Positions 1 to 64,000 of a stretch of DNA of 64,000 nucleotides are shown here, piece after piece; position 1 is the stretch's first letter; every line of letters starts with the position of its first letter. This DNA comes from Dermabacteraceae bacterium TAE3-ERU27. Lineage in GTDB: Bacteria > Actinomycetota > Actinomycetes > Actinomycetales > Dermabacteraceae. Position numbers and translations under genes: made by a program. The notes under the pieces were generated by a model. The model did no database searches, was not told the DNA's origin, and saw only the letters and a program-made list of their open reading frames with translations. The stretch lies in NCBI GenBank assembly GCA_019218415.1, contig JAHUUL010000002.1, positions 310,001 to 374,000 on the forward strand, given 5' to 3'.

Positions 1-727
1 TTTGCGCCTCGTCCAAAATCACGAAGGCATCGTTCAGGGTGCGCCCGCGCATGTAGGCAAGCGGGGCCACCTCGATAGTGCCCGCGCCCATCAGCCGGGG
101 AATCGACTCCGGATCCAGCATGTCGTGCAGGGCGTCGTAGAGCGGGCGCAGGTAGGGATCGATCTTTTCGTTCAGCGAACCGGGCAGGAAGCCCAGGCGC
201 TCCCCCGCCTCGACGGCGGGGCGGGTCAGAATGATCCGGTTAATTTTCTGCGCCAGCAGCGCCTGCACCGCCATCGCGACGGCCAGGTAGGTTTTGCCGG
301 TGCCTGCGGGTCCGATGCCAAACACCACGGTGTTATCGCGGATCGCGTCAACGTACTGTTTCTGCCCGATGGTCTTGGGTTTGATGGACTTGCCCCGCGC
401 CGACAGCACCGTGTCGGCCAGGACGCTGCGCACCTGCTCTTCGCGCAGCGCCGCATCACCGTAGAGGGCGGCGGCGCGCTGCACTACCTCGGCGCTAACC
501 TCCTCGCCCCTGGCTGCCGTTTCGATGAGCGCGGACACGATCCGCTGGGCGCGCTTTAGCGCCTCGCTATCGCCGCGCAGGGTCACGCGGTGGCCGCGCA
601 CCGATACGTCGGCGTCGGGCACGGTTTCTTCGAGCGCGCGCAGGGCGGCGTCGTTCGCCCCCAGCACGGCGAGCGGCTGCAGATGGTCGGGTATCGCCAG
701 ATAACGCTCTTCGACCTGTGCGCTCAT
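1..727 (-). CDS. phoH: PhoH family ATPase, C-terminus cut off by window edge
   Basis: PhoH-like cytosolic P-loop ATPase; the family is linked to RNA metabolism and in actinobacteria usually sits before ybeY. The first 242 residues are visible. They show an N-terminal region with KH-like character, then a Walker A motif GPAGTGKTYLA and a Walker B segment AFVILDEA near the window edge. The ATG at 725-727 overlaps the rsmE stop as ATGA, so it is translationally coupled as the fourth gene of the hrcA-dnaJ-rsmE-phoH operon. The rest of the gene (roughly 90-100 residues by family length) lies outside the window. The family assignment is firm; the precise cellular role is not settled for the family. 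Confidence 0.93.
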   Translation of the reverse strand, partial: MSAQVEERYLAIPDHLQPLAVLGANDAALRALEETVPDADVSVRGHRVTLRGDSEALKRAQRIVSALIETAARGEEVSAEVVQRAAALYGDAALREEQVRSVLADTVLSARGKSIKPKTIGQKQYVDAIRDNTVVFGIGPAGTGKTYLAVAMAVQALLAQKINRIILTRPAVEAGERLGFLPGSLNEKIDPYLRPLYDALHDMLDPESIPRLMGAGTIEVAPLAYMRGRTLNDAFVILDEAQ

Positions 728-1536
728 GCCCTATCCCCTTCGGTGTTCGTCTCTTCCCAGCGGCCCAGATGCGCTGCCAGTACGGCGAGCGCCACCGGCC
801 CTGCCGTGGAGGCGCGCAGCACCTCGCACCCCAGTAGGGTTTTTAGCGCCCCGGCCGCGCAGAACATCTCGGTTTCCTGCGGGCTTACTCCACCCTCGGG
901 GCCGACGATGAAAGCGATCTCGCTTGCCTGAGCCAGTTTATCGCCGCCCGCGCCGCTTACCAGGTGGCGGGTGAGGGGGATATCAGCTTCTTCGTGCAGC
1001 AGTAGGGTTACGCCGCCGTTTTCGCTGCGCGTCGCGATCTGTTTCGCGAGTAGGTTGCTGTCTACCGCGTCGGTCACTTCCGGGATGCTGCCGCGGCGGG
1101 ATTGTTTTACGGCGGCATCTACGGTGGCCTGCCATTTTTCCCTGCCGCGCGCGGCCTTGCTGCCTTTCCAGACCGATACGCAGCGCTGCGCCTGCCAGGG
1201 AGTGATCGCGTCCACGCCCAGTTCAGTGGCGGTTTCCACGGCCTGTTCGTCCCTGCCGCCCTTCGCGAGGGCCTGCACCAGGATGAGGCGCGGCCCGTTG
1301 TAGCGGTGGCTGGCGGGCGCGCTTAGCAGGCTGCACGCTAGGTGATCGCGCCCGGCTTCCGTCACCGCTGCTACCGCCTGGTTTCCGTGGCGGTCAGTGA
1401 GCAGGATTTCTTCTCCGCTGCGGATGCGGCTAACGCGCGCGGCGTGCCTGCCCTCTTCGCCGTCTAGCAACACGGCGGCTCCCGCGGCGAGGCCCGCGAG
1501 GGGCCTCGCCTCGTAAAGGAAGTTTTTGCGCGTCAT
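724..1536 (-). CDS. rsmE: 16S rRNA (uracil-1498-N3)-methyltransferase RsmE
   Basis: SPOUT-class methyltransferase that methylates N3 of U1498 in 16S rRNA using S-adenosylmethionine. The 270 residues match family length. An N-terminal PUA-like region (about 1-75, containing EGRHAARVSRIRSGEEI) precedes the knotted methyltransferase domain. The C-terminal SAM-binding segment reads AFIVGPEGGVSPQE followed by LGCEVLRASTAGPVAL, the family signature (LG..ILR.ETA in most members). The ATG overlaps the dnaJ stop by one base (TAATG) and the TGA overlaps the phoH start, so translation is coupled. Position after dnaJ is the usual one in actinobacteria. Confidence 0.95.
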   Translation of the reverse strand: MTRKNFLYEARPLAGLAAGAAVLLDGEEGRHAARVSRIRSGEEILLTDRHGNQAVAAVTEAGRDHLACSLLSAPASHRYNGPRLILVQALAKGGRDEQAVETATELGVDAITPWQAQRCVSVWKGSKAARGREKWQATVDAAVKQSRRGSIPEVTDAVDSNLLAKQIATRSENGGVTLLLHEEADIPLTRHLVSGAGGDKLAQASEIAFIVGPEGGVSPQETEMFCAAGALKTLLGCEVLRASTAGPVALAVLAAHLGRWEETNTEGDRA

Positions 1537-2645
1537 TAGCGGCCGTTGAACTTATCGCGTAGCCAGGAGAAAACGCCCTGTTCGGGAACCTTCGATTCGG
1601 GCTTTTCTTCTCCGCGCAGGGTTGCCAGTTCGCTCAGCAGCTCCCGCTGGCGCTCGTTCAGCTTGGTCGGCACCACGATCTTCAGGCTGACGCGGATATC
1701 GCCGCGCCTGCCGCTGGAGAGGCCGGTTACGCCCAGGCCGCGCAGGCGCACTTCGTCGCCCGGCTGGCTGCCCGCGGGCACCACTACCTCCTGGGGGCCG
1801 TCGAAGGTTTCCAGGGTGATGGTGGCGCCGAGCGCGGCGGCGGTCATGGGTAGTTCGAGCACGGTTTGCAGGTTGTCGCCCTCGCGTACGAAAACGGGGT
1901 GGCGTGCAACGTGGATCTCGATGAAGAGATCACCGGCGGGGCCGCCGGCCACGCCGGCCTCGCCCTCCGAGCGTAGGCGCAGCCGGACGCCGGTTTCCGC
2001 GCCTGCGGGAATCTTTACGCGCAGTTCGCGTTCGTCGCGCACGCGGCCGTAACCGGAGCATTCCACGCAGGGGTGTTCGATGATGTCTCCGTGCCCCTGG
2101 CAGGCGGAGCAGACGGTGACGGTAGCCATCTGACCGAGGAGCGACTGCACCACGCGCTGCACGTGTCCTTGTCCCTTACAGACGGTGCAGGTGACCGGCT
2201 TCGTGTCGGGTTCGCCGCAGGAGCCATAGCAGCGGGGGCAGACGGCGGCGCTGGTGAAGCGCACGGTCTTTTCTCCGCCCCGGATTACGTCGGCCAGTTC
2301 CACGCCCACGCGCTGTAGCAGGTCGCCGCCGCGCTGGGTGCGCGGGACCGGGCCCGCGTTGCGCTGCCCCATGCCGCCGGTGAACATGTCGAAGATGTCG
2401 GAGAAGCCCCCGAAGCCGCCCCCGCCCATGCCGCCGGGACCGCCGCCCATGTCGTACATGCGGCGCTTTTCCTCGTTGGCAAGGGTTTCGTAGGCCTGGG
2501 AGACGAGCTTGAACTTCTCGGCCGCGTCCGGATCGGGGTTTACGTCCGGGTGCAGGGTACGGGCCAGCTTGCGGTAAGCCTTTTTGATCTGGTCCTGGCT
2601 GGCGTCGCGGGATACCCCGAGAAGTTCGTAATAGTCCTCGTTCAT
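1536..2645 (-). CDS. dnaJ: Molecular chaperone DnaJ (HrcA-linked DnaJ2 type)
   Basis: Hsp40 co-chaperone that delivers unfolded proteins to DnaK and stimulates its ATPase. The J domain occupies residues 1-70 with the HPD motif in RTLHPDVNPD. A short Gly/Phe-rich linker (GGGPGGMGGGGFGGF) follows. The central zinc-binding region has four repeats: CPRCYGSCGE, CTVCKGQG, CSACQGHG and CVECSGYG. The first departs from CxxCxGxG, having CYGSCGE where CxGxG is expected. The C-terminal substrate-binding domain follows. A good ribosome site (AGGAAGAG) lies before ATG 2645, and hrcA ends 40 bp upstream, so the gene is probably under the CIRCE/HrcA control of that operon. Confidence 0.95.
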   Translation of the reverse strand: MNEDYYELLGVSRDASQDQIKKAYRKLARTLHPDVNPDPDAAEKFKLVSQAYETLANEEKRRMYDMGGGPGGMGGGGFGGFSDIFDMFTGGMGQRNAGPVPRTQRGGDLLQRVGVELADVIRGGEKTVRFTSAAVCPRCYGSCGEPDTKPVTCTVCKGQGHVQRVVQSLLGQMATVTVCSACQGHGDIIEHPCVECSGYGRVRDERELRVKIPAGAETGVRLRLRSEGEAGVAGGPAGDLFIEIHVARHPVFVREGDNLQTVLELPMTAAALGATITLETFDGPQEVVVPAGSQPGDEVRLRGLGVTGLSSGRRGDIRVSLKIVVPTKLNERQRELLSELATLRGEEKPESKVPEQGVFSWLRDKFNGR

Positions 2646-2685
2646 GCTCTTCCTGGTGGTGTGAAAATGGGGGTGCCTGGGCAGG

Positions 2686-3705
2686 CTACCCGACGAATCG
2701 TGAGATGTAGCGGGCGACGGCGCGCACCGAGCTGATGCCGGTGACGTAATCCATGCGGCTCGGCCCGAGAATGGCTAGGTGCGCGGCGGATCCGGGCGCG
2801 TCGGCCCTGCCGTAACCGGCGCTTACCAGCGCGGCAGAGGTGAGGGAAACGTCCTGCATTTCCTGGCCGATCCTGACCTCTACCTCTCCCGGTGTGGCCC
2901 GCATCTGGGAAAGCAGGCGCAGCAGCACGATCTGTTCTTCCACCGCGTCCAGCAGCGGCGCGATATCGGTGTGCGGGTCGATGCCGTAGCGGGCCAGGTT
3001 CGCGGTGCCCGCCATGATGAGGCGTTCCTCGCGGCGCGCATCGAGCAGTTCCTGCACGGCGCGCACGGTTTCGGCGGCCGCCTCGCGGTCGTGTTCCGGG
3101 TAGGCGGAGACCACTTCCTGCAGGGTTTTTTCCAGGGTGGTGACGCTGTGTCCGACGGCCGCGGCATTGATGCGGGTGCGTAGTTCGTGCAGGAACTTTT
3201 CGTCGCGCGGCTGCGCCAGTTCTACCGTGCGCTGATCCACGCGGCCAGAGTCGGTAATGAGCACCACCAGCGCGTGCCGCTCCCCCACCTTGACCAGTTC
3301 CACGTGCCGCACCTTCGCCTGGTTGAGCGACGGGTACTGCACCACGGCAACGTGATGGGTGAGCTGCGCGAGCAGCCTGACGGTGCGGGAGAGGACGTCG
3401 TCAAGGTCCCCCGCGCCCTCAAACAGCGAATTGATGGCGCGGCGTTCCGGCACCGAAAGCGGCTTCACCTGTGCGATGTGATCCACAAACACGCGGTAGC
3501 CCTTGTCGGTGGGTATTCTGCCCGCGGAGGTGTAGGGCTGGGTGATTAGGCCCTCGTCCTCCAGCACGGACATGTCGTTGCGCACGGTGGCCGGGGAAAC
3601 GCCCAGTTCGTGCCGTTCAAGTAGGGCCTTGGAGCCGACGGGTTCGCGGGTTGCCACGTAGTCCTCGACAATCGCGCCGAGAATCTGCAGTTTTCGCGCG
3701 TCCAC
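2686..3705 (-). CDS. hrcA: Heat-inducible transcription repressor HrcA
   Basis: DNA-binding repressor of class I heat-shock genes; it binds CIRCE and is tuned by GroEL in characterised bacteria. The N-terminal winged helix has the conserved run EPVGSKAL, SPATVRNDMSVLE and TSAGRIPTDKGYR; GAF-like and C-terminal domains follow. I place the start at GTG 3705 (VDARKLQILGAI), which matches homologue N-termini and follows a purine-rich AAAGGGGGAGG. An in-frame GTG at 3744 would add 13 residues but falls inside the CIRCE-like operator, which makes it unlikely. The protein is 339 residues from GTG 3705. First gene of the hrcA-dnaJ-rsmE-phoH operon. Confidence 0.94.
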   Translation of the reverse strand: MDARKLQILGAIVEDYVATREPVGSKALLERHELGVSPATVRNDMSVLEDEGLITQPYTSAGRIPTDKGYRVFVDHIAQVKPLSVPERRAINSLFEGAGDLDDVLSRTVRLLAQLTHHVAVVQYPSLNQAKVRHVELVKVGERHALVVLITDSGRVDQRTVELAQPRDEKFLHELRTRINAAAVGHSVTTLEKTLQEVVSAYPEHDREAAAETVRAVQELLDARREERLIMAGTANLARYGIDPHTDIAPLLDAVEEQIVLLRLLSQMRATPGEVEVRIGQEMQDVSLTSAALVSAGYGRADAPGSAAHLAILGPSRMDYVTGISSVRAVARYISRFVG

Positions 3706-3737
3706 GCCTCCCCCTTTGCTGTCCCGTTTCCTACCCT

Positions 3738-3764
3738 TTGGCACTCTATGCCCGTCAGTGCTAA
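3738..3764. promoter_or_regulatory. CIRCE-like HrcA operator
   Basis: The two 9-base arms are TTGGCACTC and CAGTGCTAA, separated by exactly 9 bases. The CIRCE consensus is TTAGCACTC-N9-GAGTGCTAA, so there is one mismatch per arm. The site lies 33-59 bp upstream of the preferred hrcA start at 3705, the place expected for autoregulation. The match is visible in the sequence; binding is inferred from the family. Confidence 0.88.
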
Positions 3765-3865
3765 CTCTAACGAATTAAGCGCCGCGTGTGTGTCACGTTC
3801 ACCGGGAACGAAACTGCTAACGTTCCACGGGTAACCTTCCCCGCCGCAGTATTTTCGGAGCCACC

Positions 3866-4723
3866 ATGCACGACCGTTACGGATCAGACGTCCTTGGGCA
3901 AAAGAACGCCCCGCGTAAGCCCGCCGTGCCGCAGTGCCCGGCCCGGATCGGGCTGGTGATAGAGGACGCGGCGAGCGGCTGGTGCGGCGCGATCCTGCGC
4001 GTGGAAAAGATCGGCGGCGCGCACGTGGTGGAGCTGGAGGACGCGCGCGGGCGCACCCGTGCGTTCCCGCTCGGGCCGGGCTTCCTGCTGGAGGGCAGGC
4101 CCGTCGTGCTGGTGCAGGACAGGCCGGCCAAGCCCGCGAGCAGCACACCGCTGCGCAGCGCCTCCGGTTCCGTGCACGTGGCGGGCGTGGGTGCGCGGGT
4201 GGCGCGCGGCTCTCGCATCTGGGTGGAGGGCAAGCATGACGCGGAACTGGTGGAGAAGGTGTGGGGGCACGACCTGCGCATCGAGGGCGTCGTGGTGGAA
4301 CAGCTGGACGGCGCAGACAACCTGCGCGAGCTGGTGGCGGACTTCGCGCCTACCCCGCAGCGGCGGCTCGGGGTGTTGCTGGATCACATGGTGGACGGCT
4401 CCAAAGAAAGCCGGATCGCCCGCGAGGTAATGACGCTGCCGGGCGCGCGCGAAAACGTGCTCGTGATCGGGCACCCGTTCATCGATATTTGGCAGGCGGT
4501 GAAGCCGCAGCGCGTCGGTCTGCGGGCATGGCCCCACGTGCCGCGCGGAACAGACATTAAGAAGGGCACGTTGCGGGCGCTCGGCTGGCCCTGTGCAGAG
4601 CAGGTCGACATCGCGGAGGGGTGGCAGCGCATCCTCGCCAGCGTGCGCCACTACGGTGACCTTGACCCGGCTCTGATCGGTCGCGTCGAAGAACTGATCG
4701 ACTGGGTGACGGTCCCCGTTTAA
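3866..4723 (+). CDS. DUF3097 domain-containing protein
   Basis: Actinobacterial conserved protein of unknown function, 285 residues, no signal peptide or membrane span. After a short basic N-terminus the segment SRIWVEGKHDAELVEKVWGHDLR has the acidic spacing of a TOPRIM-like fold, and VLLDHMVDGSKESRIA and VLVIGHPFIDIWQAVKP follow; these are hallmark stretches of DUF3097. It is transcribed divergently from hrcA with a 160-bp intergenic region that holds the CIRCE-like site. A nuclease or primase-like role would be speculation from the TOPRIM resemblance only. Confidence 0.88.
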   Translation: MHDRYGSDVLGQKNAPRKPAVPQCPARIGLVIEDAASGWCGAILRVEKIGGAHVVELEDARGRTRAFPLGPGFLLEGRPVVLVQDRPAKPASSTPLRSASGSVHVAGVGARVARGSRIWVEGKHDAELVEKVWGHDLRIEGVVVEQLDGADNLRELVADFAPTPQRRLGVLLDHMVDGSKESRIAREVMTLPGARENVLVIGHPFIDIWQAVKPQRVGLRAWPHVPRGTDIKKGTLRALGWPCAEQVDIAEGWQRILASVRHYGDLDPALIGRVEELIDWVTVPV

Positions 4724-4746
4724 CAGGACGACCACGTATATGGTGA

Positions 4747-4770
4747 CACCGCTGTAGGGCGGTGGTTTTC
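4747..4770. terminator. Bidirectional rho-independent terminator candidate
   Basis: CACCGC at 4747-4752 pairs with GCGGTG at 4759-4764 across a 6-base loop and is followed by TTTT. It sits between the convergent ends of the DUF3097 gene and hemW. Confidence 0.6.
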
Positions 4771-4775
4771 GGTTC

Positions 4776-5924
4776 TTACGCAACCAAATCGCGCACGATC
4801 GCGTCGGCCAACAGCCTGCCCGCGTCGGTCACGATCAGCCTGCCCGCGTCGTAGGCGTCGGCACGCAGCAGGCCGCGCTTGACGTAGCCGCGCGCCGTGG
4901 CGTGCTGCTGCGCCGTGAGCGGTGCGGCGGAAATCCCCTCGGCCATGCGCAGGCCGAGCATGATGTATTCGAGGTCGCGATCTTCGCGGGTAAGGGTTTC
5001 GCTGCCCTCGCGCGGCAGCTTGTCCTGCGCGATCAAGCCCGCGTAGCGGCGGGGATGCTTCACGTTCCAGGAGCGCACGCCGTCCCGGTGCCCGTGCGCG
5101 CCGGGGCCGATCCCCCACCAGTCACTACCGCGCCAGTAGGCGATGTTGTGGCGGCAGCGGGCCTCCTCGCTGCGCGCAAAGTTAGATACCTCGTACCAGT
5201 CGTACCCGGCGGCCGCCAGCATTTCGTTTGCCAGTTCGTACATATCGGCCATCAGATCCACGTCGGGCTGCGGAATCTCTCCCCGGCGTAGCTTTCGCGC
5301 CATCGCCGTGTTGCCCTCGATGATCAGCGAATAGGCCGAGATGTGCGCCGGTTCCAGCGCGATTGCTTCTTCCAGCGAGCGCCGCCAGTCAGCCAGGCTT
5401 TCGCCCGGGGTGCCGTAGATCAGATCGACGGAGGTTTGCAGCCCGAGGGCTTTCGCGGCGCGCACAGTTTGGCCAACCCGTTCCGGTTTGTGGGTGCGAT
5501 CCAGGGTGCGCAGCACGTGGGGCACGGCAGACTGCATGCCGACGCTGACGCGGGTCAGCCCCGCAGCGGCCAGGATCTCCAGGCCCGCGGGCGTCACCGA
5601 GTCCGGGTTCGCTTCCGTGGTCACCTCCGCGCCAGGCGCGAGCGGCAGCAGGGAGGTCAGGTGGCGCAGCATCGCCGCCAGGTCCTCGGCGGGCAGCAGC
5701 GTCGGCGTGCCGCCCCCGAAAAAGACGGTACTCAGCTGCGTGTATTCGTATCCGGCCGCGAGATCGTCGGCCAGGGTCAGATCCATCTCCCGCATAGCCT
5801 GCACCGGGTATTCCGCGCGGCTACCACCACCGCCCAAATCCTCTGCGGTGTAGGTGTTGAAGTCACAGTAGCCGCAACGGACGGCGCAGAACGGGATATG
5901 CAGGTAGACCGAGAGGTCGCGCAC
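4776..5924 (-). CDS. hemW: Radical SAM HemW (heme chaperone, formerly HemN-like)
   Basis: Radical SAM enzyme of the HemW group, which binds heme and probably inserts it into respiratory enzymes; often misnamed oxygen-independent coproporphyrinogen oxidase. The iron-sulfur motif is HIPFCAVRCGYCDFNTY (CxxxCxxC with the extra CxF). FFGGGTPTLL, EANPDS and YSLIIEGNTAMAR follow, as in the family. I take GTG 5924, one base after the lepA stop codon, giving about 382 residues. An in-frame GTG at 5954 inside lepA would add ten residues but has no ribosome site. Co-transcription with lepA is a common actinobacterial arrangement; the window also contains a heme-copper oxidase that needs heme insertion. 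Confidence 0.9.
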   Translation of the reverse strand: MRDLSVYLHIPFCAVRCGYCDFNTYTAEDLGGGGSRAEYPVQAMREMDLTLADDLAAGYEYTQLSTVFFGGGTPTLLPAEDLAAMLRHLTSLLPLAPGAEVTTEANPDSVTPAGLEILAAAGLTRVSVGMQSAVPHVLRTLDRTHKPERVGQTVRAAKALGLQTSVDLIYGTPGESLADWRRSLEEAIALEPAHISAYSLIIEGNTAMARKLRRGEIPQPDVDLMADMYELANEMLAAAGYDWYEVSNFARSEEARCRHNIAYWRGSDWWGIGPGAHGHRDGVRSWNVKHPRRYAGLIAQDKLPREGSETLTREDRDLEYIMLGLRMAEGISAAPLTAQQHATARGYVKRGLLRADAYDAGRLIVTDAGRLLADAIVRDLVA

Positions 5925-5925
5925 G

Positions 5926-7818
5926 CTACTTCTTCGCTTTGGCGTCCCCGCCACCGTCGGAAGAAAGCGCGGCGATGAAGGCCTCCTGCGGCACCTCTAC
6001 GCTGCCAATGTTCTTCATGCGCTTCTTGCCCTCTTTCTGCTTTTCCAGCAGCTTGCGCTTACGGGAAATGTCGCCGCCGTAGCACTTGGAGAGAACGTCC
6101 TTGCGCAGCGCGCGGATATTTTCGCGGGCGATGATACGCGAGCCGATGGCAGCCTGAATCGGCACCTCGAACTGCTGGCGCGGAATCAGGTTCTTGAGCT
6201 TGCCTGCCATCTCCACGCCGTAGCTGTAGGCCTTGTCGCGGTGCACGATCGCGCTGAACGCGTCCACCGTCTCGCCCTGCAGCAGAATGTCCACCTTCAC
6301 CAGGTCGGATGCCTGTTCGCCGGATACGTCGTAGTCCAGCGAGGCGTAGCCCTTGGTGCGGGATTTCAGCTGGTCGAAGAAATCGAACACGATCTCCGCG
6401 AGCGGCAGCGTGTAGCGCAGCTCCACGCGGTCCTCGGAGAGGTAGTCCATGCCCTGCAGGGTGCCGCGCCGCTGCTGGCACAGCTCCATGATGGTGCCGA
6501 CATAGTCGCTGGGAGCGAGGATCGTCGATTTCACGATCGGTTCGCGGATCTCGTGCACCTTGCCGCCGGGGAAATCGGACGGGTTCAGAACCTCGATCTC
6601 GCTGCGGTCCTCCATGGTGACGTTGTAGACCACGGAGGGGGCGGTGGAGATCAGGTCGAGGTTGAATTCGCGCTCCAGACGTTCGCGCACGATCTCCAGG
6701 TGCAGCAGGCCGAGGAAGCCGCAGCGGAACCCGAACCCGAGCGCGGTCGAAGTTTCGGGCTCGTAAACCAACGCGGCGTCATTCAGCTTCAGCTTGTCGA
6801 GCGCGTCGCGCAGCACCGGGTAGTCGGAGCCGTCGATCGGGAACAGACCCGAGAACACCATCGGCTTCGGGTCGGAATAGCCGCCGAGCGCCTCTTGCGC
6901 TCCCTTGCGGGCCGACGTCACCGTGTCGCCCACCTTCGACTGCCGCACGTCCTTCACGCCGGTAATCAGGTAGCCGACCTCGCCCACGCCCAGTCCCTTG
7001 GTGGGCATCGGTTCGGGAGAGATAACGCCGATTTCAAGCAGTTCGTGCTGCGCGCCGGTGGACATCATGGCGATGCGCTCGCGCGGTTTCAGTTCGCCGT
7101 CCACCACGCGCACGTAGGTGACGACGCCCCGGAAGGTGTCGTACACGGAGTCGAAGATCATGGCGCGGCAGGGCGCGTCGGCGTCTCCCACCGGGGCGGG
7201 CAGGGTCTTGACCACGTGATCGAGCAATTCCGCCACGCCCACGCCGGTCTTGCCGGAAACCTTCAGTACGTCGGCCGGGTCGCAGCCGACAAGCTGCGCG
7301 ATCTCCGCCGCGTACTTGTCGGGATCAGCCGCCGGGAGGTCGATCTTGTTCAGCACCGGAATGATGGTGAGGTCGTTTTCCATCGCCAGGTACAGGTTCG
7401 CCAGCGTCTGGGCCTCGATGCCCTGCGCGGCGTCCACCAGCAGGATCGCTCCCTCGCAGGCGGCCAGCGAACGGGACACCTCGTAGGTGAAGTCCACGTG
7501 ACCGGGGGTGTCGATCATGTTCAGCGCGAAAGGCTGCTCCCCCTGGCCGTCGCCGAGGTCAACCGACCAGGGCATGCGCACGGCCTGGCTCTTCACGGTG
7601 ATGCCGCGCTCGCGCTCGATGTCCATCCGGTCCAGGTACTGGGCGCGCATGGCGCGCTCGTCGACTACGCCGGTGAGCTGCAGCATCCTGTCGGCCAGGG
7701 TCGATTTACCGTGGTCGATGTGGGCGATGATGCAGAAGTTCCGGATGCGTTCGACCGGGGTGGATGCGGGGGCAATAATCCGCGCGGCAGATTCGTCTAT
7801 CCTCGGCGTCACCGACAC
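5926..7818 (-). CDS. lepA: Elongation factor 4 (LepA)
   Basis: Ribosome-associated translational GTPase linked to back-translocation and 30S biogenesis. 630 residues, slightly longer than the approximately 600 of most LepA. GTPase motifs in order: [10 protein letters not shown] (G1), [10 protein letters not shown] (G2), DTPGHVDF (G3), NKIDLP (G4) and the G5 region KVSGKTG. The conserved C-terminal LepA domain contains [20 protein letters not shown] and [20 protein letters not shown]. First gene of a lepA-hemW unit, divergent from the PemK/MazF-like gene. The start is ATG 7818; residues 1-25 precede the conserved [15 protein letters not shown]. Confidence 0.97.
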
Positions 7819-7885
7819 TCAGTCCTTTCAGGGCAAACTTGCTAACGCTTAATCGTCTCATGTTCCGCCCGCGTAGCATGTCCCT

Positions 7886-8428
7886 ATGTCTATCTGGAAT
7901 GAGATTGTTCGCCTTCTGCAGCGTATTCTGCGCAGCCCCGAGGTGCGCCGGGCGGCCCGGCGCATGGCGCGCGAAGCGCTCGGAGACAAGAGCCCGCAGC
8001 GCAGCGGCCCGCGCGGCAGGCCCGCCGCAGACCGCCCGGCGGGCAAGCCGCTGCGCATCAGCTACTCCCCCGTGGACGACGACAAGGCCGATCCGGGAGA
8101 GATTGTTTGGGCGTGGGTGCCTTTCGAGGAGGATGCAAGCAAGGGCAAGGACCGCCCCGTGCTGGTACTGGCCCGCGAGGCCGGTGACCTGGTGTGTCTG
8201 ATGCTGACCTCGCGCGATCGCGGCCGGGGAGTCCACACCGACCGCCACGGCAACACCTGGGGAGACATCGGCACCGGCCCCTGGGATAAGCAGGGGCGCC
8301 CCAGCGAGGTGCGCATTAATCGCCTGCTGCGCATCGACCCGGACAACGTGCGCCGCGAGGGGGCCCGACTGGACAGGCGACGCTTCGATCTGGTGGCCGA
8401 CGAGACCCGCAGGCTGCACCGCTGGTGA
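7886..8428 (+). CDS. PemK/MazF-family protein, no visible antitoxin
   Basis: 180-residue protein. The N-terminal 75 residues are helical and basic (MSIWNEIVRLLQRIL, RRAARRMAREAL). The C-terminal 110 residues have the PemK/MazF fold signature: GEIVWAWVPFEE, KDRPVLVLARE, CLMLTSRD and INRLLRIDPDNVRREGARLDRRRFDLV. Classical members are mRNA-cleaving toxins, but this chromosomal version between lepA and rpsT is a fixed actinobacterial neighbour with no antitoxin gene next to it, so a housekeeping role is as likely. A -10-like TAGCAT (7874-7879) ends 6 bases before the ATG with no Shine-Dalgarno between, so the transcript may be leaderless. Confidence 0.82.
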   Translation: MSIWNEIVRLLQRILRSPEVRRAARRMAREALGDKSPQRSGPRGRPAADRPAGKPLRISYSPVDDDKADPGEIVWAWVPFEEDASKGKDRPVLVLAREAGDLVCLMLTSRDRGRGVHTDRHGNTWGDIGTGPWDKQGRPSEVRINRLLRIDPDNVRREGARLDRRRFDLVADETRRLHRW

Positions 8429-8721
8429 CGGATACCACGGCGCGGAGGCGAACCCGCCGAGCGCGCCGGGTAGTTTTTGCCCGGTTCTCTGATAGGGTCT
8501 TCTCTTGTATGTGTGAACATACCGCTTGCCGTATGGCTAGGCGGCCGCATCAACCGTGTCCGGTGCGCGCCAGCTAAACCTGCTGCGGGCGTGTTGTCCG
8601 CGTGTCTCGCGGATAACGGCGTCTCCAGGCGAGTCCCCACCGCCATGTCCCCGCCGCTATCCACCCTTGTTACACACGGACCGTTCCACGAAGTAGACCA
8701 CAGATAGGGAAGCGTGCCGTC

Positions 8722-8988
8722 ATGGCCAACATTAAGTCGCAGATCAAGCGGATCAAGACCAACGAGAAGGCTCGCCAGCGCAACAAGGCGTACAAGAGCG
8801 AGCTGAAGACCTACGTGCGCGAGGTGCGCACCGCGGTTGCCGAGGGCGATGCCGCTACCGCTGGCGAGGCCCTGAAGAAGGCCAACCGCAAGCTCGATAA
8901 GGCTGTCACCAAGGGTGTCATCCACAAGAACCAGGCCGCGAACCGCAAGTCGGGCCTCGCGAAGCTGGTCGGCAAGCTCGAGAAGTAA
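8722..8988 (+). CDS. rpsT: 30S ribosomal protein S20
   Basis: Primary 16S rRNA-binding protein of the small subunit. 88 residues, starts [18 protein letters not shown] and ends in the basic helix [13 protein letters not shown], the full family pattern. AGGGAAG upstream is a plausible ribosome site, at rather long spacing (about 11 bases). The 293-bp region before it (8429-8721) holds no other gene that I can support and probably carries the promoter and leader; S20 genes are often autoregulated, but no specific structure could be assigned by eye. A strong terminator follows directly. Confidence 0.98.
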
Positions 8989-9000
8989 GCTTCTCGGCTT

Positions 9001-9046
9001 AAAGAAGTCCCCCGCACCGGGTTACCGGTCGCGGGGGCTTTCTTTT
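9001..9046 (+). terminator. Rho-independent terminator of rpsT
   Basis: CCCCCGC (9009-9015) pairs with GCGGGGG (9031-9037); inside it ACCGG/CCGGT form a second stem with loop GTTA. An A-rich flank AAAGAAG on the left and CTTTCTTTT on the right complete a bidirectional terminator. Confidence 0.9.
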
Positions 9047-9078
9047 GCCCAGTGGCTTTTGTTTTGGCCACCTTCCTC

Positions 9079-9213
9079 TAACGTCTAGGTGCACTTTTGC
9101 TGCGCCTTACGTTCGGGTGCACTTTTGGTGGGTTAAACCCCGTTTTCGCAGCAGTTAGTGCACCCAAACGTTAGGGGGTGGGAATAAACAGCGTTTAGTG
9201 CACCCAAACGTTA
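9079..9213. repeat. Intergenic repeat, copy A (four approximately 19-bp motifs, 2 direct + 2 inverted)
   Basis: Four copies of one motif, consensus TAACGTTTGGGTGCACTWW. Two point rightward (9079-9099, 9107-9128) and two are inverted (9155-9173 and 9195-9213, both TTAGTGCACCCAAACGTTA). Each is centred on the palindrome GTGCAC. The spacer includes GGTGGGTTAAACCCC. A second copy with the same order and spacing is at 37991-38125. It has no coding capacity and no transposase. Could be an array of binding sites for a regulator or a dispersed repeat family; the sequence alone does not decide. Confidence 0.85.
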
Positions 9214-9359
9214 AGAGCACTCAGGCGTAGCGCTTAGCGCCATGTTCAACGTCCCGTTACCGTCCAGCGGCCAGCGCACCGTTAAGCGGACAGACGCTAA
9301 AGATTCTAGATGCGCGGATGTTTAGGCACCCCATCATCGCGGTAGGCCGGGTTTAAAGC
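9214..9359. other. Non-coding stretch, nothing recognised
   Basis: Together with copy A of the repeat this makes a gene-free stretch of about 370 bp between rpsT and the 3' end of holA. A short inverted sequence GGCGTAGCGCTTAGCGCC lies at about 9223-9240. No tRNA, small RNA or ORF could be supported. Confidence 0.5.
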
Positions 9360-10346
9360 TCAGCCGTTACGGCGCGCCCGGCAGATGCTGAGCACCGCGC
9401 GTTGCAGGGCGTACTGCGGGTCGCGGCTCGCGCCCTTTACGTCGTGATCTGCCCGCGCTACCGCCTCTATCGCCTGGGCCAACCCGTTTTGGCTCCAGGC
9501 GCGAGCGTCACGGCGCAGGTTCCGCAGCATCCAGTCGGGCATGCTCAGCTGCTTCGGAGTGGCGCTCTGCGCCGTTACCTTTGCTAGGCCGCGCACCTTT
9601 GCGGCGAGCGCCGCCACGAGCGGGACCGGGTCCACCCCGGCCATGTGCGCCTGGCGCAGTAGCTGTAGCGCCAGGCGGTCGTTTCCGGCCAGGGCCGCGT
9701 CGGCCACGGCAAACGCGGTGGTTTCGGTCCGTCCGGCGGTAAGCGGGTGGACGTGTTCCACGTCTATCTTCGGCGGCTTCGCGTCCTCGTCCAGCAGGGT
9801 GTCGCGCATGATCTGCTGGCAGGTGGCGGAGAGTTCCGACAGGTCCGTGCCGAACGCCTCCACCAGCATGGCAAGCGCGGCGGGGGTAATGGCGCGCCCT
9901 TCCCGGCTGAATTCGGAACTGGCGAACGTCTGTTTTTCTGCCGGTTTCTTGATCGGATCGCAGGCCACCTTGAGGGCCTTATTTTTCACCGCGTCAAAAA
10001 CGCTTTTGCCTCGGTTGCCGCCTTTGTGGACGATCACCACGTGGGTGTCGGTGTCCGGTTCTGTGGCGGCGAGCGCGGCAATCTCTTTCAGCAATGGTTC
10101 GCTGGCCTGCTGCGCTTCCTCAACGATGATGAGCTGGGGTTCGCTGAACAGGGACGGGCTGAGGGCCTGCATCAGTTCACCGCCCCGGCAGGTGGGTGCG
10201 TTAAGGGTGGTGATGGTCGTATCGGGGTGCGCTGCCAGGGCTAGCTTCTTCAGCCTGGCCACGGCGCGCTGGGACAGTACCACTTCGCTGCCCTGCAGCA
10301 GGATGAGGGGTTTTAGCGGCACGGAATGCCATTCGACGTCTGCCAT
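9360..10346 (-). CDS. holA: DNA polymerase III subunit delta
   Basis: Clamp-loader subunit that opens the beta sliding clamp during replication. 328 residues, in the family range. The N-terminal nucleotide-binding-like domain (no functional Walker A, as usual for delta) includes LILLQGSEVVLSQRAV, LFSEPQLIIVEEAQ and HVVIVHKGGNRGKSV. The middle helical region has CQQIMRDTL and the C-terminal collar domain FAVADAALAGNDRLALQLLRQA and PDWMLRNLRRDARAW. It lies downstream of comEA-comEC in the same direction, the standard actinobacterial order, and ends in the repeat region without an obvious terminator. Confidence 0.93.
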   Translation of the reverse strand: MADVEWHSVPLKPLILLQGSEVVLSQRAVARLKKLALAAHPDTTITTLNAPTCRGGELMQALSPSLFSEPQLIIVEEAQQASEPLLKEIAALAATEPDTDTHVVIVHKGGNRGKSVFDAVKNKALKVACDPIKKPAEKQTFASSEFSREGRAITPAALAMLVEAFGTDLSELSATCQQIMRDTLLDEDAKPPKIDVEHVHPLTAGRTETTAFAVADAALAGNDRLALQLLRQAHMAGVDPVPLVAALAAKVRGLAKVTAQSATPKQLSMPDWMLRNLRRDARAWSQNGLAQAIEAVARADHDVKGASRDPQYALQRAVLSICRARRNG

Positions 10347-10439
10347 CTTCTCCCCCGTCTCGTTTCGCCTGCGCCCCGTTTCGAGCGTGTCCCGCCTTAT
10401 CGGGATGCGGGGTCCAGTCTACCCAGGCAGGGCGGTGCG

Positions 10440-12923
10440 TTAGCGCTGTCTGGTGACGGTCAGCGTGCCGTCTGGTTTCACGCCGATGGTGATGTGCCCG
10501 CCGGTGTCGGTGCGTAGCGCCCTATCGGCCGGGACCAGTGCGAGCGCACGGGCGGTGGGGTGGCCGTAACGGTTGTGCCTACCCGCACTGTAGATGCCGA
10601 GTTCCGCTTGCAGGGCCGCGTATAGCGGCGGGTACTGGTGGGCTGAGCCGTGGTGGGATACCTTCACCACCCGTGCGGGGCGGGCGTCGGCGGTGATGCG
10701 GCGTTGGCCGTCCTCTTCAAGATCGCCCAGGCTCACCAGGCTCAGGTCTGCCCCGTCCCAGTCGGCCCGGATGGAGAGCGAACAGTCGTTCGTTTCAGAG
10801 GCATCATTCAGTGCGGCCTGCGTTATCTCGCTGTCGCTGCGCGGCCAAAGCACCTCTATGCGCACCCTCCCCATCGTCTCCACGTATCCGGTGTAGGGCA
10901 CGAGGTCTGCGTTTGCCTGTTCGTCTAGCGGGCAGGCCCAGGTTTTACGGGGCTGCCATTTTCCGGTGAGCGCGCCCGCCGCGCCGATGTGGTCGCGGTC
11001 CGGGTGGCTGCGGATGAATAGGTCTATCCGCTCGATACCGAAGTGTTTTAGACATCCTGCGAGGGTGGCTTCGTCCTCTCCCGTGTCTATCAGCGCGGTG
11101 GCGGCGCCGGGCCCGGTGCTATCGCGCAGCAGGATCGCGTCTCCCTGGCCGACGTCGCAGGCGGCTATCAACCAGTCCTGCGGGGCCGCTGCGGGCAGGG
11201 TACGCCAGCCGAGAACGCCGACCAGTGCCGCGGCAAGCAGCAGGGCGAGGCCGGTCAGGAGGCCGCTGGAAATGTTTTGCCCGTGCCGAGGCCGCGTAAG
11301 GTGCCTGGGGTGGATTGGGCGGCTGCGTCGGATTGGCCTCCGGGGAGGTTGCTGGGCGAGGTTTATTTCCCGGGTGGTACTTTCCACGTATTTCTTCTCC
11401 AGTCTGCGCAGGTAGCTGCCTCCCGCTAGCGCCGCAGCGATAAAGATGGCGGCGATGGCGAACGTGCCGGTGTTTCCCGCCGGTAGCGGGATTCGGGAGA
11501 GCGGCAGCCGATCTGCCGCGAGCGCTATCTGCCTGATCGGTTCCGCGCAGAGACCGGCGGCGTGGAATAGCACCGTGGCGATCCCCGGCTGCAGGGGCGC
11601 GGTGAGGGTGGCTGCCAGGCCGAGCACGGTCACGGCGCCGACAAACGGCGCGGCCGCCAGGTTTGCGGGCACTGCCCAGAGCGATGTTTCTGGGTTGAAG
11701 CGCAGCAGCACCGGAGTGCAGGCGGCTTGCGCTACCAGCGGCAGCGCTATTGCGTAGGCATACTTTTCGGGCAGCTGCAGGGATTCGTTTAGCAGCCGTG
11801 CGCAGGGTTTAGCGCAGGTGATGATGGCTGCGGTGGCAAGCACGCTTAATACGAATCCGTAGGAGGTAACCGTTTGCGGATCCCCCAGGCACCAGACGGT
11901 TACGGCTAGCGCCAGTGCGGTTAGCGGGGCGGGACGCCACCCCAGGTACTGGCTTATCAGTACGGGGACGGCCATGGTTGCCGCGCGTTGCACGCTGGGT
12001 TCGTTACCAACCAGTTGCAGGTACCCGTACGCGGCCAGGGCCGCGAGCATGACGCGCATTTTTCGGGGAACTCCGCTCAGCAGGAGCGGCACGTGCAGGG
12101 TGGCCATTACCAGGGCCAGGTTTGCTCCGGATACCGCCACCAGGTGGCCGAGGCCGCTGCGCTGCATGGCGACTTCTGTTTCCGGGGCAAGGCCGTCGGT
12201 GTCCCCGTACGCCATCCCGCGCACGAGGGCGGCGCGGTCTGCGGGCAGAGACTCGCTGGCCGCCCGCGCGTCCCGGCGTAGCCTCTGCCGCCAGGTGGGG
12301 CCGGGCACGATGACGCGGGCGGTTTTTACGGTGAGGATCAGGTTGCCGCGCCAGGAGCGGATTGCGCCCCGCACTTCTAGCTTGCTGCCAGCACCGGCGT
12401 TGGCGAGCACTTCGTGCGCCTGCGTACCGGGCTTTGCGCGCGCTATCGCCTCGGCTGCGCTCACCGGCCAGCTGCTCCCATCCAGCAGCCTGGCCCGGGC
12501 GCTGAGCGCACCGTTTGGTTTGCGTACCGGATCGGTACGCAGGATCAGCGCATGAGTCGCGGTGCCGGTTTCTCGGGCGTAGCCGGTTTTGGCTTGCGCC
12601 ACCTGCCCGGCATGCCAGATTGCAAGCAGCCCCGCTGCGCAGGCCAGCACCAGCAGCGGCCATTTGCTTCCCTCCGGGGCGGGAAGCGCGGTGAGCGCGG
12701 GCAGGGATAGAAAAAGCAGCAGATAGGGGTAGGGCCAAGGCGTGGCAGGGGCGAGCGCCAGCGCGGTGAGCGGCCAGACCATTAACGCCACGCTGATAAG
12801 CCGATAGTCCCTGGGCGGGCGGCGGGCGATAGTGCCACCGCCGGTGGGAACGTTTCCCGTGTTTGCAGCGCTGTGTGCTGCGGTTGCCTGCCGATTCTGC
12901 GGCGCTTTAGTTGACCCGCGCAT
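10440..12923 (-). CDS. comEC: DNA internalisation competence protein ComEC/Rec2
   Basis: Polytopic membrane channel for single-stranded DNA import in natural transformation, 827 residues. N-terminal membrane spans and a soluble OB-like segment (about 100-200) precede the Competence domain, marked by GLGHLVAVSGANLALV and many hydrophobic spans (about 250-510). The C-terminal metallo-beta-lactamase domain has ALIDTGED, the metal motif SHPDRDHIG and VSHHGSAHQ. All domains are full length with no frameshift, so transformation capacity is possible although other pilus genes are not in the window. It overlaps the comEA end by 17 bp and is probably translated from the same mRNA. Confidence 0.94.
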   Translation of the reverse strand: MRGSTKAPQNRQATAAHSAANTGNVPTGGGTIARRPPRDYRLISVALMVWPLTALALAPATPWPYPYLLLFLSLPALTALPAPEGSKWPLLVLACAAGLLAIWHAGQVAQAKTGYARETGTATHALILRTDPVRKPNGALSARARLLDGSSWPVSAAEAIARAKPGTQAHEVLANAGAGSKLEVRGAIRSWRGNLILTVKTARVIVPGPTWRQRLRRDARAASESLPADRAALVRGMAYGDTDGLAPETEVAMQRSGLGHLVAVSGANLALVMATLHVPLLLSGVPRKMRVMLAALAAYGYLQLVGNEPSVQRAATMAVPVLISQYLGWRPAPLTALALAVTVWCLGDPQTVTSYGFVLSVLATAAIITCAKPCARLLNESLQLPEKYAYAIALPLVAQAACTPVLLRFNPETSLWAVPANLAAAPFVGAVTVLGLAATLTAPLQPGIATVLFHAAGLCAEPIRQIALAADRLPLSRIPLPAGNTGTFAIAAIFIAAALAGGSYLRRLEKKYVESTTREINLAQQPPRRPIRRSRPIHPRHLTRPRHGQNISSGLLTGLALLLAAALVGVLGWRTLPAAAPQDWLIAACDVGQGDAILLRDSTGPGAATALIDTGEDEATLAGCLKHFGIERIDLFIRSHPDRDHIGAAGALTGKWQPRKTWACPLDEQANADLVPYTGYVETMGRVRIEVLWPRSDSEITQAALNDASETNDCSLSIRADWDGADLSLVSLGDLEEDGQRRITADARPARVVKVSHHGSAHQYPPLYAALQAELGIYSAGRHNRYGHPTARALALVPADRALRTDTGGHITIGVKPDGTLTVTRQR

Positions 12924-13653
12924 GTTCGCTTAGCTTCGCCGCGAGCTTCTTGCCTATCCCCTTCACCCTGGTTAGTGACGCGACGGAGCGAAAGGGGCCG
13001 TTCTTTTCTCTGTCTGCCACGATTCGTTTCGCTAGGGCGGGCCCGATTCCGGGTAGCGCGGTGAGCTGCTGCTCCCCCGCGCTGTTCAGGTCTACCGGTC
13101 CTGCCGGGGTGCCGACGCTACCCGTGGCATCCTCCGCCGCACCCATCGCACCGTTTAGCGCTCCGGGCGGGAGCCGCTCCCCCGCTCTGGGCAGGTGTAT
13201 CTGTTCCCCGTCGCGGACGGGCCGGGCCAGGTTTACGGCCTGCCTGTCGGCGCTTCCCGTGAAGCCGCCGCTCGCCTGCACCGCGTCGGCCACGCGCGCG
13301 CCGGGGGCGAGGCGCACCAGGCCGGGGCTTGCCACCTGTCCCGTCACGTAAACGGTGACTTCCTGGCCAGTTTCCGCGCCTTCGCTCCGGCCCATACGGT
13401 CAGGGCTCTTTTGCTGCCCAGCACTGCCCATCTCACCGCGATTTAGCTTCGCTTCAACTGCCGATGCTTTTGCTTCACGTCTTTCTCCGGGTACTAAAAC
13501 CTGTGTTTGGCCGACCTGCTTCACCGGAGCGTAGTGTCCCCTTGCGGGCGGATAGATGGTTTCAACGCCCACATCAGTTAGCAGCAGCAAGCCTAGCAGC
13601 GTGACAAGGATCAAACTTACAGGTATAAGTATACGTAAAGGAAAACGTGACAT
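12907..13653 (-). CDS. comEA: Competence DNA receptor ComEA
   Basis: Membrane-anchored double-stranded-DNA receptor for transformation, 248 residues. One N-terminal membrane span (about residues 6-25), a flexible linker, then an SLBB-like domain (VYVTGQVASPGLVRL to GEQIHLP, about 104-158) and a C-terminal helix-hairpin-helix pair (VDLNSAGEQQLTALPGIGPALA and SLTRVKGIGKKLAAKL, about 186-244) that binds DNA. First gene of comEA-comEC-holA. The DNA upstream (13654-13868) is abruptly AT-rich and begins the island described below. Confidence 0.94.
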   Translation of the reverse strand: MSRFPLRILIPVSLILVTLLGLLLLTDVGVETIYPPARGHYAPVKQVGQTQVLVPGERREAKASAVEAKLNRGEMGSAGQQKSPDRMGRSEGAETGQEVTVYVTGQVASPGLVRLAPGARVADAVQASGGFTGSADRQAVNLARPVRDGEQIHLPRAGERLPPGALNGAMGAAEDATGSVGTPAGPVDLNSAGEQQLTALPGIGPALAKRIVADREKNGPFRSVASLTRVKGIGKKLAAKLSEHARVN

Positions 13654-13868
13654 GAAAGAACATATACAGCTCTACATCACCACCTCGGAAGGAATGTGGA
13701 AAAGACGTTAATATTCATATTTGTTAACATGCAGAACCTAAAATAAAGTACAACCAAAGCGCAACCAAGTAGCATACCGCTTTCATACACAACTCCACAT
13801 ACACCAATCCCTCAAAATATACAGCCACACGAAAATGCAGCAAAAATAGCCAGCGCCATGGGAACAAA

Positions 13869-14579
13869 ATGCTTGAAGATATTTTACTTGAAATTACACG
13901 CCTCCCAACCTCTCACCCCTATACATTTCCCATAATCATGGCGTTGTTGACGTTAGCGATAGTCTACCGGCTAACTAACCTATACATCGATAGAGGGAAA
14001 AGAAAAGAAGACCTAAGGGAAAGAAACAGAAAAATAACAGAATGGTCACTAGTCCTATCGCCACTTACCCCACTAGCGGTATTGATGCTAATAAAGCTTT
14101 ACTCAAAATCGCCCTGCGCACTTTTCTTTCTTTTGCTCACTGCACTATTAGGTGCACTATGCACTTACTGGATTATTAACAGGAGCAAGGGTGATGCACC
14201 GTTCGAAATTAATATAAAGTCAGCAGATAGCGCAGGCACAGAGACCACCGGCTACCTAGCATCATTCATATTTCCTCTTATCACAGCAGAGGGATCTAGC
14301 GCCCAAGACTGGGCAGCCTATATAATATTTGTTATAATCTACATCGAAATTCTTACTAGTAGTGAACTTTTGTCGGCAAACCCAATGCTATACATTCTCG
14401 GTTACCGCATATGGAAAATCAAATACACGAGAGAAAAGTCAGAAGAGATTGAAACGGGATACCTTATAGCAAGAAGATCTCGAAACGTGACAAAAATACC
14501 CCTAGAAACCCACCCGATCCTCGTAACACGGGATGGGAAAACTTTTTTTGAAAACACCCCCAAAAAGGCAGAGTCATGA
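13869..14579 (+). CDS. KwaA-like membrane protein of a Kiwa-type defence operon
   Basis: 236-residue membrane protein. Hydrophobic spans are at about 19-38, 60-78, 83-103 and 127-168 (the last probably two passes). The stretch GYLASFIFPLI (128-138) and the loop SANPMLYILGYRIWKI (169-184) match my recollection of KwaA proteins, where a late membrane segment is followed by an NP...GY signature; a cytosolic tail of about 50 residues follows. In Kiwa, KwaA is the membrane sensor and KwaB the DNA-binding effector. ATG 14576 of the partner overlaps this stop as ATGA, so they are co-translated. GC is far below the flanking genes, a sign of transfer. Family assignment is from pattern memory, not a search. 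Confidence 0.62.
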   Translation: MLEDILLEITRLPTSHPYTFPIIMALLTLAIVYRLTNLYIDRGKRKEDLRERNRKITEWSLVLSPLTPLAVLMLIKLYSKSPCALFFLLLTALLGALCTYWIINRSKGDAPFEINIKSADSAGTETTGYLASFIFPLITAEGSSAQDWAAYIIFVIIYIEILTSSELLSANPMLYILGYRIWKIKYTREKSEEIETGYLIARRSRNVTKIPLETHPILVTRDGKTFFENTPKKAES

Positions 14580-15613
14580 ACAATACACCCCCAGAATGGC
14601 TAGAAATAGACGAAAATAGCAGGGTCCCTCCCATATTGATTGTCGGGCGCATTACCACAGGCAAGGACGGGAAGGGAGTTGAACTACGCAGAGCAAAAAC
14701 GACAGTTGAATTGCGCGACCGGCTATTCGATATAGTGTCCTCTTTCCTTGAGGTCAGGAGTAATGATGAGTTTATCCCGTATTCGGAAACTAGACTATTG
14801 GAGAGCGCTCAGACATTTACTGGATACTTAAATGAGGCCATAGGTCGCGACGAAGAACATGAAGCAAACGCTATCGATAAAGAAAGCATTATATTAAACA
14901 GACTCTCTCTCATACGAAGCGATGAAGATGACATCCTCCTACAAGAAATAAAGAAAACTAATTTCACTTTCTATATAATTTTAGCAAGGAATTCCGATGG
15001 GGAGGATGTGGCCTATGTAAGAAAACTTAGGGGATTTCATCTAGCAAATAATCCCAGTAGGCGCGGGCATTTTTTGATAAACATGGTACAAAATGACTAT
15101 CTGGATGTGCTTAACTCACCCATATTTAAACTAGATGAAAAATTCGATTTCGCAATAAAATTAGATTTAGCGAACAATCAATCCGAGGTTGCGATTTGGA
15201 ATGTCAATAGCTTTTTGGAAGTATTTATAGATACAGCAGCTCTCCAGAGCGCCGTCCCACGCTACCTTAATCACATTGAGGACGCACTACCCTCCCCGTC
15301 GTTATCGAACAAATCAAAAATAGCCATACTAGACGCTGCAAGAAAATCAGTCCGCACCGCAAAACAAGTTAGGCGACTGTCTAGAGTGGACTATCTGGAA
15401 CGGGTTACCTTGGAGAGGCTAAATAGCTATCTTGAAAAAGTTAAGGAAGTATCCAAGGGGATAAGCACAACTAACACGGGCATAGAACTTGAACGCGATG
15501 CAGTAGATATTTTCTTAAACCTCCTAGAGCAGCGGTACTGGAGGGGGCATTTTAATGATTCTATCTATGAGTCGCAGGCCCATATTGAGAACAGGAAACT
15601 CGCTGATAGCTAA
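14576..15613 (+). CDS. KwaB-like DUF4868 protein of a Kiwa-type defence operon
   Basis: 345-residue soluble protein with the look of DUF4868 (KwaB). The central block IFKLDEKFDFAIK (183-195) plus VAIWNVNSFLEVF (205-217) matches the family pattern of an Asp after a hydrophobic strand and then 'FE.iF'. A helical segment (245-295) and the C-terminal LERDAVDIFLNLLEQRYWRG...IYES (305-332) correspond to the family end. In characterised Kiwa systems KwaB binds DNA and acts together with membrane KwaA against phage. Here it is coupled to the upstream membrane gene by a 4-bp overlap and shares its AT-rich codon use (many ATA and AGA codons). No catalytic motif is evident. Confidence 0.7.
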   Translation: MNNTPPEWLEIDENSRVPPILIVGRITTGKDGKGVELRRAKTTVELRDRLFDIVSSFLEVRSNDEFIPYSETRLLESAQTFTGYLNEAIGRDEEHEANAIDKESIILNRLSLIRSDEDDILLQEIKKTNFTFYIILARNSDGEDVAYVRKLRGFHLANNPSRRGHFLINMVQNDYLDVLNSPIFKLDEKFDFAIKLDLANNQSEVAIWNVNSFLEVFIDTAALQSAVPRYLNHIEDALPSPSLSNKSKIAILDAARKSVRTAKQVRRLSRVDYLERVTLERLNSYLEKVKEVSKGISTTNTGIELERDAVDIFLNLLEQRYWRGHFNDSIYESQAHIENRKLADS

Positions 15614-15748
15614 CCTAAATAAATTAAAGTCAGTGAATATTTCATTTTCAAAAATGGGGAGCGCAAAATGCACCTACACATTACATGCACTAGGTAGTGT
15701 TAAATACCTGTAATATACTTCATATATATCAATCTCGCAGCCGTTCCA

Positions 15749-16435
15749 TTAGACCCCGAGCAGCGCTATCCAGCGTGGCAGGAACGCCAGTATCACGGCC
15801 ACCACTACGGCCGACAGCCAAATCCCGAACAGCAGGTAGCGGTGGAAGAACACGCTCCGCAGTGCGCGCGGCATGAGGGTGTCCGGCTTACCGCTGGCGT
15901 AGGCCAGGACGGTGAAAACCTGCAGGCCGGTCATCACCCAGAGCAGGCTGCAGTAGGGGCAGAGCACCTGCAGCTTGATGAGCGAGGTATAGATCAAAAA
16001 GTGCACGAACGTGAAAGCGCCCAGCATGCCCAGCACCATGCCGCGCCGCAGCCAGGTGGGTAGTTCTATGCCGCTCAACAACACCACTGACCAGGCCGAT
16101 AGCGCGCCGTAACCGGCCAGCCCCAGGAAGGTGTTGGGGAACCCGAACACGGCGCTTTGCCACACCTTCAGCACCTGGCCGCAGGAAATGAACGGGTTTA
16201 GGTCGCACAGGAACAGCGCGCCGGGATTGAGCAGCTGCTCGTAGCGGTGAATCGCCATCATCAAAGAGGCGAACAGACACACCAGGGAGGTAACCAGGAG
16301 CAGGGCGCCAAAGCTTTTTTCGCTCGGCCAGCGCGTAGCGCGCCAGGCTTCCAGCAGTTCAGCGTCGCTCGGTTCGCCCGTAACGCTCTCCCCTGCCGCC
16401 GGGCCGTGTCCGTTCTCGCGCACGTTGCCTCCCAC
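15749..16435 (-). CDS. Vitamin K epoxide reductase (VKOR) family protein
   Basis: Membrane quinone-linked oxidoreductase that re-oxidises a DsbA-like thiol oxidase, supporting disulfide formation outside the membrane in actinobacteria. 228 residues with about five membrane spans. The loop pair CDLNPFISCG supplies the shuttle cysteines and VLCPYCSLLW is the catalytic CxxC at the start of a later span. No fused thioredoxin domain is present, so a separate DsbA partner is expected elsewhere. Encoded opposite to the Kiwa-like pair and 31 bp downstream of the oleD end on the same strand, so read-through from the ole operon is possible. Confidence 0.92.
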   Translation of the reverse strand: MGGNVRENGHGPAAGESVTGEPSDAELLEAWRATRWPSEKSFGALLLVTSLVCLFASLMMAIHRYEQLLNPGALFLCDLNPFISCGQVLKVWQSAVFGFPNTFLGLAGYGALSAWSVVLLSGIELPTWLRRGMVLGMLGAFTFVHFLIYTSLIKLQVLCPYCSLLWVMTGLQVFTVLAYASGKPDTLMPRALRSVFFHRYLLFGIWLSAVVVAVILAFLPRWIALLGV

Positions 16436-16466
16436 TATGTTCGCGCTCCCCCGCTATACCGCCGAC

Positions 16467-17447
16467 TTACGCCACCGGGTGGCGCTCAAAGTATTCCGCC
16501 ACCCGCGCCAGGCCTTCGTCAAAGCTGACGGCGGGAGTCCACCGCAGGCGCTCGCGCACCCGCCGCTGGTCGAACCAGTGCGCGGTGGAAAGCTGCTCGG
16601 CCAGGAATTCGGTCATGGGCGGCTCGTCCTCTCCGGGACGCACCTCCCAGATCTTTTCCACCAGGCGTCCGGCCGCCTTTGCCAGGGGCGCGGGCAGGTT
16701 CAGGCGCGGGCCGGGCACTCCTGCGGCGCGGCAGAAGCCCTCCATTAGTTCGGCCACGGTGCGCGGTTCCCCGTTCGTGATCACGAACGATTCGCCGTGC
16801 ACCTCTTCGATCCTGTCCAGACCTGCCACGATCGCATCCGCCGCGTTATCCACGTAGCAGGTGTCGATCAGCGCCTGCCCGCCGTCCAGCAGCGGCAGCG
16901 TGCCGCGCTTACCGCGCTCCACGATGCGAGCCACCAGCTGGGTGTCTCCGGGGCCCCACACGATATGGGGACGCAGACTGGTTACCATCAGGTCGTCGCC
17001 GTCGGCGGCCATTGCCAGCACCTCGGCGGCGGCCTTGGTGCGGGCGTAAGGGCCGCGCGCGGTTTCCGGGTCCGCGGGCAGCTCCCCGTCCCCGACGATG
17101 GGTTCGCCGCTGTGCGCCACGGACGGAGAAGAAATGTTCACCAGGCGTTTCACCCCGGCGGCGCGCATCGCGTCGATCAGGCGCTGCGTGCCGCCGATGT
17201 TGACCTCGCGGTACTCTTCCTCCGGCCCGGAGATGGAAACCTTAGCGGCCAGGTGAATCACGGCGTCCTGCCCGGCCACGGCGCGGGCCAGGTCGGCCTC
17301 GCTGGTGAGCGAGCCTTGCACGGTCCGCACGCCGGGGATCTGGGCGTCACGCCGCTGGAATGCCGTTACCTCGTCGCCGCGATCGCGCAGGGTTTCCGCT
17401 ACCCGGCGTCCGAGCATGCCGGAGGCACCGGTTACCAGAACCTTCAC
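16467..17447 (-). CDS. oleD: NAD(P)-dependent 2-alkyl-3-oxoalkanoate reductase OleD
   Basis: Extended short-chain dehydrogenase that reduces the beta-keto acid made by OleA to the beta-hydroxy acid in long-chain olefin synthesis. 326 residues. Rossmann motif VTGASGMLGRRVAETL at 4-19, the conserved VIHLAAKVS, and the catalytic Tyr/Lys pair in GPYARTKAAAE. It overlaps oleBC by 4 bp and is last in oleA-oleBC-oleD. On sequence alone it could be called a 3-beta-hydroxysteroid dehydrogenase-like protein; the operon makes OleD the better call. Confidence 0.87.
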   Translation of the reverse strand: MKVLVTGASGMLGRRVAETLRDRGDEVTAFQRRDAQIPGVRTVQGSLTSEADLARAVAGQDAVIHLAAKVSISGPEEEYREVNIGGTQRLIDAMRAAGVKRLVNISSPSVAHSGEPIVGDGELPADPETARGPYARTKAAAEVLAMAADGDDLMVTSLRPHIVWGPGDTQLVARIVERGKRGTLPLLDGGQALIDTCYVDNAADAIVAGLDRIEEVHGESFVITNGEPRTVAELMEGFCRAAGVPGPRLNLPAPLAKAAGRLVEKIWEVRPGEDEPPMTEFLAEQLSTAHWFDQRRVRERLRWTPAVSFDEGLARVAEYFERHPVA

Positions 17448-20095
17448 GGCCGTCCCGCCTTCCTGCCGCGCAGGGTCGATTCGGCCCAGCGCGCCAGGGC
17501 GGCCCGGTCAATCTTCGAGTTGTGGCGGATGTCGGTGGGAAGCTGGCGCGTCGTGTAGACGGCCGCCACCGGGTGCCCGGTCGCGCTGAACACGCTGCGG
17601 CGCACCGCAATAGCCAGATCGCTGGGGGCAGGGCGGGGAATGTCGCTGCGCCTGCGGTGCATGGTGCCGTCGGGCTCGACGAACACCACCAGCTGCTGGG
17701 TACCGAGCGGGCCGACCGCGCACACTCCGGCGCGCTTCACGCCGCGCGTCTGCTCGACGGCCTTCTCGATAACGACGGGCGTGGAGACACCCTCCGGGGT
17801 GGTCATCACGTGCGCCATGCGGCCTTCGATCCAGAGACGGCCCTCCGCGTCCAGGTGGCCGACGTCGCCGGTGGCGTGCCAGCCCTCGTATCGCGAAGCG
17901 TGGCGGGTGGTGTCCCACAGCATCAGGTAGCTGTCGCGCATGTGCGGGGCGCGCACCAGCACCTCGCCGGAAACTTCCGGCTCGGTGGTCGGTTCGTCGC
18001 CGGTACTCGCGTCCTCGGTAAGCGGCGCGATGGCTACTTCCACGCCGTCCAGGGGGGTGCCGACGCAAACGCCGTTGCCTTCCCCGGCGGTGATGATACC
18101 GTCCAGATCGATGGCGGTCACGGCAAGACATTCGGTCATGCCGTAGGGCGTGAGCGCGGTGGCGTTCGGCAGCACGTTCTTCAGTTCGCGCAGGCGATTC
18201 GCCGGAATCGGTGCCCCGGCGGAAAAGAAGCTGGGGACCTTCGCGAGAGCGGCCCGCTGCGTTTCGCTCAGCTCCCCCGCCGTGGCGAGGATGTTGATGA
18301 GCGCGGCGGGCGCGGTGAAGATCGCGGGCTCTCCCAGCGAAGCCACGGCGTCGGCGAGCGCCGACGCGGTGAGGGTCGCGGGGGCGGTCACGTCCATGTC
18401 GGGCACCACGCAGGGCGCGCCGATGGCGGGGCCGAGCAGCGCGAACGGCGCGAACCCGGCAACCAGCCCGCGTTCGGGGCGCATCCCGAGCACGGTGCCG
18501 ACGGCATGGAACATCGCGCCGAGCTGGCGGTGCGTGTAGACGGCTCCCTTGGCTGGGCCGGTCGAACCGGAGGTGAACAGGATGGCGGCGTCATCGTCCT
18601 GTTCGGGCCAGGGGCCGAGCACGGTTTCGTCAAGCGCCAGCAGGTTTCGGCCCTCCACTGCGAGCTGCGCCAGGGAGGTTTCCACGCCGAGCGCGATGCG
18701 GTCGAGGCTGGGCAGTTCCCGCACGCTGATGCGCTGCCCCGGCCAGTTCAGGCTGCGGGCGGCGGCGAGCGCCTTTTCGATGCCGATGATGTAGTCGGGA
18801 TGGCTGCCGATGACGGCGCGGGTAAGTCCCTTAACGCCCAGGCCCGCGTCGGCCACCACAGCCACCGCGCCGATGCGCAGGCAGGCATAGATGGTAGCGG
18901 TCAGGTCCGCGCCGGGCGGGACGAGCACGTTTACGCGGTCTCCGGGGCCGACGCCGTGGGCCAGCATGCCCGCGGCGAGTTCCTTCACGCGGGTGTCGAG
19001 CAGCCGCCAGCTGATGGTGCGGCCCGTGTGCATTTCGACGACTGCCGCGTCTTCCGCATGCTGCGGATCGGCGGCCAGTTCGCTGATGCGTTCGCCCAGG
19101 TGAATCGGTTCGCGCTGCGTGGCGTAGCTGGAGACGCTGCGTTCTTCGCGCGGCTGTTCGCCGTAGTTGTCCGCCAACCATTTGGCGACGGTTCCCGCGA
19201 CGTCCGCATCGTCCCACACCAGGTGGGAGGCGTTTTCGTAGCGGTGCACGTCGGCGTGCGGGATGCGCTGCAGCAGGTCTTTGAGGTAGCGGTCGGAGAA
19301 CACGACGTCCCGCGGGCCCCACACCATCAGGGTGGGTACGTCAAGCTCCTTGACGCCCTCCGCCAGGCGCTCCAGGGTGGGGCGGGAGGGGTGATCGTAG
19401 GTGGCAGGGATGTCGGCCACGAAGTCTTCGATGCCCCAGCGGCGCGGCCTGCCCTTGTAGGGGGCCAGGTATTCCTCTCGGACCTGCTGCGGCAGCGGCG
19501 GGTCGGAAAGCGACAGCGTGGTGCGCAGGAACGCGTTGGTGCGGGAGGTTGCGGCGGCAAGCATGCCGGGGGCGGTGGCGAGCTGCAGGGAGGCCGGGAG
19601 TTTTTCGTCCAGCCCCTGATAGATCGCGGTGTTGGTGAGAATGACGCCCGCCAGCTGGTCGCGGTTATCGAGCGCCCAGCCGAGCGAAACGATGCCGCCC
19701 CAGTCGTGACCGACGGTGATCACCTTGCCGCGCAGGTCCAGGGAGTCGGTCAGCAGCGACAGGTCGGTGATGCGGTCCTGCAGGCGGCGTACGGTGCCGG
19801 TGCGCTCGCTGTAGCCCATCTCCAACTGGTCTACCGCGATAACGCGCCAGGGGATGTCGGCCTGCAGGAGGCTGCGGAACAGGTAGGAGTAGGTGGGGTT
19901 GCCGTGCACGCACAGCAGGGTGCCCTTGGGCTCGCTGACGCCGCGCTCCGCGAGCAGCGGCGCGTTATCGAGCAGGTGCCAGCGGAGCTGTTCTCCGTGC
20001 ACGTCGCGCGCCCGCACGATCCGGTGCAGGCGGTGATCCACCCCGTACTGGCGCGGGATATCGACGATGTCCTCTACGTTGCGGCGGTTTACCAT
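17444..20095 (-). CDS. oleBC: OleBC fusion: beta-lactone decarboxylase + beta-lactone synthetase
   Basis: 883-residue fusion of two olefin-pathway enzymes. Residues 1-310 are the alpha/beta-hydrolase OleB: VHGNPTYSYLF, nucleophile Asp131 in VGHDWGG, and the late His in NASHLVWDD; OleB decarboxylates the beta-lactone to the cis-olefin. Residues about 335-883 are the AMP-forming OleC: ATP loop FTSGSTGPAKGAVYTH, YGMTECLAV and TGDVGHLDAEGRLWI; OleC closes the beta-hydroxy acid to a beta-lactone. Natural OleBC fusions are known in actinobacteria. The ATG overlaps oleA by 7 bp, with GGAG five bases upstream. No truncation is visible. Confidence 0.92.
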   Translation of the reverse strand: MVNRRNVEDIVDIPRQYGVDHRLHRIVRARDVHGEQLRWHLLDNAPLLAERGVSEPKGTLLCVHGNPTYSYLFRSLLQADIPWRVIAVDQLEMGYSERTGTVRRLQDRITDLSLLTDSLDLRGKVITVGHDWGGIVSLGWALDNRDQLAGVILTNTAIYQGLDEKLPASLQLATAPGMLAAATSRTNAFLRTTLSLSDPPLPQQVREEYLAPYKGRPRRWGIEDFVADIPATYDHPSRPTLERLAEGVKELDVPTLMVWGPRDVVFSDRYLKDLLQRIPHADVHRYENASHLVWDDADVAGTVAKWLADNYGEQPREERSVSSYATQREPIHLGERISELAADPQHAEDAAVVEMHTGRTISWRLLDTRVKELAAGMLAHGVGPGDRVNVLVPPGADLTATIYACLRIGAVAVVADAGLGVKGLTRAVIGSHPDYIIGIEKALAAARSLNWPGQRISVRELPSLDRIALGVETSLAQLAVEGRNLLALDETVLGPWPEQDDDAAILFTSGSTGPAKGAVYTHRQLGAMFHAVGTVLGMRPERGLVAGFAPFALLGPAIGAPCVVPDMDVTAPATLTASALADAVASLGEPAIFTAPAALINILATAGELSETQRAALAKVPSFFSAGAPIPANRLRELKNVLPNATALTPYGMTECLAVTAIDLDGIITAGEGNGVCVGTPLDGVEVAIAPLTEDASTGDEPTTEPEVSGEVLVRAPHMRDSYLMLWDTTRHASRYEGWHATGDVGHLDAEGRLWIEGRMAHVMTTPEGVSTPVVIEKAVEQTRGVKRAGVCAVGPLGTQQLVVFVEPDGTMHRRRSDIPRPAPSDLAIAVRRSVFSATGHPVAAVYTTRQLPTDIRHNSKIDRAALARWAESTLRGRKAGRP

Positions 20096-21114
20096 TCGAG
20101 CTCCAGCATCGCCGTGTTAATGCCGCTGCCCACGCCGAGCAGCACGATCTTGTCTCCCTTTGCGAAGGTGTCTTGCACCTTGGCGAGGGTCATCGGGAGG
20201 GAGGACGGGCCGACGTTACCCCAGTCGGGGAAGGTCACCGGGATCTTGTCGATTTCCACGCCGACGGCGTTGGAGAACGCGCGGGTGTAAACGTTCGAGA
20301 TCTGGTGGGTCACGAAGGTGTCGGCGCTGCGGAAGTCGAAGCCTTCCTCGTGCGCGTCGCGCCAGGCGTCAACCACGAGTTCCAGGCCGTGCTCGAGCAG
20401 GCCCTTGGTGTCGGTGCGCATGTCCCCCATGGAGCCGACGCAGAGCTGGTTGTGCTCGGTGCCCGCGCGGGCGATGCCGCCCTTGATGAGGTGGCCTTCC
20501 GGGTGTTTGTCTGCCGGGCCCACCACTGCGGCGGCGGCGCCGGAGCCGAGGGTGAGGGAGGCGAACTGCATCTGGAAGTCGTCGCGAGCAGCGTCTTTGC
20601 TGTTGAGGCGTTCGATGGTGCGCCGGTGCATTTCGGCGGTGTCTTCGCCGCCGACGATCAGGGCGTATTCGATGTGGCCGCCGTCGATCATGGTGGAGGC
20701 CAGCATGAGCCCGTTCACGAAGCCGAGGCAGGCGTTGGTGATGTCGAAGTCCATGGCGGAGGTCGGCAGGCCCAGCCCGGCGTGGACGGCAACCGCGATG
20801 GAGGGTTCGAGGTGCTTGCGCGTGACCGAGGTGTTGATGATCAGCCCGATCTTGTCGCGCGAAACGCCGCTGCGGGCGATGGCGCGTTCACCGGCGGAGA
20901 TTACGCCCTGGAGCCACCCCTCGTCGTTTTGCCACTGGCGGCGTTCGAAAACACCTGCGACGCGCTGCAGCGTGCCCTTGGGCAGACGCATGCGCTTGCG
21001 GGCGGGAGCCAGCAGTTCGTCCATGTCGTCGGACGTGACGACTACCGGGGCTTCTACCGCAACTACTGAGAGCAGCGAAGAGTTGCGGTAGTGGAATGTG
21101 GTGTTGCCGTTCAA
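20089..21114 (-). CDS. oleA: OleA thiolase: long-chain beta-keto acid synthase
   Basis: Thiolase-superfamily enzyme that condenses two fatty acyl-CoAs head to head, first step of long-chain cis-olefin formation. 341 residues. Catalytic Cys129 in DITNACLGF, His270 in VTHQIS and Asn300 in DWGNVGPSSLPMTLA form the triad. Glu103 in RKHLEPSIA corresponds to the glutamate that distinguishes OleA from FabH. First gene of the oleABCD set, divergent from thymidine kinase across a 217-bp intergenic region. With oleBC and oleD every enzyme step of the pathway is present. Confidence 0.93.
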   Translation of the reverse strand: MNGNTTFHYRNSSLLSVVAVEAPVVVTSDDMDELLAPARKRMRLPKGTLQRVAGVFERRQWQNDEGWLQGVISAGERAIARSGVSRDKIGLIINTSVTRKHLEPSIAVAVHAGLGLPTSAMDFDITNACLGFVNGLMLASTMIDGGHIEYALIVGGEDTAEMHRRTIERLNSKDAARDDFQMQFASLTLGSGAAAAVVGPADKHPEGHLIKGGIARAGTEHNQLCVGSMGDMRTDTKGLLEHGLELVVDAWRDAHEEGFDFRSADTFVTHQISNVYTRAFSNAVGVEIDKIPVTFPDWGNVGPSSLPMTLAKVQDTFAKGDKIVLLGVGSGINTAMLELEW

Positions 21115-21331
21115 TCGCTTACCTTTAGTCGAGGTTTGGTATCCGGTTCATTCTGCCACTTTCCGGCGGATACGTCCGGCCCTGTTGCGTCTGGCACATC
21201 ACCACATATACGCCACGTCACACCGCCGCCCGGTTACCGGCCGGTTAGCGTGGCGTGCGGCCCGCGCCTGCGGCAGCGGGTAGGCTATCGGCGCTAACGA
21301 TATGCGGGGAAGGCTGTTAAAAGAGGGCGTA

Positions 21332-21928
21332 ATGGCGAAGCTACATTTCAAGTACGGCGCGATGAATTCGGGCAAGTCCGACACGCTGATTAAGACGGCC
21401 TATAACTATGCGGAGCGCGGCCTGGCCACCGTGACGGTGAAGCCCGCGCTGGATACGAAGGGCGATGCTTACGTGGTGGCACGGGCTGGTGGCCGCCGCA
21501 AGGTAGACATTTTGGTGGAGGAAGATCAGGATCTGCGCGAACTGATCCACGCCTGGTGCGCCGACGCGGGTGCTGCGCGCCTGCACTGCGTGCTGGTGGA
21601 CGAATCCCAGTTCCTTACCCCCGCCCAGATCGACCAGCTTTTCCTGGTCGCAAAGCAGGACGGCGTTTCGGTTATTTGTTACGGCCTGCGAACCGATTTC
21701 ATGGCGCGCATGTTCCCCGGCAGCGCCCGCCTGTTCGAGCTGGCGGATAATTTTGAGAAGTTACCCACCATGTGCCGGTGCGGTTCCCAGGCCGAATTTA
21801 ACTGCCGCCTCTTGGATGGCCGCTACGTGTTTTCCGGCAGCCAGGTAGCGATTGACGACGGCGGTCACGTCACCTACGAGTCCCTGTGCGGACCCTGTTA
21901 CCTGCGGGAGCGCGCTACTCAGCGGTAA
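21332..21928 (+). CDS. tdk: Thymidine kinase
   Basis: Type II thymidine kinase of the pyrimidine salvage pathway; makes dTMP from thymidine and ATP. 198 residues from ATG 21332, chosen because AAGAGGG lies just upstream; an ATG at 21302 would add ten unconserved residues. Walker A GAMNSGKSDTL (8-18), Walker B-like LVDESQF, lasso region YGLRTDFMARMFPGS, and four zinc ligands in MCRCGSQAEFNC and CGPCY. Divergent from oleA, 51 bp before putA. Confidence 0.95.
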   Translation: MAKLHFKYGAMNSGKSDTLIKTAYNYAERGLATVTVKPALDTKGDAYVVARAGGRRKVDILVEEDQDLRELIHAWCADAGAARLHCVLVDESQFLTPAQIDQLFLVAKQDGVSVICYGLRTDFMARMFPGSARLFELADNFEKLPTMCRCGSQAEFNCRLLDGRYVFSGSQVAIDDGGHVTYESLCGPCYLRERATQR

Positions 21929-21979
21929 AAGTCGGCTATATGATTTGGGCAGGTTTCACCGTCGAAAGGATGCCCACAC

Positions 21980-24900
21980 GTGGTTAACGTTTCCGATCCC
22001 TCCCGCTTGCCCTCCCCCGCCGAGGTTTCTGACCTGGTAGCTAAGTGGGTGCGCGAGGCCGCCAAGATCCCCGCTCCCGCCCAGGCGCAAATGCTGGCCG
22101 ACCTGTTGAAGGACCCGCAGGGCCTGGATTTCACGGTGGCTTTCGTGGATCGCGTGGTACGCCCGGAGGATCGGGGCGCTGCGGGCGAGGAACTGGCGCG
22201 CATCGCCGCTAACCCGCCGGCCTTCCTGCCCGCCACTCTGCGCGGCGCTATCGGCGCTGGCGGGGCGCTGGCCCCGCTGGCTCCCGGCCCGGTGGTCGCC
22301 ACCGCGACGCGCGTCATGCGGGAGATGGTTTCCCACCTGGTGTTGGATGCGCGCGATAAGCAGCTCGGGGCGGCAATCTCCCGGCTGCGTGCCGACGGCA
22401 CCCGCCTGAACGTGAACCTGCTGGGCGAGGCCGTGCTCGGTGCGCGCGAGGCGAAGCGCCGCCTGGCGGGCGTGCGCAGGCTGCTGGCACGCGAAGATGT
22501 GGACTACGTTTCGATCAAGGTTTCCTCGATCGTCGATCACCTGGCCCTGTGGGGTGCCGACGAGACCATCGAGCACGTTGTTTCCACCCTGACCCCGCTC
22601 TACCTGGATGCGGCGCGCGCCGGTACCCGCAAGTTCATCAACATGGACATGGAGGAGTACCGGGATCTGAGCCTGACCCTGGATGTTTTCGAGCGCCTGC
22701 TGTCCCAGCCGGAGCTGCACAAGCTGGAGGCAGGCATCGTGCTGCAGGCCTACCTGCCGGATTCGCTGGCCGCGATGCGCCGCCTGCGCCGCTTCGCGAA
22801 GGCCCGCGTGGAGGCGGGCGGCGCGCCGATCAAGGTGCGTCTGGTGAAGGGCGCGAACCTGGCGATGGAGCGCGTGGACGCCTCCCTGCACGGTTGGCCG
22901 CTGGCCACGTTCTCCACCAAGGAAGAGTCGGACGCGCAGTACAAGCGGGTGCTGATGGATTCCCTGACGCCGGAGAACTGCCGTTACGTGAAGCTCGGCA
23001 TCGCCGGGCACAACCTGTTCGATGTGGCCTTCGCGCACCTGCTCGGTGAGGCGCGGGGCGTTAACGAGGGCGTCGAGTTCGAGATGCTCGCGGGCATGGC
23101 CCCCGGCCAGGCGCGCGTGGTGCGCGAGAGCGTCGGCAATCTGCTGCTGTACGTGCCTGTGGTGGAGCCGAAGGAGTTCGACGTCGCGGTTTCCTACCTG
23201 GTGCGCCGCCTGGAGGAGAACGCCTCCCCCGAAAACTTCATGTCGGCCGTGTTTGATCTGGAGCGCAGCGAGGAACTGTTTGCGCGCGAACGCGCCCGCT
23301 TCGCGGCGTCCCTGGACAGGGCGCTAAACGAGGACGCGGTGGAAACAAACCGGGTGCAAAACCGCCTGGATGCGGCCGTCCCGGCGGCTGACGGTGCCGC
23401 TTTCAGCAACGAGCCTGACACCGACATGTCCACTCCCGCCAACCAGGAGTGGGCGCGCCGCTTGACCGCGCGCCTGCGCGATCCCGAGGGTTCCGGCGTG
23501 CGCGGGCTGGGACGCGACGTGGCGGGCACCGTGCGCCCGGCTTCCGTGGCCGACGTGGATGCGCTGCTAAGCGAGACGCTCAGCGCCGGTAAAGAGTGGG
23601 CCGCCCTGGATGTGAGCGAGCGCGCCGCGGTGCTGCGCCGCGCGGCGGACGTGCTTGCCGAACGCCGCGCCGACCTGCTGGCCGTGGCCGCAGACGAGAC
23701 CGGCAAGGCCCTGGACCAGGGCGATCCGGAGGTGAGCGAGGCGATCGACTTCGCGCGTTTCTACGCCGAGAGCGCCGAAAAGCTGGCCGACCGCGACGAC
23801 ATCACGTTCGCGCCGCGCGGCCTGACGCTGGTCACTCCCCCGTGGAACTTCCCGCTGGCCATCCCGACGGGCGGCGTGCTGGCCGCACTGGTCACCGGCA
23901 GCGCGGTCGTGTTCAAGCCCGCGCCGCAGGCCATGCGCTGCGGCAGCGTGATCGCCGAGGCGCTGTGGGACGCGGGCGTGCCCCGCGAGGTGCTGCGCCT
24001 GGTGGACGTGCCCGAGAACGAGGTCGGCAAGGCCCTGGTTTCGGACGAGCGTATTGATCAGATAATCCTGACCGGTGCTTACGACACGGCGGCGCTGTTT
24101 AGTTCGTGGCGTCCGGGCGTGCGCATCATGGCGGAGACGAGCGGTAAGAACTCGATCATCGTCACGCCGCACGCCGATCTTGACCTGGCCGCGAAGGACG
24201 TCGCCTACAGCGCGTTCGGGCACGCCGGGCAGAAGTGTTCTGCCGCCTCCCTGGTGATCCTGGTCGGCTCCGTGGCGCGTTCGCGCCGCTTCCGTGCGCA
24301 GCTGGCCGACGCCGTGCAGTCGCTGCACGTCGGCTACCCGGAAGACGCGACCGTGCAGGTCGGCCCCGTTATCGAGGCTGCCTCCGGGAAGCTGCTGCGT
24401 GGCCTGACCGAGCTGGGAGAGGGCGAGCGCTGGCTGCAGCAGCCGCAGCCGCTGGACGAGAGCGGCCGCCTCTGGCTGCCGGGCGTACGCGAGGGCGTAA
24501 AGGAAGGCTCCGAGTTCCACCTGACGGAATACTTCGGGCCTATCCTCGGCATCATCGAGGCCGACACGCTGGAGGACGCGCTACGCATCCAGAACGGCAC
24601 CGATTACGGCCTGACCGCTGGCCTGCAGTCCCTCGACCCGCGCGAGATCGACTACTGGTGCCGCCACGTGGAGGCCGGCAACCTCTACATCAACCGTGGC
24701 ATCACCGGCGCGATCGTACAGCGTCAGCCGTTCGGTGGCTGGAAGCGTTCCGCCGTGGGCGCGACCGCGAAGGCGGGCGGCCCGAACTACCTGGTGCACC
24801 TGGCCGACGTTAAGGACGCGACCGACCTGCGGGAAAAGGATGCCCGCGCCTGGCTGCAGGCCGCCCGCGCAAGCGATCTGGCGCATGCCGCCGATTTCTT

Positions 24901-25447
24901 TGCGCCACGCGACGTGCAGGGGCTGCACGGCGAGATGAACGTGCTGCGTTACCTGCCCTGCCCGGTGACGGTGCGCGTGACCGGCGGCGCGGAGGCCGAC
25001 GAGGTGCGCCGCGTGGCGCACGCCGCCCGCACCGCGGGAGCGCCGGTCAGGTTCAGCTACGCCGAGGAGCGCCTGGCGGTGCCGGACGTGCCGGGCACGG
25101 TGGAGGACGCCGAGGCTTTCGCGGCCGCGCTGAATCGCGAGGCGGGCTCACTGCGGGTGCGTCTGGTGGGTGGGCCGGGCACGGTGGAGGACGCCGAGGC
25201 TTTCGCGGCCGCGCTGAATCGCGAGGCGGGCTCACTGCGGGTGCGTCTGGTGGGTGGGCCGGAGCTGCCGCTGGACGAGCTGGTGGCCAAGCGCCCCGAG
25301 ATCGCGCTGTTTGCGCAGCCCGTCACCGTGTCGGGCCGGATCGAGATGCTGCCGTTCCTGCGCGAACAGGCGGTTTCCTGCACCGTGCACCGCTACGGCA
25401 ACGCCCTGCCTCACATCGCGCAGATCGAAAAGACGCTGCTTGGCTAG
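21980..25447 (+). CDS. putA: Bifunctional proline dehydrogenase / P5C dehydrogenase (PutA)
   Basis: Converts proline to glutamate in two steps, feeding electrons to the respiratory chain. 1155 residues. Residues about 60-440 form the FAD-dependent proline dehydrogenase barrel (VKVSSIVDHL, INMDMEEYRDL, KVRLVKGANL, YVKLGIAGHNL). Residues about 505-950 form the aldehyde dehydrogenase: VTPPWNFPLAIPTGG, Glu719 in MAETSGKNS and catalytic Cys753 in GQKCSAAS. The C-terminus carries an exact 28-residue duplication (1038-1093). The start is GTG 21980 with GAAAGGA upstream; no ATG in this frame is near. No N-terminal DNA-binding domain, so it is not the regulator type. Single gene closed by a strong terminator. 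Confidence 0.95.
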   Translation: MVNVSDPSRLPSPAEVSDLVAKWVREAAKIPAPAQAQMLADLLKDPQGLDFTVAFVDRVVRPEDRGAAGEELARIAANPPAFLPATLRGAIGAGGALAPLAPGPVVATATRVMREMVSHLVLDARDKQLGAAISRLRADGTRLNVNLLGEAVLGAREAKRRLAGVRRLLAREDVDYVSIKVSSIVDHLALWGADETIEHVVSTLTPLYLDAARAGTRKFINMDMEEYRDLSLTLDVFERLLSQPELHKLEAGIVLQAYLPDSLAAMRRLRRFAKARVEAGGAPIKVRLVKGANLAMERVDASLHGWPLATFSTKEESDAQYKRVLMDSLTPENCRYVKLGIAGHNLFDVAFAHLLGEARGVNEGVEFEMLAGMAPGQARVVRESVGNLLLYVPVVEPKEFDVAVSYLVRRLEENASPENFMSAVFDLERSEELFARERARFAASLDRALNEDAVETNRVQNRLDAAVPAADGAAFSNEPDTDMSTPANQEWARRLTARLRDPEGSGVRGLGRDVAGTVRPASVADVDALLSETLSAGKEWAALDVSERAAVLRRAADVLAERRADLLAVAADETGKALDQGDPEVSEAIDFARFYAESAEKLADRDDITFAPRGLTLVTPPWNFPLAIPTGGVLAALVTGSAVVFKPAPQAMRCGSVIAEALWDAGVPREVLRLVDVPENEVGKALVSDERIDQIILTGAYDTAALFSSWRPGVRIMAETSGKNSIIVTPHADLDLAAKDVAYSAFGHAGQKCSAASLVILVGSVARSRRFRAQLADAVQSLHVGYPEDATVQVGPVIEAASGKLLRGLTELGEGERWLQQPQPLDESGRLWLPGVREGVKEGSEFHLTEYFGPILGIIEADTLEDALRIQNGTDYGLTAGLQSLDPREIDYWCRHVEAGNLYINRGITGAIVQRQPFGGWKRSAVGATAKAGGPNYLVHLADVKDATDLREKDARAWLQAARASDLAHAADFFAPRDVQGLHGEMNVLRYLPCPVTVRVTGGAEADEVRRVAHAARTAGAPVRFSYAEERLAVPDVPGTVEDAEAFAAALNREAGSLRVRLVGGPGTVEDAEAFAAALNREAGSLRVRLVGGPELPLDELVAKRPEIALFAQPVTVSGRIEMLPFLREQAVSCTVHRYGNALPHIAQIEKTLLG
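25091..25258 (+). repeat. Perfect in-frame 84-bp tandem duplication inside putA
   Basis: 25091-25174 and 25175-25258 are identical base for base, each coding 28 residues (PGTVEDAEAF...RLVGG; residues 1038-1065 and 1066-1093). Being a multiple of three it keeps the frame. Identity at every third position shows a recent slippage or unequal recombination event. It lies in the C-terminal domain beyond the two catalytic domains. Confidence 0.97.
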
Positions 25448-25516
25448 TCGATAGCCCGGTTAGTTGTTAGCTCGGCTGGTTGCTAGCAGGGCGATAGCGC
25501 GATAGGCGCAAACCAG

Positions 25517-25547
25517 GGCGGGCCGGGAAATTTCTTCCCGGCCCGCC
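25517..25547. terminator. Rho-independent terminator after putA
   Basis: GGCGGGCCGGGAA (25517-25529) and TTCCCGGCCCGCC (25535-25547) form a perfect 13-bp stem with a 5-base loop, followed by ACTGTTTTG. It separates the convergent putA and yeiH-type genes and may work in both directions. Confidence 0.92.
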
Positions 25548-25596
25548 ACTGTTTTGTCCAGTGGGCGCGTTTAAGGCGACTTCTTAGGAGGCGCGT

Positions 25597-26712
25597 TTAG
25601 ACCAGCACGGCCCCGGCCAGGCCGAGAGCCGTCACTAGCGCGGTGAGGATTGCCGCCAAGATGATCGGCCTGCCGCCCACCTGCCGCAGCAGGAAAAGTT
25701 TGACGCCGGTGCCGAGCGCGAACATGGCGGCTATCAGGCAGAGCTTTTGCACATATTCCACAGTGAGCAGCACGCCCGGCGGGATGGGGAGCAGGCTGCG
25801 CAACGCCACCGCCGCGATGAAGCCGAGCACGAAAAGCGGTACGAGCGGGGACCGTTTAGCCAGGTTTCCCGTGCCCTGCACAGGATCCGTCTGAGCGGCT
25901 GCCGTGCGCTGTTTGTTCAGGTTGTTAAGGGCCAGCCCGAGTGCGATTATGACGGGCGCGAGCAGCAGCACGCGGCCGAGCTTCACCACCGCCGCCACCT
26001 GCACGGTGTGCAGGTTTCCGGTGAGCAGCGCGGCGGCCACCACCTGCGCCACCTCGTGTATCGAGGCCCCCATCCAAATACCCGCAACGTGCGGGGTGAG
26101 CGCAAGCAGGCTGGCGAGCGCGGGGAGAAGCGGGATCATGAGGGTGCCGAACACGACCACCAGCGCGACCGCTGTGGCGGTTTCCGCTTCGAGCCGCTCC
26201 TCTGCCTCCTGCGCGCTTTCGCCGGGGCGGACGTCGGGCACCAGGATACCGCGCACGCCGGCGACGGCGGCGGCGCCGCAGATGGAGAAACCGCCGGCGA
26301 TCAGAGCGCTCTGGTTCGGGCTGATACCGAGCAGCCTGCCGAGCCACATGCCCGTCACCATGCCGACGGCGACCACGGCCACCACCAGCGCGATAACCCC
26401 GAGTCCGAGCGAGGCCAGCTCACCTATCGGCAGTTGCAGGCCGAGCAGCACGATGGCGAAGCGCAACAGCTGCTTACTGCTAAAGGTAAGGCCGGGCGCG
26501 AGGGGCGCGGGCAACAGGTGCAAGTTGGTGAGCACGGCACCCACCAGGATCGCGACCAGCGCGGCCGACAGCGGCGGGACGACGGCGTTCAGCGCTAACG
26601 TGGCCAGGGGCACCAGGAGCGAAAGCCCGGTACCGGGTAGGAGCGGCAGGAAACGACCAGCCGCGAAAGAACGGGCGGCGGGAGATGCTGAATCGGGTGT
26701 AGGCACGGGCAA
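25597..26712 (-). CDS. YeiH/YeeE-independent putative sulfate exporter (UPF0324, PF03601)
   Basis: Polytopic membrane transporter of the YeiH family, 371 residues with about ten hydrophobic spans. Family signatures are KQLLRFAIVLLGLQL, GGFSICGAAAVAG (the central re-entrant-like motif) and WMGASIHEVAQVVAAA. The family has been annotated as a sulfate exporter in taurine and sulfonate degraders, but the substrate is not proven for most members and no sulfur genes are adjacent here. Convergent with putA; the lipoprotein gene upstream is on the same strand 26 bp away. Confidence 0.85.
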   Translation of the reverse strand: MPVPTPDSASPAARSFAAGRFLPLLPGTGLSLLVPLATLALNAVVPPLSAALVAILVGAVLTNLHLLPAPLAPGLTFSSKQLLRFAIVLLGLQLPIGELASLGLGVIALVVAVVAVGMVTGMWLGRLLGISPNQSALIAGGFSICGAAAVAGVRGILVPDVRPGESAQEAEERLEAETATAVALVVVFGTLMIPLLPALASLLALTPHVAGIWMGASIHEVAQVVAAALLTGNLHTVQVAAVVKLGRVLLLAPVIIALGLALNNLNKQRTAAAQTDPVQGTGNLAKRSPLVPLFVLGFIAAVALRSLLPIPPGVLLTVEYVQKLCLIAAMFALGTGVKLFLLRQVGGRPIILAAILTALVTALGLAGAVLV

Positions 26713-26738
26713 GACTCTACTCGCCCCGCATCATCCGA

Positions 26739-27272
26739 TCAGTGCTTCTTTTCCACTTCCCAACATTTCCCGGTATTTTCATCGTCCCGGTACGCGGAGT
26801 CTTTCAAACCGATCAGCTCGATTTTGCCTACATCCGTGCTGCTGCACAGCATGATCCCCCGGCTGCCGCAGTAAATCACCCAGGAGCGGCCGGATTCCCC
26901 CTCTATTTGCAGGGAACTCGAAACGCCCTTCTGCTCATCTTCCGGCGCGTTCAGCCTGCCTTTGTTGAAGAAAGTCGATCCTTTACCAGCATGTATCAGA
27001 TCGCCTTCAAGGCTGAGTGAGCAGCTGTTGCCCGTGACCGAGATGAAGCCGTAAGCGTCTTTGGTCTTGAAGAACCCGACCGTACGCTCGTCGCTCGGTG
27101 CATAGTGCCGTTCCGGGGAAGGCAGTTCTACCGTGGCCATGCTAGAGGTAGTGTCGGACCACTTCGGGCCCAGTTTTATCGGCTGCGGTGTGCCGCAGGA
27201 GGTGAGCAGCAGGGCCGCACCAGAAAGCGCGGCAGCCTTAGCAACCAGGTTCTTCAGGGGAGATACACGCAC
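26739..27272 (-). CDS. Predicted lipoprotein, function unknown
   Basis: 177 residues. N-terminal type II signal peptide with lipobox LLTSC (lipid-modified Cys26), so it is anchored outside the membrane. The mature part is hydrophilic with mixed beta-strand character and four more cysteines (in NSCSLSL, IYCGSR, MLCSST and KCWEVEKKH) that could form two disulfides. No known domain recognised. It precedes the YeiH-type transporter on the same strand and diverges from the DUF2127 gene. The AT-rich upstream region 27290-27360 probably holds both promoters. Confidence 0.75.
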   Translation of the reverse strand: MRVSPLKNLVAKAAALSGAALLLTSCGTPQPIKLGPKWSDTTSSMATVELPSPERHYAPSDERTVGFFKTKDAYGFISVTGNSCSLSLEGDLIHAGKGSTFFNKGRLNAPEDEQKGVSSSLQIEGESGRSWVIYCGSRGIMLCSSTDVGKIELIGLKDSAYRDDENTGKCWEVEKKH

Positions 27273-27399
27273 GGCAAGCCTCCGATACAGCTACGACGTA
27301 TGCAAAGTCCGTTCTTTGCTTGAAAATGAATATATACACATATAGTCAGTTGCAGTATCAGCCGAAAGGATGATTTCCATTCGGCGTAGGATCTGACCC

Positions 27400-28197
27400 A
27401 TGGCAGGAAAAAGTGCTACGGCCGTAAAACATTCCTACGCTGCGCACCGCTGGGAACTGTGGGCGTGCGGCATACGCGGGCACCTCACCTATCGCCCCAC
27501 GGACAGGCCCGACCTTTGGGAGGGGCTGTGTAGCCCGACCGCGCACGGCGAGGCCTGGCGTTGCCTGCGCTGCGGCAATTACATCCTCGGTAAGCCGCGC
27601 GGCGAGGGGGAAGCGTCGGCGGCCCCCACTCCCCTGCGCGGCATGACGTTGCGGGACGCGTTCATCATGCGTTTCTTCGCGATCGAGCGTTTCCTGCGCG
27701 CGGCGCTACTGGCGCTGGCCGCCTACGGGGTGTGGCGCTTCGCGGGCGCGCGCGATTCGCTGCAACAGGCTTTTGCGCACTACCTGCCGTTGACCGAGCA
27801 GGCCGCTGCCCTGTTCGGCATAGACCTGCACGATTCCCTGCCGGTACGTCTGGCGCGGCAGCTGCTCTTCCTACACCACAACACCCTGCTGCTGGCCATG
27901 AGCGGCGTGCTTTTGCTGGCCTTCCTGGAGCTGCTGGAAGGGATCGGGCTATGGTCTTTGCGTCGCTGGGGCGAATACGTGGCGGTCGTAATCACCAGCC
28001 TGCTGGTGCCGTACGAGATCTATGACCTGATCGAAAAGGTGACCGTGCTGCGCGTCGGCACTTTCGCGGTAAACCTGCTGCTTATCGCCTGGCTGGTGTT
28101 TACCAAACGGCTGTTTGGCGTGCGCGGTGGCGGTGCGGCGTACGCGGCCGAGCACGAAGGAGTGGCCATCCTGCGGGTGGAGCGCAGCGCCAACTGA
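27400..28197 (+). CDS. DUF2127 domain-containing membrane protein
   Basis: 265 residues. The N-terminus carries a CLRCGNY zinc-ribbon half-motif together with ACGIRGHLTYRPT, typical of actinobacterial DUF2127 members. It is followed by four hydrophobic spans (about 100-118, 158-185, 195-210, 220-240) with the conserved LELLEGIGLWSLRRWGEYVAVVIT and PYEIYDLIEKVT. Function unknown for the family. First of three small membrane-protein genes reading rightward (27400-28895). Confidence 0.85.
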   Translation: MAGKSATAVKHSYAAHRWELWACGIRGHLTYRPTDRPDLWEGLCSPTAHGEAWRCLRCGNYILGKPRGEGEASAAPTPLRGMTLRDAFIMRFFAIERFLRAALLALAAYGVWRFAGARDSLQQAFAHYLPLTEQAAALFGIDLHDSLPVRLARQLLFLHHNTLLLAMSGVLLLAFLELLEGIGLWSLRRWGEYVAVVITSLLVPYEIYDLIEKVTVLRVGTFAVNLLLIAWLVFTKRLFGVRGGGAAYAAEHEGVAILRVERSAN

Positions 28198-28315
28198 TTA
28201 GCCTTGCGGGGCCGACGGGCCGCGCCCTTAACTTCCCAGGCCGCAAGGGTAAGATTTTGGGTAATACGCAGGTGCTACGCAGATACGGCGCACCGCAGGC
28301 AGACAGGGAGAGCTA

Positions 28316-28708
28316 ATGCGCACCATCTTGAACATCATTTGGCTGGTTTTCGCCGGTTTCTGGCTGGCCGCCAGCTACGCCCTCACGGGCCTGCTGCTGT
28401 GCCTGCCGATCATCACCCTGCCCGCCGCGTTCGCCTGCTTCCGCCTGGCCGGGTACGTCATCTGGCCGTTCGGACGCTACGTGGTGGACAAGCCGGGAGC
28501 GGGCGTCGGCTCCTTCCTGCTTAACGTGCTGTGGCTGATCACTTTCGGCCTGGTGCTGGCCCTGGCCCACATCGCTACCGCTTTCGCGCTCGCAATCACC
28601 ATCATCGGCCTCCCGATGGCGTGGGCGAACCTGAAGATGGTGCCGCTGGCACTGATGCCGTTCGGCAAGGAGATCGTGAACGGCCGCAACCCTAACTTCG
28701 GCTACTAA
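28316..28708 (+). CDS. YccF domain-containing membrane protein
   Basis: 130-residue protein with two copies of the YccF domain: LNIIWLVFAGFWLA...RLAGYVIWPFGRYVV (5-57) and LNVLWLITFGLVLA...LKMVPLALMPFGKEIV (69-122). Each repeat has two membrane spans and ends with the P-F-G motif. Function unknown. AGGGAGA before the ATG is a good ribosome site. Only 7 bp separate it from the next small ORF. Confidence 0.92.
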   Translation: MRTILNIIWLVFAGFWLAASYALTGLLLCLPIITLPAAFACFRLAGYVIWPFGRYVVDKPGAGVGSFLLNVLWLITFGLVLALAHIATAFALAITIIGLPMAWANLKMVPLALMPFGKEIVNGRNPNFGY

Positions 28709-28715
28709 AAGAGCG

Positions 28716-28895
28716 ATGCGGGACTTTCTGGCGAGCGTCATCGCGGCGCTGGTGGCGTCCTCGCTGCTGGCGCTGCTCGGTAACCTGAGCGGCCTGTGGG
28801 TGTTTGAGACGGTGGGCGAGTTTCTTTACCTGGTTGTCGGCGCCTGGGTGGTGGTTTTCTTTAGCGGGAAACTGTGGCGGGAAGGCGACCGGTAG
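28716..28895 (+). CDS. Small membrane protein, 59 residues
   Basis: Short ORF starting MRDFLASVIAALVASSLLA and ending GKLWREGDR. It has two hydrophobic segments (about 6-22 and 35-50) separated by a short loop, so a two-span membrane protein is likely. It follows the YccF gene by 7 bp with a weak ribosome site (AAAAGAG). Length and position favour a real gene, but no family is recognised; chance hydrophobicity cannot be excluded. Confidence 0.55.
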   Translation: MRDFLASVIAALVASSLLALLGNLSGLWVFETVGEFLYLVVGAWVVVFFSGKLWREGDR

Positions 28896-28919
28896 GGCGC
28901 CTGCTAAGGTTGCTGCGCT

Positions 28920-30035
28920 CTAGCGCAGACCCGCGTGACGCTGTAGCGCCGCGATGATTAGGCCGCAGGCCTCCGCGTCGGAATCGGCCTGGTGATGGTT
29001 TAAGCGATACTCGGGAATGCAGTGCGCGGCGACCGTGGGCAGCTTATAGTCTTCCAATCCGGGCATAACGTTTCTAGCGGTCCGGTAACTGCAGAAGAAG
29101 TCTGGCGGCAGGTTCACGGTGCCGTAGCGGGCATCCAGCTTTTGCCAGACTCCCCTATCAAATTGGGCGTTATGCGCGTACACCGGCACACCTGCGCAGA
29201 ATTCCGCCACGGTGCTAGCGATCTCCTGCCAGGTGGGTGCGTCGGCCACGTCTTTTCGGGAGATCCCATGCAGGTGGGTGAATTCGAAACGCCCCGATCC
29301 GCTCGGCGGTTTCAGGTAGCTGACGTACCTATCAACGACCTGCCCGTTCGCCACCTTGACCAGCGCCACCTGACAGGCTGACGTCCCTTCACGGTTGGCC
29401 GTCTCGAAATCGACAGCCACAAACACTGGTTTCGCGAGCTGGCTGGGCGGTGTCGTGTAGATGCTATGGCTATTCCTGCCGCCGGGAATCTCGCCTCCAA
29501 CAGATACTTGCCCACTGCGAACGCCAGTAATTTTTATTCTGCCTGCAGCCGCCTCGGCTTTGATGCGTTTTTCTTCGGCCACGTACTCGCGCCACGCTTG
29601 GGTGTACTGGGTTGTGTCTTCTCCCCTGCTGCGCGCCAGGCTTTCGCGTGCTTTCGCGAGCCGCTTTTGGAGGCTTACGTGATCGTCTAACCGTCCAGGC
29701 TCTAGCCCTAACGCAAACCATCCATCAATGGTGGCGATGACTTCCTCGTACCGTTTCAGCTTGGTCTGAATGATGGTGGTTTCTATGACGTAGTGCTCCA
29801 TCACCGGCCCGTTCCCTGAGCGGGCAGCATCTGCCATCGCTTTTGCGCAGGCCATCGCGAGATCTAGTGCTTCTTCGTTGCGATTTTCCCTCTTGAGGCG
29901 GGAGACCTCGCTCAGGTGCTCGTAGATAGGCACGCCGTACAGGCACGGGAAAGGAACAGACACCACTGACGCGGTGGGGTGTGAAACCTCATCGCTTTTT
30001 ACCAGTTCACGAATGAGTTTAAAAATGCGTTTCAT
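28920..30035 (-). CDS. DEDDh 3'-5' exonuclease with helical N-terminal region
   Basis: 371 residues. The C-terminal 170 residues form a DnaQ-like exonuclease: Exo I VAVDFETAN (Asp209, Glu211), FTHLHGIS, Exo II VYAHNAQFDRGVW (Asp293) and Exo III NHHQADSDAEAC (His348, Asp353). The N-terminal 140 residues are helical, with paired segments such as VSRLKRENRNEEALDLA and KLKRYEEVIATIDGWFALGLE that look like degenerate TPR repeats. Such stand-alone exonucleases may act in repair or RNA processing. It begins 7 bp downstream of the hsdM fragment, which suggests it was brought in, or retained, within the restriction island. Confidence 0.8.
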   Translation of the reverse strand: MKRIFKLIRELVKSDEVSHPTASVVSVPFPCLYGVPIYEHLSEVSRLKRENRNEEALDLAMACAKAMADAARSGNGPVMEHYVIETTIIQTKLKRYEEVIATIDGWFALGLEPGRLDDHVSLQKRLAKARESLARSRGEDTTQYTQAWREYVAEEKRIKAEAAAGRIKITGVRSGQVSVGGEIPGGRNSHSIYTTPPSQLAKPVFVAVDFETANREGTSACQVALVKVANGQVVDRYVSYLKPPSGSGRFEFTHLHGISRKDVADAPTWQEIASTVAEFCAGVPVYAHNAQFDRGVWQKLDARYGTVNLPPDFFCSYRTARNVMPGLEDYKLPTVAAHCIPEYRLNHHQADSDAEACGLIIAALQRHAGLR

Positions 30036-30042
30036 GATGCTT

Positions 30043-30609
30043 CTATCGCTTCCTGTGCGAGCGGGTGGCGATGGTAATGCCGTAGAACAGGTCCGGCGGA
30101 AGCTGGATCACCGTATCCACGTAATTGTTGTCCACCAGGTACTTTCGGATCTTCTGCTCGGCGCCACCACGATAGAGCACGCCCGGGAACTCGACTATCG
30201 CCGCAGTGCCATTAACCGCCAGCCAGGAAAGGATATGCATAACGAAAGCCATGTCGGCCTTAGACTTCGGTGCCAGTACCCCAGCCGGGCTGAAGCGCTC
30301 ATCGTCAATGAGCACCTGGTCCGAGTCTCCCGCCCACCTAGTCGAGTACGGCGGGTTAGAGACGATGGCCTCGAACGGCTCTTCTTCCTGATGCTCCAGG
30401 GACGGGTCGGTCAGGGTATCGCCGTACGCAAGACTGAACTTGTCGTACCCCACGTTGTGCAGGAACATGTTGATCCTGGCCAGGTTATACGTGGTCAGGT
30501 TGATCTCCTGCCCATAAAACCCGGTACGTACCCGGTTCGGGCCGAGCACCTTCAAGAATTTGAGCAGCAACGGACCGGAACCCATCACCGGATCGGGAAT
30601 GGGAACGGA
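30043..30609 (-). pseudogene. Fragment of type I restriction-modification methyltransferase HsdM
   Basis: About 190 codons from the middle of an N6-adenine methylase. SAM motif I is present as [12 protein letters not shown] (in-frame upstream to 30609), then [22 protein letters not shown] and the catalytic motif IV in AIVSNPPYS, and [13 protein letters not shown]. An in-frame TAA at 30610-30612 cuts the N-terminal half. The C-terminus breaks off after LFYGITIAT, where intact HsdM continues with a conserved 'GTGIATCIWVL'-like stretch; here RSHRKRSIES-like sequence and a stop follow. No hsdR or hsdS is present. Cannot be an active methylase on its own because substrate-recognition and N-terminal domains are missing. 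Confidence 0.85.
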
Positions 30610-30813
30610 TTAGATACAAGGATAGACCTCTGGCCAATTGCCTAAATGCGGTAGAAATGGCTCGTGATTAGGACGAGCTTGGGACGAATTCGTGCGCAAT
30701 TTTCTACTGAGAACGGACGCGAGAGTGCGAGACTGCCGCGCAACAGTAAACCAAGGTATCGCACGCTACCCCCTGCACTTTGCAAGGCGGCCTGTCGCCG
30801 AAACGTTCAACAA

Positions 30814-31230
30814 GTCGACGGCGCAATCGAAACCTTCATCGAAAAACTAGGTGAACGCTTCGATATCAGGGAGATCGCGTTCGACCGGTGGGGGCGCAGT
30901 CCAAATAAGCCGAAACCTCGAAGGCTTGGGTTTCACCGTGGCTCCCTTCAGGGAAGGCTTCAAGGTATAAGCCCACCCTCCAAAGAACTCATGAACCTCG
31001 CGCTTGAAGGACGGCTCGCCCATTGCGGACACCCAGTCCCGTCATGGATGGTCGACAACATTCACGTGCACACCGATCCAGCCGGAAACATCAAGCCCGA
31101 CAAACAGAAATCAACTAAGAAGATCGACGGGGTCGTGGCCACGATCACTGTCCCCGACCGCGCTATCCGCTGCGGTCGAGGAACCACGTCGGGGAGCGTC
31201 TACGATGAGCGCGGCTTACTTCTACTCTGA
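30814..31230 (+). pseudogene. Terminase large subunit, C-terminal remnant with two frameshifts
   Basis: Recognisable from the nuclease-domain tail: IETFIEKLGERFDIREIAFDRW, then PPSKELMNLALEGRLAHCGHPV, DPAGNIKPDKQKSTKKIDGVVA and the end SVYDERGL. Between about 30892 and 30965 the matching protein (LEGLGFTVAPFREGF) reads in another frame and returns to the first frame after a TAA, so two compensating single-base changes have occurred. The N-terminal ATPase domain is absent. It would have packaged phage DNA; it is inactive now. Confidence 0.85.
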
Positions 31231-31656
31231 GTAGGAAACGTAAGCGCGGGATGAACGCCCACCAATTAAGTCGAGTAAGTCACGACCTTCATCATTCGAG
31301 AAGTCGCCCTCCCTGATCTCAATTGCTCGCACATCTGACAGCGCAAACCACGTCTTCTTGTCATCTGGTGCGTATGGAGGAACCTGCGGAAACTCTTCGA
31401 GGTCAGGCGCGGCGTCAGGATTCTTCTCACGGTCATTGAAATCCATAACTCGGGCGATCAGGGCGGTTTTCCCATTCTTGGTCGTCGCGATGAAGTGTTC
31501 AACCCGATCCTTCCAGCGACGCAGATCTACGGACTGATCAAAGGTGAATAAGGTCTTCCCATTGTGCTGTTCGGCGTTGCGCAACGTTGCGGTAATTTCT
31601 TCACCTGCGCTTCGCTGGTTGGTAGGGGTGAGCTTTATTACGATCGCGTTTTCCAT
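31222..31656 (-). CDS. Unknown protein, intact gene inside the prophage remnant
   Basis: 144 residues, opposite strand to the phage genes, between terminase and portal remnants. A strong ribosome site GGAGGGAA precedes ATG 31656. The sequence (MENAIVIKLTPTNQ..., VEHFIATTKNGKTALIARVMDF, KKTWFALSDVRAIEIREGDF) suggests a compact alpha/beta protein with several strands; I do not recognise a family. No signal peptide or membrane span. Unlike every neighbour it has no frameshift, so it may be under selection: a moron-type cargo gene or a small regulator are possibilities. Overlaps the terminase end by 9 bp. Confidence 0.6.
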   Translation of the reverse strand: MENAIVIKLTPTNQRSAGEEITATLRNAEQHNGKTLFTFDQSVDLRRWKDRVEHFIATTKNGKTALIARVMDFNDREKNPDAAPDLEEFPQVPPYAPDDKKTWFALSDVRAIEIREGDFSNDEGRDLLDLIGGRSSRAYVSYSE

Positions 31657-31738
31657 TTTTGTTTCCCTCCATAACTAGACAACGACTACATTACAACCGT
31701 ACCACAACTACTTGGCAACTACTTTTAGGATTTTGATT

Positions 31739-33043
31739 ATGGGTTTTCTTGACTGGCTGAGCGGAGACAGCTCTCGTAGTGCTGAGGATCATGCAATCGG
31801 TACTGGTTACAGCTTTTCTTCGGGGCAACGTCGTCGGATCGTCCGGTGACGGAACGGTCTGCGATGCAGATGACCGCCGTCTACAGTTGCGTGCGGATTT
31901 TGGCGGAAACGATCGCAGGGCTGCCGTTGCACATCTACCAGCAGAGCGTGGATGGGGCGAAGGTGAAAGCCCTCGACCATCCGCTCTACCGGTTGCTTAA
32001 TGATGAGCCGAACGAACCCAGAGATAACGAGCTTCATGTTCCGAGAAACGTTGATGACGCACTTGTTGTTGGGGGGGTAATGCGTTTGCGCAGGTGATTC
32101 GTAACGGCCGCGATGAGGTCCTCGGACTGTATCCGCTGATACCCAACAGGATGACGGTCGGGGCGGGGTGAGGCTGGGCGGCTGTACTACGAGTATCAGC
32201 GCACGTGGGACGAACCAACCGGCAGGTTCGAAACCGCCATGTTGGCCGCACGCGATGTGCTGCGTATTCCAGGGCTCGGTTTCGATGGGCTGGTTGGGTA
32301 TTCGTCAATTGCGATGGCGAAAAACGCCATCGGTCTGGCGCAGGGGACCGAGGACTACGGGGCAAGCTTCCTTGCGAACGGTGCGGCAACGGCGGCGTGT
32401 CGGAGCATCCGGGCACGATCAAGGATCCTACCCGTGTTCGTGAGTCATGGCAGTCCACGTTCGGCGGCGCGAGGAACAGGAACAAGATCGCGGTGTTGGA
32501 AGAGGGATGAAATACACGCCTATCTCCGTTTCACCTGAGCAAGTGCAATTCCTCGAAACGAGGAAGTTTCAGATCAATGAAATTGCCCGTATCTTCCGTA
32601 TTCCGCCGCATATGATTGGTGACCTCGAAAGGAGCTCCTTTAACAACATTGAGGAGCAGTCGTTGGAGTTCGTGAAGTACACGTTGGACCCGTGGGTGAT
32701 CCGCTGGGAACAAGCCATCACCAAAACCCTCCTCGCCGAGCGTGAGAAACCACAGAGGTGTGTGAAATTAAACCTCGAAGGCTTGCTGCGAGGTGACTAT
32801 AAGTCGCGGATGGATGGCTATGCGGTGGCGAGGCAGAACGGGTGGATGAGAGCCAACGACATCCGCGAAATCGAAAACCTTGACCTCATCAGCGAAGAGG
32901 CTGGCGGCGACCTCTACCTGGTTAACGGGAACATGCTCCCGCTTGGCCTTGCCGGAGCCTACGAACACGCACCCACACCTGAACCGGAGCAGCCTGAAAT
33001 GGCCGAGGAACCTACAAGTGAAGCTTCTAGGACGAGAATATGA
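31739..33043 (+). pseudogene. Phage portal protein (HK97 family) with several frameshifts
   Basis: Starts MGFLDWLSGD at 31739 and must switch frame at about 31825, 32010, 32080, 32165, 32400 and 32505 to read through. Portal signatures appear in turn: MTAVYSCVRILAETIAGLPLHIY, NAFAQVIRNG...LGLYPLIP, YYEYQ, DVLRIPGLGFDGLVGYS, GTIKDPTRVRESW and EARKFQI-like FLETRKFQINEIARIFRIPPHMIGDL. Amino-acid conservation between breaks is high, so the indels are recent relative to integration. No single product longer than about 200 residues can be made. Confidence 0.9.
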
Positions 33044-33780
33044 GACGTTTTTGAAACTGGCTCACACCCGATACACAGAATGATGTCCCGGACGCAAATG
33101 CTGTCCGGGTTTTACGTATTAGCGGCACGATTGCTGAAGAGTCCTGGTTCGATAACTACGTCACACCAGATATCTTTGCGAGCGAGTTGAACGCTGGGTC
33201 GGGGCCGGTGACGATCTGGCTCAACAGCCCCGGAGGTGATGTGGTTGCTGCGGCGCAGATCTACAACATGCTCATCGACTACCTAGGCACGGTCACGGTC
33301 AACATCGACGGCATCGCCGCCAGAGCGGCATCCGTGATTGCGATGGCCGCCACTAAGGTCGTCATGAGCCCAGTGAGCATGTTGATGGTTCACAACCCCG
33401 CCACGATGGCGGTCGGTGACAAGGAGGAACTCACCCGTGAGATGTTGATGCTTGATTCGGTCAAAGAATCTACCCTGAATGCTTACCAGGAAAAGACGGG
33501 TATGAGTCGCGCGAAGCTGTCCAAGCTCATGAACACCGAAACGTGGATATACGCGCGAGCAGCGATTGACATGGGTTTCTCCGATGAACTCCCTACGGGA
33601 CAGCGCAATCCAGCCTTTAACGCCAAACGGGACGAAGAACCAGACGACGATGAGAACGTGGTCGAGTCGCCAGACGAACCCGACAAGGGGCCGAAACGCC
33701 CACTGTCCCCAAGAATAACGCACACCTTGGTGTGGTGTTTCCTCGCCGCGCCAGCGAGCAGCGCCTCGTCGCACATTTGA
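33018..33780 (+). pseudogene. ClpP-like phage head maturation protease, frameshifted near N-terminus
   Basis: Begins VKLLGREYETF at GTG 33018, then shifts frame around the T-run at 33048-33052. From about 33060 the frame is open: VRVLRISGTIAEESWFDNYVTPDIF, then VTIWLNSPGGDVVAAAQIYNML, the nucleophile region IAARAASVIAMAA (Ser) and MVHNPATMAVGD (His), LDSVKESTLNAYQEKTGM. Both catalytic residues are present, so an internally started product (for example TTG 33187) could still fold in part. The C-terminus after GPKRPLSPRI reads out of the expected frame. Confidence 0.85.
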
Positions 33781-33916
33781 CCGCCATGTCACCGCCGCCG
33801 TCGAAGCCGGTGCGTCCACCACGCCCCACTATTACTTCCGCCGTGACTGTTAGTCGGCGGGTTCTTGATTTGTACGCCGAATTAGCGAACCAACCCCACT
33901 GAAAGGACCAACACCA

Positions 33917-34226
33917 ATGACTACACCTATGACTGTTTCTGATCTTCGTACCAAGCGTTCCGACACCTGGGAGAAGGCGAAGGCTTTCCTCGATGAGCGC
34001 CACGACACCACCGCTGGCTGCTTGTCGGCTGAAGATGATCAGGCTTATGCGAAGTTGGAAGCTAAGATCGACAACCTCACAGCCGAAATCGCCCGCTCTG
34101 AGCGCGCTATCGGCGCGCTCCGGCACCCCGCTACAGGATACCGGGAAGGCACGACAACCTAACCGTCAAGCCTCGGAATACGCGGAGGCCCTCCTCTCAC
34201 ATCTACTACGTCATACCAGATCCTGA
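33917..34226 (+). pseudogene. Major capsid protein (HK97 type), N-terminal stub
   Basis: ATG 33917 with AAAGGA upstream starts the delta-domain-like coiled-coil MTTPMTVSDLRTKRSDTWEKAK...LSAEDDQAYAKLEAKIDNLTAEIARSE. At about 34125 the frame is lost; the continuation PNRQASEYAEALLSHL is in another frame, up to the border with mrr at 34211. The whole capsid fold (about 300 residues) is missing. Confidence 0.82.
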
Positions 34227-35203
34227 TCGAAGAAGTCCTCATCCACCGTGTAGAGGGTGAACTCCCTGGACTTCTGCACTGCCACGCCATAGCTGAGCAT
34301 GAGAGATGTCAGCTTCAGGCCGTCGATCAGCACGATCGCCTTGTCGTGGTACCTGGCCGCCTGCTCCACAGCTCCCTTCGTGAAGCGTGAGGTGGTGATG
34401 AAAACTCCCCTATCGGCACCCTGCCTGTCACCGAGCGCGCCGTAGAACTGCTGGATCGCGGGGGCCTGGACCGGGTTATCGTCGGCGTAACGCTTCGCCT
34501 GGATGTATACGTTTTGTAGGCCTAGCGCATCCTGGCGGATCAAACCGTCGATACCACCATCGTGAGTCTTACCCACATGCTGCTTCTCGCCATGTGCGCC
34601 TCCGTACCCCATGGCCCACAGCAGCTCAACAACGGCCTTCTCGAAGAACTCGGGGGAAGCCTCCTGCAAAGCACGCCGCAGCTCGGTTTCGACCTTCGCG
34701 TTAAACTCCTGCACGCCCGACTAGATCGCCTCTACCGGGTCGGCGCTCCCCCTGCGGGAGCTCGCCTCGCTCAGGTAGGGTGCGGCGTTTCCATCCCGCG
34801 CACCGTCAGAGTCGAAATCGTCTCCAGCGTCTTCGCCTTTCCTGCGGGTAGCGATCTCGCCCTGGTAGTCCGCCCAAGCAGGCCACTCCAGCATTTCCTT
34901 CTCCGAATAGCTGCTCAGACCTCGGGCATCGAGTGCTCTACCGTCGGCAGTTATCTCGTACCAGCCGCGTTTCGGGCGCCTGACCAGACCAGCAAGGTTA
35001 AGCGAGGAACATGCCCAAGTAATGCGGTTGATGTAGCGGGGCTGGCCGGAAGGAACACACTGTTGCCTAGCCTCGTCACTCAGCTGCATCTGGTCCGCCA
35101 CCCGCTCGCAAAGATCCGAGAACCGGAAAACTAAGCCTCCCTGCAGTGCCCGCAGTACCGCGGGGCGGAAAACATCTATCGGCGGAACCAGATCAACGCT
35201 CAC
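34211..35203 (-). pseudogene. mrr: Mrr-type restriction endonuclease split by one in-frame TAG
   Basis: Two halves in one frame. The N-terminal half (GTG 35203 to 34724, 160 residues) is the Mrr winged-helix recognition domain (FRPAVLRALQGG, LSDEARQQCVPSGQPRYINRITWACSSLNLAGLVRRPKRGWYEIT). The C-terminal half (to 34211) is the Mrr catalytic domain: FEKAVVELLWAMGYGG, the Asp in HDGGIDGLI and the Q-x-K in VYIQAKRY. A single TAG at 34721-34723 separates them; CAG to TAG is a one-base change. Mrr enzymes cut methylated DNA. Without suppression or re-initiation (GTG 34714 is just after) the protein is not made whole. Could also be two polypeptides, but the linker position argues for a nonsense mutation. 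Confidence 0.85.
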
Positions 35204-35275
35204 GGAAATGCACCCATCAAGTAGAGGAACCTATGGGATCAGTCTACTTACAGCCTGTGTCACCATAGGTGGAAT

Positions 35276-36052
35276 CTAATCCTCCAGCAGCTCCCCCACC
35301 CCGTTCAGGATTTCGTTCGGGCGGAACGGGTGGTTTTCAACGTCTTTCTTGTCGGTGATGCCGCTCAGCACCAGCACGGTGTGCAGCCCGGCCTCCATGC
35401 CTGCCACGATGTCGGTGTCCATGCGGTCGCCGATCATGCCGGTGTTTTCGCTGTGTGCGCCGATCTTGTTGAGGGCGGAGCGGAACATCATCGGGTTCGG
35501 CTTTCCCACCACGTACGGCTGTTTGCCGGTTGCCTTGGTGATGAGCGCGCTGATCGCGCCGGTGGCGGGGATTAGGCCGTCGGCGCTGGGGCCGGTCGCG
35601 TCCGGGTTGGTGGCGATGAAGCGGGCGCCGCCGTCGATCAGGCGGATCGCTTTCGTGATCGATTCGAACGAATAGGTGCGGGTCTCCCCCACCACCACGA
35701 AGTCTGGGTCGCGGTCGGTCATCACGAAACCGGCCTCGTGCAGGGCGGTGACGATGCCGGCCTCGCCGATCACGTAGGCGGTGCTGCCGGATGCCTGTTC
35801 CTTCAGGAATGTGGCGGTGGCGAGGGCGGAGGTCCAGATGCGTTCTTCCGGCACGTCCAGGCCGGAATCGTGCAGGCGCGCGGCGAGGTCGCGCGGGGTG
35901 AAGATCGAATTGTTGGTGAGCACCAGGAACGGTGTTTCGGTATCGCTCCAGTGCTTGATTAGTTCCTTCGCTCCCGGCAGAGCCTTGTTTTCGTGGACAA
36001 GCACGCCGTCCATATCAGTTAGCCAGCTGGTGATCTCTGCTCGTGTACGCAT
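35276..36052 (-). CDS. HAD-IIA family sugar/nucleotide phosphatase (NagD-like)
   Basis: 258-residue cytosolic phosphatase of the HAD superfamily with the type IIA cap. Motif I is LTDMDGVLVHENKALPG (nucleophile Asp), motif II VLTNNSIFTPRDLAARL, motif III Lys in VVGKPNPMMFRSAL, motif IV IGDRMDTDIVAGMEAG. Family substrates are small phosphorylated metabolites (nucleotides, p-nitrophenyl phosphate, phosphoglycolate); the specific one cannot be read from the sequence. First ordinary gene after the degraded region, on the same strand as mrr. Confidence 0.92.
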   Translation of the reverse strand: MRTRAEITSWLTDMDGVLVHENKALPGAKELIKHWSDTETPFLVLTNNSIFTPRDLAARLHDSGLDVPEERIWTSALATATFLKEQASGSTAYVIGEAGIVTALHEAGFVMTDRDPDFVVVGETRTYSFESITKAIRLIDGGARFIATNPDATGPSADGLIPATGAISALITKATGKQPYVVGKPNPMMFRSALNKIGAHSENTGMIGDRMDTDIVAGMEAGLHTVLVLSGITDKKDVENHPFRPNEILNGVGELLED

Positions 36053-36244
36053 ATCCCCAGGCTATCGCTTTTTGTTGCTGAACAGGCAAAACGGTTTCTA
36101 AACAGTGAGCAAACCCGTGACTGTTTCCCCACCTGACCACTTATCCACTTTTTAGTTGGGGCACTTTTCTTGACTGCCGAGCGTGTGGTTTTCTTTTAGC
36201 CATAGGAAGCGCATAGGCGCGCTTTGGAAGGACTCTAAGCAACG

Positions 36245-36946
36245 ATGCTAGCTACAAGAAAACGCCTGTCCGCAATCTCTGCGGCCCTGCTGCTGCCCCT
36301 CGCTTTGGCTGCTTGCGGGCAAGATTCAGGGCCGACAGCACCCGCTCCCTCCACCGTCAAAGTCGAGCAAAAACAGGCTGCACCGGCCACACCAAAGCCG
36401 GAAGAGAAACCGGACCTGGACGATCCCCAGGTAACGGGATTGCCGCGCGCAGACTATGACGGTAGCGGTCCGTCGGGGATCTATAAGGGGATACCGCCCG
36501 CCCCGCCGGACCCGGCCGACTTCCCCGGGATGAACGAAAACACCGACGCCGGCGCGATCCAGACCCTGAAGTATTGGGATACGGCGTACAACTACGCGGC
36601 AGCCACAGGAAACATTAGCTACGCCCAAAAATACTCCGCAAAAGAATGCGAAAGCTGCAAGTCTGCACTCGATAACGTCGTCACCAAACATAAGAAGGGC
36701 GACTACGCAAAAACTCTAATATCGGACTATACAGATCAAGGGAAAGCCGATTTACCAGAAGGCGAAACCTACTACCTTAGGGCAGACTATCGAGACTACC
36801 TGGATATAAGTAAAGAATTCCCAGCAGGAAAAAAGATAGATAAATTCCCCTATCTCCTTGCGGCCTATATGGCATACAGGGAAGATGGCTGGGTAATCAC
36901 CGAAATAGGATACAAGGAAGGCAGGAGTGAGGACATACAGAAATGA
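36245..36946 (+). CDS. DUF6318 family lipoprotein
   Basis: 233 residues. Type II signal peptide with lipobox LALAAC (Cys24), then a Pro/Lys-rich linker (about 28-60), the segment PDPADFPGMNENTDAGAIQTLKYWDTAYNYAAATGN and a Cys pair in AKECESCKS, the DUF6318 pattern of actinobacterial lipoproteins. The family role is unknown. The 5' part is GC-rich but from about 36600 the DNA turns AT-rich, continuing into the next gene. The stop overlaps the next ATG by 4 bp (ATGA), so the two are an operon. Confidence 0.82.
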   Translation: MLATRKRLSAISAALLLPLALAACGQDSGPTAPAPSTVKVEQKQAAPATPKPEEKPDLDDPQVTGLPRADYDGSGPSGIYKGIPPAPPDPADFPGMNENTDAGAIQTLKYWDTAYNYAAATGNISYAQKYSAKECESCKSALDNVVTKHKKGDYAKTLISDYTDQGKADLPEGETYYLRADYRDYLDISKEFPAGKKIDKFPYLLAAYMAYREDGWVITEIGYKEGRSEDIQK

Positions 36947-37917
36947 GATCCCTCGCTTTCTGGAGCTGTGTAGTGCTTTTGAGTATTACACCCCACCACC
37001 TATCCGCTTATGCTGACGAAAACACAAATGAATCAGCTTGGGGAAAAGACGGCGCGTACGGGGTAACAGTCAAGAGCAACTCCGCAAAAAGAATCCCAGG
37101 GAAAGCTCTTGAAGTAAGCCCTCGCAAGAGAGGCAACCACAGTAGCAACATTTCATCAAATTTAAGAACCAACTCTGTAATCCCTACCAAAACCCTCTTA
37201 GGTCATATTCGCCCCGAACACAACCCCCTCTGCGACACCCCAACCTTCAACCCCACAGCCCTCACCAACACAAACGCCTTCACCACCACCCACAACTACG
37301 AAACCGCCTGCGGTCACGCCCCCGCAAAACCCATACCTCGCGCGCCCAAACCAACGCCCCAGGCCGCCAAAACCCCAGAGGTAGTCGTCACCCGCGAGGA
37401 ATTCGCAAAGCTAAACATCAAGTCTGGCGAAATCACCGTCGGCCCACCCACCGACTATTTCCCCACGGATTTCGACATCGTCTACTACACGATCCCCTAC
37501 ACCCAGACCCTGAACACCACCCTGCTGGGCCAAAACGTCACCATCAAGGCCACGCCCATCAGCTACACCTGGCATCTAGGCGATGGCTACACCCTCATCA
37601 CCACCCGTCCCGGCCGCCCCTTCCCGAACAAGGACATCACCCACCGCTACTACAACGAGGGATGGGCAGACGCCTACCTAGAAACCACCTACGCCGGCCA
37701 ATACCGGGTAGACAACGGCGAATGGAAACCCATCGACGGCACCATCACCGTCACCTCGGAAAAACGCTCGTTCTACATCATGCGGCTCCTGCCCTACCTC
37801 GGCAGCGAAAACCACACCCCGGCCCCGATCCAGGTCCAGCCCCGCAATGGCAACAACGAAAGCAAACCCGATCAGTACGCCCGCCACATCCCGCTCGATA
37901 AAGAAAAACCCCTATAA
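36943..37917 (+). CDS. Secreted protein with PKD-like C-terminal region, function unknown
   Basis: 324 residues. Cleavable signal peptide (MRSLAFWSCVVLLSITPHHLSAYA). A low-complexity Asn/Thr/Pro-rich middle (about 80-150) is followed by a beta-rich C-terminal region: SYTWHLGDGYTLITTRPGRPFPNKDITHRYYNEG and LETTYAGQYRVDNGEWKPI, where W.lGDG...T..Pg....di.H.Y resembles PKD-fold repeats of surface proteins. Two cysteines (in PLCDTP and TACGHA) could pair. Coupled to the DUF6318 lipoprotein. The 5' 250 bp are AT-rich and the rest is C-rich, so the gene looks mosaic. Its last about 40 bp recur at 38131-38169. Confidence 0.75.
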   Translation: MRSLAFWSCVVLLSITPHHLSAYADENTNESAWGKDGAYGVTVKSNSAKRIPGKALEVSPRKRGNHSSNISSNLRTNSVIPTKTLLGHIRPEHNPLCDTPTFNPTALTNTNAFTTTHNYETACGHAPAKPIPRAPKPTPQAAKTPEVVVTREEFAKLNIKSGEITVGPPTDYFPTDFDIVYYTIPYTQTLNTTLLGQNVTIKATPISYTWHLGDGYTLITTRPGRPFPNKDITHRYYNEGWADAYLETTYAGQYRVDNGEWKPIDGTITVTSEKRSFYIMRLLPYLGSENHTPAPIQVQPRNGNNESKPDQYARHIPLDKEKPL

Positions 37918-38169
37918 CCCACACCGCCACCACAACCAGAAACGGCAACGGGCACGGGCACTGCTAACCTGCGCGCTCTAACCACGCCGATAACACTTGG
38001 GTGTAGTTTTGGTTGCCCGTTACGCCTGGGTGCACTTTTGGTGGGTTAAACCCCATTTTCACAGCAGTTAATGCACCCAAACGTTAACCCCACCCAAAAC
38101 CAGCGGTTAGTGCACCCAAACGTCATAGCGCGCCCGCATCCCGCTCGATAAAGAAAACCGCTATAACCC
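37879..38169. repeat. Approximately 40-bp direct repeats flanking intergenic repeat copy B
   Basis: 37879-37920 (the 3' end and stop of the secreted-protein gene) and 38131-38169 share CGCCCGC, ATCCCGCTCGATAAAGAAAA and CTATAACCC, with only small gaps and two changes. Copy B of the four-motif repeat lies between them. The non-genic copy is a duplicate of the gene tail. Confidence 0.88.
37991..38125. repeat. Intergenic repeat, copy B
   Basis: Same layout as copy A: rightward motifs at 37991-38012 (degenerate) and 38020-38041, the spacer GGTGGGTTAAACCCC, and inverted motifs at 38068-38086 and 38107-38125 (TTAGTGCACCCAAACGTCA). Most positions agree with copy A over about 135 bp. The gene-free stretch 37918-38320 contains this element, the duplicated gene tail and a terminator, and nothing else that I can see. 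Confidence 0.85.
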
Positions 38170-38225
38170 AAGTTCCAGCAGTAGCGAAAAGCGGCGATAG
38201 CGGTAGCGATAAACACCCAAACGCA

Positions 38226-38268
38226 AGGGGCCGGGCAGCACGGTCATTCCCCGCACTACCCGGCCCCT
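38226..38268. terminator. Terminator hairpin between secreted protein and ctaF
   Basis: AGGGGCCGGG (38226-38235) pairs with CCCGGCCCCT (38259-38268) around a 23-base loop. The following T tract is weak (GGTTTGGTT). It lies between convergent transcription units. Confidence 0.65.
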
Positions 38269-38320
38269 GCCGGTTTGGTTCGCTCCCCTAGTTTTCAGGC
38301 GCGAACCCTATTTAAGGATT

Positions 38321-38722
38321 TCAGTGGCTGTGCTTGCCGGTGGAGAACTCCATGACCCAGCCCAGGGTTCCCAGGCCGCCGATCAGCACGCCGCCGATGA
38401 AGATCCACCAGCCCGCGGCCAGGCCCGTGAAGCAGAGCGACGCACCCACGGCACCGACCAGCGGCCACCAGCTGTACGGGGCAAAGGAGCCCTGGTAGCC
38501 GGCTTCGTCGCTGACTTCACCGTGAGCGTCGTCCTCGGGACGGTTCGGGAATGCCTTGTCTTCCTTGCCGACGTAGACGGCGATCATCAGCGCCATCGCG
38601 GACAGCATCAGGATGGCGGCGAAGCCCATCGGCTCCTTAAAGGAGGACATCAGGCCGTAGACGCTACCGACGATCAGGAAGAAGAACGTCATGAACCAGA
38701 AGATTCGGGTGGTGCTACGCAT
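38321..38722 (-). CDS. ctaF: Cytochrome c oxidase subunit 4 (actinobacterial type)
   Basis: Small membrane subunit of the aa3 oxidase found in actinobacteria. 133 residues with four hydrophobic spans: FWFMTFFFLIVGSVYGL, MGFAAILMLSAMALMIAVYV, PLVGAVGASLCFTGLAAGWWIF and GGVLIGGLGTLGWVMEF. The loop PNRPEDDAHGEVSDEAGYQGSFAPYSWWP is the family hallmark. The ATG overlaps the ctaD stop (TGATG), so it is translated with subunit I. Last gene of ctaC-ctaD-ctaF. Confidence 0.92.
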   Translation of the reverse strand: MRSTTRIFWFMTFFFLIVGSVYGLMSSFKEPMGFAAILMLSAMALMIAVYVGKEDKAFPNRPEDDAHGEVSDEAGYQGSFAPYSWWPLVGAVGASLCFTGLAAGWWIFIGGVLIGGLGTLGWVMEFSTGKHSH

Positions 38723-40404
38723 CAGACACGGCTCCTTTCGGCCGGGCTAACGGCGCCCGAGGCGATCTGGTCTACCAGGCCAACCTCCGGGTGCGCCATG
38801 TCGAACGCGGGACGCTCGGAACGCACGCGGGGCAGCTCGGTGAAGTTGTGGCGGGGAGGCGGGCAAGAGGTAGCCCATTCCAGCGAAGCGCCGTAGCCCC
38901 ACGGGTCGTTCACGGTTACCTTTTCGCCACGGGTGTGGGTCAGGAACACGTTCAGGATGAACGGCAGGGTCGAGGCCGCGAGGATGAACGCGCCCACGGT
39001 GGAAACCTGGTTCATCCAGGTGAAGCCGTCCTCAGCCAGGTAGTTCGGGTAACGACGCGGCGCGCCTTCGACACCCAGGAAGTGCTGGATCAGGAAGGTC
39101 ATGTGGAAGCCGATCATCAGCAGCCAGAAGTGGATGCGGCCCAGCTTTTCGTCCAGCTTGTAACCGAACATCTTCGGCCACCAGAAGTAGAATCCGGCGA
39201 ACATTTCGAAGGCGACGGTACCGAAGATTACGTAGTGGAAGTGAGCCACCACGAAGTAGGTGTCCGACAGGTGGAAGTCGAGCGCCGGGCTGGAAAGGAT
39301 CACGCCGGTCAGGCCACCGAAGAGGAAGGTGGTCATGAAGCCGAGGGTGAACAGCATCGGGGTTTCGAACGTGATGGAGCCGCGCCACATGGTGCCGACC
39401 CAGTTGAAGAACTTAACGCCGGTGGGCACCGCGATCAGCATCGTCATGAAGGCGAAGAAGTCCAGCATGATCGAGCCGGTGGTGAACATGTGGTGCGCCC
39501 ACACGGTCACGGACAGCGCGGCGATCGAGGTGGTTGCGTAGACCAGGGTCTTGTAACCGAAGATCGGCTTGCGGCTGAATACCGGGATGATTTCGGAGGC
39601 GATACCGAAGAACGGCAGCGCCAGCACGTACACCTCGGGGTGACCGAAGAACCAGAACAGGTGCTGCCACAGGATCGGGCCACCGTTTTCGGGGTTAAAC
39701 ACCTGCGCGTCGAAGCGACGCTGCGCGCCGAGGGCCAGCAGCGCCGAAGCCAGCGGCGGGAACGCCATCAGCACCAGCACGCCGGTGATGAGGATGTTCC
39801 AGGTGAAGATCGGCATGCGGAACATGGTCATGCCGGGCATACGCATCGTGATGATGGTGGTGATGAAGTTGACCGCGCCCAGAATGGTGCCGAAGCCCTG
39901 CATGGCTAGGCCGAACACCCACAGGTCACCGCCCAGGCCGGGCGAGAACGTGGTGTCGGAAAGCGGGGTGTAGGCGAACCAGCCGAAGGAGGCCGCGCCC
40001 TGCGGGGTGAGGAATCCGGCGCAGGCAATGAGCGAACCGAACAGGGTCAGCCAGAAGGCGAACATGTTCAGGCGCGGGAATGCCATATCCACGGCACCGA
40101 TCTGGATCGGCACCAGGTAGTTCGCGAAGCCGTTGAACAGCGGGGTGCCGAACATCAGCAGCATGATGGTGCCGTGCATGGTGAACAGCTGGTTGTACTG
40201 ATCCTTGGAGACCACAACCTGGAGCCCCGGCTCCCACAGTTCGGCGCGGATCAGCAGGGCGAGGACGCCGCCGAAGCAGAAGAAGAAGAACGCCATCGCC
40301 ATGTACATGATGCCGATCGTCTTGTGATCGGTGGTGGTGAGCAGCTTGAAGAACTGCTTACCCTTAGAGGTCGGCTTGGCGGGCAGAACGTGCTTATCAG
40401 TCAC
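38722..40404 (-). CDS. ctaD: Cytochrome c oxidase subunit I
   Basis: Catalytic subunit of the terminal oxidase; reduces O2 to water at the heme a3-CuB centre and pumps protons. Twelve membrane spans. Copper/heme ligands and the cross-linked Tyr are visible in [16 protein letters not shown], the His pair in [10 protein letters not shown], and the heme histidines in [11 protein letters not shown]. The start is GTG 40404, which overlaps the ctaC stop as GTGA and has AGGAAGGGG upstream; an ATG at 40437 inside ctaC has no support. From GTG the protein is 560 residues. Confidence 0.97.
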
Positions 40405-41282
40405 TTCTTGGCCCCTTCCTGTTTCCGCATGCTCCACTCTTCCTGGTTGCGGTTGAGGTCAATGTCGAGAGCGCCGGTCAGTCCCTGCGCGCGCAGCTCC
40501 GCCATGTGCTTATCGAACTCCTCCTGGGAGACGACCTTCAGGTTGAAGAGCATGTCGGAGTGGTAGGCGCCGCAGAGCTCGGCGCATTTGCCCTTGTAGG
40601 TGCCCTCCTTGGTGGGGGTCACCTGGAACTTCTGGGTGTGTCCGGGAATCATGTCTCGCTTGTAGAGGAAGTCCACGACCCAGAAGGAGTGGATCACGTC
40701 GCGCGATTCCAGGTTGAACTGTACCGACTTGTTAACCGGCAGGTAGAGGGTCGGCAGTTCCGCCTCTGCCCCCGGCTGCCCGGTGCGTGCCGACTGCACA
40801 CCGGCGGGCTCGTGCACGTCGGCATCCAGGTAGTTAAAGTCCCAGGTCCACTGCTTGCCCACCACCTGGACGGTGACGTCCGGGTTCGGATCGAGCGCCT
40901 CGGTCTTGCTGATCGTTTCGTGCGTGAAGTAGAACATCGACATGATGAGCACGATCGGAATGAGGGTGAACATCATTTCGAGCGGCACGTGGTAGCGCAG
41001 CTGAACGGGGAAGCCCTTATCGGTGGAGTGACGGCGGTAGGCGATCACGCACCAGATGATGAGGCCCCACACGAGCGCACCGACGAGGAGCAGGGTAGCC
41101 CAGGCGGCAACCCAGGTGTTCATGATCTGCCCGGTGTGGTTCGTTACCTCGTGCGCGGTGTCTCCCGGCAGGAAGCCTCGCCTCTGTTCTGGGGTACACC
41201 CCACCATCGATAGCGTCACAAAGAGTGACGCGAGCACTGTCCGTGCCCTGAGCTGTCCGCGGTGCGGCTTCTGGGGGGTCAC
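40401..41282 (-). CDS. ctaC: Cytochrome c oxidase subunit II
   Basis: Membrane-anchored CuA subunit that receives electrons, in actinobacteria usually from the bcc complex. I start it at GTG 41282 ([10 protein letters not shown]), with GGAAGG eight bases upstream; a longer reading to 41453 has no ribosome site. 293 residues: a lipoprotein signal ending SMVGC (Cys29), two membrane spans ([22 protein letters not shown] and [17 protein letters not shown]), then the cupredoxin domain with WTWDFNYLD and the CuA ligands in [13 protein letters not shown]. First gene of the cta operon. Confidence 0.95.
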
Positions 41283-41501
41283 TAGGCAACCTTCCGCTCG
41301 TTGTCGTGCATCGTCGTCGGCGCAGATTTCAGAGTTCGCTCCGGATAAGAGCGCCGAAACTCTCTCATCGTCCGGGATTTCCCGGCCTGCCGTGTTCACC
41401 GCATGGGTGTAGATGTGTCTAAGGATAGTCCTTTTTCGCCATCTTTGTGACACATGGTCAGTATCCGGCGCGGCGTGTCACATCTATTCCTCAAAGACGG
41501 C

Positions 41502-41879
41502 TTAGGAGAAGGAGTCTCCGCAGGCGCAGGAGGAGGTCGCGTTCGGGTTGTCGATGGTGAAGCCCTGCTTCTCAATCGTGTCCGCAAAGTCGATGGTGGC
41601 ACCCAGCAGGTAGGGCACGCTCATCTTGTCCACGATCACCTCTACCCCGTCGAAGTCCACCACGGCGTCGCCGTCCATGAGGCGCTCGTCAAAGTAGAGC
41701 TGGTAGATCAGGCCGGAGCAGCCGCCGGGCTGCACGGAAATGCGCAGGCGCAGATCGTCGCGCCCTTCCTGTTCGAGCAGCGCGCGCACCTTGGCGGCGG
41801 CGGCGTCAGTCAGCTTGACGCCGTGCGCAGCCTCAGCGGTTTCGGCCTGTGCGGTTTCGTGGGTGGTTTCCACGGTCAT
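41502..41879 (-). CDS. erpA: Iron-sulfur cluster insertion protein (ErpA / HesB-IscA family)
   Basis: A-type carrier that delivers Fe-S clusters to apo-proteins. 125 residues. After a variable acidic N-terminus the domain (about 20-125) shows VKLTDAAAAKVRALL, the first cysteine in VQPGGCSGLIY, and the C-terminal pair in SSCACGDSF: the three conserved cysteines. It sits between the M20 peptidase and ctaC genes on the same strand, 219 bp upstream of ctaC; probably a single-gene unit. Confidence 0.93.
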   Translation of the reverse strand: MTVETTHETAQAETAEAAHGVKLTDAAAAKVRALLEQEGRDDLRLRISVQPGGCSGLIYQLYFDERLMDGDAVVDFDGVEVIVDKMSVPYLLGATIDFADTIEKQGFTIDNPNATSSCACGDSFS

Positions 41880-41932
41880 CGTGTAATCCTTTTCTTTCCT
41901 GTCGGGAATGAAGCTTATTTGTTTCGGTAGGC

Positions 41933-43327
41933 CTAGTTGTCGGCCAGGTGAATGCTGGAAAGTAGCAGCGCCTCGGCTAGGCAGACGCGCTCAAAGTCGC
42001 CCAGGTGCAGCGATTCGTCGATGCCGTGCGCGCGGGAATCGGGGTCTTCCACGCCGGTCACCAGGATGTCGGCCTGCGGGAAAACCTCTAGCAGATCGGC
42101 GATGAACGGAATCGAACCGCCGATGCCGATGTCCACCGGTTTGACTCCCCAGGAGGCGTGCATGGCCGCGCGGGCCGCGCGCATGCCTGGGCTATCCTGC
42201 GGGGCGACGAAGGCCTTGCCCTCTTCCCCGTGCGTGACCTCTACCTGCGCACCGAAAGGCGCGTTCGCCAGCAGGTGTTCCTCAAGCGCGCGCATCGCAT
42301 CCGCGGGTTCCTGGCCGGGCGCGATCCGCAGCGACAGCTTGGCGCGGGCGGCGGGAGTCATGGTGTTGGAGGCGCCAGCAACCGCGGGCGCGTCGATCCC
42401 GATTACCGACAGCGCGGGCTTGGCCCAGAGCCTGCCGGTCAGGCTGCCGCTACCCGCCAGGCGGTAGCCCGCCACGGTCGAGGCGTCCCGGCGCAGGTCC
42501 TCCTCCGGCATCTCCACTTCCGGCTCGGGGGCGCTGACCAGACCGGCCACCGCCACGTTGCCCTCGTCGTCGTGCAGGGTTGCGATAAGCCGGGAAAGTA
42601 GCGTCAGCGCGTCCAGCACCGGCCCGCCGAACATGCCGGAGTGAACCGCGTGGTCCAGCACGCGCACGCTTACCTCCATGTCCACCACGCCACGCAGCGA
42701 GGTGGTCAGGGCGGGCTGGCCGACGGCCCAGTTCGCGGAGTCTGCCACCACGATCGCGTCGGCGCGCAGCTTATCGCTGTACTTTTCGATAAAGGGACGG
42801 AAGGTGGGAGACCCGCACTCTTCCTCGCCCTCCACGAACACGGTCACGCCCACGCCGGTTTCGGCAAGCGCATCTGCGGCCAGGCGCAGGGCGGTCACGT
42901 GCGCCATGATGCCGGCCTTGTCGTCGGCGGCGCCGCGCCCGAACAGACGCTCACCGCGCACCTCGGGGCTGAACGGCGGGCTGGTCCACAGCGCGTGGTC
43001 GCCTTCGGGCTGCACGTCGTGGTGCGCATACAGCATCACGGTCGGTTTGCCGGGGGCAGCCGGGCGGCGGCCGATGACGGCCGGGGAGCCGTCCGCAACG
43101 CTCGCGATCTCAACGTCCTCCAGCCCCGCATCGAGCAGTAGCTGGCGCACCATTTCGGCGCTTTCGCGGACGGGGGCGCGGTCATAGCCGGGGAAGGCGA
43201 CCGAGGGGATCTGGCAAAGCTTGATCAGCTGCTCCAGGGTGCGCGGCATCTCCTCGCCCAGCCGGGCCGAGAATTCTGCTTCGCGCTGCTGCAGCGCCGA
43301 GGTGAAGGCGGAGGCGTTTTCGCTCAT
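41933..43327 (-). CDS. M20 family metallopeptidase (dipeptidase)
   Basis: 464-residue cytosolic zinc peptidase of the M20A/ArgE-DapE-CPG2 type. Metal and catalytic motifs in order: LYAHHDVQPEG (His, Asp), GRGAADDKAGIMAH (Asp), VEGEEECGS (Glu pair) and a late His in SRAHGIDESLHL. The dimerisation (lid) domain is about 200-340. Likely cleaves dipeptides; the specific substrate is unknown. ATG 43327 faces the DUF3043 gene across 119 bp. It is 53 bp upstream of erpA and may be in one transcript with it. Confidence 0.92.
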   Translation of the reverse strand: MSENASAFTSALQQREAEFSARLGEEMPRTLEQLIKLCQIPSVAFPGYDRAPVRESAEMVRQLLLDAGLEDVEIASVADGSPAVIGRRPAAPGKPTVMLYAHHDVQPEGDHALWTSPPFSPEVRGERLFGRGAADDKAGIMAHVTALRLAADALAETGVGVTVFVEGEEECGSPTFRPFIEKYSDKLRADAIVVADSANWAVGQPALTTSLRGVVDMEVSVRVLDHAVHSGMFGGPVLDALTLLSRLIATLHDDEGNVAVAGLVSAPEPEVEMPEEDLRRDASTVAGYRLAGSGSLTGRLWAKPALSVIGIDAPAVAGASNTMTPAARAKLSLRIAPGQEPADAMRALEEHLLANAPFGAQVEVTHGEEGKAFVAPQDSPGMRAARAAMHASWGVKPVDIGIGGSIPFIADLLEVFPQADILVTGVEDPDSRAHGIDESLHLGDFERVCLAEALLLSSIHLADN

Positions 43328-43446
43328 ACATTTAATTTAGCGCGCATCGCGGCTTCGCGTGACGACGTGGGCGATCTCCCGCGTGCCACCTCACTTTATG
43401 TCTCTGTATCTCACTTTCTGTCACCGTAATTTCGTACACTTAGGGC

Positions 43447-44037
43447 GTGACCCACAGCAACGCGAAGCAGACAGAAGAAGCAACCGGACACCCCGGCGGT
43501 AAGGGCCGACGTACCCCGACCCGCCGCGAAGCGCAGCAGGCGCGCCGCCGCCCGCTGGTTCCGGAGGACCGCAAGGAGGCCAAGCAGCGCGCCCGTCAGG
43601 AACGCGCCGCCGCCCGCGAACGCGAACATCGGGCGCTCATGAACGGTGACGAATCGGCGATGCCGCTGCAGCACCGTGGCCCGCAGCGCCGCCACGTGCG
43701 TAACCTGGTTGATGCGCGCTACAACGTCGGCGAATACTTCATGCCGATCGCCCTGGTAGCCATGCTGATCGGTTTCTTCGCCCAGATCGCCCTGATTGGT
43801 TCCAATCCCGGCGCGGCCGTAACGCTCTCTAACGTGCTTGTCATCGCACTCTGGGTCGGCATCGCACTGGTCATCATCGACTCTCTGGTGGTGCGCCGTA
43901 AGGTGATCGCATCCGTCACCGAGAAGTTCGGCACTCCCGAACGCGGCATCGTTACCTACGGCGTTACCCGCGCGCTTCAGATCCGCCGCTGGAGGCTCCC
44001 GAAGCCGCAGGTTAAGCACGGCGAAAAGGTTTCATGA
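43447..44037 (+). CDS. DUF3043 domain-containing membrane protein
   Basis: 196 residues. A basic N-terminus (GRRTPTRREAQQARRRPL, RKEAKQRARQERAA) is followed by the family core GPQRRHVRNLVDARYNVGEYFMPIAL, two membrane spans (about 99-121 and 129-151) and a conserved tail PERGIVTYGVTRALQIRRWRLPKPQV. Function unknown; restricted to actinobacteria. The start is GTG 43447; a -10-like TACACT (43435-43440) ends 6 bases before it, so the message may be leaderless. Overlaps the L,D-transpeptidase by 4 bp. Confidence 0.9.
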   Translation: MTHSNAKQTEEATGHPGGKGRRTPTRREAQQARRRPLVPEDRKEAKQRARQERAAAREREHRALMNGDESAMPLQHRGPQRRHVRNLVDARYNVGEYFMPIALVAMLIGFFAQIALIGSNPGAAVTLSNVLVIALWVGIALVIIDSLVVRRKVIASVTEKFGTPERGIVTYGVTRALQIRRWRLPKPQVKHGEKVS

Positions 44038-45506
44038 GTAACACGGAAGAAAACGTAGACCAGACCCCCAGCAGCAAGAAGAAGCCTGGCCGACGAGCCC
44101 TGGCCCTGTTTTCGCTGCTCGCCCTCGCCATGCTGGCGGGCGGCGGCTACGCTTACCAGCAGTATTTTTCGCAGCGCGCACTTCCCGGCACCAGCATCGC
44201 CGGGGAATCGGTGTCGGGCATGAACAGGGAAAGCATCGCTAAGCGCGTCGCGCAGCGCGCGGAGGCTGCCAAGCTGCGAGTTGTCGGACCCGATTCAGAA
44301 GCCACTCTCAGCCTTTCGGAAGCGGGCGTGGAAGTGGATCCGCAGGCCACCGCGACGGCCGCGCTACGTCCCGACGCCTCCCTCTGGGAGCGTTTCACCA
44401 GCTTCTTCTCCCCCGTTGACGTCAAACCTGTGGTGAAGCTGGATCCCGATACCGGTGAGCAGGTAAGCAGCCGGGTGTTTAAGAGCCCCGGGCTGTTGCG
44501 AGACGCGAAGGTCGAGTATTCCGGCGAAAAGAACCGTTTCGTAGCGGTTCCGGGACGCGCCGGTAAGGGCGTGGATCAAAAGCATTTTGCTGACCAGTTA
44601 CAGGCATCCGCCGCGACCCTGGCTAACTCCGAGATTTCCGTTTCCCTAACGGAACGCGAGCCCGCGATCAGCGACGAAGCCGCCGAAGCCGCTGCCAAAG
44701 AGGGTAATAACCTGCTCGAAAAGGAGTTTTCCGTAAAGGTGCCGCACCGGGATAAGCCCCTGCGCCCGGAACGTAGGCAGCTTGCCTCCTGGTTTAACTT
44801 CGTTCCCTCCGGCGGAGCGCTCAAGCCCGTGCCCGTCAAAGAGGAAATTGACGAGTGGCTAAACAGCGTTTCTAAGCGGGTGCACCGCAAGGCCGTTGAC
44901 GGGCTACGTAACGTCGATGCTTCAGGCACCACCCGCGCCACCCCGCGGGAAAAGCAGGATGGGGAAGAACTTTCCAACCGTGAAGAACTTTTCACCGGCC
45001 TGAATGCCGCAGTCGCCGACGGCGAGTCCTTCCGGGGCGAAGCCAAGGTTGACGTCTCCCCCGCCAAGTGGATCACCCGGCAGGTAGCTCCCGGCGCGGA
45101 AAATCTCCCCTACGCAGCAGCCGAGGGCGAAAAGTGGCTTGAGGTTGATCTGAGCAATCACACCTACCGCGCCTGGATCGGCGCGCAGCAGGTACGCGGC
45201 CCGATCCTGATGGTGAGCGGAGCCCCGGCAACGCCGACCGTTACCGGCACCTACTCGATCTATCTGAAGTACGATTCGCAAACGATGCGCGGCAAGAACG
45301 CCGACGGCACCAGCTACGAAACCCCGGACGTTCCCTGGGTTTCCTACTGGCACCGCGGTTACGCCTTCCACGGTGCCCCCTGGCGCGGTAGCTTCGGCTA
45401 CTCGGGCGAACAGGGCTCGCACGGTTGCGTAAACCTACCGGTTTCCGAGGCCAAGTGGATCTACGACTGGGCTCCCATCGGCACCCCGGTGGTTTCCCAC
45501 GCCTAA
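44034..45506 (+). CDS. L,D-transpeptidase with peptidoglycan-binding domains
   Basis: 490 residues, membrane-anchored cell-wall enzyme. One N-terminal span (LALFSLLALAMLAGGGYAY, about 23-43), then a VanW-associated type peptidoglycan-binding repeat region (GTSIAGESVSGMNRESIAKRV... and a second copy after about 150), and the C-terminal YkuD domain (about 365-490) with the catalytic His and Cys465 in GYAFHGAPW and SHGCVNLPVSEAKW. It forms 3-3 cross-links or attaches substituents in the wall. ATG overlaps DUF3043 as ATGA. Confidence 0.92.
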   Translation: MSNTEENVDQTPSSKKKPGRRALALFSLLALAMLAGGGYAYQQYFSQRALPGTSIAGESVSGMNRESIAKRVAQRAEAAKLRVVGPDSEATLSLSEAGVEVDPQATATAALRPDASLWERFTSFFSPVDVKPVVKLDPDTGEQVSSRVFKSPGLLRDAKVEYSGEKNRFVAVPGRAGKGVDQKHFADQLQASAATLANSEISVSLTEREPAISDEAAEAAAKEGNNLLEKEFSVKVPHRDKPLRPERRQLASWFNFVPSGGALKPVPVKEEIDEWLNSVSKRVHRKAVDGLRNVDASGTTRATPREKQDGEELSNREELFTGLNAAVADGESFRGEAKVDVSPAKWITRQVAPGAENLPYAAAEGEKWLEVDLSNHTYRAWIGAQQVRGPILMVSGAPATPTVTGTYSIYLKYDSQTMRGKNADGTSYETPDVPWVSYWHRGYAFHGAPWRGSFGYSGEQGSHGCVNLPVSEAKWIYDWAPIGTPVVSHA

Positions 45507-45552
45507 CAAAACTTAGCCACCATAATTATTTACGGATATAAAAGGAAACCAT

Positions 45553-46635
45553 ATGGAAACCACGCGTCTCTCTGCGAGAAGATCGGACAGTCTATCGGAT
45601 AGACTGCGTGATCACCGGAATAGTCTGAACTTTGTGCGGCTCGTGCTCGCCACTTTTGTGGTAATCACACACGGCTGGATGATAGTTCAAGTGACTCCCC
45701 CGTTCTCTTTTATAGAGGATCTTTCTCGCTGGGGCGTACGCGGATTCTTTACAATCTCAGGTTTCTTGATCCTGGCCTCCGGCCTTCGCACCTCTACCGG
45801 TGCCTTTATGTGGCGCAGGGTATTGCGCATCTACCCGGGATATTTTGTTTGTCTGCTTGTGACAGCGTTCTTGATCGCCCCCCTGCTATCACTTTTCACA
45901 GGCGCCGGTAGCTATTCTTTGGGCTCTGCCTTATATTCCTTCAAGCTCTCTCCTTTTCTGCGGCCGGAGCTGAACTTTGGCGGGATCATAGATGCCTCCC
46001 CGTTCCCATTTTGGAACTCTCCCCTTTGGACATTGATTTACGAATTTGCGGCCTACATGGCTGTCGCAGCCCTGTGCCTATTCGCTTTCTTCCGCGTAAA
46101 TTACCGCCTACTATGCCCCCTCCTGTTCGGGCTTTTTGCAACGGCGGGCCTTGCCGTAGAAAAAACACTTCACGTGCCTGACGGGATCACCAACGCTTTC
46201 ACTTTGGGCACCTTCTTTTTAGGAGGCATGGTGGTGTACTCGGTAAGGGAAAAAATACCTGCCTCGTTACCTGCGGCCCTTATCGTAAGCGCGGTTTTCT
46301 ACCTTAGCGACCACTTCACTTCAGGCCAATTTCAGGCAATGCTTACAGCCATTCCACTAGCACTTACTTGCCTGCTATGGGGAGCTGTATTGAAGGTAAA
46401 ACTATTCCAGAAAACCGATATCAGCTACGGCACATATATCTATGGCTTCCCGCTTGCACAAGTATTAGTTATCGCCGCAGGGGCCACAGCTTGGTCCGTT
46501 CCCGTATTTGTGCTTGCCACTCTAGCCATCACCTACCCGGTAGCCTACCTATCCTGGACACTTATCGAATCTCGCGCACAGAAGGCAAAAAGCCTGGTCA
46601 AATCTACCGGCTGGCCGGAAATGCAGAAAGCCTAA
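45553..46635 (+). CDS. Acyltransferase 3 family membrane protein (OafA/YrhL-like)
   Basis: 360 residues, about ten membrane spans. It has the family start NSLNFVRLVLATFVVITHGWMI (conserved His) and RWGVRGFFTISGFLILASG with the Arg in MWRRVLRIYPGYFVCLL. These proteins O-acetylate surface sugars or lipids. GC content is lower than in flanking genes, which hints at acquisition. A ribosome site AAAGGAAA precedes ATG 45553, 46 bp after the L,D-transpeptidase. The acceptor cannot be told. Confidence 0.85.
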   Translation: METTRLSARRSDSLSDRLRDHRNSLNFVRLVLATFVVITHGWMIVQVTPPFSFIEDLSRWGVRGFFTISGFLILASGLRTSTGAFMWRRVLRIYPGYFVCLLVTAFLIAPLLSLFTGAGSYSLGSALYSFKLSPFLRPELNFGGIIDASPFPFWNSPLWTLIYEFAAYMAVAALCLFAFFRVNYRLLCPLLFGLFATAGLAVEKTLHVPDGITNAFTLGTFFLGGMVVYSVREKIPASLPAALIVSAVFYLSDHFTSGQFQAMLTAIPLALTCLLWGAVLKVKLFQKTDISYGTYIYGFPLAQVLVIAAGATAWSVPVFVLATLAITYPVAYLSWTLIESRAQKAKSLVKSTGWPEMQKA

Positions 46636-46710
46636 TAATTTGCAAAATAAATAGGAGAGACCTCCTCATGGGAACCCCTATTTTATATTGCCAAGTAGCA
46701 CCTAGCGCGC

Positions 46711-46758
46711 CTAAAGCAGTGGCCCGGTCCCCACACGGGGACCGGGCCACTGCTTTAG
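46711..46758. terminator. Strong bidirectional terminator
   Basis: A perfect 22-bp stem (46711-46732 with 46737-46758) around the loop ACAC. Arms begin CTAAAGCAGTGGCCCGG. A and T flanks allow termination of both the acyltransferase gene and aspS, which converge here. Confidence 0.95.
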
Positions 46759-46765
46759 CTTGGCG

Positions 46766-48562
46766 TTACTTCTTTTCGGCCTGCTTACCTTCCGCCTTCT
46801 TGGCGTCGGTATCGGGCTTGAAGTCCACTCCGGCTTCCTTACGCTGCGCGGCCGTGATCGGCGCGGGCGCTGCGGTCAGCGGGTCGTAGCCGCCGCCCGA
46901 CTTCGGGAAGGCGATTACCTCGCGGATCGAGTCGGCGTGGGCCAGCAGGGAGACGATACGGTCCCAGCCGAAGGCGATGCCGCCGTGCGGCGGGGCGCCG
47001 AACTGGAACGCATCGAGCAGGAAGCCGAACTTCTCCTGCGCGTCCTCTTCGCTGATTCCCATCACCTTGAATACGCGCTCCTGCACGTCGCGCTGGTGGA
47101 TACGGATGGATCCGCCGCCGATCTCGTTGCCGTTGCAGACGATGTCGTAGGCGTAGGCCAGGGCGTTGCCCGGATCTGACTCGAAGTTTTCCAGCCATTC
47201 CGGCTTCGGGGAGGTGAAGGCGTGGTGCACGGCGGTCCATGCGCCCTCGCCCACTGCCACGTCCCCGGCAGCCACCGCGTCGCCGGCAGGCTCGAACATG
47301 GGGGCGTCCACGACCCACACGAACGCCCAGGCGTCCTCGTCGATCAGGCCCAGGCGGGAGGCGATCTCGTTACGGGCCGCGCCCAGCAGGGCACGGGAGG
47401 CCTTGACCTCGCCCGCGGCGAAGAACACGCAGTCTCCGGGCTTAGCACCGGTGGCCTCGGCCAGGCCCGCGCGCTCCTCTTCGGAAAGGTTCTTCGCGAC
47501 GGGGCCGCCGACGGTGCCGTCCTCCTGGAACAGCACGTAGGCCAGGCCCTTCGCGCCGCGCTGCTTAGCCCATTCCTGCCAGCCATCGAGGGTACGACGC
47601 GGCTGGGAGGCACCACCGGCCATGACCACGGCACCCACGTAAGGGGCCTGGAACACGCGGAACGGGGTGTTCTTGAAGTAATCGGTCATTTCGACCAGTT
47701 CCAGATCGAAACGCAGGTCCGGCTTGTCGGAACCGTAGCGGCGCATCGCTTCCGCGTAGGTCATGCGCGGGATCGGCAGGCTGACCTCGTAGCCAGCGGT
47801 CTGCCAAACGGCGGCGAGCACCTTTTCAGCCAGGGAGATAACGTCTTCCTGGTCCACGAACGCCATCTCGATGTCGAGCTGGGTGAATTCGGGCTGGCGG
47901 TCCGCGCGGAAGTCCTCGTCGCGGTAGCAGCGGGCCAGCTGGAAGTACTTTTCCACGCCCGCCACCATGAGCAGCTGCTTAAACAGCTGCGGGGACTGCG
48001 GCAGCGCGTACCAGGAGCCGGGGGCCAGGCGCGCGGGCACCAGGAAGTCGCGGGCACCCTCGGGGGTGGAACGGGTCAGGGTCGGGGTCTCTACCTCGGT
48101 GAAGCCGTCGCCCACCAGCACGTTACGGGCGGCCTGGCTAACCGCGGAGCGTAGGCGCAGCGCCTTCGCGGGGGCGGTACGGCGCAGGTCCAGGTAGCGG
48201 TAGCGCAGGCGCACTTCGTCGCCTACCTCGGTGTGATCGTCCAGCTGGAACGGCAGCGGTGCCGACGGGTTGAGCACTTTTACCTCGCTGGCGATGACCT
48301 CGATGTCGCCGGTGGCGAGGGCCGGATTTTCGTTACCTTCCGGGCGCTGTTCGACCTTGCCGACGACCTGCAGCACGTATTCGTTACGCAGGTGGGTGGC
48401 CTCGTCTTCGCGCACCACGATCTGGGCAACCCCGGATTCGTCGCGCAGATCGAGGAAGGTCACGCCGCCGTGGTCGCGACGGCGGCCGATCCAGCCTGCC
48501 AGGGTGACGGTCTGTCCGATGTGTGCGGGGCGCAGCTCGCCCGCGTGGTGTGTGCGCAGCAC
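46766..48562 (-). CDS. aspS: Aspartate--tRNA ligase
   Basis: Class II aminoacyl-tRNA synthetase, 598 residues, bacterial type with GAD insertion. The N-terminal OB fold has [24 protein letters not shown]; catalytic motifs follow: motif 1 around [21 protein letters not shown], motif 2 [24 protein letters not shown] and motif 3 [26 protein letters not shown] tail is unstructured. Start is GTG 48562 with AAAGGA upstream. Whether it is discriminating or also charges tRNA-Asn cannot be fixed by eye. Divergent from the DEAD-box gene. Confidence 0.97.
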
Positions 48563-48727
48563 AGCACGTCCTTTATCTAGTCGGTTGGCTATCGCCCCTA
48601 TCCTACTCGTGTCCGCAACGGTGATACACCTCGCGGGCGTCTTCCCGTTTCGTGCCGTGTTTTCCCCGTAGACTGGAGACTCCAGACCGCCCCCGTGGCG
48701 TTCCCCAAAGAAAGGGACTTTTCCCGC

Positions 48728-50461
48728 ATGAATTCCTCCGCGAACGGCGCCTCAGAAGAAAAGATTGGGCGCCCGAGCGAGTCCGAGCTTACTTTCGCCG
48801 AACTAGACCTTCCCGCACACCTGGTGCAGGCGGTTTCGGCCCTTGGCTTTACCTCTCCCTCGCCCATCCAGGCCCGCGCTATCCCCGTCCTCCTTTCCGG
48901 ACGTGACCTGATTGGCGTGGCCCAGACCGGCACCGGCAAGACCGCCGCCTTCGGGCTGCCCCTGCTGGCGAACATCAATCCGAACGACCGCGCCACCCAG
49001 GCTCTCGTGCTGGCCCCGACCCGTGAGCTCGCGCTCCAGGTTGCAGGCGCCCTAGAGACTTTTGCCTCCGAGATGCCGAATGTGCGCGTCACCGCCCTCT
49101 ACGGCGGAGCCCCCTACATGCCCCAGGAGAAGGCGCTTTCGCGCGGCTCCCAGGTGGTTGTAGGCACCCCCGGTCGTGTCATCGACCACCTCAAGCGTGG
49201 CAACCTACGCCTCGAGGACCTCTGCTACCTGGTTCTCGATGAGGCCGACGAGATGCTGCGCATGGGCTTTGCCGAAGACGTAGACGAAATCCTGTCGTTC
49301 TCCCCCAGCCAGAAGCAGGTCGCCCTGTTCTCGGCCACCATGCCGCCCGCCATTCAGCGCGTTGCGGCGGAGCATATGACCGATCCAGAGTCCATCGCAG
49401 TGGCGCGCCAGTCCACCACCGTCGAATCCGTGACGCAGGAATACGCCGTGGTGCCGTTCAGGCACAAGATCGGCGCGCTTTCCCGCGTGCTCGCCACCTC
49501 CGATACCGACGCCGCGATCGTCTTCGTGCGCACCCGCGCCGCAGCGGAAGAGGTCGGCGCGGCCCTGGTCGAGCGCGGTATAGTCGCGGCCACCATCTCG
49601 GGCGACGTAGCGCAGAAGGATCGCGAAAGGATCGTGGCGCGTCTGCGCGACGGTTCCCTCGACGTGCTGGTGGCGACCGACGTCGCCGCTCGCGGCCTCG
49701 ACGTGGAACGCATCGGCCTGGTAGTTAACTTCGACGTACCGGGAGAACCGGAAGCGTACGTGCACCGCATCGGCCGCACCGGCCGCGCGGGCCGCACCGG
49801 CCGCGCCCTCACCTTCCTGACCCCGCACGAGCGCGGCAAGCTGCGCGCGATCGAGCGCACCACCAGGCAGAAGCTGGTTGAGGTAGAGATCCCCTCCCCC
49901 GCAGACGTTTCCCGCATGAAGACCCGCAACCTGCTGCGTTCCATCCCGGCCCGCATCGAAAAGGGACGCCTGGGCATGTACCGGGAACTGGTCAGCGATC
50001 TGCTGGCCGACGGCGCGGACCCGACCGAGCTGGCCGCCGCGCTGTGCGCCATCGCCGTGGGCGATAACGGCCCTCAGCCGCGTGACGCGGAGGAGGAGTT
50101 CACCGGGGCCAGCCTGAGGGGTGACGATCGCGGTGGGCGCGGCAACGTGCTCCCCTCCTCGAAGGGCTTCACCACCTACAAGGTTTCCGTCGGCCATTCG
50201 CATGGCGCCAAGCCACCGGCCATCGTCGGCGCCATCACGGGCGAGGCCGGTCTGCACGGCAAGGACATCGGCAAGATCGACATTTTCGGCAACTTCAGCC
50301 TGGTCGAGATCCAGGGAGAGCTTTCTCCCGCCGCGATCGAAAAGATCTCCAAGGCGCGTATCGGCGGCCGCATGCTGCGCATCGCGAAGGATACCGGCCC
50401 CAAGCCGCGCACCGAGCCGAAGAAGGACTTCTCACGTCGGCGTAAGAACGATCGTTACTGA
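48728..50461 (+). CDS. deaD: DEAD-box RNA helicase with DbpA-type RNA-binding domain (DeaD/CsdA-like)
   Basis: ATP-dependent RNA helicase, 577 residues from ATG 48728. The first conserved Q motif is [14 protein letters not shown]; Walker [12 protein letters not shown] (about 63-73); [30 protein letters not shown] (DEAD); SATMPP; helicase C domain with [13 protein letters not shown] and [15 protein letters not shown]. The C-terminal DbpA RNA-binding fold [13 protein letters not shown]...FSLVEI ends in a basic tail RRRKNDRY. Likely ribosome assembly or cold adaptation. An upstream GTG at 48695 is less likely because AAAGGGA lies just before 48728. Confidence 0.94.
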
Positions 50462-50489
50462 TCGCAGCCTCTAGCCTGACGGCATAGCA

Positions 50490-50529
50490 AAAGGACCGCC
50501 CCACCGATTCTTCGGTGGGGCGGTCCTTT
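50490..50529. terminator. Strong rho-independent terminator after deaD
   Basis: An 18-bp perfect stem (50490-50507 with 50512-50529, arms AAAGGACCGCCCCACCGA) around loop TTCT. It also lies at the end of the convergent thioredoxin gene, so it can serve both strands. Confidence 0.95.
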
Positions 50530-50570
50530 GCTTACGGGCGGCTATTACGACCGCCAGCGTGCCGCGTTAA

Positions 50571-50933
50571 TCAGCCGTTGTTTTCGGCTACGCGAGCGCG
50601 CACCTCGTCCATGTCGAGGCCCTTAATCTGGGTAATCAGGTCTTCCAGGTCCGCTTCGCGCAGCGCACCGGGCTGGCCGAATACGGGCACACCGTCGCGG
50701 TAGGCCGCGATCATCGGGATGGAGGTGATGCCGTACTGCATCGACAGTTCCTGCTGATCCTCGGTGTCAACCTTCGCGAAGGTGACGTCGGTGTGCTTCT
50801 CGGAAGCCTTCTCGAACACGGGGGCGAACCGCTGGCAGGGGCCGCACCAACCGGCCCAGAAGTCGATCAGCACGATGCCGTCCTTCTGGGTCAGTTCGTC
50901 GTGGTTTTCCTTGGTCATTTCGACAGTGGCCAT
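50571..50933 (-). CDS. trxA: Thioredoxin
   Basis: Small redox protein, 120 residues. Active site FWAGWCGPCQRF (Cys30, Cys33), cis-proline loop ITSIPMIAAYRDG. The ATG at 50933 overlaps the hisS stop (TAATG), so it is co-translated with hisS. The C-terminal extension (DMDEVRARVAENNG) is typical of actinobacterial thioredoxins. Upstream in-frame codons to 51008 lie inside hisS and are not thioredoxin-like. Confidence 0.95.
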   Translation of the reverse strand: MATVEMTKENHDELTQKDGIVLIDFWAGWCGPCQRFAPVFEKASEKHTDVTFAKVDTEDQQELSMQYGITSIPMIAAYRDGVPVFGQPGALREADLEDLITQIKGLDMDEVRARVAENNG

Positions 50934-52297
50934 TACTGGTCGCCTTTCTGCGGCTGGTCGTCGTCGCGCACGATGCGTACGCGCAGGTCCTGCATGGGAG
51001 GTTCCCATGTTTCCGCATCGATAGCATACTGCTCACCGCTGCGGATATCTTTCACTTCGTGCTGGCCAGAGTCCGTATTCGGGAACAGCACGAAGGGAAT
51101 TCCCCTCCTGTCAGCGTAACGGATCTGCTTGCCAAACTTCGCCGCGCTGGGGGCGACTTCGGTGGCAATTCCCCGTTTACGCAGGGAAGTTGCTACCGAG
51201 GTGGATGCGCCACGGTGCTCTTCGTCGGTCACGGCGACGAGCACGCAGGTGGGCACCTCGCGCGTGGCGCGCGCCATGTTCGCCGATAGCAGACGCGACA
51301 CGAGACGGGACAGGCCGATGGATAGGCCGACGCCCGGATAGGTGCGTTTACCGTCCGAAGCGAGGGTGTCGTAGCGACCGCCGGAACAGATGGAACCGAG
51401 GTTTTCGTGTCCGTGCACGAAGGTTTCGTATACGGTCGCGGTGTAGTAGTCGAGTCCGCGCGCGATCGAAAGGTCGGCCACGCAGGTGCCGGGCGCCTGG
51501 GCGTTAACCCCGGTGACTACGTCGGCGAGGGCGGCCAGGCCCTCCTCCAGCTCCGGGCTGGTAACGCCGAGGTCGCGTACCCGCTGCACGAACGAATCGT
51601 CCGGGGTGCAGATGGCGGCGAAGTCGAGGCAGGCCTGCGCCTGTTTCGCGTCGGCTCCCGCTTCCTTGCCGAGCAGTTCCTTGACGGCCTCCGGGCCGAT
51701 CTTGCGCAGCTTATCCAGGCAGCGCAGCACGGCGGGCACGTCGGACAGCCCCAGCGCCTCGAAGAAGCTCTGCGACAGGCGACGGTTGTTGATGTGGATG
51801 GTGAATCCGGGCAGCGGCAGCCGGGAGAGGATATCGGCCATCACCAGGGCCACCTCGGTCTCTACGTGCGCGGGCAGGGTGTCCAGGCCCACCACGTCCA
51901 GGTCGGCCTGGTAGAACTCGCGGAAGCGGCCGTCCTGGGGGCGTTCCCCGCGCCAGACCTTCTGGATCTGGAAGCGGCGCAGCGGGAAGGCCAGCTTGCC
52001 CTGGTTTTCGAGCACGTAACGGGCCAGCGGCACGGTCAGGTCGAAGTGCAGGCCCAGCTGCTTATCGGGGTTTACGTCCTCCCCCTCTTCTGCGTGCAGG
52101 CGGCGCAGCACGTAAACCTCTTTGTCGATTTCTCCCTTGCGCAGAAGCTGCGAAAGCGGCTCCACCGCGCGGGTTTCGATGCCGACGAAGCCGTGAAGCT
52201 GCGCCACCTCGCGGAAGGTGTCAATTACGTGCTGTTCCACCATGCGCTGCGCGGGCAGCCATTCGGGGAATCCCGACAGTGGGGCGATCTTCGCCAA
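50933..52297 (-). CDS. hisS: Histidine--tRNA ligase
   Basis: Class II synthetase, 454 residues. Catalytic motifs: motif 1 HGFVGIETRAVEPLSQLLRKG, motif 2 FQIQKVWRGERPQDGRFREFYQAD, histidine motif ARGLDYYTATVYE, and motif 3 GVGLSIGLSRLVSRL. The C-terminal anticodon-binding domain is about 360-430. Actinobacterial hisS of this longer subtype is commonly followed by other small genes. Lies between the MBL hydrolase and trxA in one leftward operon (52328-53029, 50933-52297, 50571-50933). Confidence 0.97.
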   Translation of the reverse strand: MAKIAPLSGFPEWLPAQRMVEQHVIDTFREVAQLHGFVGIETRAVEPLSQLLRKGEIDKEVYVLRRLHAEEGEDVNPDKQLGLHFDLTVPLARYVLENQGKLAFPLRRFQIQKVWRGERPQDGRFREFYQADLDVVGLDTLPAHVETEVALVMADILSRLPLPGFTIHINNRRLSQSFFEALGLSDVPAVLRCLDKLRKIGPEAVKELLGKEAGADAKQAQACLDFAAICTPDDSFVQRVRDLGVTSPELEEGLAALADVVTGVNAQAPGTCVADLSIARGLDYYTATVYETFVHGHENLGSICSGGRYDTLASDGKRTYPGVGLSIGLSRLVSRLLSANMARATREVPTCVLVAVTDEEHRGASTSVATSLRKRGIATEVAPSAAKFGKQIRYADRRGIPFVLFPNTDSGQHEVKDIRSGEQYAIDAETWEPPMQDLRVRIVRDDDQPQKGDQ

Positions 52298-52327
52298 CGG
52301 TGTCTCCTTCGGGTGATCTAGCGCGCC

Positions 52328-53029
52328 CTAGGCCAGGGCCGCGCGCAGGTAGGGGTTGCTCTGGCGCTCGGCGCCGACGGTGGTGAGGGGGCCGTGCCCC
52401 GGCAGAACGGTCAGGTTAATCGGCATGTCCGCGAACACCGTGAGGCTTTCCTGCATCGTTTCCTGGTTGCCTCCGAGCAGGTCGGTACGGCCGACGGAAC
52501 CGGCAAAGAGAACGTCCCCGGTGAACAGCACCGCAGGCACGCTGACGCTCGTTTCGCCGCTGAAGCAGACCGCGAAGTCGCACAGCCACAGGGTCGAGCC
52601 TTCCGTGTGGCCGGGTGCGGATATCGCCCTGATCTCGTATTCGCCCAGCCTCACCGTGTCACCGTCGGTGACGCGTTCGATGCGCGAGGGGCGCTGCCAG
52701 CCGTGGCGCAGCCACTGCTGCTGGATCGGCGCGATAAACGCCATCGGCAGCTGCTTACTGGGTTCTTCCAACCGATATTCGTCCCCCGCCCCGATATAAA
52801 CGGGAACGTCACTCGTGGGAGCCAGCCTGCTGACGTCGGCCACATGATCGAGGTGCCCGTGGGTGAGCAGGATCCCCTGCAGGGTGGCTTCGTTCTCCCG
52901 CAGGAACTCTTTTACCCGGTCTGCTACGTCCAGCCCAGGATCTACCACGAGAGCCTGCTTGCTTTCTTCGTCAAGCAGGATCGTGCAGTTCGCCGCAAAG
53001 AGCGGGGACGTTAAAAGGTGTGCACGCAT
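52328..53029 (-). CDS. MBL-fold metallo-hydrolase (glyoxalase II-like)
   Basis: 233-residue metallo-beta-lactamase-fold hydrolase. Metal motif GILLTHGHLDHVADVSRL (HxHxDH) at about 54-71, then ISAPGHTEGS, LFTGDVLF and VLPGHGPLTTVG. Members hydrolyse thioesters such as lactoylglutathione/mycothiol conjugates or act in detoxification; the substrate is not readable. First gene of the MBL-hisS-trxA unit, ATG 53029, divergent from the DUF349 gene. Confidence 0.92.
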   Translation of the reverse strand: MRAHLLTSPLFAANCTILLDEESKQALVVDPGLDVADRVKEFLRENEATLQGILLTHGHLDHVADVSRLAPTSDVPVYIGAGDEYRLEEPSKQLPMAFIAPIQQQWLRHGWQRPSRIERVTDGDTVRLGEYEIRAISAPGHTEGSTLWLCDFAVCFSGETSVSVPAVLFTGDVLFAGSVGRTDLLGGNQETMQESLTVFADMPINLTVLPGHGPLTTVGAERQSNPYLRAALA

Positions 53030-53196
53030 ACGTCCAGACTAGCGCCCTCTAATCCTCCTGAGTTAGTACCCGGCGGCGCGGCACGGTACAGTGATAAGGG
53101 GCATATTTTGCCCTCACACGAAATGTTACGTAGAGGTACGTCGCTTTGGCGGCGGTGAACCGCTTTCTAAGCGGTAGAACAATAAGGAGTGTTGGC

Positions 53197-54570
53197 GTGA
53201 GCGATCAGCCTGACAAGACGAGCTCCCCCCGTCCCGCGGTTCCGTCGCCCGCTGCGCTGGCTGGCCGCGCCCCGCAGGCTCCGCTGGTGCCGGTGGCGCC
53301 GCCCGTCGTGCAGTACGACGAGGAAGCCGCGAAGGCAGCGATGGCGTTCGGGAACGTGGCCGAGGACGGCACCGTGACCGTGCAGGACGGCACCCAGGTG
53401 CGCACCATCGGCCAGGTGGAACCGGGCAGCGAGCGCGAGAAGGCGCTGCTGCCGTTCGCACACGCCTACCTCGACATCGTGGCTTTCCTGGATCTTCTGG
53501 AGCAGAAGCTGCAGGTGCCTAACCTGACCCAGCTTGAGCTGAACCGGCTGCTGGAGCAGCTGAAGAAGAACCTGAAGGAGCCCAAGGCAGTCGGCGACAT
53601 TCCGGCCCTGCGCCAGCGCGGCGCGGCCCTGCGCGAGACGGCCAAGGCCGCTATCGCTGCCCTGGACGCCGAGCGCGCGAAGCTGCGCGAAGCCGCCAAG
53701 GCCCGCCGCGAAGAGTTTGTTTCCGAGATCGAAAAGATGGTTTCGACCCCGCCGGAGCGCATGAAGTGGCGCACCGCAGGCGAGAAGATGCGTTCGATGG
53801 TCTCCGACTGGCAGGCCATGCAGAAGGCCGAGCCGATCGATCGTGCCAGCGAGGACTCGCTCTGGAAGCGCCTTTCCGCGGCCCGCAGCGAGTTCGATCG
53901 CGCCCGCCGCAGCCACTTTGCCCAGCTCGATCAGCAGCACGCCGAGGCAAAGCGCGTGAAGGAAGCCCTAATCGCCCGCGCCGAAGAGATGAAGGACTCC
54001 ACCGACTGGGGCCCGACGGTACGTGCTTTCCGCGCCCTGATGGACGATTGGCGCAACGCTCCCCGCGCGCAGCGCAAGACCGACGATCAGCTCTGGAAGC
54101 GTTTCAAGGCCGCGCAGGACGAATTCTTCTCCGCCCGCAACGCCGACCTGCAGGCTTCCGAGGCCGAGCAGAAGGAGAACCTGACCGCGAAGCTCGCGCT
54201 GCTGGACGAGGCCGAGAAGATCGTCCCGGTTGAGGACATCGAGGCGGCCAAGAAGTCCCTGCGCGCGGTGCAGGATCGCTGGGAAGAGATCGGCAAGGTC
54301 CCCCGGGCGGATCTGCGTAGCGTCGAGGATCGTCTGCGCGCCGTCGAGCGGGCAGTAAAGGACGCCGAGGAGCAGGAGTGGCGTCGGACCGACCCGCGCA
54401 CCAAGGCGCGCGTAGAGGGCGCTTACTCGCAGCTGCAGGCAGCCATCCAGTCCTACCAGGACGAGCTGGACAAGGCGTGTGAATCGGGCGATCCCGCACG
54501 CATCAAGGAGGCCGAGGCCGCTCTGGAGGCGCGCAAGCAGTGGCTGGAGGCCATCGAGAAGCTGCGTTAA
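53197..54570 (+). CDS. DUF349 domain-containing protein
   Basis: Coiled-coil-rich cytosolic protein, 457 residues from GTG 53197, selected because AAGGAG lies 10-15 bases upstream. Three DUF349 repeats are seen, each about 70 residues and marked by W..L...F...R: WRTAGEKMRSMVSDWQAM, WGPTVRAFRALMDDWRNA and a third near RWEEIGKVPRADLRSVEDRLRAVE. Disordered Pro-rich N-terminus. Family role unknown. A small hairpin ACCGCTT/AAGCGGT (53159-53175) sits in the leader, just before the ribosome site. Confidence 0.9.
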   Translation: MSDQPDKTSSPRPAVPSPAALAGRAPQAPLVPVAPPVVQYDEEAAKAAMAFGNVAEDGTVTVQDGTQVRTIGQVEPGSEREKALLPFAHAYLDIVAFLDLLEQKLQVPNLTQLELNRLLEQLKKNLKEPKAVGDIPALRQRGAALRETAKAAIAALDAERAKLREAAKARREEFVSEIEKMVSTPPERMKWRTAGEKMRSMVSDWQAMQKAEPIDRASEDSLWKRLSAARSEFDRARRSHFAQLDQQHAEAKRVKEALIARAEEMKDSTDWGPTVRAFRALMDDWRNAPRAQRKTDDQLWKRFKAAQDEFFSARNADLQASEAEQKENLTAKLALLDEAEKIVPVEDIEAAKKSLRAVQDRWEEIGKVPRADLRSVEDRLRAVERAVKDAEEQEWRRTDPRTKARVEGAYSQLQAAIQSYQDELDKACESGDPARIKEAEAALEARKQWLEAIEKLR

Positions 54571-54637
54571 AACCAGCACGGTTTTCCACAGCCTGACGGG
54601 GGGGCGGTGTTTACTCCCCCGTTTAGGCGACAGACTT

Positions 54638-54658
54638 GGGGCATGCAAAGCATGCCCC
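54638..54658 (+). terminator. Terminator hairpin after the DUF349 gene
   Basis: GGGGCATGC (54638-54646) and GCATGCCCC (54650-54658) form a perfect 9-bp stem with loop AAA, followed by TTTCTGTT. It overlaps the likely start of the next ORF, so it may also attenuate that gene. Confidence 0.8.
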
Positions 54659-55368
54659 TTTCTGTTGCCCCAAAACGCCCCGTGCCCGTCTCCGCAAGGG
54701 GCCACCGAAGAAACGCGCGGCGCAGGCGCTTCGCGCCCCGGTTTTCTGGCTTGGCCGACGATATGGCGCAGCTGCTGGTGCACTTGCCGGATCCGATCGC
54801 GCGGCAGTCCTGGCTTCGCGACGGCCTGGTGCAAGAGTGCGTTGCCGATTGGTATTTACCCGCAGGGGCGCGCCTCGGCGCGGCGGGGCGGGCTGCCGCA
54901 TTACAGGTCGCTCTGCCCGGCATAGACCTGACGGGCCGGGCCGTGATCGTGGCCGAGAGCGCCGCCTGGGTGTACGCGGGCTGCGGGGCTGCTCCGCTGC
55001 CGCTGCGAATATCGGATCCGCGGCACCGCTATCGCAGCGAGGGGGCGTTGATCGTCCATCACTTCACCGCTCAGGAAGCGATTTTCCGGGTGGGCGGGTA
55101 CAGAATAAGCGCGCCGTCCCGCGCAGCGCGGGAGTGTCTGCTGCGCGCGAGCGGCAGTTCCCAGCCCCCTTCCGCGCGTCACCGGGCCAGGGAATGCGCC
55201 CGCCGACTGTTCGCCACGGGGTTCGTCTCGCCCCCGGAGGCGGAGCGAGAGCTGCGCTCGGTTTACCGGGGCAGGCGTCTGGCCCGAGGGCTGGAGCTGC
55301 TGGCGGAGCTAACGGCGGGGCTGTCTCAGCCGGACGTTACTCCCCCGGCTAGTCAGATGCCTTGGTGA
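54643..55368 (+). CDS. Unknown protein, weak AbiEi-like features
   Basis: 241 residues from ATG 54643 (54652 and 54763 are alternatives). Very basic N-terminus (RGHRRNARRRRFAPRFSG). The middle (VIVAESAAWVYAGCGA...LPLRISD...YRSEGALIVHHFTAQEAIFRVGGYRISAPSRAARECLLRA) resembles the C-terminal region of AbiEi-type antitoxins and related stand-alone proteins, where ITSP.RTA.D..R is typical. No HTH or AbiEii partner is visible, so this remains a guess. The 3' end overlaps the convergent rel gene by 20 bp (55349-55368). Confidence 0.5.
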   Translation: MQSMPLSVAPKRPVPVSARGHRRNARRRRFAPRFSGLADDMAQLLVHLPDPIARQSWLRDGLVQECVADWYLPAGARLGAAGRAAALQVALPGIDLTGRAVIVAESAAWVYAGCGAAPLPLRISDPRHRYRSEGALIVHHFTAQEAIFRVGGYRISAPSRAARECLLRASGSSQPPSARHRARECARRLFATGFVSPPEAERELRSVYRGRRLARGLELLAELTAGLSQPDVTPPASQMPW

Positions 55369-57715
55369 GCGGCGTATTCATGGACACCGGCTGCCCGTCC
55401 GCGGTTACCCGGTAGGCGTCGAACACGCCCTCCACCCGGCGAACCTGGGATAGGACGTGGCGCAGGTGCGACGGATCGGCCAGCTCGAACGAGAAGTAGG
55501 CCGAGGTCAGGCGGTCCTTGTGCAGCTGGCAGGACGCCGACTGCATATCTACCTGCTGATCCGCGATCACCTGCGCCAGGTCGGTGAGCAGGCGTTGCCG
55601 GTCCAGGGCCTCTACCTTGATGTGCACCAGGTAGCTGGCGTTATGGCGGCCGGACCACTTGACGTCCATCATGCGTTCCGGCTGGTCCCGCAGCTGCTCC
55701 ACGTTGCGGCAGTCCCTATGATGCACGGAAATGCCGCTACCGCGCGTCACGAAGCCAACGATCGGATCACCGGGCACGGGCGTGCAGCAGCGCGCGAGCT
55801 TAACCCAAACGTCGCTTTCTCCCCCGACTATCACGCCGGGGTCGTTACCACCGCGCTTACGGCGCGAATCGCGCACCTTCGAGGGCATTACCGATTCGGT
55901 GATGTCCTCTTCCATGCTTGCCGGACCGCCCAGCTCGGCGGTCAGCCTGGAGGCCACGTTCTTGGCGCTTACGTGGTTTTCCCCGATGGCGGAATAGAGG
56001 GCATCAACATCGGCGTAGTGCAGATCCTGCGCTACGGCGGTCAGCATGTCGTGGGTGAGCAGGCGGCGCAGCGGCAGATTTTGCTTTCTCAGCTCCCTGC
56101 CCAGCGCCTCCTTGCCGCGTTCAAGGGCTTCCTCGCGGCGCTCCTTGGTGAACCACTGCCTGATCTTGGTGCGGGCACGCTGCGACTTAACGAAGTTCAG
56201 CCAGTCCTTGCTCGGCCCGGCCCCCTCCGCCTTAGAGGTGAACACCTCAACCACGTCACCCGTCTTTAGCTCCGATTCCAGGGAGGCCAGCCTGCCGTTG
56301 ATCTTCGCGCCCATGGTGCGGTGCCCAACCTCTGTGTGCACCGAATAGGCGAAGTCAACCGGCGTTGCCCCCTGCGGTAACGCCAGCACATCCCCCTTCG
56401 GGGTGAACACGTAAACTTCCTGGCTGCCCATCTCGAACCGCAGCGAATCCAAGAATTCGCCGGAGTCGGTGGTCTCCTGCTGCCAGTCCATGAGCTGCTT
56501 GAGCCACTGCATGTCACCGCCCGCAGCGCTCGGCTGCGGATCGGCCTGTCCCGCGCGCGCCTTGTACTTCCAGTGCGCGGCCACACCGTATTCCGCACGG
56601 CGGTGCATTTCATAGGTGCGGATCTGGATTTCCACCGGCTTTCCGGTGGGGCCGATCACGGTGGTGTGCAGCGACTGGTAAAGGTTGAACTTGGGCAGGG
56701 CGATGTAGTCCTTGAAGCGCCCCGGCACGGGAGACCAGCGCGCATGCAGGATGCCCAGCACGGCGTAGCAGTCGCGGACCGAATCCACCAGCACCCGGAT
56801 CCCGACCAGATCGTAGATGTCGGCGAAGTCGCGGCCGCGCACGATCATCTTTTGGTAGATCGAATAGTAGTGCTTGGGCCGACCGGAAACGGTCGCCTTA
56901 ATCTTGGCCTGGCGCAGATCCTCGTTGATGTTCCCAGAAACGGTCGCCAAATACTTTTCGCGGGCCGGCGCGTGTTCGGAGACGAGCGAAACGATCTCGT
57001 CGTACACCTTCGGGTAAAGCACCTGGAAGGAGCGATCCTCAAGTTCCCACTTGATCGCGTTCAGGCCCAGCCGATGCGCGAGCGGGGCATAGATCTCCAG
57101 GGTCTCTTTCGCCTTTTTCTCGGCGGAGCTGGAGGGAACGTATTTCCAGGTGCGGGCGTTGTGCAGCCGGTCCGCCAGCTTGATCATCAGCACACGGATG
57201 TCGCGGCTCATCGCCACGATCATCTTGCGTACCGTTTCCGCCTGTGCCGCTGCGCCGTAGGTGACCTTGTCCAGCTTGGTCACGCCGTCTACGAGTACCG
57301 CGATTTCCTCGCCGTATTCCTCCCGCAGCATGTCCAGGGTGTAATCGGTGTCCTCCACCGTGTCGTGCAGCAGCGCGGCGGCAAGCACCGGCAGGGGCGA
57401 ACCCAGCTCTGCGAGGATGGTCGCCACCGACACCGGGTGGGTGATGTACGGGTCGCCGCTCTTGCGCATCTGCCCCCGGTGCGCCTTTTCGGCGGTGGCG
57501 TAGGCGCGCTGCAGGAGGGTGAAGTCGTCCTTGGGGTGGCTAACCCGCGCAGCCTGAATCAGGGGTTCCAGGATGGGATCTACCGCGCTCGCGGAGCGCC
57601 CCACTAGGAATGACAGGCGAGAACGCCTGCCCCATCCCGGCGCCGCGTTAGCGGACGTGGGAGACGAGGGCGTGCGCGGCGCTGCCACGACTGGCTGATC
57701 TTCTTGCGGGTTCAT
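55349..57715 (-). CDS. rel: Bifunctional (p)ppGpp synthetase/hydrolase Rel
   Basis: Stringent-response enzyme that makes and degrades (p)ppGpp. 788 residues. N-terminal HD hydrolase: His79 and His93 in KAHRGQMRKSGDPYITHP and the His-Asp pair 117-118 in ALLHDTVEDTDYT. The synthetase domain (about 230-370) has GRPKHYYSIYQKM and DLVGIRVLVDSVRDCY; the TGS domain (about 440-505) has YVFTPKGDVLALPQGATPVDFAYSVHTEVG. A zinc/CC region (about 650-690, VKLARCCTPVPGD) and a C-terminal ACT domain complete it. Both catalytic activities appear intact, as in long actinobacterial Rel proteins. Confidence 0.96.
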   Translation of the reverse strand: MNPQEDQPVVAAPRTPSSPTSANAAPGWGRRSRLSFLVGRSASAVDPILEPLIQAARVSHPKDDFTLLQRAYATAEKAHRGQMRKSGDPYITHPVSVATILAELGSPLPVLAAALLHDTVEDTDYTLDMLREEYGEEIAVLVDGVTKLDKVTYGAAAQAETVRKMIVAMSRDIRVLMIKLADRLHNARTWKYVPSSSAEKKAKETLEIYAPLAHRLGLNAIKWELEDRSFQVLYPKVYDEIVSLVSEHAPAREKYLATVSGNINEDLRQAKIKATVSGRPKHYYSIYQKMIVRGRDFADIYDLVGIRVLVDSVRDCYAVLGILHARWSPVPGRFKDYIALPKFNLYQSLHTTVIGPTGKPVEIQIRTYEMHRRAEYGVAAHWKYKARAGQADPQPSAAGGDMQWLKQLMDWQQETTDSGEFLDSLRFEMGSQEVYVFTPKGDVLALPQGATPVDFAYSVHTEVGHRTMGAKINGRLASLESELKTGDVVEVFTSKAEGAGPSKDWLNFVKSQRARTKIRQWFTKERREEALERGKEALGRELRKQNLPLRRLLTHDMLTAVAQDLHYADVDALYSAIGENHVSAKNVASRLTAELGGPASMEEDITESVMPSKVRDSRRKRGGNDPGVIVGGESDVWVKLARCCTPVPGDPIVGFVTRGSGISVHHRDCRNVEQLRDQPERMMDVKWSGRHNASYLVHIKVEALDRQRLLTDLAQVIADQQVDMQSASCQLHKDRLTSAYFSFELADPSHLRHVLSQVRRVEGVFDAYRVTADGQPVSMNTPLTKASD

Positions 57716-57751
57716 ATCGGCCCCCCTCCGAACGTGTGTCGTTCAGTCTAC

Positions 57752-57790
57752 CCGTTGCGGGCGCGCCCCATGGGCAGGTGCCCGCAACGG
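57752..57790. repeat. Inverted repeat between apt and rel
   Basis: CCGTTGCGGGC (57752-57762) and GCCCGCAACGG (57780-57790) form an 11-bp stem with a 17-base loop. No T tract follows on the transcribed (minus) strand, so it may be an RNA-processing or attenuation structure rather than a plain terminator. Confidence 0.6.
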
Positions 57791-57800
57791 TTTGGTAACG

Positions 57801-58355
57801 CTAGTTGGGGATGCTGCAGACAGCCGAGAAGGGCAGATCGCCGAGCTTTTCCTTACCGCCGAGGCCCTGCAGTTCGATCAGGAAAGAGACGCCCAGGAGA
57901 TCGCCGCCGCAGGCCTTTACCAGGTCGCAGGTCGCTACCGCGGTGCCGCCGGTGGCCAGCAGATCGTCAACCACCAGGGTGCGGGTTCCCGCCACGATCG
58001 CGCCCTCCTGGATCTCCAGGCTGGCGGTGCCGTATTCCAGATCGTAGGTTTCGCGGTGCGGGTTACCGGGAAGCTTGCCGGCCTTGCGCGCCGGCACGAA
58101 GCCCGCCCCGATTTCGTGCGCCAGCGGCGCACCCAGCATGAAGCCGCGCGCCTCGGTGCCGACGATCACCTCGACGTCCTGCGGGATGATGCTGGCCCAG
58201 TAGCGGATAACGCTACGGAACGCCTCGCCGTCGCGCAGCAGCGGGGTGATGTCGCGGAACAGAATACCGGGCTTCGGGAAGTCCGGGTATTCGGCTATGT
58301 GCGACTCCATCAGGCTGTCAATAAGCGCACGGTCGGTCGTTGCGGGGTTGTTCAT
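57801..58355 (-). CDS. apt: Adenine phosphoribosyltransferase
   Basis: Purine salvage enzyme making AMP from adenine and PRPP. 184 residues. N-terminal YPDFPKPGILFRDITPLL, VGTEARGFMLGAPLAHEIGAGFVPARK and PRPP loop TLVVDDLLATGGTAVATCDLV. Start ATG 58355 overlaps secF by 4 bp. It lies between secF and rel, the common actinobacterial order. Confidence 0.96.
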   Translation of the reverse strand: MNNPATTDRALIDSLMESHIAEYPDFPKPGILFRDITPLLRDGEAFRSVIRYWASIIPQDVEVIVGTEARGFMLGAPLAHEIGAGFVPARKAGKLPGNPHRETYDLEYGTASLEIQEGAIVAGTRTLVVDDLLATGGTAVATCDLVKACGGDLLGVSFLIELQGLGGKEKLGDLPFSAVCSIPN

Positions 58356-59458
58356 CGCTGGCCCTTCTTGCGGTTTGCCTTGGTCTTGCGCCGGGGCTGC
58401 ACCCTGGTCGCGCTTCCCGCTGCTGCGGGGTTTTCTTTCTCTTCCTCCGGGGAAGTCGCGGCTGCCGCGCTCCCCTTTTCCTCACGCCCGGCGATTACCC
58501 GCGCGGTATGTTCGGCGATCGCGTCCTCGCGCTGACGCAGCCCCACCAGGAAGCAGGGTGCCAGGAAGATCGAGGAATAGGTGCCGACCAGGATGCCCAC
58601 GAAGAGGGCCAGAGAAATGTCTTTCAGGGTGCCCGCGCCGAGCAGGAACGCGCCGATGAAGAGGATCGCGCCGACCGGGAGCAGGGCCACCACGGAGGTG
58701 TTGATGGAGCGCACCAGGGTCTGGTTTACGGCTCGGTTTACCGCCTCCGCGTAGGTGAAGGTGCCCTGTTCTGTGATGCCGTCGGTGTTTTCGCGCACCT
58801 TGTCGAACACCACCACGGTGTCGTAGAGGGAATAACCGAGGATGGTCAGGAACCCGATCACCGCCGCCGGGGTTACCTCGAAACCGACGCTGCCGTAGGT
58901 GAAGGCCGTCAGCAGCAGGTCGTGCATGAGGGCCATCACGGCCGCCAGCGAGGACTTGATGTTGCGGAAGTAGAGCGCCATTACCGCGCCCACCAGCAGC
59001 AGGAACACCACGACCGCGCGCAGCGCCTTGGAGGTAACGTCCTTACCCCAGCTGGGACCGATGAAGGAGCTGGTTACCTGTTTGCTGCTGACCCCGTAGG
59101 CGTTTGCCAGCTTGCTGCGCAGGGCTTCCGTTTCCGGAGCACTGAGCTGCTCGGTCTGGATTCGCAGGGAGGAGCCGCCGACCACCGTCACCTTAGGTTC
59201 GTTGGTGGCGACCACGCTCTTTACTTCCTTGCGGGCGGGTGCCGGGTCGAGGCTCTTGGGCGAGCTGATCTGGAATTCGGAACCGCCGGTGAACTCGATA
59301 CCCAGGTTTACCCCGCGCAGAGCGGTGATACCTGCCAGCACGATCAGTACGATCGCGCTAATCGTGTACCAGAGCTTGCGCCTGCCGACGATGTCGTAAG
59401 ATTTCGCGCCGCTGTGGAGGGCGTTACCGAAGTCGGCGAACTTCTTAGCTAGCTGCAT
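58352..59458 (-). CDS. secF: Protein translocase subunit SecF
   Basis: Partner of SecD in the proton-motive-force-driven step of Sec secretion. 368 residues. N-terminal span YTISAIVLIVLAGITAL, then the P1-like periplasmic segment with VNLGIEFTGGSEFQI, then five spans with GFLTILGYSLYDTVVVFDKVRENT and NTSVVALLPVGAILF. The C-terminal tail is Ala/Arg/Lys-rich (RKTKANRKKGQR). Overlaps secD by 10 bp and apt by 4 bp. Confidence 0.95.
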   Translation of the reverse strand: MQLAKKFADFGNALHSGAKSYDIVGRRKLWYTISAIVLIVLAGITALRGVNLGIEFTGGSEFQISSPKSLDPAPARKEVKSVVATNEPKVTVVGGSSLRIQTEQLSAPETEALRSKLANAYGVSSKQVTSSFIGPSWGKDVTSKALRAVVVFLLLVGAVMALYFRNIKSSLAAVMALMHDLLLTAFTYGSVGFEVTPAAVIGFLTILGYSLYDTVVVFDKVRENTDGITEQGTFTYAEAVNRAVNQTLVRSINTSVVALLPVGAILFIGAFLLGAGTLKDISLALFVGILVGTYSSIFLAPCFLVGLRQREDAIAEHTARVIAGREEKGSAAAATSPEEEKENPAAAGSATRVQPRRKTKANRKKGQR

Positions 59459-61149
59459 TGTCGTCTCCCTTCGCTTCCCCTCTGCTTGCGGGCAGCCAGG
59501 GACTCGCCTTTGCTGCGGATCCTGCCCCTACCGGCGTAACGCGGAGCTTTCGCCCCCAACATCCGCGGGTCCATACCGCTCATGGGATGCCCCCCGCCGA
59601 AGAACGAGGTGTGCGAAAGCATCTGCAGCATCGGGTGGGTGAAGAAGAAGACTACAAACAGATCGATCACGGTGGTCAGCCCCAGGGTGAAGGCGAAACC
59701 GCGCACACCGCCGACGCTGAGCAGGTAGAGCACGCTGGCCGCGATCACGTTCACCGCATCGGACGCGATGATCGTGCGGCGGGCACGCACCCAGGCGTGA
59801 TCCACCGCGCTCACCATGCCGCGCCCGTCACGGATCTCGTCGCGCACGCGCTCGAAGTAGACGATGAACGAGTCTGCCGTAAAGCCGATCGCTACGATCA
59901 GGCCCGTTACGCCCGCCAGCGAGAGCCTGAAGCCGATGTCGGAAACGTTCGAAAAAACGGTGATCACGCCGTAGGCGAGCACGCCCGCCACGAGCAGCGA
60001 AAGCGTGGTCACGAGGGCCAGCGCGCGGTACTGGAACACCGAGTAGAGGACCACGATCAGCAGGCCGATTAGGCCCGCCATGAGGCCTTTCTGGAGCTGA
60101 TCGCTGCCGAGGGTGGCCGAGATCTGCTGTTCGCTTTCAACCGTGAACTTAAGCGGCAGGGCACCGAACTTGAGCTGCTGCGCCAGCGAGGTGGCACTAT
60201 CGCGGTTGAAGCCGCCGGTGATCTGAGCGCTACCGTCGGTAATCGGGGTGTTGATGCGCGGGGCCGAAATGACCAGTCCGTCCAGCACCATGGCGAAGCG
60301 GTTGCTCAGCGCCTTCTGCTGGTACAGGTAGGTGGAAAGCACCGCGAATTCCTGTGCGCCCCGGCTGTTCAGTTTCAGGTTTACCGCGTAGGTGTTGAGG
60401 ATCTGGCCGGTCGGAGTCGTCTCGTTTGTGGCGGAGGCGTCCTCCACCTCGTCGCCGCGAATGGCTACCGGACCGAGCACGTACTTTTCCGAACCGTCGT
60501 CGGAGCAGGTGACCAGCGCACCCTTCGGGTTGGCGTCGCGTTCCTTGTTCCGCTGGGCCGGATCGGCGCAGTTGAGCGTGTAGTACTGCTTCAGCACCTC
60601 GGGTGTGAGCAGCTTCGGGGAGGTCGCTTCCTGCGGAGTCACGCCTCCCTCGGGCACCTTCTGATTTGCGTCCGGAACCGCGGCTGCGGGCAGGCCGGAA
60701 ATGTATTCCTGCGCCTGCTTCATCTGCGTGTCCAGGGCGCTGCCCGCTATGGGCTGGCCCGGCCCCGCCAGCAGCAGCGCGCGAAACTCCATCAGCGCCG
60801 TGCGTTTGAGCGCCTCCGAGGTGGAGGCGTCCAGGGTGCCTGGGACGTCCACCACGATGTTGTTTCCGCCCTGCACCGTGATTTCGGTTTCCGCCACGCC
60901 GAGCGCGTTCACGCGCTGCCCCATGATGGCGCTGGCCCGCTCAAGCTGTTCCTGGGTAACGGGCGAACCGTCCGGGGTAGCGGCGTTCAGGATTACCTGC
61001 GTGCCGCCTTCCAGGTCGAGCGCCAGCTTCGGGGTGGGCTGCCAGCCTTTCGCGGCTACGCCGTAGCCGATGCCGCCTGCCAATATTGCTATTACCGCGA
61101 GCAGCGCCCAGAAGGGCCGCCGCCAGGGACGCTTATAGAGCGGTGCCAT
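59449..61149 (-). CDS. secD: Protein translocase subunit SecD
   Basis: Large RND-type subunit of SecDF, 566 residues. One N-terminal span (FWALLAVIAILAGGIGYGV), the periplasmic P1/head region with GTQVILNAATPDG and NNIVVDVPGTLDAST, then ALPLKFTVESEQQISATLGSDQL. The C-terminal span cluster has LAGVTGLIVAIGFTADSFIVYFERVRDEIRDGR and FFFTHPMLQ. The tail (RKQRGSEGRRQCS) is basic. Follows yajC by 12 bp. Confidence 0.95.
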   Translation of the reverse strand: MAPLYKRPWRRPFWALLAVIAILAGGIGYGVAAKGWQPTPKLALDLEGGTQVILNAATPDGSPVTQEQLERASAIMGQRVNALGVAETEITVQGGNNIVVDVPGTLDASTSEALKRTALMEFRALLLAGPGQPIAGSALDTQMKQAQEYISGLPAAAVPDANQKVPEGGVTPQEATSPKLLTPEVLKQYYTLNCADPAQRNKERDANPKGALVTCSDDGSEKYVLGPVAIRGDEVEDASATNETTPTGQILNTYAVNLKLNSRGAQEFAVLSTYLYQQKALSNRFAMVLDGLVISAPRINTPITDGSAQITGGFNRDSATSLAQQLKFGALPLKFTVESEQQISATLGSDQLQKGLMAGLIGLLIVVLYSVFQYRALALVTTLSLLVAGVLAYGVITVFSNVSDIGFRLSLAGVTGLIVAIGFTADSFIVYFERVRDEIRDGRGMVSAVDHAWVRARRTIIASDAVNVIAASVLYLLSVGGVRGFAFTLGLTTVIDLFVVFFFTHPMLQMLSHTSFFGGGHPMSGMDPRMLGAKAPRYAGRGRIRSKGESLAARKQRGSEGRRQCS

Positions 61150-61161
61150 GTTTAGAGCCGC

Positions 61162-61497
61162 TTACCTCTCTACGGTCACGCCGGGGATGGAGCCGTTTCC
61201 GCCCTTGTCCTCGGATTCCTCGGTCTCCTCAAGGCTTTCCTCGGGGGCCTCGACCTTGCCCGCGATTGCCTTGCGGTCCCACTTGAGCTGAGCGCCGGAC
61301 TCGGATTCGAGAACCACAACGTCTTCGTAGCTTTCCACGATCAGGCCGTAGAAGCCCGAGTAGGTGCGCACCTCGTCGCCCACTTCGAGCGAAGCGACCA
61401 GAGCATCGTGCTCCGCCTGCATCTTCTTCTGCTTACGCGACATAAGCAGCATCGGGATCATCATTGCCAGAATCAGCAAGAGAAGAAATTCCATCAC
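61162..61497 (-). CDS. yajC: Preprotein translocase subunit YajC
   Basis: Accessory Sec subunit that associates with SecDF. 111 residues: one N-terminal span (FLLLLILAMMIPMLLMS), a basic stretch RKQKKMQAEHDALVASL, the conserved core VGDEVRTYSGFYGLIVESYEDVVVLESESGAQLKWDRKAI and an acidic tail. First of the yajC-secD-secF-apt unit; ruvB is 95 bp upstream. Confidence 0.93.
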   Translation of the reverse strand: MMEFLLLLILAMMIPMLLMSRKQKKMQAEHDALVASLEVGDEVRTYSGFYGLIVESYEDVVVLESESGAQLKWDRKAIAGKVEAPEESLEETEESEDKGGNGSIPGVTVER

Positions 61498-61591
61498 GCC
61501 CCCGTTTTTCGTTGTTGTTCCTGCACAGACTGCACCACTCTACCGGCTGGCGGGTGAACGCGGCTAGCGCTTCCCCGCGCACGCACCCCGC

Positions 61592-62641
61592 TTAGAAGCG
61601 TCCGTTTCCTTCCGGGGCATCTCCGCCGAGCACTCCCCCGTCGGGAATCGGCAGCCCCAGGTGGGTGTACGCCTGTTCCAGGGCGACACGCCCGCGCGGG
61701 GTGCGTCCCAGGAATCCCTCGCGCACCAGGAACGGTTCCACCACGGTTTCCACGGTCTCGCTTTCTTCCCCGACCGCCACGGCCAGGGTGGACAGCCCCA
61801 CCGGGCCGCCGCCGAAACGGGTGCACAGCACGTTCAGCACCGCCCGGTCCAGGCGGTCGAGCCCGCGCGCGTCCACCTCGTAGAGGCGCAGCGCCGCGTC
61901 GGCCGCCTGCGGGGTGATGCGACCGTCGCCGTGTACCTGGGCATAGTCGCGCACGCGCCTAACCAGCCGGTTTGCGATGCGCGGCGTGCCTCGCGAGCGG
62001 CGGGCAATATTTTCCGACGCCTCCGGGTCGATTTCCACCCCGAGCCGCGCCGCGGAACGGCTCACCACCACGTCCAGTTCGCCCGGCCCGTAGTAGTCCA
62101 GGTGGGCGGTGAAGCCAAAACGGTCGCGTAGCGGGGCGGGTAGCAGACCCGCGCGGGTGGTGGCACCGACGGCGGTAAAGGGAGGCAGTTCGAGCGGGAT
62201 CGAGGTGGCCCCGACGCCCTTGCCCACCACGACGTCCACGCGGAAGTCTTCCATCGCCATGTAGAGCATTTCTTCGGCGGGGCGAGCCAGCCGGTGAATT
62301 TCGTCGATGAAAAGTACCTCGCCCTCTTCCAGCGCCGACAGGATCGCCGCCAGGTCGCCTGCGTGCTGGATTGCGGGGCCGGAGGTGATGCGCAGCGGCA
62401 CCCCCATCTCGTGCGCAATGATCATCGCGAGGGTGGTTTTCCCTAGCCCCGGCGGGCCCGAGAGCAAGACGTGTTCAGGGCTGCCGCCACGGGCGGAGGC
62501 GGCGCTAAGCACCAGTTGCAGCTGCTCGCGCACCACCTGCTGGCCCACGAAGTCGGCCAGGCTGCGGGGGCGCAGCGCGGCTTCGGCGGCCCTATCCAGC
62601 GCGCCCGCTTCGGGGACAACCACGCGTTCGGCATCGTTCAT
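61592..62641 (-). CDS. ruvB: Holliday junction branch migration ATPase RuvB
   Basis: Hexameric AAA+ motor of the RuvABC resolvasome. 349 residues. [11 protein letters not shown], Walker [13 protein letters not shown], Walker [11 protein letters not shown], sensor 1 [17 protein letters not shown] and the arginine finger in [21 protein letters not shown]-terminal winged helix [24 protein letters not shown]. The start overlaps the ruvA stop (ATGA). Confidence 0.97.
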
Positions 62642-63249
62642 CGGGTACCGCCCAGGCTCTTCAGCGCGGTGCGCAGCAGGGCGGAGCGTTCAGCACCGTC
62701 TCCCAGGTGTTCGGCGGCGCGCTGCACCGCCTCGCTGGCGGCCTTTTCCTGCCAGCCCAGGCCGATCAGCGCGTTCACGACGTCGGCGCTATCCGGCTGC
62801 AGCTGCGGTTGCGGCGTGGGGATCTCCACCTGGGCGGATGCCTCTGCGGGCGCGCTCACCTTGTCTTTTAGTTCGAGGATCATGCGGTTGGCAACCTTCG
62901 GGCCGATCCCGGGGGTCTTCGTGATGGCCTTGGTATCGCCCGCCAGGACTGCGCGGCGCAGATCGTCCGGGCTAAGCACAGAAAGCAGCGCCAGCGCCGT
63001 GCGCGCACCTATTCCGGTGACGGACTGCACCAGCGTAAAGACGTCGGCATCGTCTCGTTCCAGGAAACCGAACAGCGTGAGGGAATCTTCGCGCACCACC
63101 AGTTCGGTAAATAACCGCACGCGCTGGCCGTGGCGCACCGCGTTCAGGGTCGGGTGGGTCGTGCGCACGTCGTAGCCGACGCCGCCTACCTCTAGCACCA
63201 GGCGGTCAAGACCGATCCAGGCGACCTCGCCCGTTAATGTTGCGATCAC
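62638..63249 (-). CDS. ruvA: Holliday junction branch migration protein RuvA
   Basis: Junction-binding subunit, 203 residues. N-terminal OB fold [28 protein letters not shown], acidic pin region, twin helix-hairpin-helix [43 protein letters not shown] (two HhH motifs), and the C-terminal RuvB-binding domain from about 150. Between ruvC and ruvB in the usual order. Confidence 0.96.
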
Positions 63250-63307
63250 GCGAAATTTTCCTCACTGCCCAGAACCAACCGTACAAAACAATAGAACAAG
63301 TGTACGA

Positions 63308-63892
63308 CTACCAGACGGTGTTTGACCTATCTCGTTTTCGGCGCGCCGCGCGTTCCGCCTCCGCCCAGACCGATTGCGCCGAGGTGCGGGCCGCCCCGCT
63401 CGCGTCGAGGCGCACCGAACCGCGCCCGCGCCAAAGGTGCGTGAGCGCGATAGCGAGGGCGTCGGCTGCGTCGGCGGGCTGCGGCAGTGTCGACATGCCA
63501 AGCACCTTCATCATGACCCGCTGGATCTGCGCCTTATCGGCGCGTCCGCTGCCTGTCACGGCCGCCTTAACCTCGCTCGGGGTATGTAGGGCCACGGGGA
63601 TTCCCCGCTCTGCCGCGATCACGATGGCTACCCCGGTGACCTGCGCGGTGCCCATCACCGTGGGCAGGTTGTTCTGCGCGAAGACGCGTTCTATGGCCAC
63701 CGCGTCGGGAGCGTGCCGTTCCACGACCTCGCTCAGGCCGCGCGAAATGGCGAGCAGGCGCGTATCTATCGCGCCGCCCGCCTCGCTACGGATTACCCCG
63801 ACATCGACCAGGCTGGCGCTGCGGCCGGTCCCGGCGTCAAGGACACCGTAACCGCACCTGGTCAGGCCCGGATCGATGCCGAGTACCCGCAC
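63308..63892 (-). CDS. ruvC: Crossover junction endodeoxyribonuclease RuvC
   Basis: Resolvase that cuts Holliday junctions. 194 residues. Catalytic acids: Asp7 in VLGIDPGLTRCGYGV, Glu in VAIERVFAQNN, and the late Asp pair in ADAADALAIALTHLW. 58 bp before ruvA. Short spacing (6 bp) after the yebC-like gene suggests co-transcription. Confidence 0.96.
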   Translation of the reverse strand: MRVLGIDPGLTRCGYGVLDAGTGRSASLVDVGVIRSEAGGAIDTRLLAISRGLSEVVERHAPDAVAIERVFAQNNLPTVMGTAQVTGVAIVIAAERGIPVALHTPSEVKAAVTGSGRADKAQIQRVMMKVLGMSTLPQPADAADALAIALTHLWRGRGSVRLDASGAARTSAQSVWAEAERAARRKRDRSNTVW

Positions 63893-63898
63893 GCCTCT

Positions 63899-64000
63899 TT
63901 AGCCTTCGGCTTCGAGCTGCGCCGCTACGTCGTCCGGAATGTCCAGGTTCGAGTAAACGTTCTGCACGTCGTCGCTGTCTTCCAGCGCTTCGAGCAGGCG
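63899..64000 (-). CDS. YebC/PmpR family regulator, C-terminal end only
   Basis: Only the last 33 codons are in the window: [22 protein letters not shown], the conserved C-terminus of YebC/PmpR proteins (translational or transcriptional regulators), ending with TAA at 63899-63901. Position directly upstream of ruvC is the usual one in actinobacteria. Confidence 0.9.

Follow-up and report, generated by a model that had tools for sequence, protein, structure and literature searches.

An intact oleA-oleBC-oleD operon under purifying selection in a Dermabacteraceae genus that seems to lack an E1-alpha kept by its relatives

What would Dermabacteraceae bacterium TAE3-ERU27 make with an apparently complete set of genes for head-to-head olefin synthesis, and from which acyl chains? 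We analyzed a stretch of 64,000 nucleotides from this organism (hereafter the window), whose genome (1,998,373 bases in 37 contigs, 98.05% complete) is placed in Dermabacteraceae, in the same genus as TAE3-ERU5. Positions 16467-21114 of the window are filled by three open frames on the minus strand, oleA, oleBC and oleD:

20089-21114, minus strand: oleA, 341 aa, predicted head-to-head acyl-CoA condensing thiolase (open frame, NCBIfam, PDB match, conserved residues)
21121-21126, minus strand: AAAGGT, likely ribosome-binding site for oleA (identified by eye)
17444-20095, minus strand: oleBC, 883 aa, predicted fusion of beta-lactone decarboxylase and beta-lactone synthetase (frame, domains, relatives, AlphaFold)
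19160-20095, minus strand: putative OleB half with an alpha/beta hydrolase fold, spanning residues 1 to ~312 by an estimated boundary (Asp131, Asp263, His291)
17447-19099, minus strand: putative OleC half with the fold of an AMP-binding enzyme, spanning residues ~333 to 883 by an estimated boundary (ATP loop at 508, Lys861)
16467-17447, minus strand: oleD, 326 aa, predicted SDR-type 2-alkyl-3-oxoalkanoate reductase (Tyr134, Lys138)

The oleA frame starts with TTG, 6 nt downstream of AAAGGT, and the genes overlap by 7 nt (oleA/oleBC, ATGGTAA, 20089-20095) and by 4 nt (oleBC/oleD, GTGA, 17444-17447), with neither a stop nor a frameshift in any of the three frames. These frames and overlaps confirmed what the initial annotation had proposed, i.e., three overlapping ole genes encoding all four activities in the compact order oleA-oleBC-oleD; moreover, the catalytic residues that it had named are all present at the positions it gave, and each one tested was identical in 48/48 relatives. 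The A-BC-D order on a single strand, oleD included, is that of a Micrococcales-type ole operon. Among 50 named loci, 48 share it, and contig ends truncate the remaining two. The gene names oleA, oleBC and oleD are already in use for such operons (PMC7158056).

OleA carries the Glu/Cys/His/Asn set of Micrococcales-type operons (Glu103, Cys129, His270 and Asn300), all four identical in 48/48 relatives, a count made after the contig-cut loci L042 and L045 had been dropped. It scored 415.9 bits against the NCBIfam model PRK09258 (cut-off 285), and in a PDB sequence search its residues 9-341 aligned to Xanthomonas campestris OleA chains at E 1.4e-75 (3row). In OleD, Tyr134 and Lys138 lie within YARTK and are conserved in 48/48 relatives, while Gly10 (same in 45/48) and Ser107 (43/48) vary. 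The best NCBIfam model for this protein was OleD, at 300.4 bits under a cut-off of 580, followed by a second OleD model at 230.1 of 580; since the OleD model also gave below-cut-off matches in 14/14 control genomes, such a match proves little by itself. Within the window's genome the ole copy reached 300 bits on this model and the next-best frame 77.7.

In OleBC, Pfam placed a hydrolase domain and then an AMP-binding domain in the single 883 aa frame, OleB first. The OleB half has His64, Asn66, Asp131 (within GHDWG), Trp132, Asp263 and His291, and the OleC half has the ATP loop TSGSTGPAKG at residue 508 together with Glu655, Asp744, Arg759 and Lys861; all of these single residues were identical in 48/48 relatives. 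Asp131, Asp263 and His291 presumably form the OleB triad, their roles being assigned from haloalkane dehalogenase chemistry. Among NCBIfam models, a general fatty acid CoA ligase scored highest for the OleC half (340.2 bits, below the cut-off of 478), and the two OleC models scored 263.4 of 900 and 235.7 of 850; the OleC and OleD equivalogs, which represent Xanthomonas and Shewanella groups, did not reach their curated cut-offs, so the proteins are not filed under them. An AlphaFold model of OleBC built from 25 sequences had a mean pLDDT of 89.2 and a pTM of 0.89, and the best 50 Foldseek matches of the whole model were adenylate-forming enzymes or nonribosomal peptide synthetase pieces holding such a domain; thus the structural comparison supports the OleC half only. 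The OleB half is putatively assigned from its sequence and conserved positions, and the PDB sequence search returned none named OleB or OleC in the best 60 of 256 matching sequences.

The initial annotation had singled out the OleBC fusion as a noteworthy feature. It is the usual Micrococcales form (PMC7064751; see also PMC7158056) and is common across the family, which led us to reject it as a novelty: with the fused protein as query over whole genomes, 43 of 47 family genomes had OleBC as a single near-full-length frame, three had it in fragments (G027, G028 and G030) and G045 had none. In all 50 named loci the matched B and C parts share one frame, a count biased by the fused query with which the loci were found and including the two contig-cut ones. 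Going by record names, a fused OleBC was also seen outside Micrococcales, under Acidimicrobiia/Acidimicrobiales, Nitriliruptoraceae and Kineococcus (L026, L029, L035, L037, L038 and L042, four of the six being metagenome assemblies). PMC7158056 reports ole clusters in no Gram-positive order other than Micrococcales.

The nearest named locus is that of Dermabacteraceae bacterium TAE3-ERU5 (L009), with OleBC 99% identical, followed by Brachybacterium, Dermabacter and Helcobacillus loci at 63-67% best-segment identity and by the remaining actinobacterial loci at 41-54%, which include relatives from Rothia, Microbacterium and Arthrobacter (L016, L019 and L014; 49-51%). Full-length OleA was found in 45 of the 47 family genomes, missing only from G030, which is 74% complete and has its OleBC fragment at a contig edge, and from G045; across the order, OleBC was matched at E 1e-80 or better in 165 of 396 genomes. 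The nearby gene order thymidine kinase, ole, VKOR, comEA recurs in 9/9 Dermabacteraceae loci tested (counting L007, where only a 21-residue stub of thymidine kinase remains at the contig edge) and in 0/5 loci from other families. This family-wide neighborhood fits vertical descent within Dermabacteraceae. G045 (genus g6), the sole well-assembled family genome without OleA and OleBC, also had the most PF00676 matches (seven) and the most acyl-CoA dehydrogenase matches (six), and may be a deep or misplaced lineage.

Several features of the surrounding DNA were observed alongside. Two overlapping plus-strand genes at 13869-15613 (42% GC, against 63% for the window) look from their sequences like a Kiwa anti-phage pair: PADLOC called the first KwaA (E 2.8e-16) and left the second unmatched, while Pfam PF16162 identified the second as KwaB (35.8 bits, cut-off 26.3). 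Neither gene was matched between VKOR and comEA in TAE3-ERU5 or the eight other family loci tested, and the pair therefore looks recently inserted. The adjoining comEA (12907-13653, minus strand) is 76% identical to its TAE3-ERU5 counterpart, compared with 97-99% for VKOR, thymidine kinase and PutA; flanking DNA may have been exchanged along with the insertion. At 25094-25261 (plus strand), the gene for a PutA-like proline dehydrogenase/aldehyde dehydrogenase contains an exact 84-base tandem duplication (84/84 identical) that adds 28 residues in frame; the TAE3-ERU5 locus ends just before this site.

The ole operon is thus real, intact and ordinary for a known operon type. In published systems OleA condenses, OleD reduces, OleC forms a beta-lactone and OleB decarboxylates it to a cis internal alkene, and olefins were detected in every ole-bearing genus tested, including Rothia, Microbacterium and Arthrobacter (PMC7158056). 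By this scheme, head-to-head joining of two long-chain acyl-CoA by OleA would give a 2-alkyl-3-keto acid, which OleD would reduce to the 3-hydroxy acid. Within the fusion, the OleC half would then use ATP to close a beta-lactone, and the OleB half would remove CO2 to leave an internal cis-alkene. From homology we infer that the operon is active, that its likely product is a long-chain internal alkene, and that this alkene is probably held in the membrane.

A pathway stopping at the beta-lactone deserves consideration, because homologues of OleA, OleC and OleD also serve lipstatin-type pathways (PMC7064751). However, the oleACD-type clusters for lipstatin and nocardiolactone, which have these three homologues in common with our locus, are described as being without oleB (PMC7064751), whereas here an OleB half is present, fused and seemingly intact, its tested catalytic positions identical in all 48 relatives; furthermore, tailoring genes such as those for a P450 or a glycosyltransferase were not seen among the five neighbors scanned. 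We thus regard a beta-lactone end product as very unlikely, and since OleB is present, an alkene is the expected end product. Of the other known systems, the oleABCD genes of Xanthomonas and Shewanella encode the same four activities, with OleA matched to X. campestris chains, but keep oleB and oleC separate, whereas here they form one protein and the NCBIfam OleC/OleD cut-offs are unreached. The Micrococcus luteus-type Micrococcales operon, known to us by description, is alike in gene content, order, OleB-first fusion and catalytic positions (PMC7158056, PMC7064751), but apparently differs in the supply of substrate.

Both OleA specificity and acyl supply influence the olefin type: Micrococcales olefins are mostly anteiso-rich C27-C29, while Kocuria and Kytococcus also produce straight-chain olefins (PMC7158056). 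When the three-gene E1/E2 cluster for the branched-chain complex was deleted in M. luteus, olefins became undetectable in both media; supplying short branched acids to the mutant brought them back, and the branched acids still present in it were attributed to side activity of other complexes (PMC5857589). Within Dermabacteraceae, anteiso acids dominate in Brachybacterium faecium (PMC3035206). Three relatives examined, G043, G042 and G023, each have a row of E1-alpha, E1-beta and E2 genes (Pfam-confirmed for G043 only). At E 1e-20, an E1-alpha frame besides the 2-oxoglutarate-dehydrogenase-sized one was found in 45/45 genomes of other genera and in 0/2 genomes of the window's genus. A looser search (E 1e-3) of the window's genome, which keeps the 2-oxoglutarate-dehydrogenase-sized E1 frame, gave only a weak extra E1-alpha match, in a 605-aa frame. 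E1-beta was likewise not found in this genome, as transketolase-C matches were confined to frames of 713 and 605 aa, which appear from their sizes to be transketolase and DXS.

Other parts of acyl metabolism were surveyed as well. The acyl-CoA dehydrogenase family was missing at E 1e-10 from six of 47 genomes (both of the genus, G039, G040, G042 and G043), with none found in the window's genome. The latter keeps an aceE-fabD-fabH-acpP-fabF row (FabH over its NCBIfam cut-off, KAS II by PF02801, the rest recognized by eye). It also has two long-chain acyl-CoA ligases, with scores slightly above the model cut-off for one and slightly below it for the other.

The missing E1 is only tentatively identified as the branched-chain one. 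Its best names are pyruvate-type: the G043 E1-alpha received a pyruvate-type NCBIfam name below cut-off (395.9 of 411.35), and its best PDB match was a pyruvate dehydrogenase E1-alpha (177.9 bits, against 157.3 for branched-chain ones). We take it to be branched-chain on two grounds: G043, G042 and G023 also have an AceE-like frame, recognized by eye, and B. faecium is rich in anteiso acids (PMC3035206). Consequently, the initial annotation's expectation of C27-C31 alkenes is weakened, as it derives from branched-primer species, while the genus seems to be without the E1 of that route; its broader claim of a long-chain alkene stands as a probable one, by homology, from a complete pathway with conserved positions, order and purifying selection. 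Since the genus is apparently without a branched-chain 2-oxoacid dehydrogenase, the acyl chains would be straight-chain products of the type II fatty acid synthase or would be built on imported branched short acids. Taken together, we consider it highly probable that the locus is a Micrococcales-type ole operon yielding an internal cis-alkene, probably membrane-held, with chains that are straight or built on imported branched acids.

The missing E1 could also mean little or no product, given that loss of the branched-chain complex left M. luteus without olefins (PMC5857589), and the apparent loss of both E1 and the acyl-CoA dehydrogenases would suit an operon kept by chance after its substrate supply was lost and now decaying. 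Selection argues otherwise. Between the window's genome and TAE3-ERU5 (L009; L088 for fab genes), dN/dS was 0.054 for oleA, 0.041 for oleBC and 0.050 for oleD, against 0.031 for tdk, 0.039 for fabF, 0.041 for part of aceE, 0.057 for fabH, 0.084 for fabD, 0.131 for acpP and 0.143 for VKOR. The constraint on ole equals that on core lipid genes, with values as low as those of fabH, fabF and aceE, and together with the intact frames and overlaps this leads us to reject decay, which we hold to be extremely improbable. In the same comparison, the DNA of fabD (L087:2163-3122, outside the window) was 82% identical (dS 0.79), while the adjoining fabF, acpP and aceE were 96-98% and fabH 94% identical; a recombination tract across fabD and part of fabH is possible.

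For an intact and selected operon, two products can be weighed. If the missing E1 is the branched-chain one, the genus keeps ole without the usual supply, and straight-chain olefins or imported branched precursors are predicted. It is a tentative and somewhat doubtful proposal that this small-genome genus, having lost that E1 and possessing no acyl-CoA dehydrogenase, is a natural branched-chain-dehydrogenase-null olefin maker, its fully constrained ole run on straight-chain or scavenged acyl groups and its profile unlike the anteiso C27-C29 one typical of Micrococcales. The product may instead be ordinary, i.e., anteiso or iso C27-C29 olefins, with branched primers obtained by import, by side activity of other 2-oxoacid dehydrogenases or by another enzyme, which we rate as a serious possibility, though short of an even chance. 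Several lines of evidence are in its favor: i) the M. luteus mutant regained olefins on short branched acids, and side activity of other complexes was invoked for its residual branched acids (PMC5857589); ii) B. faecium, of the same family, is anteiso-dominated (PMC3035206); iii) the window's genome keeps the 2-oxoglutarate-dehydrogenase-sized E1 and, by eye, an AceE-like frame; iv) the missing E1, with its pyruvate-type best names, may not be branched-chain. On the other hand, this E1-alpha is in every genome of other genera and absent from both of this genus. Our literature search, mostly of open-access texts, found no lipid data for the genus among the matches listed, none of which included TAE3-ERU5; matches for Dermabacter with alkene, or Brachybacterium with olefin and oleA, appear unrelated by title.

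With this operon, a known pathway gains one more family. The natural branched-chain-null reading matters for the contrast that it would provide: M. luteus needs its branched-chain complex for olefins (PMC5857589), whereas this genus is seemingly without that complex and yet has ole under strong selection. If olefins are made unaided, the actinobacterial pathway would not depend on branched primers, and olefin function could be examined separately from branched-chain membranes; if supplied branched acids are needed, ole would mark a dependence on scavenged acids.
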